A stretch of 57,071 bases of DNA, taken from contig NZ_JARGOQ010000005.1 of NCBI RefSeq assembly GCF_029233945.1, positions 1 through 57,071 of the forward strand, given 5' to 3'. This document shows positions 1-57,071 of the stretch, one piece after another; the stretch's first letter is position 1; every line of letters starts with the position of its first letter. Source of the DNA: Sneathiella sp. GTDB lineage: Bacteria > Pseudomonadota > Alphaproteobacteria > Sneathiellales > Sneathiellaceae. The translations under genes and the position numbers were made by a program. The notes below the pieces were generated by a model that was not told where the DNA came from, did not search any database, and saw only the letters and a program-made list of their open reading frames with translations.

Positions 1-212
1 ATCTTTTTCTGGAGATGCGTCATCGCGACAAAGGCTTCCTCGCCGCAACGTCCGAACAGATGATCATGCATCTTAGTACAGAGAACGGACCAAAGGCCGC
101 GCCCATGCCCGACTATTTACAATCACGCCTGCAGAAACATAAAGATCGGTTCGCGAATGCACCCTTGCCGCATCAGGCCGGCGCTGTGATTGGTATCCGC
201 CGCAAATCATAA
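1..212 (+). CDS. acyl-CoA thioesterase family protein, C-terminal part (gene starts outside window)
   Basis: The reading frame is open from the first bases (codons from base 3, giving L-F-L-E before the first Met at base 15) to a TAA at 210-212, so this is the 3' end of a longer gene and not a 65-residue protein. The visible part (MRHRDKGFLAATSEQ followed by a segment containing APMPDYLQSRL) resembles the C-terminal half of hotdog-fold thioesterases of the 4-hydroxybenzoyl-CoA / betainyl-CoA type, where an E-M-R-H strand and an 'AATSEQ' strand are typical. Such enzymes hydrolyse small acyl-CoA thioesters in the cytoplasm. The N-terminal catalytic region is outside the window, so the substrate cannot be judged. 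A T6 run follows at about 234-239, but the preceding stem is too weak to call a terminator. Confidence 0.7.
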   Translation, partial: LFLEMRHRDKGFLAATSEQMIMHLSTENGPKAAPMPDYLQSRLQKHKDRFANAPLPHQAGAVIGIRRKS

Positions 213-268
213 AAACACCGCCAATATGCAGCGTTTTTTCAATAAGTATGATTAGGTGTTTGGCGGGG

Positions 269-1399
269 TCAGGCGGCCTGACTATCTGCGGCTGCACTAT
301 TACCGAGCTTGGCAATCAAGTAGTCAACATTCTCGCCATCGAACTCATCCTGGAAATGGGTCAAAACGCGCTCAATAACCTGATTGCGGTAGCGCTCCCG
401 ATCTCCCGGCGTGCCATCGAAATCCAATTCATTGGCCACGTCCAGTCCAACTCTCATAATCTGCTGCAAGCCGCCAGGGATATTGGATTTTTCGCAGAGC
501 TGCTTTAGCCCGTTTCCGCCCGCGTCAGTCACCAGAATATGTACATTTGAAACCGCGATATTCGAATATTTCGCCATAGCGGTTTCAAAGAAATCGACAT
601 CCCCAACGCAAAGGGCCCGAAGGATAATTGTTGGGGTCAGGCGGTTGTTCTCATGCAGCTGATCAATCAGATCAACAAGATCGGAATGGCTGGCACCATC
701 CTTGATAAAGCCGATCATCGTCTTTTCACGGCTTTCCAGAATGAGATCGGTCGCCATGCCGGGGGACATTTCATGATGCGTCACAAGATGCTCACGGAGT
801 TTGTCCGACACCATCGTCACCAATCGCTCGGTAACCGTAATCGGCAATTTGCTCCGATTCACCATCGGCTCCTGTATCTTCTCGCTCTCGCCAAACTGGT
901 CGAGAACCTTTTCATAGGTTGCATCGGAAATTGCGGCGCCGTCATTCTGCATAAGCGTTGCGACGACATCCTCTGATCCGCTATCGGCCAGCTTTTCGGA
1001 AACCGCTTCCGATACAACCTCCCGGCTTGCGACGGCGATCTGATGCAAATCGGATTTGGAACTGATGATGTCAAAAAGGTCTTCGTCAGTGAGCGCACTT
1101 GAAAAGCTGAGCATCGGGGTCGCCACGTCCGCAATATCGCTCGCCAATGTCTTCGCGATATCGCGCGGCAAATCCGGAACCGATTTTAAGGTTTCCGCCA
1201 ACGTCTGGCGCACCAGAACCTCTGCATCGCTCACGAGAATACGGAAAATTTCCTCGGCTTCGCGACGTTCTGTCTCGCTAAAGCCTGTGCCCGCCATACT
1301 TCCCGCGATTTTCTCAACTGTTTCCGCCCGCGCAGTTGCGGAGCGATCATTAAGCAGTCGTTCAACATCCGCAGGGCTTAAAGAACCGTTATTAGACAC
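269..1399 (-). CDS. DUF2336 domain-containing protein
   Basis: 376 residues. The helical, HEAT-like character (N-terminal LSPADVERLLNDRSATARAE, then repeated acidic/hydrophobic helices such as LVSDAEVLVRQTLAETLK and LASDIADVATPML) matches the DUF2336 family, which is nearly restricted to Alphaproteobacteria and has no established biochemical role. No signal peptide or membrane segment is visible, so it should be cytoplasmic. The start is a GTG at 1397-1399. A GGAG lies five bases upstream of it, and the ATG that overlaps it is in another frame. It stands alone between the thioesterase gene and a divergent-looking gap. Family assignment is good; function is unknown. Confidence 0.82.
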   Translation of the reverse strand: MSNNGSLSPADVERLLNDRSATARAETVEKIAGSMAGTGFSETERREAEEIFRILVSDAEVLVRQTLAETLKSVPDLPRDIAKTLASDIADVATPMLSFSSALTDEDLFDIISSKSDLHQIAVASREVVSEAVSEKLADSGSEDVVATLMQNDGAAISDATYEKVLDQFGESEKIQEPMVNRSKLPITVTERLVTMVSDKLREHLVTHHEMSPGMATDLILESREKTMIGFIKDGASHSDLVDLIDQLHENNRLTPTIILRALCVGDVDFFETAMAKYSNIAVSNVHILVTDAGGNGLKQLCEKSNIPGGLQQIMRVGLDVANELDFDGTPGDRERYRNQVIERVLTHFQDEFDGENVDYLIAKLGNSAAADSQAA

Positions 1400-1462
1400 A
1401 TTGGCTCCAGTATTTTAAGTTATTCGGAAGCTCCATTTTGGCTAAATTATGTTAATATTTCC

Positions 1463-2194
1463 TTAATCCAAACGCCCTTCGGTGACTTCTTTTACGGCAC
1501 GGATCTGATCTTCAACACTGATATTCAAGTAGCTGGTAATCTCCAAATCCCGGTCCTCGAATACATCCATGTCGGGGTTTGTGGACCGCCACTCGCTGAT
1601 TTTCAAATCTCGGGCGATTATCAGTTGCTCAATTTGCGGACGGAACAACATCGACATTGCGGTCAGCCAGCGGTTTGCTGGCCAGGAGGGAGTGCAATGA
1701 TCAATGATAAAACCATCCAGCATATCGATAACATCCGCCTTATCGTACCAGTTTTCCCCGGTCACCCAGCGATTGGTGGTAAATAACGCAACCGGAAAAC
1801 CCGCGCTGTCCATGGATATAGCGATCAAATGGCAGATAATTTCATCTTCTTCAGTTGGCCATTCAGCGGTTCCGTCGTAGGGCACCGGCGCCACACTCTC
1901 CCTCATTCCTTTTTTGCGCAGGAAAGTATGGAAATGCCCGTGCTCCCCCTCACGATGAGCATGATAATAATATTGAGCATGGGTTTCACCGTCATAAACA
2001 TCCCCTTCGGGGTAGTGATCCCATTCATAAAATGTCCCCTGCCCTTTCAGGATTTCGCTGACAATGTTCGCATCGCCCTTTTTAAGCACACGATAGCATT
2101 CCAGGATTTCGTCGGCCGCCACATTCATCCGGACAAGCCGTTCCTGCGGCAAAGCTCTTAATGCATCTCGTAATTCTTTTGAGGTTTTTATCAT
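1463..2194 (-). CDS. conserved alphaproteobacterial protein (DUF6969-like)
   Basis: 243 residues, soluble, no signal peptide. The central segment is rich in His and Tyr: FYEWDHYPEGDVYDGETHAQYYYHAH followed closely by EHGHFHTF. That cluster looks able to bind metal, but this is only inference. I recall this pattern from the family called DUF6969, which has no assigned reaction. The second half (AISMDSAGFPVALFTTNRWVTGENWY) looks like a compact globular domain. ATG at 2192-2194. It reads toward the DUF2336 gene and may be co-transcribed with it, with 63 bases between them. Confident as a gene, moderately confident on the family name. Confidence 0.72.
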   Translation of the reverse strand: MIKTSKELRDALRALPQERLVRMNVAADEILECYRVLKKGDANIVSEILKGQGTFYEWDHYPEGDVYDGETHAQYYYHAHREGEHGHFHTFLRKKGMRESVAPVPYDGTAEWPTEEDEIICHLIAISMDSAGFPVALFTTNRWVTGENWYDKADVIDMLDGFIIDHCTPSWPANRWLTAMSMLFRPQIEQLIIARDLKISEWRSTNPDMDVFEDRDLEITSYLNISVEDQIRAVKEVTEGRLD

Positions 2195-2396
2195 TCAAAC
2201 ACCGGGGCAACAGTCGTGATTAAAAGCATCAATATAAACATTGACGACCATGGTGAAATACTCTTTCACGATAAGGTGATGGATTGTGTTAATCGCAGGC
2301 CGACCGCGACATTATGCCTCTATTCCCTCCAAACCAACTATGTTATTCCACCAGTGAAATGGCGGCGTCTTCAAGTGAATGGTGAAAGGAAAAACC

Positions 2397-2777
2397 ATGA
2401 AAATGACGAAATTAGCAACCTTGGGAATTTCTCTTGCTATCTCTCTCGCAGCGGCCCCGGCATTCGCAGACGGCGATGCCGCGAAAGGCGAAAAAGTCTT
2501 TAAAAAATGCAAGGCCTGCCACACCATCGAACAAGATGGCAAGAACAAGATCGGCCCGAATCTTTTCGGTATTGTCGGAAAGAAATCCGCTTCGATTGAA
2601 GATTATAAATATTCAACGGCGATGCAGGAAGCAAATCTCACTTGGGATGATGCAACGCTGAGCGAATATCTTAAAAAACCGAAAGCCCTGGTCAAAGGAA
2701 CAAAGATGAGCTTCGCCGGCCTTAAGAAAGAAAGCGACCGGGAAAACCTCATCGCCTACTTGAAAACTTTCCAATAG
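2397..2777 (+). CDS. class I cytochrome c, periplasmic
   Basis: 126 residues. An N-terminal Sec signal peptide (MKMTKLATLGISLAISLAAAPAFA, cleavage after AFA) is followed by a mature domain with the haem-attachment motif CKACH, a GPNLFGIVG segment and the sixth-ligand Met in GTKMSFAG. The C-terminal helix is ENLIAYLKTF. The protein should be a soluble periplasmic electron carrier of the cytochrome c2/c550 type, shuttling electrons between a bc1-type complex and a terminal oxidase or peroxidase. The start at 2397 is preferred over an in-frame ATG at 2379 because GAAAGGA sits a suitable distance upstream and the signal peptide then begins directly. It is a single-gene unit; a weak CCGGA/TCCGG hairpin follows. 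Confidence 0.92.
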   Translation: MKMTKLATLGISLAISLAAAPAFADGDAAKGEKVFKKCKACHTIEQDGKNKIGPNLFGIVGKKSASIEDYKYSTAMQEANLTWDDATLSEYLKKPKALVKGTKMSFAGLKKESDRENLIAYLKTFQ

Positions 2778-3122
2778 GGTAAATTCCGGATTGGCCTGCA
2801 GCTCCGGAGGGGACTGCGATATTTGATCCAACAATTTATAGTTGCAGGGGTGCTAATCTGCTACCCCAAAAATATTCGCGTCTATGAGCAATGGATTCTT
2901 TAGCTTTGACATAATCTCGCCCCTATTCACGGTAATAAATCGAAACGTATAACATCTGTTGGCGCCTTGCAGGCCTTAGGGTCGCGGGAATGGTGTATTG
3001 AGGCCAAACATTTTAAAAAATTAAGACCTTCTTTACATCCTAAGTTTATACGTTATTTACGAAGCAACAGCTATTGCCGCGTAGAAATCCGTGAATAATT
3101 ACTGCGATAGAGAACTAGTCCA
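2778..3122. other. 345-bp intergenic region between cytochrome c and the EAL protein
   Basis: No open frame worth calling on either strand. It contains a weak inverted repeat just after the cytochrome gene (CCGGA at about 2787 and TCCGG at about 2804) and an imperfect GGGGT...ACCCC repeat near 2848-2868 followed by an A-run. The second half is AT-rich and presumably carries the promoter of the downstream EAL gene, but I cannot pick a convincing -35/-10 pair. Confidence 0.5.
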
Positions 3123-4907
3123 TTGAATACAAGAGGTTTGGCATCTCAACAACCTTCGGGCAATGACCCTGCAGAGATCAATCGATCCGCGGCGCCATAC
3201 GGACCTGCCCTCAAACTGAATTACAGCAAATTGCGGCTGCTGATTCTGGAGCCGCACGACCATATCCTCAACTTCTGCCACGACATCAACATTCCTGTCG
3301 CAACCCATGAAAGCAATTATAGCAAGTCCATTGCAAAAGACATTGCCGCCGGAGTCTACAACTGCATCATCATTGATGGTGCAGAGGGCGATTGTGAATA
3401 CACGGAAATTCTGACCGAAGCATCCAACAAGCCGCCGTTCCTGCCAGTGATTGTGATTGACGGATCCCTCAGCTTACTACGCGCAGGCGCTTCTGAGAAT
3501 ATCGCAAGTACAGACCTCTCTGCAGAGAGACTGGAAACAGCCCTTTTTAATTCTGATCGCCTTTGCAAGCTGAACAACCGAACGGCGATCCTTGAAATGG
3601 AACTTTCCGCCTTTATTGAGGAAGATCCATTGACGGCCCTGCCCGGGCGCAGCAAGTTCCGCGTCCGCATGGCCAAGGCGATAGAAAAAGCGCATAACGC
3701 GAAAAAGCCGGTATCCCTGATCATTCTCGATTTAAACAGCTTCAAGGAATTGAACGAAAGCCGTGGCCATGATTTCGGTGACGAAGTTCTGAAAACAGTT
3801 GCCAAGCGGCTTTTTAAATTTGCCCCCTATAATTCAATCGTTGGGCGACTTGGCGATGATGAATTTGCCCTTCTTGCCGTTGATCAGGATTTCGATACGG
3901 AGACTGACAATATCGCGGCACGCCTGATGAATGAAATCCGCAAACCATATGTTATCGAAGGTCAAAAAACGGACGTGAGCGCCACCATCGGTCTGGCCCA
4001 GCTCGACGATCATGATACGGCGGATGGGTTGTTGCATAAATCCATCTCCGCGCTCTACGCAGCGAAGCGGGATAAAGCACCGTACGCAGTCTACACACAC
4101 CAGGACGACCTTGAGCGTCGTCAACAATTGCGACTAGCGCAGGATTTGCCGGACGCTGTAGCAGATAATCAACTCTTGCTGAATTATCAGCCGATTGTCC
4201 GCATCAGCGACAAAGAGGTTATCGGTGTCGAGGCATTGGTCAGGTGGCAGCACCCAAAACAAGGGCTTATCTTCCCGGACAGCTTCATTCCCCTGGCCGA
4301 AGGCTCGGGTTCCATAGAGGCCTTGACGGAATGGGTTCTGGATGAAGCTATCCACCAAGGGAGCCGCTGGATTGCCGACGGAAAAAAACTTTCAGTATCG
4401 GTGAATATTTCCGCTCTAATCCTGCATAATCCCGCCTTCCCGGATATGGTGGCAAAACAGTTGGAGAAGACTGGCTTCCCCGCAGAACTCCTAAAGCTTG
4501 AAATCACGGAAAGCGCCATTATCTCGGATGTCAACCGGGCAACGGAAATCGTAACCCGTCTTTATGAAATGGGTGTTTGCCTTTCGATTGACGATTTTGG
4601 AACGGGATACACCTCACTCGCTTACTTGCGCCGCCTTCCGGTTGACGAGATCAAGATCGACAAGAGCTTTGTCATGAACATGATGCATGTCGCCGATGAT
4701 GAGGTGATCGTCCGCACGTTGCTGGACCTTGCAAAAAGCCTCGGCCTTTCGGTAGTTGCCGAAGGGGTGGAAGATGCGCAAATCTGGAAAATTCTTGAGG
4801 CCCTCGATTGCGATGTTGCGCAAGGCTACTTCATGAGTAGACCGATTGATCTTGACGCGTTTAATGACTGGTTACCGAAGCAGCCCTGGAAAGACGAGCT
4901 GAAATAA
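3123..4907 (+). CDS. REC-like / degenerate GGDEF / EAL cyclic-di-GMP phosphodiesterase
   Basis: 594 residues with no membrane segment. Residues about 25-140 look like a receiver-type fold (KLRLLILEPHD, CIIIDG, PVIVID) but lack the usual acidic pair. Residues about 165-320 form a GGDEF domain whose signature reads RLGDDEF, with Asp in place of the second Gly, so cyclase activity is doubtful. Residues about 335-585 form an EAL domain that keeps the catalytic set: EALVRW, NISALIL, LEITES, IDDFGTGYTSL, IKIDKSFV, AEGVED and AQGYFMSRP. The likely role is c-di-GMP hydrolysis, with the degenerate GGDEF as a possible GTP sensor, affecting motility or attachment. The start is a TTG at 3123; a TAG lies 15 bases upstream in frame and no ATG or GTG occurs before the conserved region. 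Confidence 0.9.
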   Translation: MNTRGLASQQPSGNDPAEINRSAAPYGPALKLNYSKLRLLILEPHDHILNFCHDINIPVATHESNYSKSIAKDIAAGVYNCIIIDGAEGDCEYTEILTEASNKPPFLPVIVIDGSLSLLRAGASENIASTDLSAERLETALFNSDRLCKLNNRTAILEMELSAFIEEDPLTALPGRSKFRVRMAKAIEKAHNAKKPVSLIILDLNSFKELNESRGHDFGDEVLKTVAKRLFKFAPYNSIVGRLGDDEFALLAVDQDFDTETDNIAARLMNEIRKPYVIEGQKTDVSATIGLAQLDDHDTADGLLHKSISALYAAKRDKAPYAVYTHQDDLERRQQLRLAQDLPDAVADNQLLLNYQPIVRISDKEVIGVEALVRWQHPKQGLIFPDSFIPLAEGSGSIEALTEWVLDEAIHQGSRWIADGKKLSVSVNISALILHNPAFPDMVAKQLEKTGFPAELLKLEITESAIISDVNRATEIVTRLYEMGVCLSIDDFGTGYTSLAYLRRLPVDEIKIDKSFVMNMMHVADDEVIVRTLLDLAKSLGLSVVAEGVEDAQIWKILEALDCDVAQGYFMSRPIDLDAFNDWLPKQPWKDELK

Positions 4908-4979
4908 CCATTTCGGTCAAACTCCGTTTGACGCCGCCGCAGATATCCCTGAAAATAATCAAAAATGAGGGAGCTGCCC

Positions 4980-5570
4980 ATGTCGGAATTTGGTCCGGAC
5001 GTCATCATCAATAACACCGCCTATCTTCACCCCAGCGCTTTGATTTATGGCAAGGTGCGACTTGAAAAAGGGGTGTCACTGTGGCCCTACACGGTCATTC
5101 GCGCCGAATCCGAGGAAGTGGTGATCGGGGAATATACCAATATCCAGGATTTCGTCATGATTCATGTCGGCGCGTCAACCGGCACCATTGTCGGCTCCCA
5201 TTGCTCAATTACCCATCACTGCACTTTGCATGGCTGCACAATCGGCGACAACTGCCTGATCGGCATCAACACAACGATCATGGATGGCTGCGTTATCGGA
5301 AATAACTGTATTGTCGCGGGGCATAGCTTCCTGAAGGAAGGAACAGTAATACCAGACAATTCGATCGTCATGGGAACGCCGGGTAAGGTCGTTCGGACAC
5401 AAAATAATTATGCCCGTTGCCGGTTAAACGCCTTCATGTATTATCGCAACGCACTTGCCTTCACACGCGGTGAACACCGTGAATGGGTTTCCGATGATTG
5501 CCTGAAGGAAGTGCAGAGCGAAATAGACAAACTTCAGAAAGAACAAGCCCCCCTTGAACAACAGGCCTGA
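4980..5570 (+). CDS. gamma-class carbonic anhydrase-like hexapeptide protein
   Basis: 196 residues made of left-handed beta-helix hexapeptide turns (IGEYTNIQDFVMIHVG, IVGSHCSITHHCTLHGCTIG, IGNNCIVAGHSFLKEG) with a C-terminal helix. The His residues in MIHVG, THHC and the GHSF turn sit where gamma-carbonic-anhydrase/YrdA/PaaY proteins bind metal. Cytoplasmic trimer expected. The reaction may be CO2 hydration or, as in PaaY, thioester hydrolysis; the sequence alone does not decide. I use ATG 4980 because GAGGGAG precedes it at good spacing; the ATG at 4965 would place that site inside the gene. It lies 35 bases upstream of dgcN on the same strand and could be co-transcribed with it. Confidence 0.85.
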   Translation: MSEFGPDVIINNTAYLHPSALIYGKVRLEKGVSLWPYTVIRAESEEVVIGEYTNIQDFVMIHVGASTGTIVGSHCSITHHCTLHGCTIGDNCLIGINTTIMDGCVIGNNCIVAGHSFLKEGTVIPDNSIVMGTPGKVVRTQNNYARCRLNAFMYYRNALAFTRGEHREWVSDDCLKEVQSEIDKLQKEQAPLEQQA

Positions 5571-5605
5571 GGGCAGGTTGAACTGATAATATTTTGAGAG
5601 GCGAA

Positions 5606-6607
5606 ATGACCGAAATGCAAAATCCTTACCTCATGTTCCTTGGAGACGTGAGCGATCAACTGGCCGCCAAAACCGCAAAAGGTATTGTCGACTGGCGCCC
5701 GGAATGGTGTGTTGGCCAGTTGAAGCTGGACGGTTGTGCCGCCGATCTTGGCATTAAGGACATGACGATCGCAGAGGGGGTGAAAAATGGTGCCAAGACC
5801 ATGGTGGTCGGCATCGTGAATTCCGGCGGTTTCCTGCCTGATCACTGGATCTCCGTTATCGTCGAGGCGCTTGATTCCGGAATGGATATCGCAAGCGGGC
5901 TGCATATGCGTTTGGGAGAGGTTCCGGAAATCCGGGCCGCCGCAGAACGAAACGGCCGTGCTCTGTTCGATGTCCGTCATCCATCGCGCAGCTTGCCAAC
6001 CGGCAAAGGAACCCCACGTCAGGGAAAACGACTTCTCGCCGTCGGAACTGACTGTTCCGTTGGGAAGATGTACACCGCCCTCGCCATTGAGAAAGAAATG
6101 CTGGCACGGGGCATGAAGGCGGATTTCCGTGCGACAGGCCAGACGGGAATTTTCATTGCCGGTTCCGGCATCTCCATTGATGCCGTGGTTGCCGATTTCA
6201 TTTCCGGCGCCGTCGAAGAACTATCACCGGAAAATGACGCGGATCACTGGGATATTATCGAGGGACAGGGTTCACTCTTTCATCCGTCCTTTGCCGGCGT
6301 CAGCCTCGGCCTTCTCCATGGCGCGCAGGCTGACGCGCTTGTTCTTTGTCACGAGCCAATGCGCACCCATATGCGCGGATTGCCGCATCAACCCCTGCCG
6401 GACCTTAAAACCTGTATGGAACTGAACCTCACGACGGCACGGCTTACGAATAAAAACGCAGAGTTTATCGGCGTTGCAATCAACACGTCCGGGCTTAAGG
6501 AATCGGAGCGGCTGGACTATCTGGCAAAGATCGGAAAAGAACTGGGGCTGCCGACAGTGGATCCCTTCAAGGACGGTACCGCGTCAATAGTCGATAATCT
6601 GCCATGA
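5606..6607 (+). CDS. dgcN: D-glutamate N-acetyltransferase DgcN (DUF1611 family)
   Basis: 333 residues. The N-terminal domain (YLMFLGDVSDQLAAKTAKGIVDW) and the C-terminal P-loop-like segment (LLAVGTDCSVGKMYTALAIEKEM) are characteristic of the DUF1611 family. Other family signatures are FRATGQTGIFIAGSGISIDAVVADFISGA and the IIEGQGSLFHPSFAGVSLGLLHGAQADALVLCH stretch. DgcN proteins acetylate D-glutamate to N-acetyl-D-glutamate as the first step of a D-glutamate catabolic route in marine proteobacteria. The partner racemase follows with an ATGA overlap, which strongly supports the assignment. ATG 5606 is chosen with GAGAGG upstream; a TTG at 5594 is less likely. Confidence 0.88.
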   Translation: MTEMQNPYLMFLGDVSDQLAAKTAKGIVDWRPEWCVGQLKLDGCAADLGIKDMTIAEGVKNGAKTMVVGIVNSGGFLPDHWISVIVEALDSGMDIASGLHMRLGEVPEIRAAAERNGRALFDVRHPSRSLPTGKGTPRQGKRLLAVGTDCSVGKMYTALAIEKEMLARGMKADFRATGQTGIFIAGSGISIDAVVADFISGAVEELSPENDADHWDIIEGQGSLFHPSFAGVSLGLLHGAQADALVLCHEPMRTHMRGLPHQPLPDLKTCMELNLTTARLTNKNAEFIGVAINTSGLKESERLDYLAKIGKELGLPTVDPFKDGTASIVDNLP

Positions 6608-7590
6608 CAAAACGGCAACTCGCGGCCCGATCAGAGAGCTGGCCGATTGCGGGTAGTTTTAGGATCAGCAGGGGCGCCAAAACCTCCGCCGATGTCGTCG
6701 TCGCTGAAATTACCGAGAATGGGGTGACTGGGCGCGGCGAATGTGTGCCCTATGCCCGCTATGACGAGAGTATTAGCTCCGTCCTTGGTCAGATTTCTTC
6801 CGTTCGCGATTTTTTAGCCGACGGGCTGACAAGAGACGGCCTTTTGACTGTTATGCCATCCGGTGCGGCACGCAATGCCATTGATTGCGCGCTCTGGGAC
6901 CTGGAAGCGAAACAAAGCGGCAAAAGCATTGCCGAAATTGCCGGCATTCCCGCCCCAGGGCCGACTATTACTGCTTATACCTTGTCACTCGATAGCCCGG
7001 AGAATATGGCTGCGGCGGCAAAGAAGCACAGCAGCCGTCCGCTCTTCAAGCTCAAGCTCGCAGGTGAAGGCGATCTGGAAAGAGTGGCGGCGGTGCGTAA
7101 CGCCGCGCCGCGCACACGACTGATTGTCGATGCAAACGAGGCCTGGACCGCCGATATGATGCGGGAATTTTGCCCGAAGATGGCCGACCTCGGGGTCGAG
7201 TTGATCGAACAACCCTTGCCCGCCGGCGAAGATTCGGTGCTTGGGGATATGGAGCGACCGGTTCCGATCTGCGCCGATGAAAGCGCGCATGATACGGCGA
7301 CTCTCGATGATGTCGTGGAACTCTATGACTATATCAATATCAAGCTGGACAAGACGGGGGGTCTAACAGAGGCCCTCATACTTGCCGAGGCGGCACGGGA
7401 ATTCGGACTTGGCGTTATGGTCGGCTGCATGCTGGGGACAAGCCTGGCCATGGCCCCTGCCATGTATCTTGCATCCTATGCACGCTTCGTTGATCTGGAT
7501 GGTCCGCTGCTTCTTGAAAAAGATCGCGAGCATGGCATCCAGTTCGACGGGAATGTCATGCATCCCCCGTCGCGGGAGCTATGGGGGTAA
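6604..7590 (+). CDS. dgcA: N-acetyl-D-glutamate racemase DgcA (dipeptide-epimerase-like, enolase superfamily)
   Basis: 328 residues with muconate-lactonizing/epimerase features: the general-base Lys pair in LFKLKLAG, metal ligands in LIVDANEAW, ELIEQPLP and ICADES, and the opposing Lys in YINIKLDKTGG. The family also includes L-Ala-D/L-Glu epimerases, and many members carry that older name. The direct coupling to dgcN (start codon overlaps the dgcN stop) favours racemisation of N-acetyl-D-Glu to N-acetyl-L-Glu. It is cytoplasmic and depends on a divalent metal. No Shine-Dalgarno separate from dgcN is visible, so translational coupling is likely. Confidence 0.88.
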   Translation: MTKRQLAARSESWPIAGSFRISRGAKTSADVVVAEITENGVTGRGECVPYARYDESISSVLGQISSVRDFLADGLTRDGLLTVMPSGAARNAIDCALWDLEAKQSGKSIAEIAGIPAPGPTITAYTLSLDSPENMAAAAKKHSSRPLFKLKLAGEGDLERVAAVRNAAPRTRLIVDANEAWTADMMREFCPKMADLGVELIEQPLPAGEDSVLGDMERPVPICADESAHDTATLDDVVELYDYINIKLDKTGGLTEALILAEAAREFGLGVMVGCMLGTSLAMAPAMYLASYARFVDLDGPLLLEKDREHGIQFDGNVMHPPSRELWG

Positions 7591-7610
7591 CCCCCCACGC
7601 CCTTGACCGT

Positions 7611-8402
7611 TCAGCGGCCCTTGAATTCCGGTGCGCGCTTTTCAACAAAGGCAACGGCAGCCCCTTGGTGATCCTCCGTCTCGAAAGAGCGGATCATCTG
7701 GTTCGCCTCCCAATCCAGCACCTCACTTAACGTCCCTTCGGATGCCGTATTGATATTCTTCTTCATATAGCCAACGGCAACGGTCGGGAGACTGGCAAGC
7801 TTTTTCGCCATCGCGGCGGCGGCGGCGGGCAACTCATCCGACGGAACTGATTTATTGACCATTCCGATGGCTTCGGCCTCCTTGCCGAGGACAACATCCG
7901 CCGTAAAGTAAAGCTCCTTCGCCTTGGCTTCGCCAAGAAGCTTGGTCAGGAAATAGGAGCCCCCGAAATCGCCGGAAAGACCGACTTTCGAAAAGGCCGT
8001 CGTGATCTTGGCGTCATCCGCCGCGATCCGCATATCACACGCCATGGCGAGAGAGAAACCTGCCCCGGCAGCCGGGCCCGGAATAACGGCAAGCGTCGGC
8101 TTCGGCATCTCGTGAAGGATGCGGCTCACCTCCATCCGTTCCCGCAGATCCTGGATTCTTTCATCCAGATTGACCTTCGCGCCTGCATTTGCGGCAAAGC
8201 CTTTTACGTCGCCGCCCGCGCAAAAAGCACCCCCAGCGCCAGTCAGCACAACAGCACGAACAGAGTTATCCTTTGCGAGACGGGCAAGCTTCTCGCTCAA
8301 ACCATCCATCATTTCCCGCGTGAAGGCATTGCGAGCTTCCGGCCGGTTCATGGTCAGGGTCGCAATTCCATCTTCAATTTTTTCAAGAAGTACATCAGAC
8401 AT
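7611..8402 (-). CDS. enoyl-CoA hydratase/isomerase family protein (PaaG-like)
   Basis: 263 residues of crotonase fold. The oxyanion-hole segments are LTGAGGAFCAGGDVKGFAAN and PGPAAGAGFSLAMACDMRIAADDAKI. The catalytic region reads FSKVGLSGDFGGSYFLTKLLG, with Asp where many hydratases have a Glu. That arrangement is seen in PaaG-type isomerases, so the protein may be an isomerase rather than a hydratase. It would act on acyl-CoA in the cytoplasm. The C-terminal tail GAAVAFVEKRAPEFKGR is typical. It converges with dgcA (20 bases apart) and lies 40 bases downstream of the M20 gene on the same strand. The exact substrate is open. Confidence 0.85.
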   Translation of the reverse strand: MSDVLLEKIEDGIATLTMNRPEARNAFTREMMDGLSEKLARLAKDNSVRAVVLTGAGGAFCAGGDVKGFAANAGAKVNLDERIQDLRERMEVSRILHEMPKPTLAVIPGPAAGAGFSLAMACDMRIAADDAKITTAFSKVGLSGDFGGSYFLTKLLGEAKAKELYFTADVVLGKEAEAIGMVNKSVPSDELPAAAAAMAKKLASLPTVAVGYMKKNINTASEGTLSEVLDWEANQMIRSFETEDHQGAAVAFVEKRAPEFKGR

Positions 8403-8442
8403 TTTTTATTTTCCTTATTTTAAGTTCATCTGAAAAAAGTTC

Positions 8443-9615
8443 TCACTGGCGTGGCAGCTGTTGCTCCACAAGCCGCGCCCAAATGCTGGCGCCAATCGAT
8501 AGCACCTCGTCATTAAAATCAAACTCGGGATGATGCACCGCTTGAAAATGCGTTTCATCATTGGTGCCGAGAAAGAAATAACAACCGGGACAGGCCTCCA
8601 GCATGAAGGCAAAATCCTCGCTGCCCATGCGTATCGGCGTATCCATATTCACATTCTCATGCCCCACAATTTCAATAGCAGCCCGCGCGGCAATCTGCGT
8701 TTCTTCTTCATGATTAACCACACTCGGGTAGCGTCTCTGATAATCGAGCTCTATCTCCACGCCATGCGTCGCAGCCACTCCGGCGCAAATTTCCTTCACA
8801 CGGGCTTCTATTTGATCGCGTATCTGAGCCGTCATTGCCCGGATGGATGCGGACAGGATTGCTTCTTGCGGGATAATATTAATGCCGGTGCCCGCCTGAA
8901 ACTGGGTGACGCTGACCACCGCATTCTCGACCGGGCCGACATTACGCGCCACAATCGTCTGAAGGGCGGTGTAAAGCTGCACTCCAGCGGCAATCGGGTC
9001 ATTGGTCAGATGGGGATAGGCCGCATGCCCGCCCTTGCCCCTTATCTTCATGACTGCCGTATCGGCAGACGCCATAATCGGACCGGTGCGCACATTGAAT
9101 GTGCCGCGCGGCATACCGGGCTGATTATGAAGACCATAGACCCCATCGCAAGGGAACCGCTCAAAAAGGCCATCCTTGACCATAGCATCACCGCCGCCGC
9201 CGCCCTCTTCTGCCGGCTGGAAGATAAAATGCACCGTGCCATCGAAATTTCGGGTTTCGGACAGATACTTCGCGGTTCCCAGCAAAATTGCCGTATGGCC
9301 ATCATGACCGCAAGCGTGCATCTTCCCGTCAATAGTGGATTTGTGGTCGAAGTCGTTCTCTTCCTGCATCGGCAGGGCATCCATGTCGGCCCGAATGCCG
9401 ATAGTGCGGGAGCTTGTCCCTTGACCTTTCAGGACACCGACAACACCGGTTACCCCAATGCCTTCATGAACTTCGATCCCCCAACCGCGCAGTTTTTCCG
9501 CAACGATGGCTGCTGTCCGGCGCTCTTCGAAGCAAAGTTCAGGATGCTGATGAATATCCCGCCGCCACGCCTGCATCTCGCTATGGGTCTCCGCAATCCG
9601 GTTATTGACAGGCAT
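8443..9615 (-). CDS. M20 family amidohydrolase / aminoacylase (hippurate-hydrolase type)
   Basis: 390 residues. M20D metal-site motifs are visible: GIRADMDALPMQEEN, HACGHDGHTAILLGTA with the metal Cys, the EEGGGGGDAMV general-base pair, YGLHNQPGMPRG, and the C-terminal MGSEDFAFMLEACPG. The dimerisation domain (AVMKIRGKGGHAAYPHLTNDPI) lies in the middle. These cytoplasmic enzymes deacylate N-acyl amino acids or related amides with two divalent metals. No signal peptide. Given dgcN-dgcA about 0.9 kb away, one possible substrate is N-acetyl-L-glutamate, but this is inference. GGGAG sits just upstream of ATG 9613-9615. Confidence 0.88.
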   Translation of the reverse strand: MPVNNRIAETHSEMQAWRRDIHQHPELCFEERRTAAIVAEKLRGWGIEVHEGIGVTGVVGVLKGQGTSSRTIGIRADMDALPMQEENDFDHKSTIDGKMHACGHDGHTAILLGTAKYLSETRNFDGTVHFIFQPAEEGGGGGDAMVKDGLFERFPCDGVYGLHNQPGMPRGTFNVRTGPIMASADTAVMKIRGKGGHAAYPHLTNDPIAAGVQLYTALQTIVARNVGPVENAVVSVTQFQAGTGINIIPQEAILSASIRAMTAQIRDQIEARVKEICAGVAATHGVEIELDYQRRYPSVVNHEEETQIAARAAIEIVGHENVNMDTPIRMGSEDFAFMLEACPGCYFFLGTNDETHFQAVHHPEFDFNDEVLSIGASIWARLVEQQLPRQ

Positions 9616-9798
9616 CCCGCTCCCTAACTTTTAAACGTTTTAGACTATACCCATGGTGCCACCCTTTCGTCGGAATGGCAATATCCTGCACAAAAGGCAC
9701 AATAGACTGAAATTGAACATTTGCGCGTCACAATCTTCTTTTAATTCTTCATTTGTAGACTATATGAGAGGGCTTGTGTGCATGTGCGAAAGGATAGC

Positions 9799-9826
9799 TT
9801 GCTAATCCCCGGATCGGCGCTATACT
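9799..9826 (+). promoter_or_regulatory. candidate sigma70-type promoter of typA
   Basis: TTGCTA at 9799-9804 and TATACT at 9821-9826 are separated by 16 bases. The predicted transcript would start about 30 bases before the typA ATG. The -10 is a close match and the -35 moderate. Seen by eye only. Confidence 0.45.
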
Positions 9827-9862
9827 GCGCGCGCTTTTTACTAAAAAGACAAAGTAGTTATC

Positions 9863-11683
9863 ATGGAAATTCGGAACGTAGCGATTATCGCCCATGTCGA
9901 TCATGGGAAGACAACCCTTGTGGATGGCCTCTTGAAACAAAGCGGGACGTTCCGGGACAACCAGAATGTGGCCGAACGCGCCATGGACAGCAATGATCTG
10001 GAGCGGGAACGCGGCATCACGATCCTTGCCAAATGTACCTCGGTCGAATGGGAAGGCTATCGCCTGAATATTGTAGATACGCCAGGCCATGCGGATTTTG
10101 GTGGCGAGGTTGAACGTATTCTCAGCATGGTCGATGGTGTTGTCGTTCTTGTCGATGCCGCCGAAGGCCCGATGCCACAGACAAAATTTGTGACGCAGAA
10201 GGCGCTTGGCCTTGGCCTGAAGCCGATTATCGTGATCAACAAGGCCGACCGGCCGGATGCACGCCCGGATGAGGTTCTTGATGAATGCTTTGATCTCCTT
10301 GTCGCACTCGACGCGAATGAAGATCAACTTGATTTTCCCATTCTCTATGCTTCCGCCAAAGAAGGCTGGGCCGTCACAGATCTATCCGAGCCTAAGGAAA
10401 ACCTTCATCCGCTGTTCGACCTAATTGTCAAACATGTTAAGGCGCCGGAAGTGGATGAGGGGGCGCCCTTCCGGATGCTGGTAACGACCATTGAAGCTAA
10501 TCCCTACCTTGGCCGTCTGCTGACAGGCCGGGTGGAAAGCGGTGTCCTCAAGACAAACGATCCGATCAAGGGCTTGAGCCGCAAGGGCGGCAAGATCGAG
10601 GATGCGCGTGCGACAAAAATCATGGCGTTTCGCGGCCTTGAGCGAGAAACTATTTCGGAAGCGCGCGCCGGTGACATTGTATCGGTTGCCGGTCTGGTTA
10701 AAACCACAGTTGCCGATACACTTGGCACGCCTGAAGAGACCACCCCGCTGGATGCGCAGCCGATCGATCCGCCCACTATCTCTATGACATTCGCGATCAA
10801 CTCATCGCCCCTTGCCGGTCGTGATGGCGACAAGGTGCAAAGCCGGGTGATCCGCGCCCGACTGATGAAAGAGATTGAGGGCAATGTCTCTATTCGTGTC
10901 GAGGACAGCGCGGAAGCGGATTCCTATATCGTCTCAGGGCGGGGCGAATTGCAGCTTGGTGTTTTGATTGAAACCATGCGCCGCGAGGGCTTCGAGCTGT
11001 CAATCAGTCGTCCGAGAGTTCTCTTCCGTGAAGGCGAAAATGGCGAAACGCTGGAACCACTCGAAGAAGTGGTTGTTGATGTGGATGATGAGTTTTCCGG
11101 TGTCGTCGTTGAGAAGATCGCTCTTCGCAAGGGTACCATGACTGATATGCGCCCTTCAGGTGGCGGCAAGACACGGATCACTTTCCTCTGCCCCACCCGC
11201 GGTCTGATTGGCTACCATGGCGAGTTTCTGACCGACACGCGTGGTACCGGCATCATGAACCGTCTCTTTCATTCCTATGTGCCGCATAAGGGCGAAATCC
11301 CGGGTCGACGCAACGGCGTGCTGATTTCCAACTCGACCGGCAAGTCCGTGGCCTTCGCACTTTGGAACCTGGAAGCACGTGGCTTTTTCTTTGTCGGCAG
11401 CGGTATCGATGTTTATGAAGGCATGATCCTCGGAGAACATAACCGTCCCAACGATCTGGAAGTCAATGCACTCAAGGCAAAACAGCTGACCAATATCCGC
11501 GCATCAGGAACCGATGAAGCGGTTCGCCTGACCACCCCGCGCAAATTGAGCCTGGAGCAGGCAATTGCCTATATCGACGACGACGAGCTGGTGGAGGTAA
11601 CACCTAATCACATCCGCCTGCGCAAACGTCATCTCGATCCGCATGAGCGCAAAAAAGCCTCCCGCGAGAAGGTTGCCAGCTAA
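9863..11683 (+). CDS. typA: ribosome-associated GTPase TypA/BipA
   Basis: 606 residues, the usual length. All GTPase boxes are present near the N-terminus: [10 protein letters not shown] (G1), RGITI (G2), DTPGHADF (G3), NKADR (G4) and ASAKEG (G5). EF-G-like domains follow, with [31 protein letters not shown], and the BipA C-terminal domain ends in [22 protein letters not shown]. TypA is a translational GTPase that assists ribosome assembly and stress or cold adaptation. It appears monocistronic or weakly linked to the biotinyl protein gene 118 bases downstream. No clear Shine-Dalgarno precedes ATG 9863, although the start is fixed by family alignment ([15 protein letters not shown]). Confidence 0.97.
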
Positions 11684-11801
11684 CTCTCAGCCGTCAATTT
11701 CAGGCATCGTTGCAGCATCCTAAAATAAGGGTGGCGATAATTCACGTCTTGTGAAAACATATGCCCATCTTAACAATAACAAAAAACCAAACGAGGGTAT
11801 G

Positions 11802-12023
11802 ATGGCGTTGATCGATGTAGTTGCCGAAGTCGCAGGGAAAGTCTGGAAAGTCGAAGCAAAGGTCGGACAGACGTTGGAAGAAGAGGATGACGTCATCATT
11901 CTGGAAAGCATGAAAATGGAAATTCCGGTTGGCGCCCCCGCCGATGGAACGCTGAAAGAGCTTCTGGTCGGTGAGGGCGATGCCGTCGCAGAAGATCAGG
12001 TCGTTGCACGGATAGAAGCCTAA
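11802..12023 (+). CDS. biotinyl/lipoyl-domain carrier protein (BCCP-like, free-standing)
   Basis: 73 residues that form just one biotinyl domain: two hammerhead halves around the biotinylation motif ESMKMEIPV, with Lys expected to carry biotin, and the ending GDAVAEDQVVARIEA. Such short free-standing carriers accompany acyl-CoA carboxylases or oxaloacetate-decarboxylase-like enzymes, but no carboxylase gene is nearby. The start is one of two consecutive ATGs (11799 or 11802); GAGGG is better spaced for 11802. An upstream GTG at 11751 would add a Lys/Asn-rich leader unlike the family. It converges on the DUF4870-like gene. Confidence 0.88.
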   Translation: MALIDVVAEVAGKVWKVEAKVGQTLEEEDDVIILESMKMEIPVGAPADGTLKELLVGEGDAVAEDQVVARIEA

Positions 12024-12051
12024 GCGGGCTTTCTCGACAATTTCAAATAAG

Positions 12052-12420
12052 TTACCAGAGCCATGTCGCCGGGTCGGGGACTGGCTCGTTGCGCGCGTGC
12101 AGCTTGAGCCCCTTGACGCAGCGGATGATAAACCAGATATACGCCGCCAGGATTATCAAAAAACCGATGCCGGCGAACATCAGCAATGACCCGATGACGC
12201 AGTAAAGAAAAAATATCCAGAAACTGCGGATCTGGAAGCGAAAATGCGTTTCAACCCAAGGCGCGCCGTCGCCACGGTTGATATAGGCCATAACAACACC
12301 AACCAGATGCGCAATTGGAAAAATGAGGCCCGCCAGATAGATAAAATAGATGATCTGCGCCATCTTGACGGCGCCCTGCATCTGGGCCTCACTCTCAGTC
12401 TGTTCGGTGATATTATTCAT
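12052..12420 (-). CDS. small inner-membrane protein (DUF4870-like)
   Basis: 122 residues with three hydrophobic segments (IIYFIYLAGLIFPIAHLVGVVMAYI, FWIFFLYCVIGSLLMFAGIGFLIILAAYIWFII) flanking a conserved-looking loop, NRGDGAPWVETHFRFQIRSFW. This layout fits the DUF4870/YuzF-like family of uncharacterised membrane proteins. ATG at 12418-12420 is preceded by GGAGAAGG; a longer in-frame extension would run into the end of the upstream coiled-coil gene, so the short start is right. It follows that gene by 16 bases and is probably co-transcribed with it. Confidence 0.78.
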   Translation of the reverse strand: MNNITEQTESEAQMQGAVKMAQIIYFIYLAGLIFPIAHLVGVVMAYINRGDGAPWVETHFRFQIRSFWIFFLYCVIGSLLMFAGIGFLIILAAYIWFIIRCVKGLKLHARNEPVPDPATWLW

Positions 12421-12436
12421 TCTGACGCCTTCTCCA

Positions 12437-15400
12437 CTATTCCATACCTTCCAGCGCTTCCTGCAACAGGAGATAGACTTTCCCAACATCCGCCGTAATG
12501 AAGGCGTCTGACAGCAACTCGGAATGATCAACGGTGCCGGCTTCCGTCATGATTTCGCGAAACTCCGACACATACTGATCTGCAAACCGCCGAAAATCAC
12601 CATTGTCGCGATAGCGCGCACGGATTTTATCGGCATCACGAGACTTCAGAATTTTCCGGGTAAAGATGCCCTTTTCACCCTTCCGATAGCGCCGCCATAA
12701 CTCTTCGGACAGGCTGCTATCCATGATACGGTTCAAATCGATGGTCAGGGAGTTCAGGTTTTCCATGATAAACGCCGTGGATTTCATGAACTGCTCATTC
12801 CGGATTTTATTTTTCTTTTCCGCCAGACGGTCGGCTTCCTTCTTTGCCCGGGCTGCGGCGGTGGTCAGGCTCGTCGTCTGCTGTTCAATTTTCTGACCCG
12901 ACAGTAATGCATCTTCCGCCGCCTTTTCCGCCGCCGTCTTGAAGGCCGCGCTTTCTTCCCTCAAGATTGCGGTGGAATGATTAAGGGTGCTTTCCACCAG
13001 CTTCACCGATTGAGCAAGCTTTTGATGTTGATTTTCAAACTGCTCCCCCAGTGCCCGCGCACTTTCATTGGCTTTACTGGTGAAGCGAATGAGATCTTCC
13101 GCCTGGCCATGGAACAACTCGGAAGCGCCGGAACCGGCTTCCTTCACCTGCAAACCAGCCTCCGATATTTTTGCGGTCACCCGGTCAAGGTCTTCATGGA
13201 TATGACGGCGCGTGTCGTCAATTTCCATCTTGTGCTTTGCCAAGGCCTGGTCGGCATATTGAATGCCCTTGATCATCAGCTCGCTTGCCTTGGCCAGCTC
13301 AACCGAGCGCCGATGAAACCTCTCGCTCGCTTCGGACGCCTGATCTACGGACTGATCAAGCATGTAGGAACGCTCAGACAGGGTTTTCTCGACCGTCTCC
13401 ACCTGTTCCGTCAACTGACGGGCAATATCGGCAAGAGCCAACGTTTCCTGTTGGAGAATTTCCTCCATAGCTTCAGCATGATCCTTCGCGCGAACAGAGA
13501 TATCCGCGAGTTCCTCCATATGGACCTTTGCGGATCCGCTCGCCTCGTTGATATTCGCAAGGGAGGAACGCGTAACCTCGGCAAGCCGGCTCCCCTGGCT
13601 CTCGGCCTTACCGGCAGCCATATTCAACTGTTCGATATGATCGGACGCCTGATCACCCATCGCCCGCAATTCGGCCGACGCACGCTCCGCCGTTTTGGCA
13701 AGTTCGGCAGTTTGCGAATGCGCCGCCTCGCCGGATTGACGCGCCTGCAAGGTTGCCCGTTCCGCGGTGGCCATAAAGTCTTGATGATACCGTATGGTTT
13801 CTTCGATTGCGGCGGCGAGTTTTCCTTTTGAATGATCGGCGGACGCTCCCAACTCTTTTTGCTGCTTGCTCAAAGCCTCGCTCGCCGATGCGAGGGTGCG
13901 GGAGGCTTTATCGGCACTCACTTCAATTTCAGAGCCTTCCCGGCGTAATTCCTCTCCGGCCTCGCGCATCTTTCCTGTGACCGCATCGGATATCAGTTTC
14001 AAGTCTTCCGCCTGACGTTGCAGGCTGGTACCCACTTCCGTAATGCGGCTGTTTGTGTCCGTGCTAGCTTCAGCTAGCAGCATGACGTCTTTCTCGAGCC
14101 GCTCGCCAATCTTTCGCGACATTTCCAGAATCTGTTGAGAGGCTGATTCAAACACTGCAATTTGATTGCGGAGCTGCTCCTGAATGAGCGTCGTTCGCGC
14201 ACCGGTGGTCTCGGAGGCTTCGTTCAGGCTCGCCGCATGGCTTGCAAGCTTCTCCCCGAGCTGATCCGCATTCCGCAAGGATTTCTCACCCGCTGCGTCC
14301 AGAAGCTGTTGCCCCTGGCGGAGGCTCTGATCAATCGCTTCAAGGCTTTGCCCCGTCGACCTCAGAATATCATCAAGTGCCGCCGTCTCGTCCTTCAGCT
14401 TCATACTGCTCAGCAGCATTCTCTCAGTCATCTCGCTGGTTTTGACGGTAAGGTCTTGCGTATTCTCGCGCAGCAGGTCAGCGGATTCCTTGGCGCCGGT
14501 CTCTGCCTCCTTCGCCGCCTGCAACAAGCCGCCTTCCCGGCTCTCCAACTGATCAAGCGCCTTATCTACTTCGGCAACGCTGTTCGCAAGGGTATTTCGA
14601 AGAGCATTGAGGCGCGTGACGCCTTCATCGCTCGCAATGCTCAAATCCGTCGTGCTTTGCAACAGGATATCGGCGGTCTTGGAAAGCTCGGTCGAGGAGT
14701 TGCGGGAAATCTCCGCGATTTCCTGGCCGCGTTCGCCCAGATGCGCTGTGCCGTCGTCCAGTTTTTGACGCAGCTGGCTTACAGCGTCTTCCATACTCCT
14801 GATCTGGTCGCCAAGGGCATCCTTGGCTTCCGCCGTCTTATCAAGAGTCTGCGATGCCGTTGCAAATATCTTCTCACTCGTATCGCCGAGGATTTTCGTA
14901 ATGTCCTGCGATTTTTCGTCGGCGGTGCGAATGGCGGTCTCAAGCGCCGATATCTGCGCGGCTAATGCGCTTTGAACGGACTTGCTGCGTTCTTCGGTTT
15001 CACTCGCAGCATTCTGCAGACCGTCCGTCTGTAGTGATATGGCGTCATTTAGCCGGTTGCCCTGTTCGTTAATTTTATCGATCAGCGCATTGATCTGCTG
15101 TGCCCGGCTTTCAAGTTCATCCTTTATCCGGTCAGAGGTTTTAAGTAACCCGGCCGTTGCGGAATTGGCGGCAATCCCCTGCTTTTCCAAGTCACCAGAG
15201 GCACCTTCAATCCGAAGTGCCGCTTTTTCCGTTCCGTCCTGAACGGCTTTTGACTGTCGTTCGAGGGTTGCGGTTAGGCGCGCGACACGAATTTCCGCCT
15301 CGTTGCTTGGATAACCAAGGTTAGCCATCAACTGATCAAGCGCGTTGCCCTTCAGGCGAGCTTCCAGCCCTCGGTAAAAATAGCCGAGCAGCAGCCACAG

Positions 15401-15667
15401 AAAAGCAAGAGGGGCAAAAGCACCAAGAAACAGAATTCCCAGATCAAAAGGAACTATCTGAAGAATATCGGGCCAGCCGATTCTTGTATAGACATAGGAC
15501 CCAACGGCAACAAGCCAGCCTAACGTTACCAGAACCCCGATACCAAACAACCAGGCAGCCCCGGATAAACCCTTATTTTCAGGCGCTTTTTGCGGCACAG
15601 CATTTGCTTTCGCGGCGGGCACGGACTCGCCGCTGCGAATTTGAACTTTCTGATGTTTTTGCAACAT
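12437..15667 (-). CDS. TipN-like polar coiled-coil membrane protein
   Basis: 1076 residues. Residues about 35-60 and 75-97 are two membrane segments (GAAWLFGIGVLVTLGWLVAVGSYVY and LGILFLGAFAPLAFLWLLLGYFY). Residues about 110-970 are almost unbroken heptad-rich coiled coil, full of Ala, Glu, Gln, Ser and Lys with few aromatics. The last about 110 residues form a short globular tail (GEKGIFTRKIL, KIRARYRDNGDFRRFADQYVSEF, ITADVGKVYLLLQEALEGME). Two N-terminal membrane spans plus a long coiled coil is the layout of TipN, the Caulobacter birth-scar polarity factor, and I recall the same tail in alphaproteobacterial homologues. The residue pattern also resembles chemoreceptor coiled coils, but no receptor hairpin tip is present. 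GGAGAGGGG precedes the ATG at 15667. Orthology to TipN is inferred. Confidence 0.72.
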   Translation of the reverse strand: MLQKHQKVQIRSGESVPAAKANAVPQKAPENKGLSGAAWLFGIGVLVTLGWLVAVGSYVYTRIGWPDILQIVPFDLGILFLGAFAPLAFLWLLLGYFYRGLEARLKGNALDQLMANLGYPSNEAEIRVARLTATLERQSKAVQDGTEKAALRIEGASGDLEKQGIAANSATAGLLKTSDRIKDELESRAQQINALIDKINEQGNRLNDAISLQTDGLQNAASETEERSKSVQSALAAQISALETAIRTADEKSQDITKILGDTSEKIFATASQTLDKTAEAKDALGDQIRSMEDAVSQLRQKLDDGTAHLGERGQEIAEISRNSSTELSKTADILLQSTTDLSIASDEGVTRLNALRNTLANSVAEVDKALDQLESREGGLLQAAKEAETGAKESADLLRENTQDLTVKTSEMTERMLLSSMKLKDETAALDDILRSTGQSLEAIDQSLRQGQQLLDAAGEKSLRNADQLGEKLASHAASLNEASETTGARTTLIQEQLRNQIAVFESASQQILEMSRKIGERLEKDVMLLAEASTDTNSRITEVGTSLQRQAEDLKLISDAVTGKMREAGEELRREGSEIEVSADKASRTLASASEALSKQQKELGASADHSKGKLAAAIEETIRYHQDFMATAERATLQARQSGEAAHSQTAELAKTAERASAELRAMGDQASDHIEQLNMAAGKAESQGSRLAEVTRSSLANINEASGSAKVHMEELADISVRAKDHAEAMEEILQQETLALADIARQLTEQVETVEKTLSERSYMLDQSVDQASEASERFHRRSVELAKASELMIKGIQYADQALAKHKMEIDDTRRHIHEDLDRVTAKISEAGLQVKEAGSGASELFHGQAEDLIRFTSKANESARALGEQFENQHQKLAQSVKLVESTLNHSTAILREESAAFKTAAEKAAEDALLSGQKIEQQTTSLTTAAARAKKEADRLAEKKNKIRNEQFMKSTAFIMENLNSLTIDLNRIMDSSLSEELWRRYRKGEKGIFTRKILKSRDADKIRARYRDNGDFRRFADQYVSEFREIMTEAGTVDHSELLSDAFITADVGKVYLLLQEALEGME

Positions 15668-15778
15668 CACCCCTCTCCTACAATACTCTCAGGGAAGGGT
15701 TCCGCAAAAGCTTCGCTGCGTCAAGTTTTCTGATTAATTAGACGCCCCCCTTCAAACCGGAAATCCCTTCAAAAACGA

Positions 15779-16921
15779 TTACTTGATAACACCTGCGCGC
15801 TGCAACTCATCGATGGTATCATCCGCAATCCCCCAGTCACGCATCGCCTCCACCGTATGCTCCCCCGGAAGGCATGGCGGGCTCTGTATTGCTGCCTCCG
15901 TCCGGCTGAACCGTGGGGCCGGAGCAGGCTGCACAATCCCGTCATATTCAACGAAGGTTTTCCGATGGGTATTGTGGGGGTGCTCCGTCGCTTCCATAAT
16001 GGAGAGGACCGGCGCATAACAAACATCCGTACCCAGCATGACTTCATCCCATTCATCGCGGGTTTTCGTCTTGAAGACTTCCGTCAAACGCGCCTTGATC
16101 ACCGGCCAGCTTTTCGGGTCCATCTGCGGCGGCAGATCTTCCTTATCCAGCCCTGTACGCTCTAACAGTTCCTGGTAAAATTTTTTCTCGATGGACCCAA
16201 GCGAGATATATTTCCCGTCCGATGTCTCATAGACGTCATAATAATGCGTACCGGTATCGAGAATATTCACGCCGCGTTCATCTTTCCAGTTGCCGGCAGC
16301 CATAAGCCCAAAGAACATCGTCATCAGGGAGGCGGCACCATCAACCATGGCCGTATCAACGACCTGCCCCTTACCTGATTTTTGCGCCTCGAGAATACCG
16401 CAGACGAGGCCGAGAGCAAGATAGAGCGCACCGCCGCCGAAATCACCAACCAGATTAAGCGGGGGAACCGGCGCTTCATCCTTACGGCCGATCGCATGAA
16501 GAACGCCTGAAAGCGCAATATAGTTGATATCATGGCCAGCCGCCTGCGCCATGGGCCCGTCCTGACCCCAGCCTGTCATCCGCCCATAGACCAGCTTCGG
16601 GTTTCGCTTGAGTGCCTCCTCCGGACCCAACCCCATACGCTCCATGACGCCGGGACGAAATCCCTCGATAAGGCCGTCCGCCTGTTCGATCAATTTAAGC
16701 ACAACCTCGCGTCCTGCCTCGCTTTTCGTATCCACGGCGATAGACCGACGGCTCCGCATCAGGAGGCTGTTGCGGGAGCTTGGCATGCTGCCAAGACCGG
16801 GGTCCGACAGGCGATCAATGCGAACAATATCGGCACCCAGATCCGCGAGCAGCATGGCGCACATTGGCCCGGGCCCGATCCCGCCCATTTCAACAATTTT
16901 ATATCCGGATAATGGTCCCAT
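15779..16921 (-). CDS. CaiB/BaiF CoA-transferase family protein (alpha-methylacyl-CoA racemase type)
   Basis: 380 residues, class III CoA-transferase fold. The opening MGPLSGYKIVEMGGIGPGPMCAMLLADLGADIVRID is that of alpha-methylacyl-CoA racemases. The expected catalytic His and Asp are visible in AGHDINYIALSG and NLVGDFGGGALYLALGL. The C-terminal wrap (APVLSIMEATEHPHNTHRKTFVEYDGIVQPAPAPRFSRT) is also family-like. It probably interconverts the 2-methyl epimers of branched acyl-CoAs or transfers CoA in fatty acid or sterol side-chain breakdown, in the cytoplasm. It lies between the coiled-coil gene and the MFS gene on the same strand, with gaps of 111 and 77 bases. Confidence 0.9.
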   Translation of the reverse strand: MGPLSGYKIVEMGGIGPGPMCAMLLADLGADIVRIDRLSDPGLGSMPSSRNSLLMRSRRSIAVDTKSEAGREVVLKLIEQADGLIEGFRPGVMERMGLGPEEALKRNPKLVYGRMTGWGQDGPMAQAAGHDINYIALSGVLHAIGRKDEAPVPPLNLVGDFGGGALYLALGLVCGILEAQKSGKGQVVDTAMVDGAASLMTMFFGLMAAGNWKDERGVNILDTGTHYYDVYETSDGKYISLGSIEKKFYQELLERTGLDKEDLPPQMDPKSWPVIKARLTEVFKTKTRDEWDEVMLGTDVCYAPVLSIMEATEHPHNTHRKTFVEYDGIVQPAPAPRFSRTEAAIQSPPCLPGEHTVEAMRDWGIADDTIDELQRAGVIK

Positions 16922-16998
16922 TATTTTTCCTTTTTAATTATTTTTGACCTTAAGCGATTTCAGCCAATTTAAACCGTTCCGGATCGCACTGTCATCCC

Positions 16999-18165
16999 TT
17001 AAAGTTGAAGCGCTATCGGAATACGCCGTAAATACTGGCATATCAACAAAGCAACGGCACATCCGCCTGCCATAAAGAAATAGGCGCCCGCCGAAAACTC
17101 TTCGTAAAGGTAGCCCGAGAAAAGAAGACCTCCCCCCATGATCAAGCCGAGGGATACAGCCGAATAAAGTCCTTGCGCACGGGCCGACATTTCAACCGGC
17201 ACCTTTTCCACGATGAATTGCATCGCACCGAGATGAGCGGTCGCAAAGGTCACTCCATGAAGCATTTGGATGAAAATAAGGACAGGGACATCCGGCGAAA
17301 AGCCCATGACAACCCACCTTAGCAACCCGGCCGCACCTCCCAGCGCGATAAGCTGTATGGGATCAAATGACCTGAATAAATTGCGGGCCAACGCAAACAG
17401 GATAATTTCAACAATCACCCCCTCGGCCCAGAGAAAACCGATGGTGGCGTCGCTCAGCCCTTGCGTTTGCCAATGCAGCGTCCCCGCTGAATACAGAACG
17501 GCATAACTGCCCTGAATAAGGCCGGTTGCCAGTAGAAAAATCAGGAAAGGCGGATATTTCAGCAACCGCCTGAGACCCTTCTTACCCTGATCATTCCGTT
17601 TCACATGCACTTCCGGCAACAGCAGGCAGCAGAGGAACAAAAGCAGGAACGCCGCCGAAAGCATAATTGGAATGAAATCAGGCGACCGCCCGACCAGTAC
17701 CTGGCCGCCAAAGAATGAGCCGGCAATAAAAGCAACCGAGCCCCACAGTCGAATGCGCGGATAGTCTATGTTGTGTGTACGCCCGAGGGTGAGAACCAGA
17801 TTATCGCCAATGGCACTAAAGGACGAAATAAAAACACCAACCGAGAGAGCCACGGCGAAAATCTGCAAAAAGCCGTCAACGACGAAATAAAGCTGGAACA
17901 GGGCAAAAGAAAATCCAGACATGATCACCAGCGGAGCGCGGCGTCGGCCAAAGTAATCTGCAAGGGAGGCAATCATTGGCGTAAACAGGATTTTTGACCA
18001 GACCGGCGCGGAAAGCACAATGCCGATTTCTTCCGGCGTTAACCCCTTGAACGAAAGCCAGACCGGCCAAAAAGGGAGCTGAAACCCGACAATAAGGAAA
18101 AGCGCAACATAGAAGGGCGCGAGCCGCATCGACGTGAATAAATCTTTGGAAGGGAATGAAGGCAC
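16999..18165 (-). CDS. MFS transporter (MFS_1-like, HcaT/NupG-like)
   Basis: 388 residues with about 12 hydrophobic segments. The N-terminal FYVALFLIVGFQLPFWPVWLSFKGLTPEEIGIVLSAPVWSKILFTPMIASLADYFGRR matches the branch of the major facilitator superfamily that includes the 3-phenylpropionate carrier HcaT and nucleoside carriers. Probably a proton symporter for a small organic acid; the substrate is not readable. The start is a GTG at 18163-18165 with no clear Shine-Dalgarno; an inner ATG at 18129 (MRLAPFYVALF) is a serious alternative and would still keep all membrane segments. Confidence 0.82.
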   Translation of the reverse strand: MPSFPSKDLFTSMRLAPFYVALFLIVGFQLPFWPVWLSFKGLTPEEIGIVLSAPVWSKILFTPMIASLADYFGRRRAPLVIMSGFSFALFQLYFVVDGFLQIFAVALSVGVFISSFSAIGDNLVLTLGRTHNIDYPRIRLWGSVAFIAGSFFGGQVLVGRSPDFIPIMLSAAFLLLFLCCLLLPEVHVKRNDQGKKGLRRLLKYPPFLIFLLATGLIQGSYAVLYSAGTLHWQTQGLSDATIGFLWAEGVIVEIILFALARNLFRSFDPIQLIALGGAAGLLRWVVMGFSPDVPVLIFIQMLHGVTFATAHLGAMQFIVEKVPVEMSARAQGLYSAVSLGLIMGGGLLFSGYLYEEFSAGAYFFMAGGCAVALLICQYLRRIPIALQL

Positions 18166-18330
18166 GTCATGCGTCTTTCAGCTATCGGGAACAGCTTATT
18201 CCTAGGTGAGGCGACCAGTTGTGTAAAGCAGCCATCTTTTTCAGGGATAATTATTTGCCTATCAGGGTATTCTCTGGCTTAATCGGCCCGTGAAAATTTG
18301 CAGGGATCCAAGCAAAGGGGCATGAGGGAA

Positions 18331-19170
18331 ATGGGTAAAATCATCGGCGGAATTGTTGTCGGCCTTATCGTTATCATAGCCATCGTTGTAGGCGTCTTAT
18401 ATTTCAATCTGGATAAAGTGATCATCGCGGCGGTCGAGAAATACGGCTCGGAAGTCACGAAAACGGATGTTGTCCTGAGTGAAGTCGATCTGGATGTGAC
18501 AAGTGGTAAGGGAACCCTCAAAGGTTTTAGCGTTGGTAATCCGGAAGGGTTCGAGGAAGATCATTCCATTAAATTCGACAGTGTTTCGGTCGAGGTCGAT
18601 ATTGCCGGCACAAATGATAAAATTGTCCATATACGTGAGATCCGGGTCGAAAACCCGTCGGTAATTTATGAGGTAAACCAGACGACTAACAACCTCGATA
18701 CCATTCGAAACAATGTCGATGCCTTCATGAAGGAAAATGGGTTGTCGGGCGGAGAGAAGCCCGCTGAAAGTAGCGATGAGAGCGGGCCGAAGGTCATTAT
18801 CGACAACATTTTCATTAATGGTGGTCAGGTCTTGGTCAAGGCGGATATGCTGGCTGGCCAAAAAATCGAGAGCAGACTTCCGAATATTCAGATGAGCAAT
18901 ATCGGCAAGGAGGAAGGCGGCGCAAGCCCCGGAGAGGTTGCCGCAAAAATCATTGACGCGCTGACCGGAAAAGCCATGAATGTGATCACCGACCTCGGGA
19001 TTGGCAAGAATCTCGGATCATTGCTCGAAAATGCGGGCGATCTTGTAAACAAGACGGGCGTTGGAGAAGCTGCCGGCAAAGCCGGTGAAGCCGCAAAGGA
19101 TGTGACAAAGGGGGCAACCGATGCGGTTGATGGCGCTGGCAAATCCATCAAAAAGCTGTTGGGTGATTAA
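18331..19170 (+). CDS. membrane-anchored AsmA-like periplasmic protein
   Basis: 279 residues. An N-terminal membrane anchor (GKIIGGIVVGLIVIIAIVVGVLYF) is followed by an extended periplasmic domain (LSEVDLDVTSGKGTLKGFSVGNPEGF and FDSVSVEVDIAGTNDKIVHIREIRVENPSVIYEVN) with the beta pattern of AsmA/DUF748-type proteins. The tail is Ala/Gly/Lys-rich (AGKAGEAAKDVTKGATDAVDGAGKSIKKLLG) and probably helical. AsmA-like proteins are thought to help move lipid between membranes. The Shine-Dalgarno AAAGGGG favours ATG 18331 over ATG 18322, which lies one base behind it. The MscS-type channel gene follows by 26 bases, so the two are likely an operon for envelope maintenance. Confidence 0.78.
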   Translation: MGKIIGGIVVGLIVIIAIVVGVLYFNLDKVIIAAVEKYGSEVTKTDVVLSEVDLDVTSGKGTLKGFSVGNPEGFEEDHSIKFDSVSVEVDIAGTNDKIVHIREIRVENPSVIYEVNQTTNNLDTIRNNVDAFMKENGLSGGEKPAESSDESGPKVIIDNIFINGGQVLVKADMLAGQKIESRLPNIQMSNIGKEEGGASPGEVAAKIIDALTGKAMNVITDLGIGKNLGSLLENAGDLVNKTGVGEAAGKAGEAAKDVTKGATDAVDGAGKSIKKLLGD

Positions 19171-19196
19171 GGTCGCGGTAGAGTAAGCAAAAGACA

Positions 19197-20069
19197 ATGG
19201 AAAATGTAAATGAGAATATTGAGACCGTCTCGGTCTGGATAGACTTTGCCACCGATTTTGCTATCGAGTACGGATTTCAGATACTTGGGGCTGTTGTCTT
19301 TCTATTATTCGGCCTGCTCGTTGCCAACTGGATTGGAAATCGGCTGATCGGTCTGGCGCTGGCCAAGAATATCGATATCACCCTGTCCCAGTTTTTGGGA
19401 AGCGTCGCCAAGGCGATACTGATCATTCTCCTGATCATCATCACTCTTGGCAATTTCGGAGTGAGCATTGCTCCGCTTATCGCGCTTGCCGGTGCCGTTA
19501 CTTTCGGTGTGACACTCGCCTTGCAGGGGCCAATATCCAACTTCGGAGCGGGTATTGCCATTATCCTGACCCGGCCATTCGTGATCGGCAACGTTATTAC
19601 AGTTCAAGGGGTAAGCGGCGTGGTCGAGCGCATCTCCCTCGGCGTCACCTTCCTCACCGGCGAAGATGGCGAGCAAATTGCCGTTCCAAACAAGGAGATT
19701 GTCGGTCAGGTCATCGTCAATTCCATGGAAGTGCGGATTGTCGAGAGTAATTTCTGCATTTCCGCCGATGTCGACGCGGACAAGGTAATCAGGCTGGTAC
19801 AGGAAGCTCTTGAAAAGATTGAAGAGAGAGACAAATCCCAAGCCCCGCAGGTCGGCATACAGGATTTCACCTATGGCGGCCTTGTCATCGGCACCCGCGT
19901 CTGGGTTCCCGGTCTTCAGTATTTCGAGGATCGCTATATCATTAATGCCGCAATCTATGGCGCCTTGCAGGACAATGGCATTGAACTGATGAAATTTGCG
20001 GGCACGAGCCTTGCCTTACCTAAATTGAACGAAGGGACCGGCCCCGCTACCCCTCCTCCAATTTTATGA
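19197..20069 (+). CDS. small-conductance mechanosensitive channel (MscS family)
   Basis: 290 residues with three N-terminal membrane segments. The pore-lining helix is rich in Gly and Ala (IALAGAVTFGVTLALQGPISNFGAGIAIILTRPF), followed by the beta domain (VISVQ-like GNVITVQGVSGVVERISLGVTFL, VPNKEIVGQVIVN) and the cytoplasmic alpha/beta domain. Length and motif order match compact MscS proteins that open on membrane tension during hypo-osmotic shock. It sits in the inner membrane and probably shares a transcript with the AsmA-like gene upstream. The tail LPKLNEGTGPATPPPIL is proline-rich. Confidence 0.93.
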   Translation: MENVNENIETVSVWIDFATDFAIEYGFQILGAVVFLLFGLLVANWIGNRLIGLALAKNIDITLSQFLGSVAKAILIILLIIITLGNFGVSIAPLIALAGAVTFGVTLALQGPISNFGAGIAIILTRPFVIGNVITVQGVSGVVERISLGVTFLTGEDGEQIAVPNKEIVGQVIVNSMEVRIVESNFCISADVDADKVIRLVQEALEKIEERDKSQAPQVGIQDFTYGGLVIGTRVWVPGLQYFEDRYIINAAIYGALQDNGIELMKFAGTSLALPKLNEGTGPATPPPIL

Positions 20070-20171
20070 AGACCGATTTGATATAAACTTCTCAAGAAAG
20101 CTAAAATTCCGATAACATTCATGCCCGTTCCCCGATAGAATAGGCAGTGACGGGAAAAGGGATCAACTCAC

Positions 20172-20312
20172 ATGAAATATGTAATCATTGCAGGCGCGGC
20201 TCTCATCCTCATGGGATGTGCAAAATTTTCGATCGATAACCCCAACCCCTACAGCGTCTATACTTACGGCAATTCAGATTGCTGCCAACCGGGCAACAGC
20301 CCGCGCCGATAA
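20172..20312 (+). CDS. 46-residue predicted lipoprotein
   Basis: A short gene: ATG at 20172, TAA at 20310-20312, with AAGGGA nine bases upstream. The protein has a lipoprotein signal (MKYVIIAGAALILMGC, lipobox LMGC with Cys16 as the lipidation site) and a mature part of only 31 residues (AKFSIDNPNPYSVYTYG, then a DCCQPG cysteine pair). It lies 20 bases before the DUF3237 gene, so the two may be co-transcribed. I know no family for it. The combination of ribosome site, positively charged start, hydrophobic core and lipobox makes chance unlikely. Confidence 0.65.
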   Translation: MKYVIIAGAALILMGCAKFSIDNPNPYSVYTYGNSDCCQPGNSPRR

Positions 20313-20332
20313 TAATAACAAAGGATAACGCC

Positions 20333-20794
20333 ATGTCTGAAATGAAGGTGATACATGCGTTTGATATGCAGCTTTCAGTTAAAACGCCGATTGCTGATCT
20401 CGGAAAAACTCCACTGGGCGGACGACTGATAGCCGAGGTTACAGGCGGCGATGTCACCGGCCCCATGCTCAATGGCCATATACAGGGCGGCGGCGCGGAC
20501 TGGCTACTGCTACGCGACGACGGCGTTATGCAGCTGGATGTGCGGCTGACAATCGAGGCGGAAGACGGCGGGTTGATCTACACACGCTACGAAGGGCTTC
20601 GCCATGGGCCAAAAGAGGTTATGGAAAAAATGGCACGGGGAGAGGAAGTCGATCCCAGCCAGTTCTACTTTCGCATCTCGCCGCGTTTCGAAACCGCTTC
20701 CGAGCCGCATCTATGGCTGAACAGGCATCTCTTCGTCGGCACCGGAGCGCGCAACGCCCAAGGTCCGAAATACAGCGTCTTTAAAGTAGAGTAG
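20333..20794 (+). CDS. DUF3237 domain-containing protein (UPF0311)
   Basis: 153 residues, soluble. The pattern is that of the DUF3237 beta-barrel family: FDMQLSVKTPIADLGKTPLGGRLIAEVTGGDVTGPMLNGHIQGGGADWLLLRDDGVMQLDVRLTIEAEDGGLIYTRYEGLR and the ending FYFRISPRFETASEPHLWLNRHLFVGTGAR. No catalytic role is established. The start ATG 20333 (MSEMKVIHAF) is chosen over the longer in-frame extension that would overlap the lipoprotein gene. It converges on the DUF4136 gene with 14 bases between stops. Confidence 0.85.
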   Translation: MSEMKVIHAFDMQLSVKTPIADLGKTPLGGRLIAEVTGGDVTGPMLNGHIQGGGADWLLLRDDGVMQLDVRLTIEAEDGGLIYTRYEGLRHGPKEVMEKMARGEEVDPSQFYFRISPRFETASEPHLWLNRHLFVGTGARNAQGPKYSVFKVE

Positions 20795-20808
20795 GTAGAC
20801 TATCCTCC

Positions 20809-21432
20809 CTATTCGCAGGACCCGTCCCAGGGAATGCTGATAAATACGGTCTTTCCATCTACGCCTGGGAAATCCTGAAATAACGCATCCAGCACCTCAT
20901 CGAAGACACCGGTAAGTGTCGGGCATCGTCCAGCGGACTGCGCGCGCCCTTCATAAATCCGGATCGGATTGGCCGAGCCTGCGGTCTTCCCTTCGACAAT
21001 ATCAATTGCGATGAACCGGTTATATTCCACCCAGGTCTGAGTGTTGTAGGTTCGCCCGATTGAGCCGCCATAAAACGGCCCGCTGCCACCATATACACCA
21101 AGCCCAAGGCCCCCGAACACAGGGGAGGAACTGGTTGATGCGCGCGGTTCCGTCCCGTCGACACCATAGGAGACATAGGCGATATAATCCGGATCCGGCA
21201 GGTCCTCTCGCACAACCAAACCCACAAACCTGAGTTTATTGGCAATTTTCGGTCGGTAGTTCAGGAATTCAAGGCTCGATTCTTTTGCCTCCGGCTGCGC
21301 CCGGATCACAATAGTTTTGCCTTTGATACTGGAAAGTTCCGGCGTGAAAAAGGCGGTTACGTTTGCTTCTACCGTCGGCTTGGCGCAGGCCGCCAACAAC
21401 AGGCCGGTGATAATTAGAAAGAAAACTCTCAT
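20809..21432 (-). CDS. DUF4136 domain lipoprotein
   Basis: 207 residues. A lipoprotein signal peptide (MRVFFLIITGLLLAAC, lipobox LAAC) precedes a domain in which short Gly/Ser/Tyr-rich loops (VFGGLGLGVYGGSGPFYGG) interrupt beta strands, typical of the DUF4136 family found in outer-membrane-associated lipoproteins. The start at 21430-21432 has GGAG at suitable distance; a longer frame from 21483 lacks a signal peptide. Role unknown, presumably in the periplasm attached to the outer membrane. Confidence 0.78.
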   Translation of the reverse strand: MRVFFLIITGLLLAACAKPTVEANVTAFFTPELSSIKGKTIVIRAQPEAKESSLEFLNYRPKIANKLRFVGLVVREDLPDPDYIAYVSYGVDGTEPRASTSSSPVFGGLGLGVYGGSGPFYGGSIGRTYNTQTWVEYNRFIAIDIVEGKTAGSANPIRIYEGRAQSAGRCPTLTGVFDEVLDALFQDFPGVDGKTVFISIPWDGSCE

Positions 21433-21773
21433 AAACTCGCTCCAGCAGCTTCCTGATCGGAATAGTCTTATAATATTGTTCAATCAGCACCCTCAATCAA
21501 TAAGAGGTTGACCAGATCGCGGACTTTTTATCTGATTTTCCGAAAACAGTGTTAACCATATCCAGCAATTATTTTTACTTTTCATCAAATTCTCGCTATA
21601 ATTTAACCAGCGGTTTCTTTGAGATATTTGTCCGATCACATCGGTCAGGGCGAAAGGAAAATTGCAATAATCGCGTCGACTGCCTTAACCGACGAGAAAA
21701 AAACACAATCGGAAATCCATTATAACCGATTGGTAAATTTAATATTTAGGGGCACAGTAAAGGCGAATTCAAG
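21433..21773. other. 341-bp divergent intergenic region
   Basis: It separates the DUF4136 gene (minus) from the unrecognised gene (plus) and must hold both promoters. It is AT-rich. The inverted repeat CAATCGG (21706-21712) and CCGATTG (21726-21732), with a 13-base spacer, lies about 45 bases upstream of the plus-strand gene and could be an operator or a leader hairpin. No gene seen. Confidence 0.5.
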
Positions 21774-22316
21774 ATGAATGTTGATCTAATTGGCAAGCCT
21801 GCTTTCCTGACAGACATTAAATATGGCGATTTGTTCTACACGCAAATCGGTGAGCGGATTTATCCCTGTATCAAGACTTTTATGGTCAAGAATGATACGG
21901 AAATCATTGATTATGTTGTTTCCTTTATGCCATCGGAAAGAGACAGGTCTCAGCTTCCGCGATTGCTGGAAGAACGCAGCCTGACGGCGAAAACTGCGTA
22001 TCGCGTCTCTGGCCCCGTTTTTCGTTCTCTCATCACCGAGAGCGCATTGTTAATGGACGTTGAATATTGGCCCAAGCCGGGCATCGTGATCGAAAGTTCG
22101 GACGCAACCTATCTTACGGTAAAAGCTGGCCCGATGCCGCACAAGCTGATGTATCTTAATGTCAGTACCGGCGAGTTGCTGGCCGCACCGCCGAAAGCCC
22201 CGTTCGTCTTTGTCATGGAGTGGAAAATCATCCTGCAGCAGGCTGGCGGTGATCAAACGCTCATCCGTTTCCCGATGGGAAGCCCGACATTGCTCAAAAA
22301 AACGGCGGCACAATAG
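21774..22316 (+). CDS. hypothetical protein, family not recognised
   Basis: 180 residues, no signal peptide or membrane segment. It opens MNVDLIGKPAFLTDIKYGDLFYTQIGERIYPCIKTF and appears to be an alpha/beta or all-beta globular protein (alternating hydrophobics in IVIESSDATYLTVKAG and LMYLNVSTGELL). AAAGGCG lies eight bases before the ATG and codon use looks like its neighbours, so it is a real gene. It is preceded by a long divergent region with an inverted repeat and followed by tRNA-Val on the opposite strand. I cannot assign a function; the Cys and Pro pattern gives no catalytic motif. Confidence 0.7.
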   Translation: MNVDLIGKPAFLTDIKYGDLFYTQIGERIYPCIKTFMVKNDTEIIDYVVSFMPSERDRSQLPRLLEERSLTAKTAYRVSGPVFRSLITESALLMDVEYWPKPGIVIESSDATYLTVKAGPMPHKLMYLNVSTGELLAAPPKAPFVFVMEWKIILQQAGGDQTLIRFPMGSPTLLKKTAAQ

Positions 22317-22421
22317 TTCAAAGATTGCGGCTTACAGAGCGACGACGACACATCAACATCAAAGAACGGGCGAGGCAACAGCTTCGTCCGTTTTCATATT
22401 ATGAAGTCATAGGCCAGTGAA

Positions 22422-22498
22422 TGGTGGGCGTAACAAGATTCGAACTTGTGACCTCTGCGATGTCAACACAGCGCTCTAACCAACTGAGCTATACGCCC
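22422..22498 (-). tRNA. tRNA-Val (anticodon GAC)
   Basis: Read on the minus strand, the acceptor arm GGGCGUA pairs fully with UACGCCC. The D-arm contains AGCUCAGUUGGUUAGAGC. The anticodon loop is UUGACAU on a CUGUG/CGCAG stem, giving anticodon GAC (Val). The T-arm is ACAAG-UUCGAAU-CUUGU. The discriminator base is A and the 3' CCA is encoded at 22422-22424. All cloverleaf stems are intact. Confidence 0.97.
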
Positions 22499-22532
22499 CT
22501 ATGCGCGCATCATATGCGGCGGGAATTGGCGA

Positions 22533-22561
22533 CTTATAATGTGCCGTGAAGGCCATTGCAA
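22533..22561 (-). promoter_or_regulatory. promoter of tRNA-Val
   Basis: On the minus strand TTGCAA (22561-22556) and TATAAG (22538-22533) are separated by exactly 17 bases, a near-consensus sigma70 arrangement. The tRNA 5' end lies about 34 bases downstream of the -10. The -35 hexamer abuts the perfect palindrome at 22562-22579. Confidence 0.7.
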
Positions 22562-22579
22562 GCCCAATCTAGATTGGGC
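22562..22579. repeat. perfect 18-bp palindrome between cpdR and the tRNA-Val promoter
   Basis: GCCCAATCT followed directly by its reverse complement AGATTGGGC, with no spacer. It begins 27 bases after the cpdR stop and touches the -35 of the tRNA promoter. As RNA it would form a GC-capped hairpin with a small loop, so it may end the cpdR transcript, although no good T-run follows; it could also be a protein-binding site. Confidence 0.6.
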
Positions 22580-22606
22580 GGCGGATAAAGAAAAATCCAA
22601 CCGCAA

Positions 22607-22978
22607 TCAGGAAATGGCCCGGTCATCGAGAGCATTACGCACAGCCTCGACAAGGGAATTAAGATGAAACGGTTTTGAAAGGACTTTACTCACCCCGTCC
22701 ACCGTATCCAGCGCCTCCATCGCGACGGCGGAAAACCCGGTGATAAAGATCACCGGAAGGACGGGCTCCACCTCTCTGGCATGACGGGCAAGCTCGATTC
22801 CATTCATTCCCGGCATCACGAGATCCGAAATCAGGATATCCACCTGACCGACCCCAAGTGCCGGAAGGGCATCCTCCCCATCACTAAAAGCAAGAACTTC
22901 ATGCCCGGCATTTTCCAGGCTGCGCGCCAGAAAGGGACGCAAGTTATCATCATCTTCTGCGAGCAAAATACGCGCCAT
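22607..22978 (-). CDS. cpdR: response regulator CpdR (single receiver domain)
   Basis: 123 residues forming a single receiver domain. It starts MARILLAEDDDNLRPFLARSLENAGHEVLAF, has the phosphoacceptor Asp in ILISDLVMPGMNGIELARHA, and the switch Thr and Lys in VIFITGFSAVAM and VLSKPFHLNSLVEAVRNAL. This is the pattern of CpdR, which in its unphosphorylated form primes the ClpXP protease for regulated proteolysis in the alphaproteobacterial cell cycle and is controlled by the CckA-ChpT phosphorelay. The ATG at 22976-22978 reproduces the family start; an upstream TTG at 23005 would add nine residues. Its position beside tRNA-Val and N-formylglutamate amidohydrolase fits the neighbourhood I recall in other alphaproteobacteria. 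Confidence 0.88.
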   Translation of the reverse strand: MARILLAEDDDNLRPFLARSLENAGHEVLAFSDGEDALPALGVGQVDILISDLVMPGMNGIELARHAREVEPVLPVIFITGFSAVAMEALDTVDGVSKVLSKPFHLNSLVEAVRNALDDRAIS

Positions 22979-23096
22979 GGCAAAATCTACATAATTGTCA
23001 TTCAAATACTAATCGGAATTAGACTATACTATTCAGGAACGGCTGGCAAAATGAGCGCGAATAAATTTAGTGGCAACATAGGTGAGCACCCCGATC

Positions 23097-23972
23097 ATGG
23101 CGGTTTTTGCATCCCCCGTAAAGATTGAGTGGCCCTCGGAGTGGCGCATACCCTTCGTGTTTTCCTCCCCTCATAGTGGCCGGAACTATCCGAAAGAATT
23201 TATCGAAACCGCGAAGCTGGACTTCAAACGGCTCCGCCAGTCTGAGGATTTTTTGGTTGATGAGCTGTTTGCCTGCGCGCCCGATTATGGTGCGCCATTA
23301 TTGTCTGCGGAGTTCCCGCGCGCTTATTGCGATGCCAACCGCGAAGCCTTCGAGCTTGACCCGCATATGTATAAGACGCCTCTGCCCGATTATGTCATGA
23401 CGGCCAGCCCGCGCCTGACCAGCGGGATCGGCACCATCCCGAAAGTTGTCGGCGCCGGTCAGGAGATATATGGGGAAAAACTCGACTTTGAGGAAGCCCA
23501 ACGGCGTATCAATGAATGCTATTTTCCATATCACCATGCCCTTCGGTTATTGCTTGAAGAGGGCCGGAAAAAATTCGGTTATGTCTATTTACTGGATTGC
23601 CATTCCATGCCCTCCGCCACCCTGTCTCGGAGCGGCTCGCTCCTTCGAATGACAGACAGAAGGCCGGATATCATACTTGGCAACAGATATGGCACTTCCT
23701 GCGGACCGCAGCTTTTTGAGGAGGTTTTCACACGGCTTGAAGAGCATGACTACCATGTCGGCCAAAATTCTCCTTACGCAGGTGGTTATATAACGGCTCA
23801 CTATGGAAATCCGGAAAAAAATATACATGCCCTGCAGATCGAGATTAACCGGGCACTCTATATGGACCAAAAGAGCCTGCAGCCCAATGAAGGCTTTGAC
23901 ATTCTCAAAAAGGCAATCGCCGGGTTCGTGCGCGACATGAGTTCTGGCTATAGCTCATTACTGACGGCCTAA
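23097..23972 (+). CDS. N-formylglutamate amidohydrolase
   Basis: 291 residues of the FGase family. Conserved segments include PFVFSSPHSGRNYP, DFLVDELF, LDCHSMPSA, ILGNRYGTSC and NSPYAGGYITAHYGNP, with an EINRALYMD segment near the end. The enzyme hydrolyses N-formyl-L-glutamate to glutamate and formate, the last step of one histidine-degradation route, with a bound metal. No other hut gene is nearby, so it may act on another formyl or acyl substrate. It is divergent from cpdR across 118 bases. ATG 23097 is preferred; a GTG at 23082 is an alternative. Confidence 0.87.
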   Translation: MAVFASPVKIEWPSEWRIPFVFSSPHSGRNYPKEFIETAKLDFKRLRQSEDFLVDELFACAPDYGAPLLSAEFPRAYCDANREAFELDPHMYKTPLPDYVMTASPRLTSGIGTIPKVVGAGQEIYGEKLDFEEAQRRINECYFPYHHALRLLLEEGRKKFGYVYLLDCHSMPSATLSRSGSLLRMTDRRPDIILGNRYGTSCGPQLFEEVFTRLEEHDYHVGQNSPYAGGYITAHYGNPEKNIHALQIEINRALYMDQKSLQPNEGFDILKKAIAGFVRDMSSGYSSLLTA

Positions 23973-23994
23973 CATAAATGAGAGATTTGGCCGC

Positions 23995-24495
23995 ATGATA
24001 GTAAGACCCTCTATCGCAGATGATATTGCCTCCATTACGGATATCTATGCGGCAAGTGTTTTGACAGGCTTTGGCACTTTCGAGATCGTGCCGCCTGACG
24101 TGACAGAGATGACAGCCCGCAGAAATGCCATCCTTGAGCAGCAACTCCCCTATCTGGTCGCAGAGCAAACCGGAGACGTGGTCGGTTTCGCTTATGCTGG
24201 CGCCTATCGCCCGCGGCCCGCCTATTATAATACAGTGGAAAATTCTATTTATGTCCGGGAGGATGCTAGAGGAAAAGGCGTCGGAAAAGCTCTCCTCTCC
24301 GTCCTAATTGATGAATGCCGGAAGGCGGACAAAAAGCAGATGATCGCTGTCATCGGAGACTCCGGCAATCGGGGATCCATCAAGCTGCATCAAAGCTTCG
24401 GCTTTCGCCTCGTCGGCATCCTGGAATCGGTCGGCCATAAGCATAATCAATGGCTTGATACGGTGATTATGCAAAAAAACCTGACGGAAGATTAA
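23995..24495 (+). CDS. GNAT acetyltransferase (phosphinothricin/methionine-sulfone N-acetyltransferase type)
   Basis: 166 residues. Family features: the opening IVRPSIADDIASITDIYAASV, YLVAEQTGDVVGFAYAGAYRPRPAYYNTVENSIYV, the acetyl-CoA loop RGKGVGKALLSVLIDEC, and HQSFGFRLVGILESVGHKHNQWLDTVIMQ. These match the PAT/MnaT branch, which N-acetylates amino-acid-like compounds such as phosphinothricin or methionine derivatives. Cytoplasmic. It follows the N-formylglutamate amidohydrolase by 22 bases and is probably in the same transcript. Confidence 0.87.
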   Translation: MIVRPSIADDIASITDIYAASVLTGFGTFEIVPPDVTEMTARRNAILEQQLPYLVAEQTGDVVGFAYAGAYRPRPAYYNTVENSIYVREDARGKGVGKALLSVLIDECRKADKKQMIAVIGDSGNRGSIKLHQSFGFRLVGILESVGHKHNQWLDTVIMQKNLTED

Positions 24496-24537
24496 AACTG
24501 GCGCGCTATTTGCTCCTCTTTGGGCAGGAGGATGTAA

Positions 24538-25239
24538 ATGCGTATATTAACCTGGTCACTTGCTTTTATTCTGATTGCCTTGCCGATGTCTGTTTCCAAT
24601 GCAGCGAGCGTCATTGCAAAAGCCCCGCAACACGCAGAAACCTGCGGCAAAGCGGTGGCGGCTGCTGAACAGGAATACCGCTTGCCGAAGCGGCTCCTGA
24701 CGGCTGTATCGCTGACCGAGAGCGGTCACTGGCACAAGGAGAAGCAGGAAATGATTGCCTGGCCCTGGACCGTTTATGCCGAGGGACGGGGGAGATACCT
24801 GCCCAGCAAGGAAGACGCCATTAAGGAAGTGAAGACGCTTAAGGCAAAAGGCGTCAAGAATATTGACGTCGGCTGCATGCAGGTCAATCTCCATTATCAC
24901 CCGGAAGCCTTTGAGGATCTGGAGGCTGCCCTCGATCCCAAACAGAATACACAATATGCCGCGAAACTCCTGAAAAGCCTCAGAGAGGAAAGTCGCTCCT
25001 GGAACATTGCGATCGCCCATTATCACTCCCGCACGCAGAAATTTAATGTTCCCTATCGCAAGAAAGTCCTGAGAATCTGGCAGAATGAGCGCCGCAAGGA
25101 TACCGAAACACGAATGGCCGCTACGCGGGAAGCTTACAAACTCAAGCGGGAGCAACTTGCCGAACGGATCAAGGAAGCGAGCCAGCGCCGTTTCACGAAG
25201 GAAAATCAGCAGAAGCTGGCGATGAGCCCGCCATCCTGA
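24538..25239 (+). CDS. lytic transglycosylase-type protein (SLT domain)
   Basis: 233 residues. Sec signal peptide (MRILTWSLAFILIALPMSVSNAAS). The SLT/lysozyme-like core has AAAEQEYRLPKRLLTAVSLTESGHW, where the Glu after T is the expected catalytic acid, then NIDVGCMQVNLHYHPEAFEDLEAALDPKQNTQYAAKLLKSL and IAIAHYHSR. The C-terminus is charged and helical. It should cleave peptidoglycan glycan strands in the periplasm. It stands 42 bases after the acetyltransferase gene and converges on ada with 7 bases between. Confidence 0.88.
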   Translation: MRILTWSLAFILIALPMSVSNAASVIAKAPQHAETCGKAVAAAEQEYRLPKRLLTAVSLTESGHWHKEKQEMIAWPWTVYAEGRGRYLPSKEDAIKEVKTLKAKGVKNIDVGCMQVNLHYHPEAFEDLEAALDPKQNTQYAAKLLKSLREESRSWNIAIAHYHSRTQKFNVPYRKKVLRIWQNERRKDTETRMAATREAYKLKREQLAERIKEASQRRFTKENQQKLAMSPPS

Positions 25240-25246
25240 TTAAAAC

Positions 25247-26305
25247 TTATTGCGCGCCTTCCCAGCTGCGCAAGGCCTCTTTCCGCTCCAACCCCCAACG
25301 ATATCCATGCAGCTTACCGTCAGTACCGATAACCCGGTGGCATGGAACGATCAGGGAAACTGGATTTGTCGCACAGGCACGCCCCACAGCGCGGGCTGAT
25401 TTCGGCGCACCCATGCCTTCGGCCAACTCCCGATATGTCTTCGTTTTACCTGGCCCAATCTGCAGCAAGGCTTGCCACACACGCCGCTGAAAGGCGGTAC
25501 CATACATATCAAGTGGAATTTCCGGCAGGACCGTGGAAGATTCTTGCAAAAACCCCACAATCACCTTTGTCCAGTCCGCGAGCAGGCCAACATCAGCCGC
25601 GATCTCAGCCTGAGGAAACTCCCGCGCGAGCTCATCAACCAGTGCTTCCTTATCGTCTCCAAAATAGATAGCGCAGACGCCATGGCGCGTCCCGGCAACC
25701 AACATCAACCCGAGAAAACAATCCGCAAAGGCATAGGCTATCTCCGCCCCTGCCCCGCCCTTTGCATAGGACGCTGGCGTCATGCCGAGGCGGGCATGAG
25801 CCTTTTCATAAAGCCGGGAGGAGGATCCGAATCCGGCACCATAGGCCGCCTCCGACACCGTTTCGCCGGCCTTCACATTTTCCTTGAAGGCAATCGTCCG
25901 GCGATTGTCATAATAATCCATCGGAGAAATACCGAGGATCTTTTTGAAACTGCGGGAGAGATGATCCTCGCTGTATCCGGTTTCGCTCGCCAGCCATCGA
26001 AGGCTGAGTTTCTCATCCGCTTTCTCTGTTATATGCCGCTCGATCAACTGACAAATCTGGCGGGCCAGCGACAGCCCCGGATCGGCAATTTTCACCAAAT
26101 CCGGACGACAGCGGCGGCAGGCACGAAATCCATCAGCTTCAGCCAGTTCCGGTAAATCAAAAAACCGTACATTTTCCGGCTTGGGGTTGCGCGCCGGGCA
26201 GGAAGGACGACAGTAAATCCCCGTCGTCTTGACCCCATAAACAAACTTGCCGTCTTCGGCCTTATCGCGGGTCAGGATTGCGTTCAGTCTTGAATCATTC
26301 GTCAT
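25247..26305 (-). CDS. ada: Ada: methylphosphotriester/O6-methylguanine-DNA methyltransferase and transcription regulator
   Basis: 352 residues, full-length Ada. The N-terminal zinc and methyl-acceptor domain has FVYGVKTTGIYCRPSCPARNP and GFRACRRCRPD, supplying four Cys. An AraC-type helix-turn-helix follows (LASETGYSEDHLSRSFKKILG). The C-terminal alkyltransferase carries the active-site PCHRVIG in NPVSLIVPCHRVIG. Ada repairs alkylated DNA and, once methylated, activates adaptive-response genes including its own. The start MTNDSRLNAIL (26303-26305) is preferred over an in-frame TTG at 26323. Confidence 0.93.
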   Translation of the reverse strand: MTNDSRLNAILTRDKAEDGKFVYGVKTTGIYCRPSCPARNPKPENVRFFDLPELAEADGFRACRRCRPDLVKIADPGLSLARQICQLIERHITEKADEKLSLRWLASETGYSEDHLSRSFKKILGISPMDYYDNRRTIAFKENVKAGETVSEAAYGAGFGSSSRLYEKAHARLGMTPASYAKGGAGAEIAYAFADCFLGLMLVAGTRHGVCAIYFGDDKEALVDELAREFPQAEIAADVGLLADWTKVIVGFLQESSTVLPEIPLDMYGTAFQRRVWQALLQIGPGKTKTYRELAEGMGAPKSARAVGRACATNPVSLIVPCHRVIGTDGKLHGYRWGLERKEALRSWEGAQ

Positions 26306-26406
26306 TTTCTTGGTCCATCTCAATTACATTGAGAGGTAATCTAAGCAACTCATCAAATACCGACTATCCGATTTCCGAGATTATATCGCCGCCCTGCTTG
26401 GTAAGA

Positions 26407-26673
26407 TCAGGTGGCAGTCTCCTCAAGCTTGGGGTCCGGCTCCGTCTCTTCTTTATCGGGATTTTTCCGACGAATAATAATATCACCATTCTCATTCATT
26501 TCCGGAGCCTCATACTGCGGGATAGACGCAATAAAGGCCCCAAGAGCATCCATGAGCTTGGTTATGCCCTGAAGCGCAAGATTCTCTGGGTCATCCTTTT
26601 TATCATCCGCCAGAGCGGGCGGCGCGAGCGCGATAAAAACTGTAACCGCAGAAGTCAAAATGACCCGTTTCAT
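26407..26673 (-). CDS. small exported alphaproteobacterial protein
   Basis: 88 residues with a signal peptide (MKRVILTSAVTVFIALAPPALA) and a short mature part holding ALGAFIASIPQYEAPEMNENGDIIIRRKNPDK and an acidic tail. The 'YEAPE.NENGDIIIRRK' phrase is a recurring signature in small alphaproteobacterial proteins that databases often mislabel as AAA+ ATPase; nothing here resembles an ATPase. GGAGGG lies seven bases before the ATG at 26671-26673, which rules out the much longer in-frame extension that overlaps the divergent gene. Role unknown, periplasmic. Confidence 0.78.
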   Translation of the reverse strand: MKRVILTSAVTVFIALAPPALADDKKDDPENLALQGITKLMDALGAFIASIPQYEAPEMNENGDIIIRRKNPDKEETEPDPKLEETAT

Positions 26674-26800
26674 AGCAAATCCCTCCAGCGAATTAATGTG
26701 CCTTATTTCCTCTATGTAAGAAATTCTGTGGCAAATACACTGCTTTTTCATAATATAGCCTCTATGTGGCGCATTGGAAACATGAGGCGAAAGTCCAACT

Positions 26801-27661
26801 ATGTTTGATCTTGTCATCATGGTGGACTGGTCCGCGGCCGCCTCACCAGGACCCGCAAAGCCATCGCCGGATAGATGCTGGCTTGCCTGGTCCGTCGGAG
26901 GCGTTCTCTCTAATGCGGAGTATTTTCGCACCCGCGCCACCTGCATGACGCGCATTCATGAATTGCTCGTAAATAATGACGGTTCCGCCTGCGTCGGGTT
27001 CGATTTCCCCTTCGGGTACCCCGCCGGAAGCGGCCTTGGCGGTGGGCGTTCGGCCTCCGCATATATCGCACAGCACCTGACCTCCGACGAACTGGACAAG
27101 AACAACCGCTTCGACGTGGCTTCCCGACTGAATGAGCAGATATCGGACGGCGCAGGACCCTTCTGGGGATGCCCGTCAACCGCAGAAACAGCCTATCTTA
27201 CCGCCAAGAAGCCCGCGTTCGTCCATACAGAATTCACGGAGTGGCGCACTGTCGAAAAATTCCTTCGGGAGCAAAGAAAGGAGCATTCAATCTCCACAGT
27301 CTGGAAGCTATATACAACCGGGTCGGTCGGTAGCCAGTCCCTCACCGGCCTGAAAGAATTGAATGATCTCGCACGCCAGCCTGACATAGCGCATCGCGTC
27401 AAATTCTGGCCGTTTGAAACAAACTGGGAAGCGGATCTGGACGGGATCATCCTCACGGAAATCTGGCCAAGCCTGAATAGCCATGCGTCCTATGACCATC
27501 CGATAAAAGATGCGCGTCAGGTTCTGGCCTGCCGAGACTGGCTATTGGAAAAAATCGCTGCAGGGGACGTGCAGGAAGCTTTTGCAGCACCTAAATGGCT
27601 GTCGCCGTCACGGGAGAGGAAATGCCGGAACGAAGAGGGATGGATTTTAGGCGTCCGGTAG
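26801..27661 (+). CDS. DUF429-like protein (predicted RNase H-type fold)
   Basis: 286 residues. The start MFDLVIMVDWSAAASPGPAKPSPDRCWLAW is typical of a widespread alphaproteobacterial family with a conserved VDWSA motif; a later ACVGFDFPFGYPAGSG gives a second acidic strand. The alternating strands with Asp residues resemble the RNase H-like DUF429 fold, so a nuclease role is possible but unproven. Databases sometimes name relatives after cobalamin or molybdopterin synthesis, which nothing here supports. GAGGCGA precedes the ATG. Its last 15 bases overlap the end of the convergent CCA-adding-enzyme gene. Confidence 0.7.
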   Translation: MFDLVIMVDWSAAASPGPAKPSPDRCWLAWSVGGVLSNAEYFRTRATCMTRIHELLVNNDGSACVGFDFPFGYPAGSGLGGGRSASAYIAQHLTSDELDKNNRFDVASRLNEQISDGAGPFWGCPSTAETAYLTAKKPAFVHTEFTEWRTVEKFLREQRKEHSISTVWKLYTTGSVGSQSLTGLKELNDLARQPDIAHRVKFWPFETNWEADLDGIILTEIWPSLNSHASYDHPIKDARQVLACRDWLLEKIAAGDVQEAFAAPKWLSPSRERKCRNEEGWILGVR

Positions 27662-28867
27662 GAATTCTTGAAGCAAATCGGCCTTGGTGCGCTTAAAACC
27701 AGAGGCGATCCAGCTCTGCTCCATCTTTTGCAGAAGTTGCCCCAGCCTCTTCCCCTCTCCTACGCCAAGTTTCAGGAGATCACCGCCCGTGACCGGAAAC
27801 GGCGGCGCGGTCCATCGCTTAGCTTCCTCCAGATAGATATCCAGCTTGACCTCCGGGCCGAGCGCCGCCCATAGCAGCAGGGTCTGGTCTACAAAGCCAG
27901 CCTTCCCGAGTTTATAGAGAAGCGTCCGGCAGGCGGATATGGGCATATCAGCTCCTACCTCTTTCCCGCACATCGTTGCAAGCCGTTCTTTTTGCTTGTT
28001 AGAGAAACGGAGTTTTCCTGCAAGAAACAATACTCTATCCTTGTCGCCGTCCAAAAGCGCCGCGAACCGCAAAAGCGCATCACTTGGAGCGCCCAGAGAT
28101 AAGAGAGAATTCAAGCGAGACAAATCGGCCGGTCCACCAAGGAGGACCGTAAGGACCCCGGTTTCGCTCATAAGGCCAAGAGCAGGACCCGGATTATCCG
28201 TACCGAGCAGAAGTAACAACTCTTTCTGCACCCGCTCTGCCGACAACTGATCCAGCTGACCCGCCGCCTTCGCGCAGGCATGCAATGCATGCTCATCGGG
28301 GTTATTCTCACCGAAGCGGGCATAGAAGCGGAAATAGCGCAAAACACGCAAATAGTCTTCACGGATGCGGTCGTCTGCATTTCCTATAAAGCGGACATGA
28401 CCGGCGGCGAGATCGGCAAGGCCACCGACCGGATCAACCAATTCACCTTCGGGATCGAGGTAAAGGGCATTAAAGGTAAAATCCCGCCGCTCTGCATCAC
28501 GCTCCCAGTCCTGGGTGAAGGCAATATCGGCATGACGCCCATGACCGACCAGATCAACCCGCAAGGTCGTAATCTCGAAATGCCGCTTGTTCAGCACAGC
28601 TGTGATGGTGCCATGATCAAGCCCTGTGGGAAGCGCCGTGATACCAGCCCGCTCCAGCCCTTGCATTACCGCACCGGGCAGCAGATTCGTTGCGATATCG
28701 ATATCTTCTGTCGCCAGATCCAGCAGCGCATCGCGTACGCAGCCTCCGACGAAACGGGCGGCGCCCCCTTCATTCCTTAATGCATTGATGATGGCCTGGG
28801 TTTCCGGCCAACGCCGCCAGGCAGGAGGGTGCGTGAGAAGATCTGTGAGCCGATGCTGCTCTGGCAT
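27647..28867 (-). CDS. cca: CCA tRNA nucleotidyltransferase / poly(A) polymerase family
   Basis: 406 residues. Class II nucleotidyltransferase head: ARFVGGCVRDALLDLATEDIDIATNL with the GG and DxD catalytic motifs, then ERDAERRDFTFNALYLDPEGELVDPVGG, DRIREDYLRVLRYFRFYARF and the LSAERVQKELLLLL helical region. The length suits an alphaproteobacterial CCA-adding enzyme, which repairs or completes tRNA 3' ends. The nearby tRNA-Val already encodes CCA, so this is likely maintenance for that gene. It is the last gene of the operon DUF1285, nudix, DUF6111, cca, seven bases after the DUF6111 gene. Confidence 0.92.
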   Translation of the reverse strand: MPEQHRLTDLLTHPPAWRRWPETQAIINALRNEGGAARFVGGCVRDALLDLATEDIDIATNLLPGAVMQGLERAGITALPTGLDHGTITAVLNKRHFEITTLRVDLVGHGRHADIAFTQDWERDAERRDFTFNALYLDPEGELVDPVGGLADLAAGHVRFIGNADDRIREDYLRVLRYFRFYARFGENNPDEHALHACAKAAGQLDQLSAERVQKELLLLLGTDNPGPALGLMSETGVLTVLLGGPADLSRLNSLLSLGAPSDALLRFAALLDGDKDRVLFLAGKLRFSNKQKERLATMCGKEVGADMPISACRTLLYKLGKAGFVDQTLLLWAALGPEVKLDIYLEEAKRWTAPPFPVTGGDLLKLGVGEGKRLGQLLQKMEQSWIASGFKRTKADLLQEFLPDA

Positions 28868-28874
28868 CGCGCCG

Positions 28875-29156
28875 TCACTCTTTCTTTTCGGCAGGCAGAA
28901 TCTGCGAATCGATTATTCGACCATCTTCAAATCTGGGCGGTACGTAGACAGTCCCCTCGCTTGGTTCCCCAGTCACCAGCCCCAGCCCAATCAGGCTAGC
29001 CGCCATCAGCAACAGCCCACTTATCGTCGAGATGGCGAGGGACGTTTTACCCCATTTTTTGTCTCCGCCCGCACGCGCGTTGAAATACAGGTAAACGCCA
29101 TAAACGACGAAAGGAAGAATGAGAGGAATAATATGGAAAAGTATAGATCTGATCAT
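28875..29156 (-). CDS. DUF6111 family small membrane protein
   Basis: 93 residues with two membrane segments (ILFHIIPLILPFVVYGVYLYF and LAISTISGLLLMAASLIGLGLV). The short tail GTVYVPPRFEDGRIIDSQI has the PP-x-FEDGRI motif I associate with DUF6111. Inner membrane; function unknown. Its ATG overlaps the stop of the nudix gene by four bases (ATGA), so the two are translationally coupled, and it precedes cca by seven bases. Confidence 0.85.
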   Translation of the reverse strand: MIRSILFHIIPLILPFVVYGVYLYFNARAGGDKKWGKTSLAISTISGLLLMAASLIGLGLVTGEPSEGTVYVPPRFEDGRIIDSQILPAEKKE

Positions 29157-29806
29157 TTCAACATTATCCGTTCCGATAAATCCTTAATCATGCCAGCCGT
29201 GGCGCCCCAGATATAATACTCACCGAACGGAATTGCATACCAGAACCTTTCCACGCCATTGCGGAACCCGCTATGTTTTTTGCGGTTCGCCTGATCAAGA
29301 AGGAAGTCGAGCGGGACTTCGAAAATTTCCGACACCTCACCGGCCTCCGGCCGCAAATCGAATGCGGGTTCAACAAGCCCGACAACCGGCGTCACAGAGT
29401 ATTGGGTCACGGTGACATATGTCGTCAAAGATCCGATAACCTCTACTAAGTCCGGATCGAGCGAAATCTCTTCCTGGGACTCGCGCAGCGCTGTTGCAAC
29501 AGCATTTTCGTCGCCCTCGTCCGCCCGTCCGCCGGGAAAGCTGATCTGGCCTGCATGCTTGGAAAGATGCGTTGCACGGCGGGTCAGAATAACAGTTGGA
29601 CCGTCCTTCCGAAGGACAATAGGGACGAGAACCGCAGCCGGAACAAACGGCAGATCAACATCCGGGGCGCTCGCCGGGTTCAGATCATGATCCCCGCGCA
29701 TTTTGTCCATTAGAGTCAGCGCGGGCGACAATGCCGTTGGCACAGGCTCCAGCGATTGCCTTAAAACTTCAGTCAGCTCCTGCTTCTTACTTATCAAAAA
29801 TGTCAT
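29153..29806 (-). CDS. CoA pyrophosphatase (nudix hydrolase)
   Basis: 217 residues. The nudix core contains the CoA-pyrophosphatase signature LTRRATHLSKHAGQISFPGGRADEGD, followed by the helix ALRESQEEISLDPDLVEVIG. PGG and REXXEE supply the metal site. Enzymes of this branch cleave CoA and oxidised CoA to 3',5'-ADP and phosphopantetheine. The C-terminus (GFRNGVERFWYAIPFGEYYIWGATAGMIKDLSERI) is family-typical. It overlaps the DUF1285 gene upstream by 20 bases and DUF6111 downstream by four. Confidence 0.92.
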   Translation of the reverse strand: MTFLISKKQELTEVLRQSLEPVPTALSPALTLMDKMRGDHDLNPASAPDVDLPFVPAAVLVPIVLRKDGPTVILTRRATHLSKHAGQISFPGGRADEGDENAVATALRESQEEISLDPDLVEVIGSLTTYVTVTQYSVTPVVGLVEPAFDLRPEAGEVSEIFEVPLDFLLDQANRKKHSGFRNGVERFWYAIPFGEYYIWGATAGMIKDLSERIMLK

Positions 29807-30371
29807 TCACTAATCCGAGTTCAAAAAACTGTCCGCTACTCCAAAATCCGAAACGGGCCTCATCCTCTATATTTTCTTCTCCGGCAAGATTTACAAGATC
29901 GTAGAAAACCGGCCGGTTGATCAGCGCCTCCAGATTTGCCCGAACACGGACATAAGGGGACGGTTCTTTCGTTTCCGGATCAATTTCCAGGCGAAACGGA
30001 TGCTCTTCATCCATGATCACGAAATCGTCAACATTAGTGCGGAAGCTGATTACTCTCTCCCGCCCTTCCCCTTCAACAAACATCTCGACAGCAACAAACG
30101 GGGCATCATCAACGGTGATTCCGATCTTCTCTATCGGCGTCACAAGATAGTATTTTTCGTCATCATCAAGCCTGATAACCCCGGAAAACAGCTTTACCAG
30201 CGGTTTCCGGCCGATGGGTGATCCGAGATAGAACCAGGTCCCATCGCGGGCAATCCGCATATCGAGATCACCGCAAAAATCGGGATTCCACAGATGAACC
30301 GGCGGGTGCTTTTGCCCTTCAATCTGTTTGATAATGGCCCCGAGGCCGTCTTTTGTCTCCATAGTTGTCAT
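29787..30371 (-). CDS. DUF1285 domain-containing protein
   Basis: 194 residues. Family features: HPPVHLWNPDFCGDLDMRIARDGTWFYLGSPIGRKPLVKLFSGVIRLDDDEKYYLVTPIEKIGITVDDAPFVAVEM and RLEIDPETKEPSPYVRVRANLEALINRPVFYDLVN. The fold is beta-rich and no reaction is known. It is the first gene of the operon that leads to cca and is divergent from moxR across 110 bases. Two possible start Met codons sit close together (30371 and 30362). Confidence 0.88.
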   Translation of the reverse strand: MTTMETKDGLGAIIKQIEGQKHPPVHLWNPDFCGDLDMRIARDGTWFYLGSPIGRKPLVKLFSGVIRLDDDEKYYLVTPIEKIGITVDDAPFVAVEMFVEGEGRERVISFRTNVDDFVIMDEEHPFRLEIDPETKEPSPYVRVRANLEALINRPVFYDLVNLAGEENIEDEARFGFWSSGQFFELGLVNDIFDK

Positions 30372-30423
30372 AATTTTGGCCTTAAACGCTCATTTTTTGA
30401 TACTATATTTAGGTTAGTCCTCG

Positions 30424-30442
30424 CTGGCTACCAAATCGCCAG
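30424..30442. repeat. inverted repeat in the DUF1285/moxR divergent promoter region
   Basis: CTGGC (30424-30428) and GCCAG (30438-30442) flank a nine-base spacer in the 110-base region between the two divergent operons. Short, so it could be chance, but the position suits a shared operator. Confidence 0.3.
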
Positions 30443-30481
30443 TTCAGATTACTCATTTTTCACAGATGATGACAGGCTCAC

Positions 30482-31480
30482 ATGAACACAACTGGCAACA
30501 CCGAACGGGAAATAGTCGAAAGAGTAGACAGCCTATCTGAAAAGTTCTCCGACCTTAAATCCGGTATAGGCGAGTTCATTTTCGGTCAGGATCAGGTGGT
30601 CGAGCTTACATTAATCACCCTCCTTGCCCGCGGGCACGCTTTATTGATTGGCGTTCCGGGCCTTGCCAAAACCCGTCTTGTCGAGACATTAGGCGGCGTG
30701 CTCGGTCTGGATGACAAACGCGTCCAGTTTACCCCAGACCTGATGCCCGCCGATATACTGGGCTCGGAAATTCTCGAAACAGCTGAGGACGGCAGCCGCC
30801 ATTTCAAATTTCTGAAAGGGCCTATATTCGGTCAAATACTAATGGCGGACGAGATTAACCGCGCCAGCCCTCGCACCCAGTCCGCCCTGCTTCAGGCGAT
30901 GCAGGAAGAGATGGTCACGATCGCTGGACAGACCTATCCCCTTCCGCAGCCGTTCCATGTGCTTGCCACGCAAAACCCGATTGAGCAGGAAGGAACCTAT
31001 CCCCTGCCCGAGGCGCAGCTCGACCGTTTCCTGATGCAAATCAATGTCGGCTATCCGGACCGGGAGACTGAACGGCGCATCCTCCTTGAAACCACTGTCA
31101 ATGAAGAGGCGGCCCCAGTTCAGATTCTCTCCCCTGCGGAGTTGATGGAGGCGCAGCATCTGGTTCGCGAAATGCCGGTGAGCGATTCCGTCATCGATGC
31201 CATATTAAAACTGGTGCGCGAGGGACGCCCCGGCGAGAGCGAAAACGAACTGATCAACAAATATGTATCCTGGGGGCCTGGGCCGAGGGCCAGTCAGGCG
31301 CTTATTCTGGCGGTACGCGCGCGGGCTTTGCTTGAAAAAAGATTGAGCCCGTCGATTGATGATGTTGTTGCGCTCGCCAAGCCGGTGCTGCGTCACCGGA
31401 TGGCGCTTTCCTATGCGGCCCGAGCGGAGAATATAACGATGGAGGATATCATCGACTCGCTTACGGTTCCGCTGGAGTAA
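30482..31480 (+). CDS. MoxR family AAA+ ATPase
   Basis: 332 residues. Walker A is in LIGVPGLAKTRLVETLGG, Walker B in ILMADEINRASPRTQSALLQAMQEEMV, sensor 1 in VLATQNPIEQEGTYPLPEAQLDRFLM, and the lid follows. MoxR ATPases act as chaperones that mature or remodel partner proteins, usually encoded next door with DUF58 and von Willebrand-type membrane proteins, exactly as here. Cytoplasmic, likely hexameric. First gene of a four-gene operon; the DUF58 gene starts three bases after its stop. Confidence 0.94.
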   Translation: MNTTGNTEREIVERVDSLSEKFSDLKSGIGEFIFGQDQVVELTLITLLARGHALLIGVPGLAKTRLVETLGGVLGLDDKRVQFTPDLMPADILGSEILETAEDGSRHFKFLKGPIFGQILMADEINRASPRTQSALLQAMQEEMVTIAGQTYPLPQPFHVLATQNPIEQEGTYPLPEAQLDRFLMQINVGYPDRETERRILLETTVNEEAAPVQILSPAELMEAQHLVREMPVSDSVIDAILKLVREGRPGESENELINKYVSWGPGPRASQALILAVRARALLEKRLSPSIDDVVALAKPVLRHRMALSYAARAENITMEDIIDSLTVPLE

Positions 31481-31483
31481 AAC

Positions 31484-32389
31484 ATGTTCAAACCGCGTCG
31501 CGTGAGTACCCAGCAACTGGATGACAGGGTAAAAGCTGAAAGGCTTGCGCAGACGCTACCACCGTTGATACTTGCCGCGGAAAATCTGGTGAATGCCTTT
31601 GATATGGGAGTTCACGGAAGGCGACGCGCCGGAACCGGAGAAGATTTCTGGCAATTCAAACAATATGGCCCGGATGATCCGACAACCAGCATAGACTGGC
31701 GGCAAAGTGCCAAGCGCGAGCATATATATATCAAGCAGAAGGAGCAGGAAACCGCGGAAACTGTCTGGATCTGGCGGGATACATCCCAAACCATGGACTA
31801 TGGATCGGATCGCGCGGAACAGTCCAAGCTGGACCGCGCGACATTGCTTAGCCTTGCGCTTGCACTCTCTCTTTCAAAAAGTGGCGAAAAATTCGGCTTG
31901 ATTGGGCAGGCCGAAAAAGCATCGACCGGGCCTGCTTCTTTTAATCGGTTTGTCGGCCGCGTTTCGGAAATTCAGAGCCCGTCCCTGATTGACCTCAAAT
32001 TTGCCGATCAACTGTCAAATAAATCGACTGTGGTCTTGATCAGTGATTTCCTCGTTGACCCGTCAGAAATTTCCCAGATGGTGAGCCACTTTGTCAATCT
32101 CGGTTGTCGCGGGTTCCTGATGCATGTCGCCGATCCGGTGGAGGCCGACCTTCCCTTCGATGGGCGCACCCGGTTTCTGCCCATGACGGAAGGAGATGAT
32201 ATCACTCTTGGCCGGGTTGAAGTTGTGCGAGATGATTATCAATCGCTCTTTAACGCGCATCGGCAGGAACTTCTCGAAATCGCGAGGAAAGTCTCCTGGG
32301 ATTATAGTTTCCATCGAACGGACGCCCCAGCAAGTGAAGCCTTCGCCGCGCTCTATTCCGCCCTCAATATACGGGGGGGCAAGGCATAA
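31484..32389 (+). CDS. DUF58 domain-containing protein
   Basis: 301 residues. The DUF58 signature GRRRAGTGEDFWQFKQYGPDDPTTSIDWRQSAKREHIYIKQKEQETAETVWIWRDTSQTMDYGS is present. It is followed by a vWA-like half with a DTSQTM (MIDAS-type) motif and VVLISDFLVDPSEI. DUF58 proteins are the usual partners of MoxR ATPases. This one lacks membrane segments and should be cytoplasmic, perhaps bridging the ATPase and the membrane partners downstream. Its stop codon shares one base with the start of the next gene (TAATG). Confidence 0.92.
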   Translation: MFKPRRVSTQQLDDRVKAERLAQTLPPLILAAENLVNAFDMGVHGRRRAGTGEDFWQFKQYGPDDPTTSIDWRQSAKREHIYIKQKEQETAETVWIWRDTSQTMDYGSDRAEQSKLDRATLLSLALALSLSKSGEKFGLIGQAEKASTGPASFNRFVGRVSEIQSPSLIDLKFADQLSNKSTVVLISDFLVDPSEISQMVSHFVNLGCRGFLMHVADPVEADLPFDGRTRFLPMTEGDDITLGRVEVVRDDYQSLFNAHRQELLEIARKVSWDYSFHRTDAPASEAFAALYSALNIRGGKA

Positions 32390-35157
32390 TGGCAGCGATC
32401 ACGTCCATTTCCTTCCTTTTTCCCTGGGTACTGACAGCCCTCCTAACGCTCCCGTTGATCTGGTGGCTTTTGCGCATTGTTCCGCCGCGCCCAAAATCCG
32501 TGATATTCCCGGCAATCCGGTTTCTGTATCGTCTGAAAAAAGATGAACAATCAGCGGCGACAACGCCCTGGTGGCTGCTACTTTTGAGATTGGTGATTGC
32601 GGCCCTTATCATTCTGGCCATCGCCGGGCCCATCCTCAATCTTCCGGAGCAGCGTGACAGCAGCGGTGACGTCGTCATGATTGTCGATGATGGCTGGACC
32701 GCCGCCGAATCCTGGAACGACCTGAAAGCAACGCTAAACAAGCTGGTACAGGAAACAACCCGGCAGGAACGCCAGGTATACATCGTTACGACGTCGCGGG
32801 AAGTTGAAGGCAGACTGCCCTCCCTGAGCCCGCTGGCCGATCGGGAGGCGCTCGGTATTGCCGCATCGCTGGAGCCAAAATCCTGGCCGTCATATTACGG
32901 CGATCTCTCCCAGCTTTTGCCGCGCCTTGAATCTCTCGATAACCCTGAGTTTATCTGGCTATCGAGCGGTATCCTGCAGGAAACAGACATTCCCGATCTT
33001 GAAGATTTCTTCACCAGGCTGACTGAAATAGGCCCCCTGACTATTTTCCATGAAGAAAGCGTCATCGCCACACCGGTCATTGGCGTACCCAGTATCAACA
33101 GCGAAAAACTGAGAGTACCGTTGAACCTTCCGGCAGGTGCCGCCGCGAATGAAGGTGTCCTCACCGCCATTGTGGATGACGGAAAAATTATCGCCTCGCT
33201 TCCATTCACATTTTTAGAGAATGAAACATCCGCCTTCGTTGATCTGAATATCCCGAACAAGATCCGGAATGATATCCGCCGACTTGAAATCAGCAATAGC
33301 CGGAATGCCGGTTCCATTTTCCTGCTCGATCAGCGTTGGCAGCGGCGTCAGGTCGGTCTGGTCACAAGTGTATCCGAGCAGGTTGATCAGCCGCTCCTCG
33401 ATGAGGTTCATTACCTGACCCAGGCGCTGACCCCCTTCTTTGATATCACGCGCGGCACAATTGAAGGGCTAGTGGCAGAGGACCAATCCCTTATCGTACT
33501 GGGGGATGCGGCAAACCTGCCCGAAGGCATTGAAAGGAAACTTGTCGACTGGATCGCCAAGGGGGGCGTGCTTGTTCGTTTTGCCGGACCGAAGCTCGCG
33601 AACTCAAACGGTGCGCTTGTGCCGGTCAATCTCCGTTCCGGCAATCGCAGCCTTCAAGGGGCGATGTCCTGGAACCAACCTGCACCTCTTGGGCCCATTC
33701 CACAATCCAGCCCGTTCTTTGGCCTTTCTATTCCGACGGATGTAGCCGTTAACAAGCAAGTTCTTGCAAATCCATCCCCCGAGCTTCTTGATAAGACATG
33801 GGCCCAGTTGGAAGACGGCACACCGCTGGTGACAGCCGACAGGCAGGGCAACGGCTGGCTGGTACTGTTCCACACCACCGCCACGCCCGAATGGTCGAAT
33901 TTGGCGATTTCCGGACTATTTGTGGAGATGCTGCGCGAGATTGGCAATCTTGGCCAATTGACAAGCCAGAATTTTTCCAGTCAACGAAGCCTGCCGCCGT
34001 TCCAGCTCATGGATGGATTTGGGAGCCTCCGCAGCGAAACCGGCATAGCCGAACCGATCAACACCGCAGAGATGGAAGATCTGATTCTGGATGCCCGCCA
34101 TCCACCCGGTTATTACGGGGATGAGAATTTCAGTATCGCCATTAATATTGGCCAGTTCGAAGCAGACTATTCCGTTGTGGATATGGGACAGTTCCCCGCG
34201 ACTATCCGGTATTTCGACAGATCGGCCGTTGTTGACCTGATCCTGCCCGTCCTTCTTGCCGCGCTGCTTTTGGTGCTGGTCGATCAAATCGTATCGCTTC
34301 ATTTACAGGGCAAACTGCCTGCCCTTCGAACGGTGTCGCGCGCAGCCGCCCTCTTCATTGTCATCGCGGCCAGTGTGAATGTCATGTCAGTGGAAACATC
34401 GGCGCAGGAGGCTGATCTCGACGGGGATGCCAAGGCACTCGCGGCCACACTCGACACCCGGCTTGGCTACATCCGCACCCATGATTCAACGGTCGACAGG
34501 ATGAGCCATAACGGGCTTGCCGGGCTAAGCCGACAACTCAGGAACAGGACGGCGGTTGAGACCAAAGACCCGCTCCCGATTGATATAGAACGGGACGAGC
34601 TTATTTTCTACCCCTTGATATACTGGCCCGTTACCCCGGATTTTCCGGCTCTTTCGGAGCAGGCGATCCTCAAATTAAATGACTATTTCAATGGCGGCGG
34701 GACAATTCTGTTTGATACCCGCAACCAGAACAATGTCGGCCAGTTTGGACCGGATCTCTATAACAGCCCGGAAAACATTCGTCTTCGGCAGCTGACCGCA
34801 AGACTGGATATTCCGCGAATACATCAGGTCCCTCCGGACCATGTCGTCACCCGCGCTTTCTACCTGATGCAAACCTTTCCCGGTCGGTATGACGGCGGCG
34901 ACGTCTGGATTGAAGACACCGCTGGCATTCAAGGGAACGACGGCGTCGCCTCGATCGTTATCGGTAGCAATGACTGGGCCGCCGCCTGGGCGATTGACGC
35001 AGATGGCCGCTATCAGGCGGCCACACTTCCCGGGAACGAACGACAGAGAGAGCTGGCATATCGCTTCGGCATTAATCTGGTGATGTATACGCTCACCGGA
35101 AATTATAAGGCGGATCAGGTCCATATCCCTGCTATTCTGGAAAGGCTGGGGCAATGA
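32389..35157 (+). CDS. BatA/DUF4159 membrane protein
   Basis: 922 residues. The N-terminal about 85 residues form a BatA-type unit with two membrane spans (FPWVLTALLTLPLIWWLLRIV and WWLLLLRLVIAALIILAIAGPIL). A large region follows with a vWA-like start (VVMIVDDGWTA) and a Rossmann/amidotransferase-like part (LIVLGDAANLPEGIERKLVDWIAKGGVLVRF). A third span lies around residues 615-640 (VDLILPVLLAALLLVLVDQIV) and another hydrophobic stretch just after it. The C-terminal about 220 residues are DUF4159 (ERDELIFYPLIYWPVTPDFPALSEQAILKLNDYFNGGGTILFDTRNQ), probably periplasmic. The role is unknown; the context suggests a client or effector of MoxR. It overlaps the next gene by four bases. Confidence 0.9.
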   Translation: MAAITSISFLFPWVLTALLTLPLIWWLLRIVPPRPKSVIFPAIRFLYRLKKDEQSAATTPWWLLLLRLVIAALIILAIAGPILNLPEQRDSSGDVVMIVDDGWTAAESWNDLKATLNKLVQETTRQERQVYIVTTSREVEGRLPSLSPLADREALGIAASLEPKSWPSYYGDLSQLLPRLESLDNPEFIWLSSGILQETDIPDLEDFFTRLTEIGPLTIFHEESVIATPVIGVPSINSEKLRVPLNLPAGAAANEGVLTAIVDDGKIIASLPFTFLENETSAFVDLNIPNKIRNDIRRLEISNSRNAGSIFLLDQRWQRRQVGLVTSVSEQVDQPLLDEVHYLTQALTPFFDITRGTIEGLVAEDQSLIVLGDAANLPEGIERKLVDWIAKGGVLVRFAGPKLANSNGALVPVNLRSGNRSLQGAMSWNQPAPLGPIPQSSPFFGLSIPTDVAVNKQVLANPSPELLDKTWAQLEDGTPLVTADRQGNGWLVLFHTTATPEWSNLAISGLFVEMLREIGNLGQLTSQNFSSQRSLPPFQLMDGFGSLRSETGIAEPINTAEMEDLILDARHPPGYYGDENFSIAINIGQFEADYSVVDMGQFPATIRYFDRSAVVDLILPVLLAALLLVLVDQIVSLHLQGKLPALRTVSRAAALFIVIAASVNVMSVETSAQEADLDGDAKALAATLDTRLGYIRTHDSTVDRMSHNGLAGLSRQLRNRTAVETKDPLPIDIERDELIFYPLIYWPVTPDFPALSEQAILKLNDYFNGGGTILFDTRNQNNVGQFGPDLYNSPENIRLRQLTARLDIPRIHQVPPDHVVTRAFYLMQTFPGRYDGGDVWIEDTAGIQGNDGVASIVIGSNDWAAAWAIDADGRYQAATLPGNERQRELAYRFGINLVMYTLTGNYKADQVHIPAILERLGQ

Positions 35158-37244
35158 GAGAGGAAAGCTTCGTCTCATCGCTTGATTTCAGCCCCTATCT
35201 CCCGCTTGACTGGCTCGTTATCCTTGCCTTGATCTGCCTGGGTATTTCTCTTTTCGCTCTTTGGCGGCGCGGGCGCGGAACGCTTCTGCGCGGGGCCCTG
35301 ATGGCATTGTTGTTGTTGATGCTCGCCAATCCTGTCCTCTTGACGGAAAAGCGAACATTTCTTGATGATATCGCCGTTATTGTTCTGGATGAAACCAACA
35401 GCCAGAAGATAGGCCAACGCGGCGAAACAGCAAGCGCTACCTTTGACGAGTTGAAATCCCGCCTCGAGGCAATCGCGAACCTGAATATCGAAACCATTAC
35501 GGTCAAAAACAAGACAACCTCTCTTCTGGGAGATAAAGACGGAACCCACGCTTTTGACGCACGAGAGGAGGCGCTCAAGAATATCCCCCCGGATCGCGTG
35601 GCGGCCACGATCTTTATCACTGACGGCCAGATTCATGACGTGCCGCAAAATCTGGAAGAGGCAAAAGAAACCGGCCCTGTCCATTTCTTGCTGACGGGCG
35701 AGGAAAATGAAAAGGATCGCGTGCTTCGTGTCGTGAAAGCCCCCACATTCGGTATCGTCGATCAGCCGTTGCAGTTCATCATAAAAATTGAAGATTTTGG
35801 CGTCACCGAACCAGTTCAAGCCGCGCGCGTGACAATCGCTCAGGATGGGGAGGTTGTTGCTGAGGATCTGGCGCAAATCGGAGCGGACCTCACTCTGGAC
35901 CTGACCTTGACGCATGGGGGCGCCAACTTCTTTGAAATCGCCGTCAATCCACTGGACGGAGAACTAACCGAGAAAAACAACAGCGCCTATATCACGGTCA
36001 ACGGTATCCGGGACAGGTTACAGGTCTTGCTCGTGTCCGGCGAACCCCATATGGGAGAGCGGGGTTGGCGCAATATCCTTAAATCCGACCCGTCGGTCGA
36101 TCTTGTGCATTTCACGATTCTGCGCCCCCCTGAAAAACAGGACGGCACGCCAATCACGGAGCTTTCGCTGATCCCGTTTCCAATCCGCGACCTGTTTGAG
36201 AAGAAGCTCAATGATTTTGACCTGATCATCTTTGACCGGTATCGGCGGCGCGGGGTCCTGCCGTCAAGTTACCTTAACAATATCTCTCGCTATGTGAAGG
36301 AAGGGGGCGCCTTGCTGGAGGCCGCCGGACCAGCCTTTGCAACACCGCTCAGCCTGTATCAAACTCCCTTGTCGGAGGTACTTCCGGGGCGACCCACCGG
36401 TTACGTTTTTACCGAAGGATATGTTCCGAGCATTAGCGAGACCGGCAAACGCCATCCGGTAACAGGTCTGCTGAAAGCAAATATACAGGAAAGCGACAAC
36501 TGGGGCCGCTGGTTCCGGATGATCGAAGCCGAAGCGCTTGGGGGGGAAACTCTGATGACGGGCCCGTCGGATCAGCCCCTCCTCATTCTAGAGCGCAGTG
36601 GAGACGGGCGTGTTGCGCAGCTGCTCTCTGACCATGCATGGCTTTGGGGCAGAGGGTTTGAAGGCGGCGGCCCGCAATCTGAGCTTCTCCGGCGTGTTTC
36701 TCACTGGCTGATGAAAGAACCGGAACTTGAAGAGGAACAACTGAAAGCCGTTGTCGCCGGGAACATGCTCAATATCCAGCGGCGCTCCCTCGACACGGCG
36801 CCGGCGACTGTCACGGTGACAGACCCCGACGGAAACGTGACGCAACTTTCCCTTTCCGAAGCGGAAAACGGGATGCAAACGGGAAATATTCCGCTTCAGA
36901 CCAGCGGCCTGCATATTCTGGAAGACGGTCAGCAAAAATCTCTGGTTGCTGTTGGCGCGCTCAATCCGAAGGAACTCCATGACATCCGCGCAAGCACGGA
37001 CAAAATTGCGGATATTGCGAAGGCGACTGGCGGCGGCATTCGCTGGCTGAAAACGGACGGCCTCCCGGACTTCAGGCGGACGAAGCCGGATAACCGTCAG
37101 TCTGCGGACTACTGGTTCGGCCTGCGCGCCAACGAGAATTACGAGATTACCGGCTATAATCGGCAAGCCATGCTATCGCCACTTATCGCCCTCATCCTCG
37201 CCCTTGCCTTCTTATGCATCGGTTGGTGGCGTGAAGGCCGCTAA
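35154..37244 (+). CDS. large membrane protein with glutamine-amidotransferase-like domain
   Basis: 696 residues. Two N-terminal spans (LDWLVILALICLGISLFALW and LLRGALMALLLLMLANPVLL) precede a vWA-like segment (DIAVIVLDETNSQ, AATIFITDG) and an Ig-like stretch (LQFIIKIEDFGVTEPVQAARVTIAQDGEVVAEDL). A class-I amidotransferase-like fold follows (LQVLLVSGEPHMGERGWRNILKSDPSVDLVHFTIL, FDLIIFDRYRRRGVLPSSYLNNISRYVKEGGALLEAAGP) without an obvious catalytic Cys, and a final span (LSPLIALILALAFLCIGWW). Most of the protein should face the periplasm. It is the last gene of the MoxR operon. The family is recognisable as the usual companion of DUF4159 proteins, but no function is known. Confidence 0.82.
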   Translation: MREESFVSSLDFSPYLPLDWLVILALICLGISLFALWRRGRGTLLRGALMALLLLMLANPVLLTEKRTFLDDIAVIVLDETNSQKIGQRGETASATFDELKSRLEAIANLNIETITVKNKTTSLLGDKDGTHAFDAREEALKNIPPDRVAATIFITDGQIHDVPQNLEEAKETGPVHFLLTGEENEKDRVLRVVKAPTFGIVDQPLQFIIKIEDFGVTEPVQAARVTIAQDGEVVAEDLAQIGADLTLDLTLTHGGANFFEIAVNPLDGELTEKNNSAYITVNGIRDRLQVLLVSGEPHMGERGWRNILKSDPSVDLVHFTILRPPEKQDGTPITELSLIPFPIRDLFEKKLNDFDLIIFDRYRRRGVLPSSYLNNISRYVKEGGALLEAAGPAFATPLSLYQTPLSEVLPGRPTGYVFTEGYVPSISETGKRHPVTGLLKANIQESDNWGRWFRMIEAEALGGETLMTGPSDQPLLILERSGDGRVAQLLSDHAWLWGRGFEGGGPQSELLRRVSHWLMKEPELEEEQLKAVVAGNMLNIQRRSLDTAPATVTVTDPDGNVTQLSLSEAENGMQTGNIPLQTSGLHILEDGQQKSLVAVGALNPKELHDIRASTDKIADIAKATGGGIRWLKTDGLPDFRRTKPDNRQSADYWFGLRANENYEITGYNRQAMLSPLIALILALAFLCIGWWREGR

Positions 37245-37796
37245 CCGAGCCATCATCTCATCAGTTTCCGTCTCAAAAGCAGTCCGGCCCGGAAATGAAG
37301 ATATATCCGCTACGCCGGCAATAATCCCGGAAACATTCTCCAGCGTACCCGGCGCGCATTCCTTCACGAGAAGCCTGTGCTTCTCAACCGGGCCCGGCAT
37401 TTCAAAGCCGAGAACAGCTGCGTTCTGAAACCCGAACTGACCGTAATATTCCGGATCCCCGACAAGGACAATCAACTGATGACCTTGTTCTGTCGCAACC
37501 CTAATAGTTTCCCGCATGAGGGCGACCCCGATCCCCTTGCCCTGCAACTCCGGCTCGACCGCGATTGGCCCAAGAAGCAAGGCCGGGGTTTTTCCGCCAA
37601 TCATGACCGGCCAGTAACGAATAGTCGCCAGGAGAGTGTCTCCCTCTACCGTGACAAAGCTCAATTCAGGCAGAGGTGTAATGTTCTCGCGAACTTTATA
37701 GGCAGTCTTATTGAATCTGTCCGGGCCGAAACAACGATCAAGCAAAGGCTCAATCAAGGCCGCATGTTCGGGCCGCTCGTGAATAATCTGAGGCAT
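37212..37796 (-). CDS. GNAT family N-acetyltransferase (YhbS-like)
   Basis: 194 residues. Opens IIHERPEHAALIEPLLDRCFGPDRFNKTAYKVRE; the acetyl-CoA site is in LLGPIAVEPELQGKGIGVALMRETIRVA and the following strand is QLIVLVGDPEYYGQFGFQNA. This is the YhbS/'predicted N-acetyltransferase' pattern, cytoplasmic, substrate unknown. Its last 33 bases overlap the 3' end of the large membrane protein gene on the other strand, an overlap that both coding frames tolerate. Confidence 0.86.
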   Translation of the reverse strand: MPQIIHERPEHAALIEPLLDRCFGPDRFNKTAYKVRENITPLPELSFVTVEGDTLLATIRYWPVMIGGKTPALLLGPIAVEPELQGKGIGVALMRETIRVATEQGHQLIVLVGDPEYYGQFGFQNAAVLGFEMPGPVEKHRLLVKECAPGTLENVSGIIAGVADISSFPGRTAFETETDEMMARLAAFTPPTDA

Positions 37797-38093
37797 GACG
37801 GAATTCCAATTTCTAACGGGCTAGACAACAATGCCTCTTAAAAAAGATCCCGATCCGTCATGAAATATATGATGACTAACGCACAGGCAGTTTAAGCGGC
37901 AGCACAAGTAAGGGCAGCAGCCTGTCGTCGTCGAAGTTTGGTCATCTGTTTGCTCATGAAGCGCAAATATCACAGGCAGTGTTCCAAGGAAAGAAATAAA
38001 TCATGCCTTGCCTGCGCTAAATTCAAGGATTAGTTTTTAACTTTAATAAAAGAACGGGCGCGCAACCCACGTATTTTGCCGGAGAATTTCCGA

Positions 38094-38708
38094 ATGTTTT
38101 ACAAACCATCCGAACCCCATGGCCTTAAGCACGGCCCCTTCAAGGCCATTGTCGCCCCGCGCCCGATAGGCTGGATCAGCACCCTTGCCACTGACGGCAC
38201 TGTCAATCTGGCACCCTTCAGCTTTTTCAATGCAATGGCCGAAAATCCACCGATTGTCGCGATGGGAATCAATGGCACCCACAGCGAAGGCGGTGCGAAG
38301 GATTCACTTGATAACATCGAGGCAACGAAGGAATTCGTCTGCAACATGGTTTCTTATAATCTTCGGGAACAGATGAATTTAAGTTCGGCCATGCTGCCGC
38401 GTTCCGTTGACGAATTTGATTATGCCGGACTGACCAAGGAACCGTCCGCCCTCGTCAAGCCGCCTCGCGTCAAGGAAAGCTTCGCTCATTTGGAATGTAT
38501 CCACCATAAAACGATTATCTTGCCTTCTCATAACCCGAAGGTAGTGAATAGCATGGTTCTGGGGGAAGTCGTCGGTATCCATATCAGCGATGAAATCATC
38601 GTCGATGGCATGATTGACATGAAGAAATACCAGCCGCTCGCGCGCCTTGGATATATGGATTACTGCCATGTCGAAGATATCTTCTCCATGGACCGGCCGG
38701 TCGTCTGA
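38094..38708 (+). CDS. flavin reductase family protein
   Basis: 204 residues. The FMN-binding split-barrel signature is PFKAIVAPRPIGWISTLATDGTVNLAPFSFFNAMAENPPIVAMGI, with a VCNMVSYNLREQMN strand-helix and a VLGEVVGIHISDEI segment. Such enzymes reduce flavin with NAD(P)H for partner oxygenases or act on other substrates while holding FMN. The ATG at 38094 has GGAG nine bases upstream; an in-frame TTG at 38076 is not needed. It stands alone, with a 297-base gap before it and DUF1194 converging on it. Confidence 0.9.
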   Translation: MFYKPSEPHGLKHGPFKAIVAPRPIGWISTLATDGTVNLAPFSFFNAMAENPPIVAMGINGTHSEGGAKDSLDNIEATKEFVCNMVSYNLREQMNLSSAMLPRSVDEFDYAGLTKEPSALVKPPRVKESFAHLECIHHKTIILPSHNPKVVNSMVLGEVVGIHISDEIIVDGMIDMKKYQPLARLGYMDYCHVEDIFSMDRPVV

Positions 38709-38723
38709 CGGGCAGGTCACATC

Positions 38724-39425
38724 CTAGACACCTTGCCAGGTTCCCCGGATTTCCCGCGCCAGCTTTTCGGAAATGGCGCGGGCGAAATCCTGATATCCTT
38801 GTGCTGGCTCGGTAAAGGCCCCGATCCCGCCGATCACTCTTTCCCGGTAATAGCTGTCGAGCTCCGGCTCATCGTTGAGGATCGGCAGGCCGTTGATGAT
38901 AACCCCGGATGCGACAATCCGGTCCCGCGCCGCCTCAGGCGGGCGCCCGATGGAAACCACACCGTCTCCTGAAATATCAATCACCCTGCGCAGAGAAATA
39001 TTCCGATCATGCGAAAAAAGGGAGAAGGCATGATCCAACGCCCCGGCTATGGCCGTCCCGCCATATGGAAAGGTCCGCGACACATTATCGAGCTGGTTCG
39101 CAAATTCATGAGCAGCCTCTGCCCCCGCAATGACGCGCCAATCAAGAATCATTCGTTGCTCGCCGAGGCCGGCCCAGTGGGTAGCCGCGATGCTGATCTG
39201 CCCTCTTGGGCCTGCCGCGATTGCCTCGATCACAAGGTCACTACGAAATGCCGCCGCAAAGCCGCGCATCTGAAGGTTATACTCGTCATAATTTACACTG
39301 GACGAAACATCGATGGCGAGAACGAGTTGCATGTCCACTTCATCGGCAGAAACGTCCGTTTTCGGGGTCAGAACGAATATCAGTATTGCGATCAGGGATA
39401 GCCATTTCATTGCAATTTTGCTCAC
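38724..39425 (-). CDS. DUF1194 domain-containing protein (vWA-like, exported)
   Basis: 233 residues. A signal peptide (KWLSLIAILIFVLTPKTDVSADEV) is followed by a vWA domain with the MIDAS motif LAIDVSSSVNYDEYNLQMRGFAAAF, then TFPYGGTAIAGALDHAF and RRVIDISGDGVVSIG, all typical of DUF1194. Periplasmic, function unknown. The start may be GTG 39425 or ATG 39410; the signal peptide works with either. It converges on the flavin reductase gene with 15 bases between the stops. Confidence 0.88.
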   Translation of the reverse strand: MSKIAMKWLSLIAILIFVLTPKTDVSADEVDMQLVLAIDVSSSVNYDEYNLQMRGFAAAFRSDLVIEAIAAGPRGQISIAATHWAGLGEQRMILDWRVIAGAEAAHEFANQLDNVSRTFPYGGTAIAGALDHAFSLFSHDRNISLRRVIDISGDGVVSIGRPPEAARDRIVASGVIINGLPILNDEPELDSYYRERVIGGIGAFTEPAQGYQDFARAISEKLAREIRGTWQGV

Positions 39426-39495
39426 ACGCCCCAGGTTAGAAAGGTGAAGTCGAGTCTATCGTAATTCACGGCAAAAGTATGACCAATTTTCCAAA

Positions 39496-39512
39496 GGGTC
39501 ATGACCCGGGTC
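39496..39512. repeat. overlapping palindromes upstream of the large asmA gene
   Basis: GGGTCATGACCC (39496-39507) is a perfect 12-bp palindrome and shares its right half with a second one, GACCCGGGTC (39503-39512). The block lies about 50-65 bases before the asmA start, a position expected for an operator. Confidence 0.4.
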
Positions 39513-39563
39513 GTCTTTTATGCCATTATCAGAAGAGATCGCGAAACTAACAGAGAGTGGATC

Positions 39564-41576
39564 ATGAAAAAAATCGTCATCGCAATTATTGTGGTTTTGG
39601 TGGCTATCGTCGGCCTGGCGGTAGCTCTGCCCTTCATTGTGCCAACGGACCGGATCAAACAGGAACTGATCCAGGCAACCAATGACGCCACGGGGCGAGA
39701 ACTGGCAATTGACGGCGATTTCAGCCTCTCCGTTTTCCCGACTCTCGGGGTGACCGCAAATTCCGTGACATTCTCGAACGCGGAAGGCGCCCAGAATCCC
39801 AGCATGGCCGCCATCGACAGCCTCACTGTCAAGCTCAGCCTTTTGCCCCTGATAACCGGTAAGGTGCAGGTCGATGAATTCGTCCTGACCAAGCCAGTCA
39901 TCAACCTTGAAGTCGATGAAAGCGGCAAGGCAAACTGGGAGTTCGATACCGCCAAAGCAGAGGCCCCCAAAGAAACGGAAGCCGCAAGCTCGGATAGCGG
40001 GGCGACGGATCTTGGCATATCGGACCTGAACCTCGGTGATGTACGCATCGTTGACGGAGTGGTCAATTTCGTCGATCAGAAGGGCGGAACAAATATCAAT
40101 CTCAGCGACATCAATCTCGAACTTGTACTGCTTGGTCTAGATCAGCCGTTCGATGCAAAGGGCAGCGCCGTCTGGAATAACGAGGAGGTCGAACTTGACG
40201 TCAATGTGGGCGCCCTTCGCAGCATTCTTGAAAATATCGAGACAACGACGACAGTTAATGTCGCATCCAAGAACATCAATCTCAATTTTGACGGCCTGGT
40301 AAAAAGCACTCAACCTCTGAACCTCGGCGGCACGACAACAGTTGATGTTCCGTCGGTGCGGGACCTCGCAGCATGGGCGGGCGCCCCTCTGGAGGGAGTA
40401 TCGGAAACAGGTTTCGGCCCGCTGAAGATCAGCGGTAAGCTTGGCGCGAACGATACCAAATACAGCTTCTCTGAAGCCACCATCAGCTTTGATGAGATTG
40501 TCGGCGCCGGCGATTTCAGTATTGATCTGGGCGGCAAGGTTCCGGATATCGTGGGCAAGCTCGCGCTTGAAACGCTGGACTTGAACCCCTATCTCCCGGC
40601 GGAGCAAAACGGAGAAAGTAAAGCCCCTGCGGCACCGGCACAAAAATCATCAGGGGAAAAATGGGACACGACCCCCATTGACCTCTCCGCACTGAAAGCG
40701 GTTAATGCCAAATTCGACCTGTCGGTTCAACAGATCCTGTTCCAGAAAATCAAGATCGGCGCAAGCGCCCTCGCAACCACGATCAAGAATGGAATCCTTG
40801 ATCTCGCCCTGACGGAAATGAACCTGTATGACGGAACGGGCACGGCCACTGTAACGGTGAACGCGCAGCAACCGACTTTGAAAATCACCAACGCGATGAC
40901 GATTGAGAACATCCAACTGAAGCCCCTGCTGACTGACGCCGCAGATTTCAAGAAGCTGGAAGGCAAAGGGATGTTCCAGACTGATCTATCCACGAGCGGC
41001 AAATCGCAGGCCGATTTGGTGAGCGCTCTTAACGGAACCGGCCAGATCCTGTTTGAGGATGGGTCAATCTCCGGCGTCAATCTGGCCGCCATGGCGCGGA
41101 ACGTGACCACGGCCTTTACCAGTAAAGGCGAGGAGCAGAAGACGGATTTTGCCGAAATTTCGGGAACCTACCAGATTGCGAATGGTATCCTCACAAACAA
41201 TGACCTCAAAATGCTGAGCCCGTTTATCCGGCTTTCCGGCGCAGGAACCGTTGAACTTCCTCCGCAAACCCTGAATTACCGGATTGAACCGAAGCTTGTC
41301 GCGACGACCGAAGGACAAGGTGGCGGTGAAGCCGCCGGCGTTGCCGTCCCGATCATCGTTTCCGGCCCTTGGGATAATCTGAAATATGCGCCTGACCTCG
41401 CCGGCGTCCTCAAAAACGCCGCCAACCCGGAAGGCGTAAAGAAGCTCCTTGAAGGCGCCAAAGGATCGGGTGACGGCGTCAAGGACGTCCTTAAAGGGGT
41501 CAAAGATAAAGATCCCGCTGCCGTCAAAAACCTGCTTGATGCTGCTGGTGGTCTTCTCGGCGGTAAAAAAGACTAA
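39564..41576 (+). CDS. AsmA family protein
   Basis: 670 residues. N-terminal anchor (MKKIVIAIIVVLVAIVGLAVALPFIVPTDRI) followed by the classic AsmA start (IKQELIQATNDATGRELAIDGDFSLSVFPTLGVTANSVTFSNAEG) and a C-terminal AsmA_2 region (MTIENIQLKPLLTDAADFKKLEGKGMFQTDLSTSGKSQADLVSALNGTGQILFEDGSISGVNLAAM). The protein is expected to bridge the periplasm and to help phospholipid transport or outer-membrane homeostasis. The ATG at 39564 has GAGAGTGG upstream; an in-frame start at 39501 would precede the membrane anchor with a charged, unlikely leader. The protein ends with a Lys/Gly/Asp-rich tail. Confidence 0.93.
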   Translation: MKKIVIAIIVVLVAIVGLAVALPFIVPTDRIKQELIQATNDATGRELAIDGDFSLSVFPTLGVTANSVTFSNAEGAQNPSMAAIDSLTVKLSLLPLITGKVQVDEFVLTKPVINLEVDESGKANWEFDTAKAEAPKETEAASSDSGATDLGISDLNLGDVRIVDGVVNFVDQKGGTNINLSDINLELVLLGLDQPFDAKGSAVWNNEEVELDVNVGALRSILENIETTTTVNVASKNINLNFDGLVKSTQPLNLGGTTTVDVPSVRDLAAWAGAPLEGVSETGFGPLKISGKLGANDTKYSFSEATISFDEIVGAGDFSIDLGGKVPDIVGKLALETLDLNPYLPAEQNGESKAPAAPAQKSSGEKWDTTPIDLSALKAVNAKFDLSVQQILFQKIKIGASALATTIKNGILDLALTEMNLYDGTGTATVTVNAQQPTLKITNAMTIENIQLKPLLTDAADFKKLEGKGMFQTDLSTSGKSQADLVSALNGTGQILFEDGSISGVNLAAMARNVTTAFTSKGEEQKTDFAEISGTYQIANGILTNNDLKMLSPFIRLSGAGTVELPPQTLNYRIEPKLVATTEGQGGGEAAGVAVPIIVSGPWDNLKYAPDLAGVLKNAANPEGVKKLLEGAKGSGDGVKDVLKGVKDKDPAAVKNLLDAAGGLLGGKKD

Positions 41577-41591
41577 GTTCTGCTATATAAC

Positions 41592-41617
41592 CCGCGGGAA
41601 ACTCAGCTTTCCCGCGG
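41592..41617. terminator. bidirectional hairpin between asmA and the rhodanese gene
   Basis: CCGCGGGAAA (41592-41601) and TTTCCCGCGG (41608-41617) form a perfect 10-bp stem with a six-base loop between the two convergent genes, 16 bases after the asmA stop. The T-run is short (TTT) on the plus strand, and on the minus strand the stop codon of the rhodanese gene lies in the loop. Confidence 0.55.
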
Positions 41618-42001
41618 TTTGCGTTCTTCAATAGCCCCACCGGATTCTTTCCACGCACCAAATCCGCCATCAATATGGCACACGTTCGGCAAGCCCATCT
41701 CCTGCACAGACTTTGTTGCAAGCGCCGAGCGCCAGCCCGCCGCGCAAAAGAAGACGAAACGGTTGCCGTTGGCGAACAGGTCACGATGATATGGACTGTC
41801 CGGGTCAACCCAGAATTCCAGCATACCGCGCGGTGCATGGACAGCGCCGGGCACCTGGCCTTCCCGCTCCAGCTCCCGAACATCGCGAATGTCGACAAAG
41901 GTCACATTGTCCTGCCCATAGAGCGCAAGGGCCTCGTCAATCGATAAGGTTTCGATTTCGCTGGTCGCTTCTTCAACGAGCTGCTTTATGCCTTTTTTCA
42001 T
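41603..42001 (-). CDS. rhodanese-like domain protein
   Basis: 132 residues, single rhodanese domain. FVDIRDVRELEREGQVPGAVHAPRGMLEFW precedes the active-site loop in RFVFFCAAGWRSALATKSVQEMG, and the ending NVCHIDGGFGAWKESGG is typical. The catalytic Cys is in place, so sulfurtransferase activity is possible. Cytoplasmic. It converges on asmA, and the stop codon falls inside the loop of the intergenic hairpin. Confidence 0.93.
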   Translation of the reverse strand: MKKGIKQLVEEATSEIETLSIDEALALYGQDNVTFVDIRDVRELEREGQVPGAVHAPRGMLEFWVDPDSPYHRDLFANGNRFVFFCAAGWRSALATKSVQEMGLPNVCHIDGGFGAWKESGGAIEERKPRES

Positions 42002-42130
42002 TATTAATCGCCCCTTCTCGCTTCAAATTGCGAAAACAATCTTGTCTTTCGCCCTATATATGATGTTACTATTTACCCATACATGACGCCTATAGCGTAC
42101 GTCGAGATAAAAAATAAAGGGAGAATGAGA

Positions 42131-43336
42131 ATGGACCTTTCATTTACCAAGCAAGACAACGCCTTTCGCGACGAAGTACGCCAGTTTCTCGCTGAAGAAT
42201 TTGACGAAGATCTCAAGCAGAAAATGGCGGAAAACAGAAACAGCTATCTTCCCAAGGACGATCACGTCCGCTGGCAAAACTCATTGGCGAAAAAAGGTTG
42301 GCTGACGCCGGATTGGCCGGTGGAATATGGCGGCCCCGGATGGAACACGACGCAGAAGTATATTTTCCAGACGGAAATGGCAAATGCTAATGCACCCGGA
42401 ATCATGCCCTTCGGCATCAGCATGTGCGCGCCGGTTATCATGAAATTCGGCAGCGAGGAACAGAAGCAGCGGTTCCTTCCGGACATTCGCGACAACAAAG
42501 TGTGGTGGTGTCAGGGATACTCGGAACCAGGTTCAGGATCTGACCTCGCCAGCCTGCAGATGAAAGCAGAGGATAAAGGCGATCATTTTCTCTGCAATGG
42601 CTCCAAAATATGGACGACACTCGCGCAATATGCTGACTGGATTTTCTGTCTTGTCAGAACCTCCACAGAAGGAAAGCGTCAGGAAGGTATTTCATTCCTG
42701 CTGATCGACATGAAGTCCGAAGGGGTGACGGTCGATCCCATCCAAACTATCGACCTGCCGATCAAAGGTGCACAGGAAGTCAATCAGGTCTTCTTCAATG
42801 ATGTGAAAGTGCCGAAGGAGAACCTTATCGGCGAGGTCAACAAAGGATGGACCTACGCAAAATATCTCCTCGAGTTTGAGCGCGGCAACGCCTATGCCGG
42901 TCGCCTCAAACGCGGTGTCGAGAAAATACGCACGATTGCCGCGAAGGAAGTGGATGGTCAGGAACCCGTGATCAAGAATGCCGCCTTCAACGCCAAGCTC
43001 GCGCGGCTGGAAGTTGCGGTTCAGGCCCTTGAGATGACGGAGCTTCGTATCTTGAGCAAACTGAGTTCTGGTCAGAATATGGGACCGGAGTCCTCGCTCA
43101 TGAAATGCCGGGGAACGGACCTCTATCAGGAAGTTGTCCAGTTGGCGCTCGAAGCGGTCGGGACCTATTCGATGCCCTTTACGCCTCTTTATCCCGGCCA
43201 GAACGAGGAGCCGATTGGTGCTGATTACGCAAGCGGTGTTGCGCCACGTTATTTTAACGCCCGAAAAGTCTCCATCTATGGCGGATCAAACGAGATTCAA
43301 CGCAATATTATGGCCAAGCTGATCCTCGGTCTATAA
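42131..43336 (+). CDS. acyl-CoA dehydrogenase family protein
   Basis: 401 residues. Three-domain ACAD fold: N-terminal helices (DLSFTKQDNAFRDEVRQFLAEEF), the FAD and substrate strand region (GYSEPGSGSDLASLQMKAEDKGDHFLCNGSKIWTT), and a C-terminal four-helix domain ending IYGGSNEIQRNIMAKLILGL. It oxidises an acyl-CoA to the enoyl-CoA and passes electrons to ETF. The substrate is uncertain; long, branched or dicarboxyl CoA esters are possible. AAGGGAG is seven bases before ATG 42131 but only one base before ATG 42125, so 42131 is chosen. The sulfotransferase-like gene follows by 40 bases. Confidence 0.93.
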   Translation: MDLSFTKQDNAFRDEVRQFLAEEFDEDLKQKMAENRNSYLPKDDHVRWQNSLAKKGWLTPDWPVEYGGPGWNTTQKYIFQTEMANANAPGIMPFGISMCAPVIMKFGSEEQKQRFLPDIRDNKVWWCQGYSEPGSGSDLASLQMKAEDKGDHFLCNGSKIWTTLAQYADWIFCLVRTSTEGKRQEGISFLLIDMKSEGVTVDPIQTIDLPIKGAQEVNQVFFNDVKVPKENLIGEVNKGWTYAKYLLEFERGNAYAGRLKRGVEKIRTIAAKEVDGQEPVIKNAAFNAKLARLEVAVQALEMTELRILSKLSSGQNMGPESSLMKCRGTDLYQEVVQLALEAVGTYSMPFTPLYPGQNEEPIGADYASGVAPRYFNARKVSIYGGSNEIQRNIMAKLILGL

Positions 43337-43376
43337 AGGCGGAGATGGCCCAGTCTCTGACCGGGATTTGTGAGTG

Positions 43377-44123
43377 ATGAGCCGGATCAGATCGAATAAG
43401 GAGGACGTCATCCGCGTTTCGATGTGGTCCGGGCCGCGTAATATTTCGACGGCCATGATGCGCTCCTTCGGGAGTCGTCCGGAATGCCTGGCGGTGGATG
43501 AGCCGTTTTATGCCTATTACCTTGCCAAGACCGGCCTCAAACATCCCATGCATGAGGAAATAATCGCCAGTCAGACGACAGATTGGCGAGTTGTCTCGGA
43601 GAACCTGAATGCGCCCCGTCCGGCGGGCGGTATGCTTTATATCAAGCATATGACCCACCATATGACACCGGAAGTCGATCTCGGCTGCTTTCAAGATCAC
43701 CGCAACTGCTTCCTGATACGGGATCCGAAAAGGGTCATTGCCTCCTACGCCGCCAAATGGGACCAGATCACGACGGAGGATATCGGGATCAAACGGCAAC
43801 TTGAAATATTCAGGACCCTCGAAAAACAGACAGGTCAAACACCCATCGTTATCGAGGCGGAGGATATATTGAGACAACCGGAAGCAATGCTGAAAAAACT
43901 GTGCGCCGCCCTCGATATTTCATGGAATCAGGAAATGCTCTCCTGGCAGAAAGGTCGTCACCCGGAAGATGGCGTCTGGGCTACCCATTGGTACGCTTCC
44001 GTTGAGGAAACGACGGGCTTTGCTCCTTATGAGGAACGTGAAATCAAGCTGAAGCCAGAGCTGGAAGCGTTACTGGAAGAACAGATGCCTTATTACGACG
44101 CGCTGCGCTCCCATAAGATTTAG
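43377..44123 (+). CDS. sulfotransferase-like P-loop protein
   Basis: 248 residues. VIRVSMWSGPRNISTAMMRSFGSRPECLAVDEPFYAYYL contains a P-loop-like turn as in the sulfotransferase fold (PAPS 5'-phosphosulfate loop), and CFLIRDPKRVIASYAAKW matches the 3'-phosphate-binding helix. The family occurs widely in bacteria near acyl-CoA and amino-acid genes and its substrate is unknown. Cytoplasmic. ATG 43377 is used; a GTG three bases earlier is equally placed. The last four bases overlap the convergent DUF1499 gene. Confidence 0.82.
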   Translation: MSRIRSNKEDVIRVSMWSGPRNISTAMMRSFGSRPECLAVDEPFYAYYLAKTGLKHPMHEEIIASQTTDWRVVSENLNAPRPAGGMLYIKHMTHHMTPEVDLGCFQDHRNCFLIRDPKRVIASYAAKWDQITTEDIGIKRQLEIFRTLEKQTGQTPIVIEAEDILRQPEAMLKKLCAALDISWNQEMLSWQKGRHPEDGVWATHWYASVEETTGFAPYEEREIKLKPELEALLEEQMPYYDALRSHKI

Positions 44124-44569
44124 TCGCTATCCGCCTCTTTCTTGAGAGCAAGGTCAAGCTTTCGCATCCAGTCCTTGATCCGAGCCTCATTCACGCCGAA
44201 ATCGCGATAGCCGTAATGAGCTCGGCTGAACACCGCAAGGGTTGAGCGGCCCGCCCCAAGATTGATAAAACGGGCCGTGATTGTATCCGGATATCCGATG
44301 AGTTTGGAATATTGAACATAGTCAACTTGCAGATCTTTGCCGATTTCCCGGCTACCAAGTTTTTCCGTTCGCGGTTCAGCGAGGGCAATCTCCTCGAACG
44401 AAGCGGCAAGGTTAGCCATATCGATTTCGAAGATTGGACTGATCGTTTTAGGGGGATACGGGCAATAGTCCGGCGGTGACATGAGATAGGTATTAGGTTT
44501 ACGAGGCTTCTTCAGTGATGAAAAATCCAGATCTGGCCTCTGGACATTTTTCAAAAGATTCTTCAACAT
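44120..44569 (-). CDS. DUF1499 domain-containing protein
   Basis: 149 residues. Segments PDLDFSSLKKPRKPNTYLMSPPDYCPYPPKTISPIFEIDMANLAASFEEIALAEPRTEKL and VDYVQYSKLIGYPDTITARFINLGAGRSTLAVFSRAHYGYRDFGVNEARIKDWM are characteristic of DUF1499, an alpha/beta family of unknown function. No signal peptide. It overlaps the sulfotransferase-like gene end by four bases. Confidence 0.88.
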   Translation of the reverse strand: MLKNLLKNVQRPDLDFSSLKKPRKPNTYLMSPPDYCPYPPKTISPIFEIDMANLAASFEEIALAEPRTEKLGSREIGKDLQVDYVQYSKLIGYPDTITARFINLGAGRSTLAVFSRAHYGYRDFGVNEARIKDWMRKLDLALKKEADSD

Positions 44570-44655
44570 TGAAAGGCTCTCTTTATATAAAATCCTATAT
44601 CCCCAATAGAAAATCCAGACTAGCGAATTATGATTAGAAAGTTCAAATAAATAAT

Positions 44656-45333
44656 ATGTTGGTGCGAGAAGAATTTAGCAGAGAACGGGTAGACGAGCTT
44701 ATTCGCGAAGCAAAACGCCATGGACCTTTTCACGCCCTGACCCATGAAGAGAGGGACGCTACCCGGCATGAATTTTTATCCGGAATAACAAAAGAAGAAG
44801 GGCTTTGGGTGTTCGGCTATGGCTCCCTCCTCTGGAACCCGGCTTTTCATTTCACCGAGTGGCAGCCCGCGCGCCTCCATGGTTTTCGCCGCCGTTTCTG
44901 CCTCCAGGCTTCGATCGGCAGGGGAAGCCCTGAAAAGCCGGGCCTGATGCTTGCTCTCGATCATGGCGGCTCCTGTAACGGGCGCGCCTTTCATATTGCA
45001 CCGGAAAAGATTGAGACTGAAACGGATATACTCTGGATGCGGGAAATGATTTCAGGCTCCTATGATGCCCGTCATGTCCATATGCGACTGCCGGACAGAA
45101 CCGTGAAGGGGCTGACATTTGTGATCAACCGGTCCCATCCGCGTTATCTTGCCAATATCAGTATGGAAGAAACCGCCCGCTTGCTCGCCTCTGGGGAGGG
45201 GCGTCTCGGGACCTGCCGCGATTACCTCAACAACACTGTCGCACATCTTGACGAGATGAAGGTGAAAGATCGCTACCTTCATGAGATACAGCAAAAAATG
45301 AAGGAGCTTGATCATCGCTCCGACATCACCTAA
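44656..45333 (+). CDS. ChaC-like gamma-glutamylcyclotransferase
   Basis: 225 residues. The GGCT-fold start WVFGYGSLLWNPAFHFTEWQPARLHGFRRRFCL is diagnostic, with ILWMREMISGSYDARHV supplying the region that holds the catalytic Glu in ChaC proteins. Members degrade glutathione or gamma-glutamyl peptides to 5-oxoproline. Cytoplasmic. No Shine-Dalgarno is visible before ATG 44656 and the 5' region is AT-rich. The glycosyltransferase gene follows by 39 bases. Confidence 0.9.
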   Translation: MLVREEFSRERVDELIREAKRHGPFHALTHEERDATRHEFLSGITKEEGLWVFGYGSLLWNPAFHFTEWQPARLHGFRRRFCLQASIGRGSPEKPGLMLALDHGGSCNGRAFHIAPEKIETETDILWMREMISGSYDARHVHMRLPDRTVKGLTFVINRSHPRYLANISMEETARLLASGEGRLGTCRDYLNNTVAHLDEMKVKDRYLHEIQQKMKELDHRSDIT

Positions 45334-45372
45334 CAATTCGCCTTCCGATTTTTTATGCGCGAGTAATACGCT

Positions 45373-46161
45373 TTGACAACCGAGCCTTCCAGCGATCTGC
45401 CGCCGATCTTTGTCATCAACCGGTCGAAGGACAGTCATCGCCGGGCGGATATGACGGAACGGCTTGCCAAAGTTGGGTTGACGCCGGTCTTTTTCGACGC
45501 TATCGACGGATATCAACTCGATATCCCAAATCTTGCTGACTATGACGGCGAGAAACGCCGCCGTTATTTCGGCAAGGATCTAAAGGCGGGAGAGATCGGC
45601 TGTCTCCTCTCTCATCGAGGCATTTACGAGAAAATGGTCGCCGAGAATATTCCGAAGGCACTCGTGTTGGAAGATGATGTTTTCCTCGCCGATGATTTCA
45701 AGGAGGTCTTGCGGGACATCCAGAAAACCCCTGTTCCCTGGGATTTGATCCGCTTTGTCGGGCATGGCAAGGTTTTCGATGTCGGATACCGGACCCTCGA
45801 TCCGCTCAATCATGGCTACAGCATTACGCGGGTACCAACCTCCCCGAGCGGCGCATACGCCTACCTGCTGACCCTGAATGCCGCTAACCGGCTGCTTCAC
45901 TTTATGCAAAGAAACTGGGTGCCCGTCGATATCATTCACAGCCGAGCCTGGCAGACACGCTTGGAGACCCTTCTGATCCATCCCTCTCCAGTTACTCCCG
46001 ATCTGGAAGGCCCCTCCACCATCGGGGATGAACGCTTCGATAGATCAAGGCAAATCAGCGGCCTCACGAAGCTGCTCCATCCATTTTACCGATTCTGGTA
46101 TAAGCTCAGCAACGGCGCGGGAAAGCGAATTGTTTATTATTTGACCTGGTTTCGGGATTGA
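45373..46161 (+). CDS. glycosyltransferase family 25 (LPS-type)
   Basis: 262 residues. GT25 signatures: PPIFVINRSKDSHRRADMTERLAKVGLTPVFFDAIDG, GEIGCLLSHRGIYEKMVAENIPKALVLEDDVFLADDFKEVL (with the acidic LEDD metal site) and SPSGAYAYLLTLNAANRLLHFM. Such enzymes add sugars to lipooligosaccharide or related glycans at the cytoplasmic face of the membrane. The start is the TTG at 45373; no closer ATG or GTG precedes the conserved region, and the upstream GAG is weak. Confidence 0.88.
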   Translation: MTTEPSSDLPPIFVINRSKDSHRRADMTERLAKVGLTPVFFDAIDGYQLDIPNLADYDGEKRRRYFGKDLKAGEIGCLLSHRGIYEKMVAENIPKALVLEDDVFLADDFKEVLRDIQKTPVPWDLIRFVGHGKVFDVGYRTLDPLNHGYSITRVPTSPSGAYAYLLTLNAANRLLHFMQRNWVPVDIIHSRAWQTRLETLLIHPSPVTPDLEGPSTIGDERFDRSRQISGLTKLLHPFYRFWYKLSNGAGKRIVYYLTWFRD

Positions 46162-46574
46162 AAATATCTATCGAGCGGATCAAGTCTGCTCACAATAGAA
46201 AATATTCGCATAGGGCGCTTATAGGCAAAGAAAGTATTTGCCTTGAGTTTAACCGGTCCCCTTAAAAACTCGCGCGATCAAAAATTTATCTCATCAATAC
46301 AATCAATATCTACAAAAATATTATGTAGAATAGATTCTGTTTTTGCTCATTTAATCACCATTAAATAATATAATAAACTCCTAACATTGAGCCGTGACAT
46401 TTAATATAGAAAAAATATGAGTAATATTTATTATTAAAGTAATACTAAAAATAATTTAATTAAAAATTAACTACAATTAAGTACAATTATATCTAGTACT
46501 TAGAGATATATTTCATATTACCAAGTACAGACGAAATTATTTCTAAAACACCAACATGAATTTGGAGAAAGAAA
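46162..46574. other. 413-bp very AT-rich intergenic region with inverted repeats
   Basis: This is the longest gap in the window and far more AT-rich than anything around it, with runs of A/T such as those at 46430-46480. It contains inverted repeats: CTACA at about 46310-46314 with TGTAG near 46324-46328, and ATATCT (46489-46494) with AGATAT (46504-46509). No gene is visible. It lies upstream of the PAS/MCP pair and presumably holds its promoter and regulatory sites. Confidence 0.65.
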
Positions 46575-47096
46575 GTGAACTATCCTGGACAAGAGGTTTA
46601 TTTTGATAAAAACGACCTGATTGTAAGTAAAACCGATCTTAAAGGACACATTACTTATGCAAATCATACCTTCCTGGAAATAGCAGGTTATGAGGAAAAT
46701 GAGGTTATCGGGAAACCGCACAACGTTATCCGGCACGGCAATATGCCGCGCGGCGTTTTCGACCTTTTTTGGAACACCATTGGGAAGGGGGAAGAGATTT
46801 TCGCCTATGTGGTAAATTCGACAAAGAACGGAGATCATTACTGGGTCATCGCCCATGTAACGCCAAGCTATCAAAATGGCAATGTTTCGGGATACCACTC
46901 CACCCGCCGCGTGCCCAACCCGCGAACAATCAAAGAGGTTATTGAGCCGCTTTACACAGAGTTGAACGACATCGAAAGCGCCTCTAGTAACCGCAAGGAA
47001 GGCATTCAGAAATCTGTTAGTCGCCTTGAGGAAATTTTGACGGAAAAAGGATTGAGCTACAACGAGTTTGCGGCATCCTTGATGAAGGAGCAGTAA
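46575..47096 (+). CDS. Aer-like PAS domain protein
   Basis: 173 residues. The PAS core resembles that of the aerotaxis receptor Aer: [53 protein letters not shown] and [34 protein letters not shown], including the NGDHYW and RHxxMP phrases linked to FAD binding in Aer. No HAMP, membrane or signalling domain follows; the C-terminus is a short helix. The chemoreceptor gene starts one base after the stop. The inferred role is a separate redox/oxygen-sensing subunit for that receptor. Start GTG 46575 with GGAGAAAG upstream. Confidence 0.88.
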
Positions 47097-47097
47097 G

Positions 47098-48222
47098 ATG
47101 AACATGGAACTGAAAATAGACGCAACCGACACTTTGGGCGTTGCTCCTGAGCGCTTGCAGGAAATCCTGGAAGTCGCGGACAACATCTGTCTTGGCAATT
47201 TTGAAAGCCGGATAAAGAATATTCCGGCTGAAGAAGGAATGGAACGCACGCTCTGCACTAAGATCAACGAAATGATCGACCGTGCCGATGCTTACTTGCG
47301 CGAATCCACGGCTTGTCTAGGCTTTATTGCGGAAAATCAGTATTTCCGTCGTATCGCTCCGGAAGGGCTATTGGGCTCTTATGGCGTGGCTGTCGATAAA
47401 ATCAACCGCGCCGCAGATGGTGTTGAGAAAAAAATATCGAAGTTCCACGATGCCGTCACTGCTATTACAACAGCGGCAGGCCAATTGAACACCAGCGCTC
47501 AGTTCATGGGCGACACGGTCAAAAGCACCAGCGAGAAGACAGCGGCCGTTGCCGCCGCCGCAGAAGAGGCTGGCCAGAACACACAAACGGTCGCTTCAGC
47601 CGCTGAGGAACTCAACTCCTCCATTCAAGAGATCAACCGCCAAGTCACCAGCTCAGCGACTATGTCCGGTGAAGCCGTAGCGCAATCTAAAGAAGTCAAT
47701 GATATGGTTGCAAGTCTTTCAGCTGCATCGGAAGAGATTGGCAACGTGGTCAAACTGATCAATAATATCGCCGGGCAAACCAAACTCCTAGCTTTGAATG
47801 CCACAATCGAAGCCGCGCGCGCGGGAGACGCCGGCAAAGGCTTCGCGGTTGTCGCAAGTGAAGTCAAGAGCCTATCCGCAGAGACGGAAAAGGCAACGGA
47901 AGGGATCAGACTACAAGTCGAAGCAATTCAGAAGGCGGCGACAACCGCCGTAGGCTCTATCTCTGACATTAGCAAATCCATTTCCAGTATTAACGAGGTG
48001 TCTTCGGCTATTGCGTCCGCTGTTGAAGAACAAGGTGCCGCAACGCAGGAAATTTCCCGAAATGTACAAGAGGCTGCCTCGGGCGTCCAGCAAGTCACCA
48101 CCAATGTTGGCATCGTAAATGACAATGTCAAAGAGGTCAGTACCAGCTCTGAACAGCTGGTAAGCGTTGCGAGTGAACTCACGCATCAGGCGGAGCTTCT
48201 TACAGAAGCCCTGAACAGCTAA
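47098..48222 (+). CDS. soluble methyl-accepting chemotaxis protein
   Basis: 374 residues without membrane segments. The N-terminal part ([56 protein letters not shown]) resembles the linker found after Aer-type PAS domains. The signalling hairpin tip reads [48 protein letters not shown], which contacts CheA and CheW. There is no C-terminal CheR/CheB tethering pentapeptide; it ends [14 protein letters not shown]. With no membrane anchor or ligand domain, it is probably driven by the PAS protein. A strong terminator begins 30 bases after the stop. Confidence 0.92.
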
Positions 48223-48252
48223 TAGCAGTTAGTACAATCTCACCCCACATGA

Positions 48253-48282
48253 TGAGGCGGCTTTTGACCGCCTCATTTTTTT
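48253..48282 (+). terminator. intrinsic terminator after the MCP gene
   Basis: TGAGGCGG (48253-48260) and CCGCCTCA (48268-48275) form a perfect 8-bp GC-rich stem with a seven-base loop, followed by seven T residues (48276-48282). There is no matching T-run on the opposite strand, so it serves the plus-strand PAS/MCP transcript only. Confidence 0.9.
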
Positions 48283-48297
48283 GACAGCCTAGTCACC

Positions 48298-49542
48298 TTA
48301 AATCGGCAAAAAACCGGAAATCAACAGGGCTACGCTAAAAAGAACTCCCATTACCGGCACCCAGAACGGCACAACAAACACGCCATCCATCGGCTGTTGC
48401 CCAGTCATTTTCAGACGGATCAACGCAAGATTCACCCCCGAAAACACAATCAGGACAATCGTAGATGTTGCCTCCGCTAACTGTGTAATCGGGAGAAGAG
48501 TTGCAAAGACCAACACAAGCGCAACAATCACGGCTGTCGCAATAAGCGGCGTTCCTGTCACGGGATTAACGGCTGAAAGAAAGGACGGCAGGCTTTTTTG
48601 CACAGACAACCCATATATCACCCGGGAGGCCATGATGATCTGGATCAGCACACCGTTGGTCGTCGCAACAATGGCAATCAGGCGGAAGGTGCCCGATGCG
48701 GCGTTTCCCGCTGTCTCGAAGACAAGAGCAAGCGGCGCGGCTGATTCCGCAAGGTCCGCCATGGGCACCACAAGAACGACGACGGAAACGACAAGAAAGT
48801 AAAGGATCGTCGCAATCAGGAGTGTGAGAATAATGCCGCGCGGCATATTTCTGTGAGGCTCAATCACTTCCTCCGCAACATTCGCGATATCTTCAAATCC
48901 GACGAAGGCAAAAAAGGCGAGCAGGCTTGCCGAAATTATACCGCCCCAGACAACATCGTCAAATGGCGGCAGCAAGGTATCGATGTTTAACAAAATGTCC
49001 GGCTCTGTGCTCACACCAAAGTAAATGACCAACCCCAACCCCGCAATCTCGACCGCTGTGAAAACAGCAGCGATAAACACGGATTCAAGTATCCCCCATG
49101 CCGCAATGACGCCAACAATCAATATAATTACGATTGTCAGCAGTGGCCGGGGCAGCGGAATAATCTCCCCGACATAGGCCGCCGCGCCGATTGAAACCGC
49201 CGCAGAGGAGACAATGCCCGACGAGGCGACCAACAGCCCGACAATCAGTGTCAGGATGCCGGAATTAAACCCCGCCCTTACATAGGCGGCCTCCCCCGCA
49301 CTAACAGGATGTCGGGTTGACAGCTCGGCGTATGTAAAGCCGGTAAAGGCAACCACGGCAGCGGCCACCAGGAATGAAATCGGGGCGTAGACCCCGGCCC
49401 GCGCCGCCGTTGTTCCAACAAGCACATAAATCCCGGCGCCAATTGTCACGCCGAGGCCATAAAGAATGAGGAGAGGGAGTGTAAGCTTTCGCCTTAGCTC
49501 CGCCGGTCTTGTCACCGCGTCATTCCCATCCACATCCTGCAC
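48298..49542 (-). CDS. APC family amino acid permease
   Basis: 414 residues, about 12 membrane segments. The opening LRRKLTLPLLILYGLGVTIGAGIYVLVGTTAARAGVYAPISFLVAAAVVAFTGFTYAELSTRHPVSAGEAAYV is the APC signature, and SLLAFFAFVGFEDIANVAEEVIEPHRNMPRGIILTLLIATILY matches the conserved central loop. It probably imports amino acids or polyamines in symport with protons. Start GTG 49542 with AGGG eight bases upstream. It is divergent from the APH/kinase gene. Confidence 0.92.
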   Translation of the reverse strand: MQDVDGNDAVTRPAELRRKLTLPLLILYGLGVTIGAGIYVLVGTTAARAGVYAPISFLVAAAVVAFTGFTYAELSTRHPVSAGEAAYVRAGFNSGILTLIVGLLVASSGIVSSAAVSIGAAAYVGEIIPLPRPLLTIVIILIVGVIAAWGILESVFIAAVFTAVEIAGLGLVIYFGVSTEPDILLNIDTLLPPFDDVVWGGIISASLLAFFAFVGFEDIANVAEEVIEPHRNMPRGIILTLLIATILYFLVVSVVVLVVPMADLAESAAPLALVFETAGNAASGTFRLIAIVATTNGVLIQIIMASRVIYGLSVQKSLPSFLSAVNPVTGTPLIATAVIVALVLVFATLLPITQLAEATSTIVLIVFSGVNLALIRLKMTGQQPMDGVFVVPFWVPVMGVLFSVALLISGFLPI

Positions 49543-49866
49543 ATCAAAACCCTGACGCTTGGGGTATCTTACTATCCATCATTAAGCGGCCCATTTTGTT
49601 CAATCGCATTTGATATTAGCATATCCTTCATCGCCTATTTTGAGGTAAATCAACTCTTCCAATAAAATTTGCCAATGGTGGCCCGCCTACCCATTCTGGC
49701 CCGTGAAAACTCTCTCGACAGAGCGGAAGTAAAGTGCGAACCTTTTCAAATGGTTTGCGTACAAACTAAAGTACGAAAGCCGCAGTCAAGGAAATGCGGG
49801 AGCAAAAGCCAGCACATCCATATTCCCGTCATCTATTTGAAAGCTCACTGGGATATAAACGTGAGA
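49543..49866. other. 324-bp divergent intergenic region
   Basis: It lies between the APC permease (minus) and the APH/kinase gene (plus). An open frame from 49669 runs into the kinase gene, but its encoded leader has no similarity to the family and no Shine-Dalgarno, so I treat it as non-coding. No hairpin or clear promoter stands out. Confidence 0.5.
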
Positions 49867-51432
49867 ATGAACGAGAAAGCTCAGAACATATCGCAGCGAG
49901 AGGTTATCGCGTTTCTTCAAAACCCGGAGAGCTATCCAGCCAAACCAGATACCGTCGATATACATGAAACCCATGGCGCAATGGTCTTTCTTGCGGGTGA
50001 CATGGCCTATAAAATAAAGAAAGCGATCAAATTTCCCTATATGGATTTCTCCACGCTTGCAAAGCGGCGGCATTTTTGCGAACGAGAAATAGCCATTAAT
50101 CAGCCCACCGCCCCGGAAATCTATCTCGGTCTTGTCACTATCACGAAGGAGGCGGATGGCTGCCTGATGCTCGACGGATCCGGGCAAATTGTCGAATGGG
50201 CCGTCAAGATGAGACGATTTGATCAGGAGATGATGCTGGATCAACTCCCGCACGACAAGGTAACAGAAAAAGCACTGATCGAGAGGCTGGCGAAGGCGGT
50301 TTTTGATTACCACCAGCACGCGCCCGCTGAGAGAGCGTCGGATGGTCCCGGGCGGATTCAGCTATTGATAGATGAGCTAAAGGATAGCTTTCGCAAGTCA
50401 CCAGAAATATTCCCGAAGGGGGAAGCCACGCAGTTCGCATCAATGGCAGAGGAACATTTATCTCATGCCCATTATTGCCTGCGCCTTCGGGGACGCCGGG
50501 GATTTATCCGCCGCTGCCATGGCGACCTGCATCTTCGTAATATTGTCCTGATGGATGAAAAGCCCGTTCTTTTTGACGCGTTGGAGTTTGACGAGGAACT
50601 GGCAACGATTGATACCCTCTATGATCTTGCCTTCCTTCTCATGGATCTTGACCAGCGGCACATGAGCCCAAGCGCAAACCAACTGCTGAACCGATATCTT
50701 TATCTGTCCCGCGCGCTGGAGGATATATACGGCATGAAAGCCATGCCACTCTTCCTTGCAATCCGCGCCGGAATACGGGCCATGGTCGCAAATGATCACG
50801 CACAGCAGCTCTCCGGCGGGGTAGCGGATGAGGAACGGACAACGGCGAAGGAATATTTTTCCACCGCCATGCAGTATCTATCTCCAAAAAAGCCCGCGCT
50901 GGTGGCAATTGGCGGATTCTCGGGTACAGGGAAAACCACCCTTGCCTCATTGCTTGCAGGCACGCTGGAACAGGCACCGGGGTTCCTGCATTTCCGCACG
51001 GATCTTGAGCGAAAAGCGCTCTTTAATGTGCCCGAGACGGAACGGCTGGCCCCATCTAGCTATACGCAGGAAGTGAGCGATCAGGTTTATGCCAAACTGC
51101 TGCGCAAAGCCCGGATTGGCCTGAAAGCCAGGCAGCGGATCATTGTTGATGCCGTCTTCTCCAAGGAGAGGGAAAGAGAGGATTTTGAATCTCTCGCCAA
51201 AGAGCTGGGCGTTCCTTTTATTGGTATCTGGCTTGAGGCAGACGAAAAAGTAATTTCAGCGCGGGTTGAGGCCCGAAAGGGCGATGCCTCCGATGCGACA
51301 CCAGCGGTCGTGCACCAACAGATAGAACGCGGTGTTTCCGGTCTGACATGGCATCGGATCAATGCAGGCGGGACCGCGGCCGACAGCCTCCGGCAGGTGC
51401 TCAACATACCCGAAATCTCGGATATCGATTAA
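49867..51432 (+). CDS. bifunctional aminoglycoside phosphotransferase-like / P-loop kinase protein
   Basis: 521 residues. The N-terminal half is a choline/APH-like kinase fold (MVFLAGDMAYKIKKAIKFPYMDFSTLAKRRHFCEREIAIN) with the catalytic loop GFIRRCHGDLHLRNIVLMDEKPVLFDALEFDEELATIDTLYDLAFLLMDL. The C-terminal half is a P-loop nucleotide kinase (LVAIGGFSGTGKTTLASLLAGTLEQA) with an RQRIIVDAVFSKEREREDF segment. Such fusions are common and uncharacterised; antibiotic resistance is not implied. Cytoplasmic. The ATG at 49867 fits the family start; a GTG at 49861 is possible. It converges on the ABC operon with five bases between stops. Confidence 0.87.
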   Translation: MNEKAQNISQREVIAFLQNPESYPAKPDTVDIHETHGAMVFLAGDMAYKIKKAIKFPYMDFSTLAKRRHFCEREIAINQPTAPEIYLGLVTITKEADGCLMLDGSGQIVEWAVKMRRFDQEMMLDQLPHDKVTEKALIERLAKAVFDYHQHAPAERASDGPGRIQLLIDELKDSFRKSPEIFPKGEATQFASMAEEHLSHAHYCLRLRGRRGFIRRCHGDLHLRNIVLMDEKPVLFDALEFDEELATIDTLYDLAFLLMDLDQRHMSPSANQLLNRYLYLSRALEDIYGMKAMPLFLAIRAGIRAMVANDHAQQLSGGVADEERTTAKEYFSTAMQYLSPKKPALVAIGGFSGTGKTTLASLLAGTLEQAPGFLHFRTDLERKALFNVPETERLAPSSYTQEVSDQVYAKLLRKARIGLKARQRIIVDAVFSKEREREDFESLAKELGVPFIGIWLEADEKVISARVEARKGDASDATPAVVHQQIERGVSGLTWHRINAGGTAADSLRQVLNIPEISDID

Positions 51433-51437
51433 CCTTC

Positions 51438-52727
51438 CTAGTCTTCCTTCGGGGCCGCTTTATCGAGATTTTGTGGCGCAAAAACATCTCCAAATGCCCC
51501 TTTGCCGGGGCTCTTGGTTGGTTCCTGAGGTTTTACCGCGCCTGGCCCGCTCTTATCGAGATTGCCCGGATCAAACACATTGCCAAAAGCCCCTTTTCCC
51601 GGGCTTTGTGTGGCTGGTGCGGCTGACTTGCTGCCCCCGAACACATCCGGACCCTGGTGCTGTTTCTGCTGTAGTTCGAGCTGGCGCTTTTCTCGAATGG
51701 CCTTGATCCGCTCTTCCTGGATAAGGCGCTTTTGCTCGCGTACATCCATTTTGCAGACATCCGGGCTGTAGCTCTGGGCGAACCAGAGGGTTGAGGCCCC
51801 GCCGAGCGTCAAAAGTACGAGTATAATTGCAGCCGGATTGCCGCGAAAAATCTTCGGTAGCTGAAATCCGCCTGAGACCGCCGCGACCGGCGCGCCATTG
51901 GCGAGCGCAAGTTGCTGCCGTCGGCGGTAAATTTCGTGGGCGAGCGCACCGAGAATAGTCAGCACGATAATGATAAAGGCAAGCGCGGAAATGGACGGGT
52001 TAATCCCATATCTGACCTTCTGCGCAAGCTCAATGGTCAGGGTTGGAAACTTACCAAAAGTGAAGGTTGTCGTATTGTAGTTCTCAAACGACGCCAAAAA
52101 AGCGAGGACCGCCGCCGAACCTATGGCGGGCTTCATAAAGGGCAGCAAAATCTTTCGGAAGGCCTGCACCTGCGTTGCCCCAAGATCAAGCGCCGCCTCC
52201 GTCAGGCCCGTATCGAAGCGCTGCAGCCGGGCGATAAAGACGAGCATGCAATATGACGCGATAAAAGTCGACTGGCCCAGAATAGTGAGGAAGATACCGT
52301 TATGCAGAATGCCCCCGCTACTCATGCCGAGCATGATGCTGATCCGGTCCCAAAACACGAGGGTGGAAATACCGAGCACCACCCCCGGGATAAGGATCGG
52401 CGCAATAACGATAGTATAGTATGTCGCCCTCAGTTTCGGCCAGATCTGCGTTAGCATCAGGGCGCCGGCAAGCCCCATGATCACGGAGAGAATAACGGTG
52501 CCAATGCCGATAATGAGGCTATTCTCGATGCCGTTCAATATCCGCTCATCATGGGCGAGAACGTCGAACCATTCGAAGGTCAGGCATTCCCAGGGCGTCA
52601 GTTTCGGGAAAGACGGGGAATTGAAGGCGGTAATGCTCATAACGACGAGCGGGCCCAGCAAATATCCAAAAAAGACGACGAGATAGGCGGCAAGAATGAA
52701 TTTGAGGAGAATATTGTTGGTCTTCAT
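51438..52727 (-). CDS. polyamine-type ABC transporter permease with C-terminal extension (PotC/PotI-like)
   Basis: 429 residues, well over the roughly 270 usual for this family. Residues 1-265 are the normal permease with six spans and the EAA loop TEAALDLGATQVQAFRKILLPFMKP. After this come a linker, an extra hydrophobic segment at 298-316 (PAAIILVLLTLGGASTLWF), a charged helix (REQKRLIQEERIKAIREKRQLELQQKQ) and a Pro/Gly-rich tail with two near-identical 18-residue repeats beginning SPGKGAFG at 375 and 406. If the extra segment spans the membrane, the tail is periplasmic. The frame is uninterrupted and the start overlaps the upstream permease by four bases, so this is not an assembly artefact. 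Confidence 0.88.
   Translation of the reverse strand: MKTNNILLKFILAAYLVVFFGYLLGPLVVMSITAFNSPSFPKLTPWECLTFEWFDVLAHDERILNGIENSLIIGIGTVILSVIMGLAGALMLTQIWPKLRATYYTIVIAPILIPGVVLGISTLVFWDRISIMLGMSSGGILHNGIFLTILGQSTFIASYCMLVFIARLQRFDTGLTEAALDLGATQVQAFRKILLPFMKPAIGSAAVLAFLASFENYNTTTFTFGKFPTLTIELAQKVRYGINPSISALAFIIIVLTILGALAHEIYRRRQQLALANGAPVAAVSGGFQLPKIFRGNPAAIILVLLTLGGASTLWFAQSYSPDVCKMDVREQKRLIQEERIKAIREKRQLELQQKQHQGPDVFGGSKSAAPATQSPGKGAFGNVFDPGNLDKSGPGAVKPQEPTKSPGKGAFGDVFAPQNLDKAAPKED
51459..51605 (-). repeat. two-copy coding repeat in the permease tail
   Basis: Two 18-codon units, 51552-51605 and 51459-51512, encode SPGKGAFGNVFDPGNLDK and SPGKGAFGDVFAPQNLDK. They differ at three residues and are 93 bases apart. 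An earlier GPDVFGG at residues 359-365 may be a decayed third unit. Confidence 0.85.
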
Positions 52728-53653
52728 TTACCAATATCTCCTATCTTCACCTTAAACAGCCGCATCATGCTGAGCACGATGATAATACAAGTGACAAGCA
52801 GGACGATGGCAAAGGCCGCACCGCGTGGCCAGTTTCCGCCTGTGTTAAACCACTGATAGATAATCTGCGTAAACCAGAGACTGGAGGGACCGCCCAGAAT
52901 TTGGGGGGCAGCCAGCGCGCCTGCCGAAAGCATAAACACCATCGTGCAGCCCGATGAAATCCCCGGCTTGGCATAAGGGATAACGATTCGCCAATGAATA
53001 CGCCACCAAGGTGCGCCCATGTCGCGCGCCGCCTCGATCTGGTTGCGATCAAGGCTTTCGATCACATTATATATCGGGAAGATCATGAGCAGGATATAGG
53101 CGTACCCAAGCCCCGCATAGAGCGCCACATTTGCTCTGATAAAGTCGACGGGATTGCTGATCAATCCCATAGCCAGCATCATTTCGTTAATCAGGCCGCT
53201 CTCGCCAAAGATAATCCGAAAGGCGAAAGCGCGCAGGATCTCATTAATCCAGTAAGGAATAATCAGCAGCAGCACCAAGATGCGGATGGCCCCACCGCCC
53301 CGTGACTGGCCGAGGTAGTAGGCAAGCGGATAACAAAGCAGGAGATCAAGAATCGTCACGAAAAGGGCGGCAAGCAATGTCCGGCCAAAGACACCGAGAT
53401 CAACAACGTTGTAAGACGTATCCGCACCCGGCGCGCCGAGGACCAGATATTTATAATGCTCAATCGTATAGGTGTCTTTCGGTCCCCCCATTTCCGGCGG
53501 TGGCAGATGATGCCGGAAGGAAAAATCGAGCATGGACAACTGCGGCAGGACAATCAGGATAACAACCCAAAACAAGACCGCCACGAGAAGAAAAGTTCCA
53601 AGGCCGATACCGTTTTTAGCGAAGAAATCTTTGAACAGCTGCCCTACATTCAT
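52724..53653 (-). CDS. polyamine-type ABC transporter permease (PotB/PotH-like)
   Basis: 309 residues, six membrane segments. The permease loop is NQIEAARDMGAPWWRIHWRIVIPYAKPGI, the EAA motif that docks on the ATPase. The periplasmic loop between the first two spans is long (RHHLPPPEMGGPKDTYTIEHYKYLVLGAPGADTSYNVVDLG). Inner membrane; pairs with the downstream permease, with which it overlaps by four bases. ATG 53651-53653 has AGGGG seven bases upstream; a GTG three bases earlier is less likely. Confidence 0.92.
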   Translation of the reverse strand: MNVGQLFKDFFAKNGIGLGTFLLVAVLFWVVILIVLPQLSMLDFSFRHHLPPPEMGGPKDTYTIEHYKYLVLGAPGADTSYNVVDLGVFGRTLLAALFVTILDLLLCYPLAYYLGQSRGGGAIRILVLLLIIPYWINEILRAFAFRIIFGESGLINEMMLAMGLISNPVDFIRANVALYAGLGYAYILLMIFPIYNVIESLDRNQIEAARDMGAPWWRIHWRIVIPYAKPGISSGCTMVFMLSAGALAAPQILGGPSSLWFTQIIYQWFNTGGNWPRGAAFAIVLLVTCIIIVLSMMRLFKVKIGDIGK

Positions 53654-53662
53654 CACGCGCCC

Positions 53663-54775
53663 CTATTCGCTGGCAAGCTCGCCAGCGGGCAACACGATCG
53701 CCTGCTCTGGCACATATTCAAGTGTCAGGTTCATACCTTCCGCCGATTGCCGCTCCTTACCTATGTTCACGAGGGACATCTTGATCTCCTTGCCCTCAGA
53801 ACCTTCAAGGAAGACATTATAAATCTGCCCCTCGAATTCCTCATGCTTGACCATGGCCGCAAAACGGTTCGGCGCTGACGAGATATCCGGGGCGATATTG
53901 AGCGCCTCCGGTCGAACGAACATCATCGCCGGATCGCCAACTTTCAAGCTGCCTTGCACCGTCGTCGCAATGCGCGCCAACAACTCACCTGTCCGATTGG
54001 TGCTGACAAGAGCCATATCTCCATCGATGGATTTTACCTTGCCCCGAAAAACATTATTCTCCCCAACGAAGGAGGCCACAAAGGGCGTCGCCGGATCATT
54101 ATAAACCGTATGGCCGGATCCGATCTGATCGATGATCCCTGCCCGCATGACGGCCACATTATCGGACATCGTCAGTGCCTCGCCCTGATCATGCGTGATA
54201 TAGATGAAGGTGATACCAACGCGCTGCTGAATTTCACGGAGTTCTGTGCGCATATGCTGGCGGAGTTTTAAATCCAGCGCGGAAAGCGGCTCATCGAGCA
54301 AGAGAACATCCGGCTCCGCGCAAAGCGCTCTGGCAATGGCAACACGCTGTTTCTGCCCCCCGGACAGTTCGGAGGGGAGCTTTTCTCCCTGATCCGGCAG
54401 GGCGATCATATCAAGAAGCTCGTCGGCCCGCTTGCGCCGTTCGGCCTTGCTGGCGCCCTTCACCTCCATGGAGAAAGTAATATTTTCCCAAATTTTCATC
54501 AGGGGAAAGAGGGCGAGATTTTGGAAAATAAGGGCCGTAGGCCGCTTGTTCGGTCCGATCCCGGCCATATCCCGGCCGCCAATCCTGACATTGCCCTCAC
54601 TTGGTTCCAGAAAACCCGATACCGAACGCAGGATCGTCGTCTTGCCGCAGCCGGACGGCCCAAGGAAAGAGAAGAACTCCCCGCCCTTTATATTCACATT
54701 AGCTTCACGAACAGCAACGAAATCACCAAACCTGATCCAGACATTTTCCAGATCGACATCAACGCCTTTGGTCAT
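53663..54775 (-). CDS. polyamine-type ABC transporter ATP-binding protein (PotA-like)
   Basis: 370 residues. Walker A FLGPSGCGKTTILRSVSGF, signature LSGGQKQRVAIARAL, Walker B DVLLLDEPLSALDLKLRQHMR, the H-loop THDQGEALTMSD, and a C-terminal TOBE regulatory region (PAMMFVRPEALNIAPDISSAPNRFAAMVKHEEFEGQIYNVFL). It powers import through the two permeases. It begins about 110 bases after the binding-protein gene, separated by a stem-loop, and ends nine bases before the first permease start. Confidence 0.93.
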   Translation of the reverse strand: MTKGVDVDLENVWIRFGDFVAVREANVNIKGGEFFSFLGPSGCGKTTILRSVSGFLEPSEGNVRIGGRDMAGIGPNKRPTALIFQNLALFPLMKIWENITFSMEVKGASKAERRKRADELLDMIALPDQGEKLPSELSGGQKQRVAIARALCAEPDVLLLDEPLSALDLKLRQHMRTELREIQQRVGITFIYITHDQGEALTMSDNVAVMRAGIIDQIGSGHTVYNDPATPFVASFVGENNVFRGKVKSIDGDMALVSTNRTGELLARIATTVQGSLKVGDPAMMFVRPEALNIAPDISSAPNRFAAMVKHEEFEGQIYNVFLEGSEGKEIKMSLVNIGKERQSAEGMNLTLEYVPEQAIVLPAGELASE

Positions 54776-54844
54776 GGATCATTCCCCAATTAATACCCTT
54801 TTTCATCGAAACCCCCTCGATCCAAAGAAAATAAGCGGGAATTG

Positions 54845-54872
54845 TGCCGGACCCGCAACTGCGGACCCGGCA
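54845..54872. repeat. stem-loop between the binding-protein and ATPase genes
   Basis: TGCCGG at 54845-54850 pairs with CCGGCA at 54867-54872. CCGC (54853-54856) pairs with GCGG (54861-54864) around a four-base loop, with symmetrical AC bulges. It begins 15 bases after the binding-protein stop and has no T-run, so it is more likely a processing or stability element than a full terminator. Confidence 0.6.
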
Positions 54873-54886
54873 TGTTTATTCAAGAC

Positions 54887-56056
54887 TTAAGAGCTCTTGA
54901 ACTTGTTCACATATTCGGTACGCACAGCGGCATACCAAGGGGCCTGTGGTGGCCACGGGTTCAGATTGCTAAGCGAGTCGCCCGGATAGGCATCCGCAAA
55001 GTTCTTCTTATAGGCATCGCCCGCAAATTGATCCGCCCCAAGGACAGGCGAGTTATAGCCGTGGGAATCAATCGCCTTACCGGCATTCTTGGCGTCGTAG
55101 GAGAATTTAATGAATTCGTAGACCTGATCCATATTCTTCGCCCCGATCGGCAGCGACATGCCGTCAACCCAGGCCATCGCCCCTTCAACCGGCGCCTGAT
55201 ACATAACCGGATCGCCAGCGGTCTTAAGTGACATTGGTGGACCATCCCACGTCTGGCCGACGACGACACCTTCGTTCAGCAAGCCATTTTTCTGTGTGTC
55301 TGCATCGTTCCAAAGCAGCTTGATATTGTTTTTTCGGGCAATGCACCAATCCGTCACCTTTTCCCAGATCGGCCGCATGGTCTCTTCAGATTCATACGCT
55401 TTCCACATATCGCCCGGATTAAGCTCACCGGTCGTTTCCATATACAAGCCCGCGCACAGCATCATGGAATGCGGGCGTCCCATGGTCTTGCCGGCGTTCT
55501 CTTCAGCCCAGACATCCCCATAGCTCGGCGCGGTGCCGGCCGGCGTCCATTTATCAGTCCGCCAGGCAACGCCTTCCGTTCCCCAGATGTGAGGAAGCCA
55601 GTGAGACCCCTTTCCTTCAAAGTCCCAGTCTTTGGTGCCGATGGCAGCCATCGTCGGATTGACTTTATCGACCGGAACACGGCTCATGTCCCAAGGCTGC
55701 AGGAGTTCAAGCGGCCCCCACTCCAGCCCCTGGTTATTTGTCGGCGATACAATGTCAAAGCCCTGACCCTTGTTCGCCTTCATCTTGTTGATGATTTCCT
55801 CATTCGAGCCAATGCCCGTGTAATTGATTTTGATACCCGTTTCTTTTGCAAAGTCCGCAATGAAGGGTTCCGGCAGGTAATCCGACCACATCAGGATGTT
55901 AATTTCCCCGGAAGAGGAAAACGCATTTTTGACAATCGCGGGTCCGGCAACGGTAAAGGCGCCGACAGCTGTCGCTGTTTTCAAGACATTCCGGCGGCTG
56001 ACTGTTGTTGCCGATTTTCCATCTGTCTGAGTGGGTTTTTGAGATTTAACGGTCAT
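54887..56056 (-). CDS. extracellular solute-binding protein, polyamine type (PotD/PotF-like), Tat-exported
   Basis: 389 residues. The N-terminus has a twin-arginine signal, VSRRNVLKTATAVGAFTVAGPAIV, so it is probably exported folded. The mature protein has the polyamine-binding-protein phrase INILMWSDYLPEPFIADFAKETGIKINYTGIGSNEEIINKMKANKGQGFDIVSPT. Later segments include TWDGPPMSLKTAGDPVMYQAPVEGAMAWVDGMSLPIGAKNMDQVYEFIKFSYD. It captures the substrate in the periplasm and delivers it to the permeases. Putrescine or spermidine is likely, though other cations or amino acids are possible. First gene of the ABC operon. Confidence 0.9.
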   Translation of the reverse strand: MTVKSQKPTQTDGKSATTVSRRNVLKTATAVGAFTVAGPAIVKNAFSSSGEINILMWSDYLPEPFIADFAKETGIKINYTGIGSNEEIINKMKANKGQGFDIVSPTNNQGLEWGPLELLQPWDMSRVPVDKVNPTMAAIGTKDWDFEGKGSHWLPHIWGTEGVAWRTDKWTPAGTAPSYGDVWAEENAGKTMGRPHSMMLCAGLYMETTGELNPGDMWKAYESEETMRPIWEKVTDWCIARKNNIKLLWNDADTQKNGLLNEGVVVGQTWDGPPMSLKTAGDPVMYQAPVEGAMAWVDGMSLPIGAKNMDQVYEFIKFSYDAKNAGKAIDSHGYNSPVLGADQFAGDAYKKNFADAYPGDSLSNLNPWPPQAPWYAAVRTEYVNKFKSS

Positions 56057-56227
56057 TCTATACTCCCTTGATTTTGTAGCTTCGAGATCTTTAGTAAATG
56101 AACGGGTTTAGCGACGCTTTTATTACAAATGGACTGCAGCATGGATCGTGCAATCGGCTTTTCCAGATGTCATGATAACCGAAAACACAGTATTTAAAAG
56201 TATATTTGTCGCCCGAGACGAAATTTA

Positions 56228-56242
56228 TTTTGCATTGCAAAA
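56228..56242. promoter_or_regulatory. 15-bp palindrome, candidate operator for the ABC operon
   Basis: TTTTGCA and its complement TGCAAAA flank a single T, about 170 bases upstream of the binding-protein start. Perfect arms of seven bases in an AT-rich promoter region suit a dimeric regulator, but there is no second copy to support it. Confidence 0.4.
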
Positions 56243-56326
56243 AATTAGATTTATTAGAAGAATTTCAATGCTTTAAATTCAATAAACATTATGCAATCGG
56301 GGCGCTATTCGCGTCCCGCAGCAAAA

Positions 56327-56351
56327 TCAGGGGAGGCGCAGAAAACCCTGA
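56327..56351 (-). terminator. possible terminator of the luciferase-like oxidoreductase gene
   Basis: On the minus strand TCAGGG (56351-56346) and CCCTGA (56332-56327) form a six-base stem with a 13-base loop, then TTTT. It lies 12 bases after the stop codon. Short stem and large loop make it weak. Confidence 0.35.
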
Positions 56352-56363
56352 CCTTCTCATTGA

Positions 56364-57071
56364 CTAGATGAGTGTTGCCATTGCTTCCGCCGCGATTTCG
56401 AAGGCCCGCAGGCGCGCCTGATGGTCAAAAATCTGCGCCGTCAGGATAATTTCATCTGCATCCGTTTCCGCTTTAAATTCCTGTAGTCGTTTTGACACAT
56501 CCTGTGCATCGCCAAGTGCCGTATAGGTCATGAAGCGCGAGATGGCCGCTGTTTCCTGAAGCCCAAGCTGATCGGCAAAGCCTTCAATCGGCGCAGGCAA
56601 CCGGATCGGCATCCCCCGCGCGAGGCCCAGAACGCCCTGCATCAGAGATGTCGCGATAAATTCCGCTGCCTTGCGGGTATCGGCGGCCTGCAGGTTCATG
56701 GCGACCATGACATAGGGCTTATCAAGCTGCGCGGATGGTTTGAAATTCTGCCGGTAAATATGAAGGGCTTGCCGCAGGTCCGTCGGCGCAAAATGAGAGG
56801 CGAATGCATATGGCAACCCGAAATGCGCCGCGAGTTCTGCGCCATATAGGCTGGACCCCAGAATCCAGAGCGGAACGTTTAGTCCCGCGCCCGGCACCGC
56901 CTGAATCTTCTGGCCCGGTTCCGGATCGGCGAAATACTGTTGCAGTTCCAACACGTCCCGGGGAAAGCTGTCTACATTGGCGTTCATTGTGCGCCGAAGC
57001 GCCTGCGCGGTCAGTCCATCCGTTCCGGGAGCTCGCCCAAGCCCGAGATCAATTCGGTCCGGGTAGAGAGA
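56364..57071 (-). CDS. LLM class flavin-dependent oxidoreductase, C-terminal part (gene starts outside window)
   Basis: The frame stays open from the stop at 56364 to the last base of the window, giving 235 visible residues. It reads [28 protein letters not shown] upstream of the first internal Met, which is the family's expected core, so the Met at 56987 is not the start. Later segments [28 protein letters not shown] and EADADEI-like [26 protein letters not shown] are characteristic of luciferase-like monooxygenases in the 'alkanal' branch. FMN-dependent, cytoplasmic, substrate unknown. The N-terminus lies beyond the window edge. Confidence 0.92.

Follow-up and report, generated by a model that had tools for sequence, protein, structure and literature searches.

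The window, the whole 57,071 nucleotide stretch of Sneathiella DNA that was analysed, carries four genes on the reverse strand that encode a solute-binding protein, an ATPase, a PotB-like permease and, as the last of the four, a PotC-like permease with an extra C-terminal tail. The features of the locus, with the evidence on which each was assigned, are as follows.

54887..56056, reverse strand: PotD-fold solute-binding protein with a Tat-like twin-arginine signal, the proposed partner of the tail (domain and fold matches)
53663..54775, reverse strand: PotA/PhnT2-like ATPase (open reading frame and domain matches)
52724..53656, reverse strand: PotB-like permease partner (open reading frame and domain matches)
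51438..52727, reverse strand: PotC-like ABC importer permease with extra C-terminal tail, 429 aa (open reading frame, PF00528, match to E. coli PotC)
51837..52727, reverse strand: canonical six-helix core and cytoplasmic loop of this permease, residues 1-297 (hydropathy; invariant columns E177-A184)
52584..52586, reverse strand: Cys48 in the first periplasmic loop (PWECLTFEW), proposed disulfide partner (co-occurrence with Cys325)
51777..51836, reverse strand: TM7, an extra predicted transmembrane segment, residues 298-317 (hydropathy; AF2 helix 298-319)
51753..51755, reverse strand: Cys325, directly past TM7 (SPDVCK) (tail alignment; co-occurrence with Cys48)
51657..51761, reverse strand: charged helix, residues 323-357, probably periplasmic (AF2 helix 323-357, block pLDDT 74-88)
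51552..51605, reverse strand: repeat 1, residues 375-392, SPGKGAFGNVFDPGNLDK (motif pattern, shuffles, pN)
51459..51512, reverse strand: repeat 2, residues 406-423, SPGKGAFGDVFAPQNLDK (motif pattern, shuffles, pN)

The tailed permease is encoded by an uninterrupted reading frame of 429 aa (51438-52727, reverse strand). PF00528 spans residues 89-270 (44.4 bits against a gathering cut-off of 26.4), the E. coli PotC chain 8y5f_C is matched with a phmmer E value of 5.9e-25, and the EAA-type region from E177 to A184, which we take to be the coupling motif, is invariant across 35 homologues. The score against PRK09500, the NCBIfam equivalog for spermidine/putrescine PotC, is 118.5 bits and lies below the cut-off of 326. 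To judge from these matches the protein is a Type I ABC importer permease of the PotC/PotI-like (BPD_transp_1) kind. The E. coli PotC chains that it matches are 249 and 264 aa long, and the additional length here amounts to about 160 residues if counted from residue 270 or so, or to 112 residues (318-429) past TM7.

Seven hydrophobic peaks are present, so that by prediction the permease departs from the arrangement of six helices and a cytoplasmic C-terminus. The seventh (residues 299-317) has a 19-residue mean of 2.02, higher than those of the predicted TM4 and TM5 (1.72 and 1.83); it follows a positively charged cytoplasmic loop (264-298) and precedes a tail (318-429) with 18 Lys and Arg and 15 Asp and Glu residues. 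An AF2 monomer model, which is weak (35 alignment rows, mean pLDDT 61.2, pTM 0.49), places about 70 residues of low predicted order beyond the charged helix and leaves the repeats disordered. This anatomy, which can be read from the sequence itself, agrees with the original prediction, in which an extra hydrophobic segment, a charged helix and two 18-residue repeats differing at three positions were accurately described in a clean frame; within the window neither a second open reading frame nor a frameshift joins two genes at this point.

Two neighbouring loci are also of note. The convergent gene at 49852-51429 on the forward strand encodes an APH-type kinase-like domain fused to an AAA_33 P-loop kinase domain (PF01636, PF13671), and at 46575-48222 on the same strand a short PAS-like protein is followed by a methyl-accepting chemotaxis-type protein, an arrangement that by eye resembles a split receptor.

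Similarity and conservation of the repeats

The two repeats are identical at 15 of 18 residues, a similarity reached in none of 500 shuffles of the tail, in which the best gapless pair of 18-mers never exceeded eight identities. A recent duplication had been offered as one explanation, and we reject it for the window gene on comparison of the repeats. When 18-residue units shifted by one residue are used, the window repeats share 14 residues with each other, whereas repeat 1 shares 17, 18 and 17 with repeat 1 of the homologues L033, L032 and L162, and repeat 2 shares 15, 17 and 17 with repeat 2 of the same three proteins. The window repeats further show synonymous codon differences at seven of the 15 positions with the same residue, and distant genera most often have two copies. 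The repeats are old, the same tail occurring across several alphaproteobacterial lineages. Fresh duplication or homogenization does appear to occur in other homologues, as the contrary cases of L161 and L034 illustrate, with within-protein copies identical at 17 and 16 of 18 residues respectively.

The motif has the consensus FG-x-[VI]F-x-P-x-N-L and is usually present in one to three copies. Among 97 tail-bearing proteins, a redundant set in which some genomes occur twice and copies were scored by one pattern, 76 have two copies, 10 have three, seven have one and four have none; two of the four are the frame-changed Sneathiella glossodoripedis permease, and the others carry a divergent (L017) or degenerate (L089) motif. 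Deep members of the group contain the variants TPFGGVFAPGGL, SSVFAPSNL, SPFGGAFGGDALRP and SPFGNNIFSPENL. In an alignment of 38 tails, conservation is at least 90% in the first-unit columns F, G, F, P and L and in the second-unit columns F, G and F; an entropy table in which F and G were fixed by construction was left out for those columns. Against six close relatives, pN is 0.049 in the repeats, close to the 0.044 of the core, whereas the linkers reach 0.243; pS is high (0.68 to 0.82), with synonymous sites near saturation and dN/dS computable for the core only. This conservation shows, at the level of sequence, that the repeat arm is under selection, and the earlier suggestion of selection on a short motif is borne out by both the conserved columns and the repeat pN. 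A tail that is a passive spacer or other extension of low value, its repeats maintained by drift and slippage, would agree with the variable copy number, the very similar copies in L161 and L034, and the fast evolution of the linkers; with repeat pN near that of the core at almost saturated synonymous sites, motif columns kept across clades and the cysteines paired, we consider such a spacer very improbable.

Paired cysteines, topology and distribution

If the N-terminus is inside, hydropathy places both cysteines, Cys48 and Cys325, at the outer face of the membrane. Among 139 proteins, a redundant set in which several genomes occur twice, 109 have both cysteines, 12 tailed proteins have neither, 17 are tail-less and lack Cys48, and none is mixed, the one remaining protein being a fragment without position 48; the corresponding numbers for unique cores are 95, 12 and 17. 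The tailed proteins without cysteines have Val or Ile at position 48 and Ala at 325; in the tail-less proteins, position 48 is Gly, Ser or Thr. Two of the six patterns used in the GTDB-species scan, any single one of which sufficed, contain these cysteines. A quick tree of 79 cores was made with column 48 removed and came with a warning that the tail-less rows include long branches; a single branch (SH-aLRT 97) separates these rows from the rest, and the rows without cysteines form one clade (99). Cys48 changes twice and Cys325 once on this tree, compared with eight changes for the control Cys160, the pairing thus resting on two independent events.

The co-occurrence of Cys325 with an outside Cys48 makes a Cys48-Cys325 disulfide likely and strongly indicates an extra membrane helix with the tail in the periplasm, as was originally proposed and as the seven predicted membrane segments and the positive loop also suggest. 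Such a disulfide, if formed, would itself place the tail outside and fix its base beside a periplasmic loop of the permease. For the tail to be cytoplasmic and act on the ATPase, the TM7 segment could not cross the membrane, which we find scarcely credible: the tail is rich in charge, as might be expected of such a location, but the segment is predicted to be helical and is more hydrophobic than TM4 or TM5, and Cys325 accompanies a cysteine that lies outside. The clade without cysteines (L046, L047, L049, L050, L052, L056, L057, L058, L061, L067, L069 and L072) keeps both tail and repeats, and thus the staple seems to be dispensable in that clade. It consists mostly of Hyphomicrobiales-type assemblies but also includes L056 and L061, labelled Amylibacter and Gammaproteobacteria, which are perhaps mis-binned metagenome contigs.

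Whole-protein searches of 95 genomes gave a tail-bearing best match in 14 of the 24 genomes of Sneathiella (the source genome included) and in three further members of the class (G025, G064 and G065); the best match in G004 and G012, of the same genus, is a tail-less relative with about 55% identity. The GTDB-species contig scan, which is biased towards the tail because the nearest relatives were kept and two of the six patterns lie in it, yielded 278 relatives, the best 80 of which are all tail-bearing (S. glossodoripedis with a frame change) and come from Sneathiella, Ruegeria, Roseovarius, Aliiroseovarius, Litoreibacter and many Rhodospirillales and Hyphomicrobiales assemblies. A profile of the tail alone, the search advised at the outset, was built from 38 of 40 selected tails and at an E value of 0.01 matched 15 of 385 genomes of the class and 10 of 398 of the phylum, samples that overlap; 13 and six of these matches respectively, including all the strong ones, are this permease, and all are in Alphaproteobacteria. 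Matches at 5e-5 or worse look unrelated by eye, a SecA-like C-terminus being one example, and we rejected them as evidence that the tail occurs in different proteins or beyond the class. Within one order, 15 of 150 genomes matched the profile at 1e-5, and the order search around G025 covered one genome; within one family, seven of 61 genomes have a match at 1e-60, four of them tailed and three tail-less. Many genera thus conserve the tail, which appears to be old and scattered and to occur in a minority of genomes. It forms one clade across several alphaproteobacterial lineages, with a single origin on the tree made.

The tails of the homologues inspected are in frame with the permease, the sole exception being S. 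glossodoripedis (L014 and L065, from the same genome, and L158), where the frame changes inside the tail. This draft assembly has three motif copies in another frame and its binding-protein gene is also split, reflecting either assembly error or recent change. Neither fusion of two genes nor a frameshift accounts for the tail, and both were rejected. We have not found this arrangement described in the sources searched: three tails contain no Pfam domain at an E value of 1, the tail profile gave six chance-level matches to PDB sequences (best E 0.089), no paper on the tail was found among titles and the starts of abstracts in the open-access literature with the terms used, and 11 of 11 records of such permeases in a plasmid collection are named merely 'ABC transporter permease'.

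The binding protein, the substrate and the proposed arm

The repeats were also sought in other proteins. The exact degenerate DNA pattern for FG.[VI]F.P.N[LF] has 29 sites in 60 genomes, located in 14 genomes that are all Sneathiella, and a control pattern has one site in the same 60. Twenty-seven of the 29 are in the permease tail region, three of these belonging to S. glossodoripedis and read in its other frame; the remaining two fall in stop-to-stop frames 57 and 92 codons long, one of which is antisense to a 912-codon open reading frame. No other convincing gene with the motif was found with this one exact pattern in the 60 genomes; the pattern misses variants, having no site in G025, which carries YKSIFAPQNL. 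Within the genus the motif therefore seems to be confined to this gene, and the partner of the tail is probably part of the transporter itself. An arm that instead anchors the importer elsewhere in the envelope, to peptidoglycan or to an outer-membrane or periplasmic protein, and for example places it near a porin, would make use of the long reach of the charged helix and the 70 or so residues of low predicted order, and is compatible with the restriction of strong tail-profile matches to a set of Alphaproteobacteria. A general partner of this kind might, however, be expected to share the motif with other proteins, none of which was found by the one exact pattern in 60 genomes, and the strong profile matches are this permease; we regard envelope anchoring as quite unlikely.

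Within the transporter, the binding proteins of tail-bearing systems show unusual conservation. Pairwise identities from 34 non-redundant operons, taken where the PotB-like proteins are 55-65% identical, show binding proteins 64-66% identical in tail-bearing pairs, 45-48% in mixed pairs and 49% in tail-less pairs (five pairs); the ATPases, at 57-60%, 59-60% and 65-66% respectively, lack this pattern, and at PotB identities of 65-70% the gap between binding proteins is small (69% in tail-bearing pairs and 65% in three tail-less pairs). Twelve pocket positions were chosen by PotD alignment and conservation, a choice that favours agreement. The binding proteins of L134 and L135, tail-less members of the same genus, keep all 12, yet of 142 positions with at least 97% conservation across 82 tail-bearing binding proteins they keep 103 and differ at 39. 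The differences are most frequent around positions 140-160, 200-220 and 320-340. The more distant tail-less L136 and L137 keep 10 of the 12, and 93 and 91 of the 142. The ligand pocket alone thus does not seem to explain the constraint on the tail-bearing binding proteins. In E. coli, PotD docks onto PotB and PotC (PMC11414716, in excerpt), and six of 37 tail-specific positions (81, 82, 255, 256, 259 and 260) fall within or next to segments that align with the docking residues of PotD, so docking on the permease appears to account for part of the conservation. The tail may account for the rest, although the extra conservation could reflect substrate or docking instead.

The substrate itself is probably not a canonical polyamine. 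The binding protein has the PotD/PotF fold and keeps the four aromatic ligand residues of PotD (W57, Y60, W270 and W296). The acidic ligand residues of PotD, which are E36, D168, E171 and D257 in an excerpt of PMC11414716, align with D59, H196, M199 and D298, so that two of the four acids are lost, and His196 and Met199 are near Arg194. We rejected a canonical polyamine importer on these ligand residues. The pocket would suit a ligand with an amino group at one end and an anionic group opposite. The substrate probably resembles an omega-amino acid, and such an acid or an aminoalkyl phosphonate or sulfonate is a reasonable guess. Neighbouring genes give no more than a lean in this direction. 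The survey covered 75 loci of at least 10.5 kb, from 87 tail-bearing loci with the operon, with queries taken from L042 and L058 and self-matches hence counted; it gave low counts, with a MocR-like regulator at 11 loci, an AptA-like omega-aminotransferase at six, an aldehyde dehydrogenase like the phosphonoacetaldehyde type at five (four at just 27-34% identity), and alanine dehydrogenase and phosphonoacetate hydrolase at one each. Deep tail-bearing operons adjoin MocR-type regulators and AptA-type omega-aminotransferases; the L042 operon is also near alanine dehydrogenase, and that of L058 adjoins phosphonoacetaldehyde dehydrogenase and phosphonoacetate hydrolase. Tail-less loci have the MocR-like gene in two of 13 cases and the AptA-like gene in none of 13; on the deep branch (L143-L151, leaving out L147, which is short) the counts are eight of eight and five of eight.

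We propose that the tail is a disordered periplasmic arm, stapled by a disulfide, whose short motifs bind the soluble binding protein of the importer. The architecture is well supported, and we infer the partner. A PotABCD-type importer permease would have gained TM7 once in the Alphaproteobacteria, carrying its C-terminus into the periplasm, where a Cys325-Cys48 disulfide would pin the tail at its base to the outside of the permease and the charged helix of about 35 residues would raise it off the membrane. The disordered linker would then display its motif copies, most likely for the separately encoded binding protein, which would be kept near its docking site by a non-covalent 'fly-fishing' tether to which several motifs add avidity. 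The earlier suggestion of a tether or binding site for the solute-binding protein stands as the best inference, through the indirect support of motif confinement and binding-protein conservation, and we give the whole proposal, including the identity of the partner, about an even chance of being correct. It is more tentative that these permeases define an importer family recruiting its soluble binding protein through repeated motifs on a stapled arm, possibly with a redox switch, and switching by the staple is speculation. The arm could also be periplasmic with its motifs docking on the periplasmic loops of PotB and PotC as a gate or latch, perhaps redox-regulated through Cys48 and Cys325. The apparent absence of the motif from other genes, as judged with the pattern used, is compatible with any partner inside the transporter, and the tail base is on the side of the first periplasmic loop; however, tandem copies on a long linker are better explained by avidity for a partner that moves than by one gate, the number of copies is variable, and the weak AF2 monomer leaves the repeats disordered, and we consider docking on the permease itself unlikely. 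Should motif binding to the binding protein be correct, sequences such as FGNVFDPGNL could serve as portable periplasmic docking tags, and Ruegeria and Sneathiella, which can be cultivated, are suitable hosts for testing the system.

Comparison with known importers

The E. coli PotD-PotABC spermidine importer (8y5f, 8y5i) has the same four kinds of component, its PotC being 23-25% identical to the tailed permease in Foldseek alignments. As described in an excerpt of PMC11414716, PotC has six helices and no such tail, whereas TM7 and the tail are predicted here, and the replacement of PotD D168 and E171 by His196 and Met199 means that polyamine specificity is not expected. The scoop loops of MalG, SugB and PotC (PMC11414716, same excerpt) are likewise permease elements that reach toward a periplasmic binding protein; these lie between TM5 and TM6, while the element described here is an added helix, a stalk and a disordered repeat tail.

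Other importers hold their binding protein at the membrane by different means. The binding protein here is a separate open reading frame (54887-56056) with twin arginines, Tat models scoring just under the cut-off, and no cysteine in its first 50 residues, and is thus by sequence neither fused nor lipidated. GlnPQ is an importer with covalently tethered binding domains, as is OpuA; both tethers are covalent, whereas the tether proposed here is a short motif on a disordered arm that acts on the product of a separate gene. The effect shared with OpuA (PMC11065425, in excerpt) would be a high local concentration of binding domains at the permease. The lipid-anchored neisserial MetQ (PMC8416018, in excerpt) shares the idea that anchoring near the membrane favours contact with the transporter; its anchor is on the binding protein, whereas here the anchor would sit on the permease and the binding protein has a Tat-like signal. 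The tailed permease is a PotC-like variant that belongs to neither the fusion nor the lipid-anchor group. If the motif tether is correct, it would, to our knowledge, represent a defined short linear motif working in the bacterial periplasm, and a further route, besides fusion and lipidation, to raising the local concentration of a binding protein.
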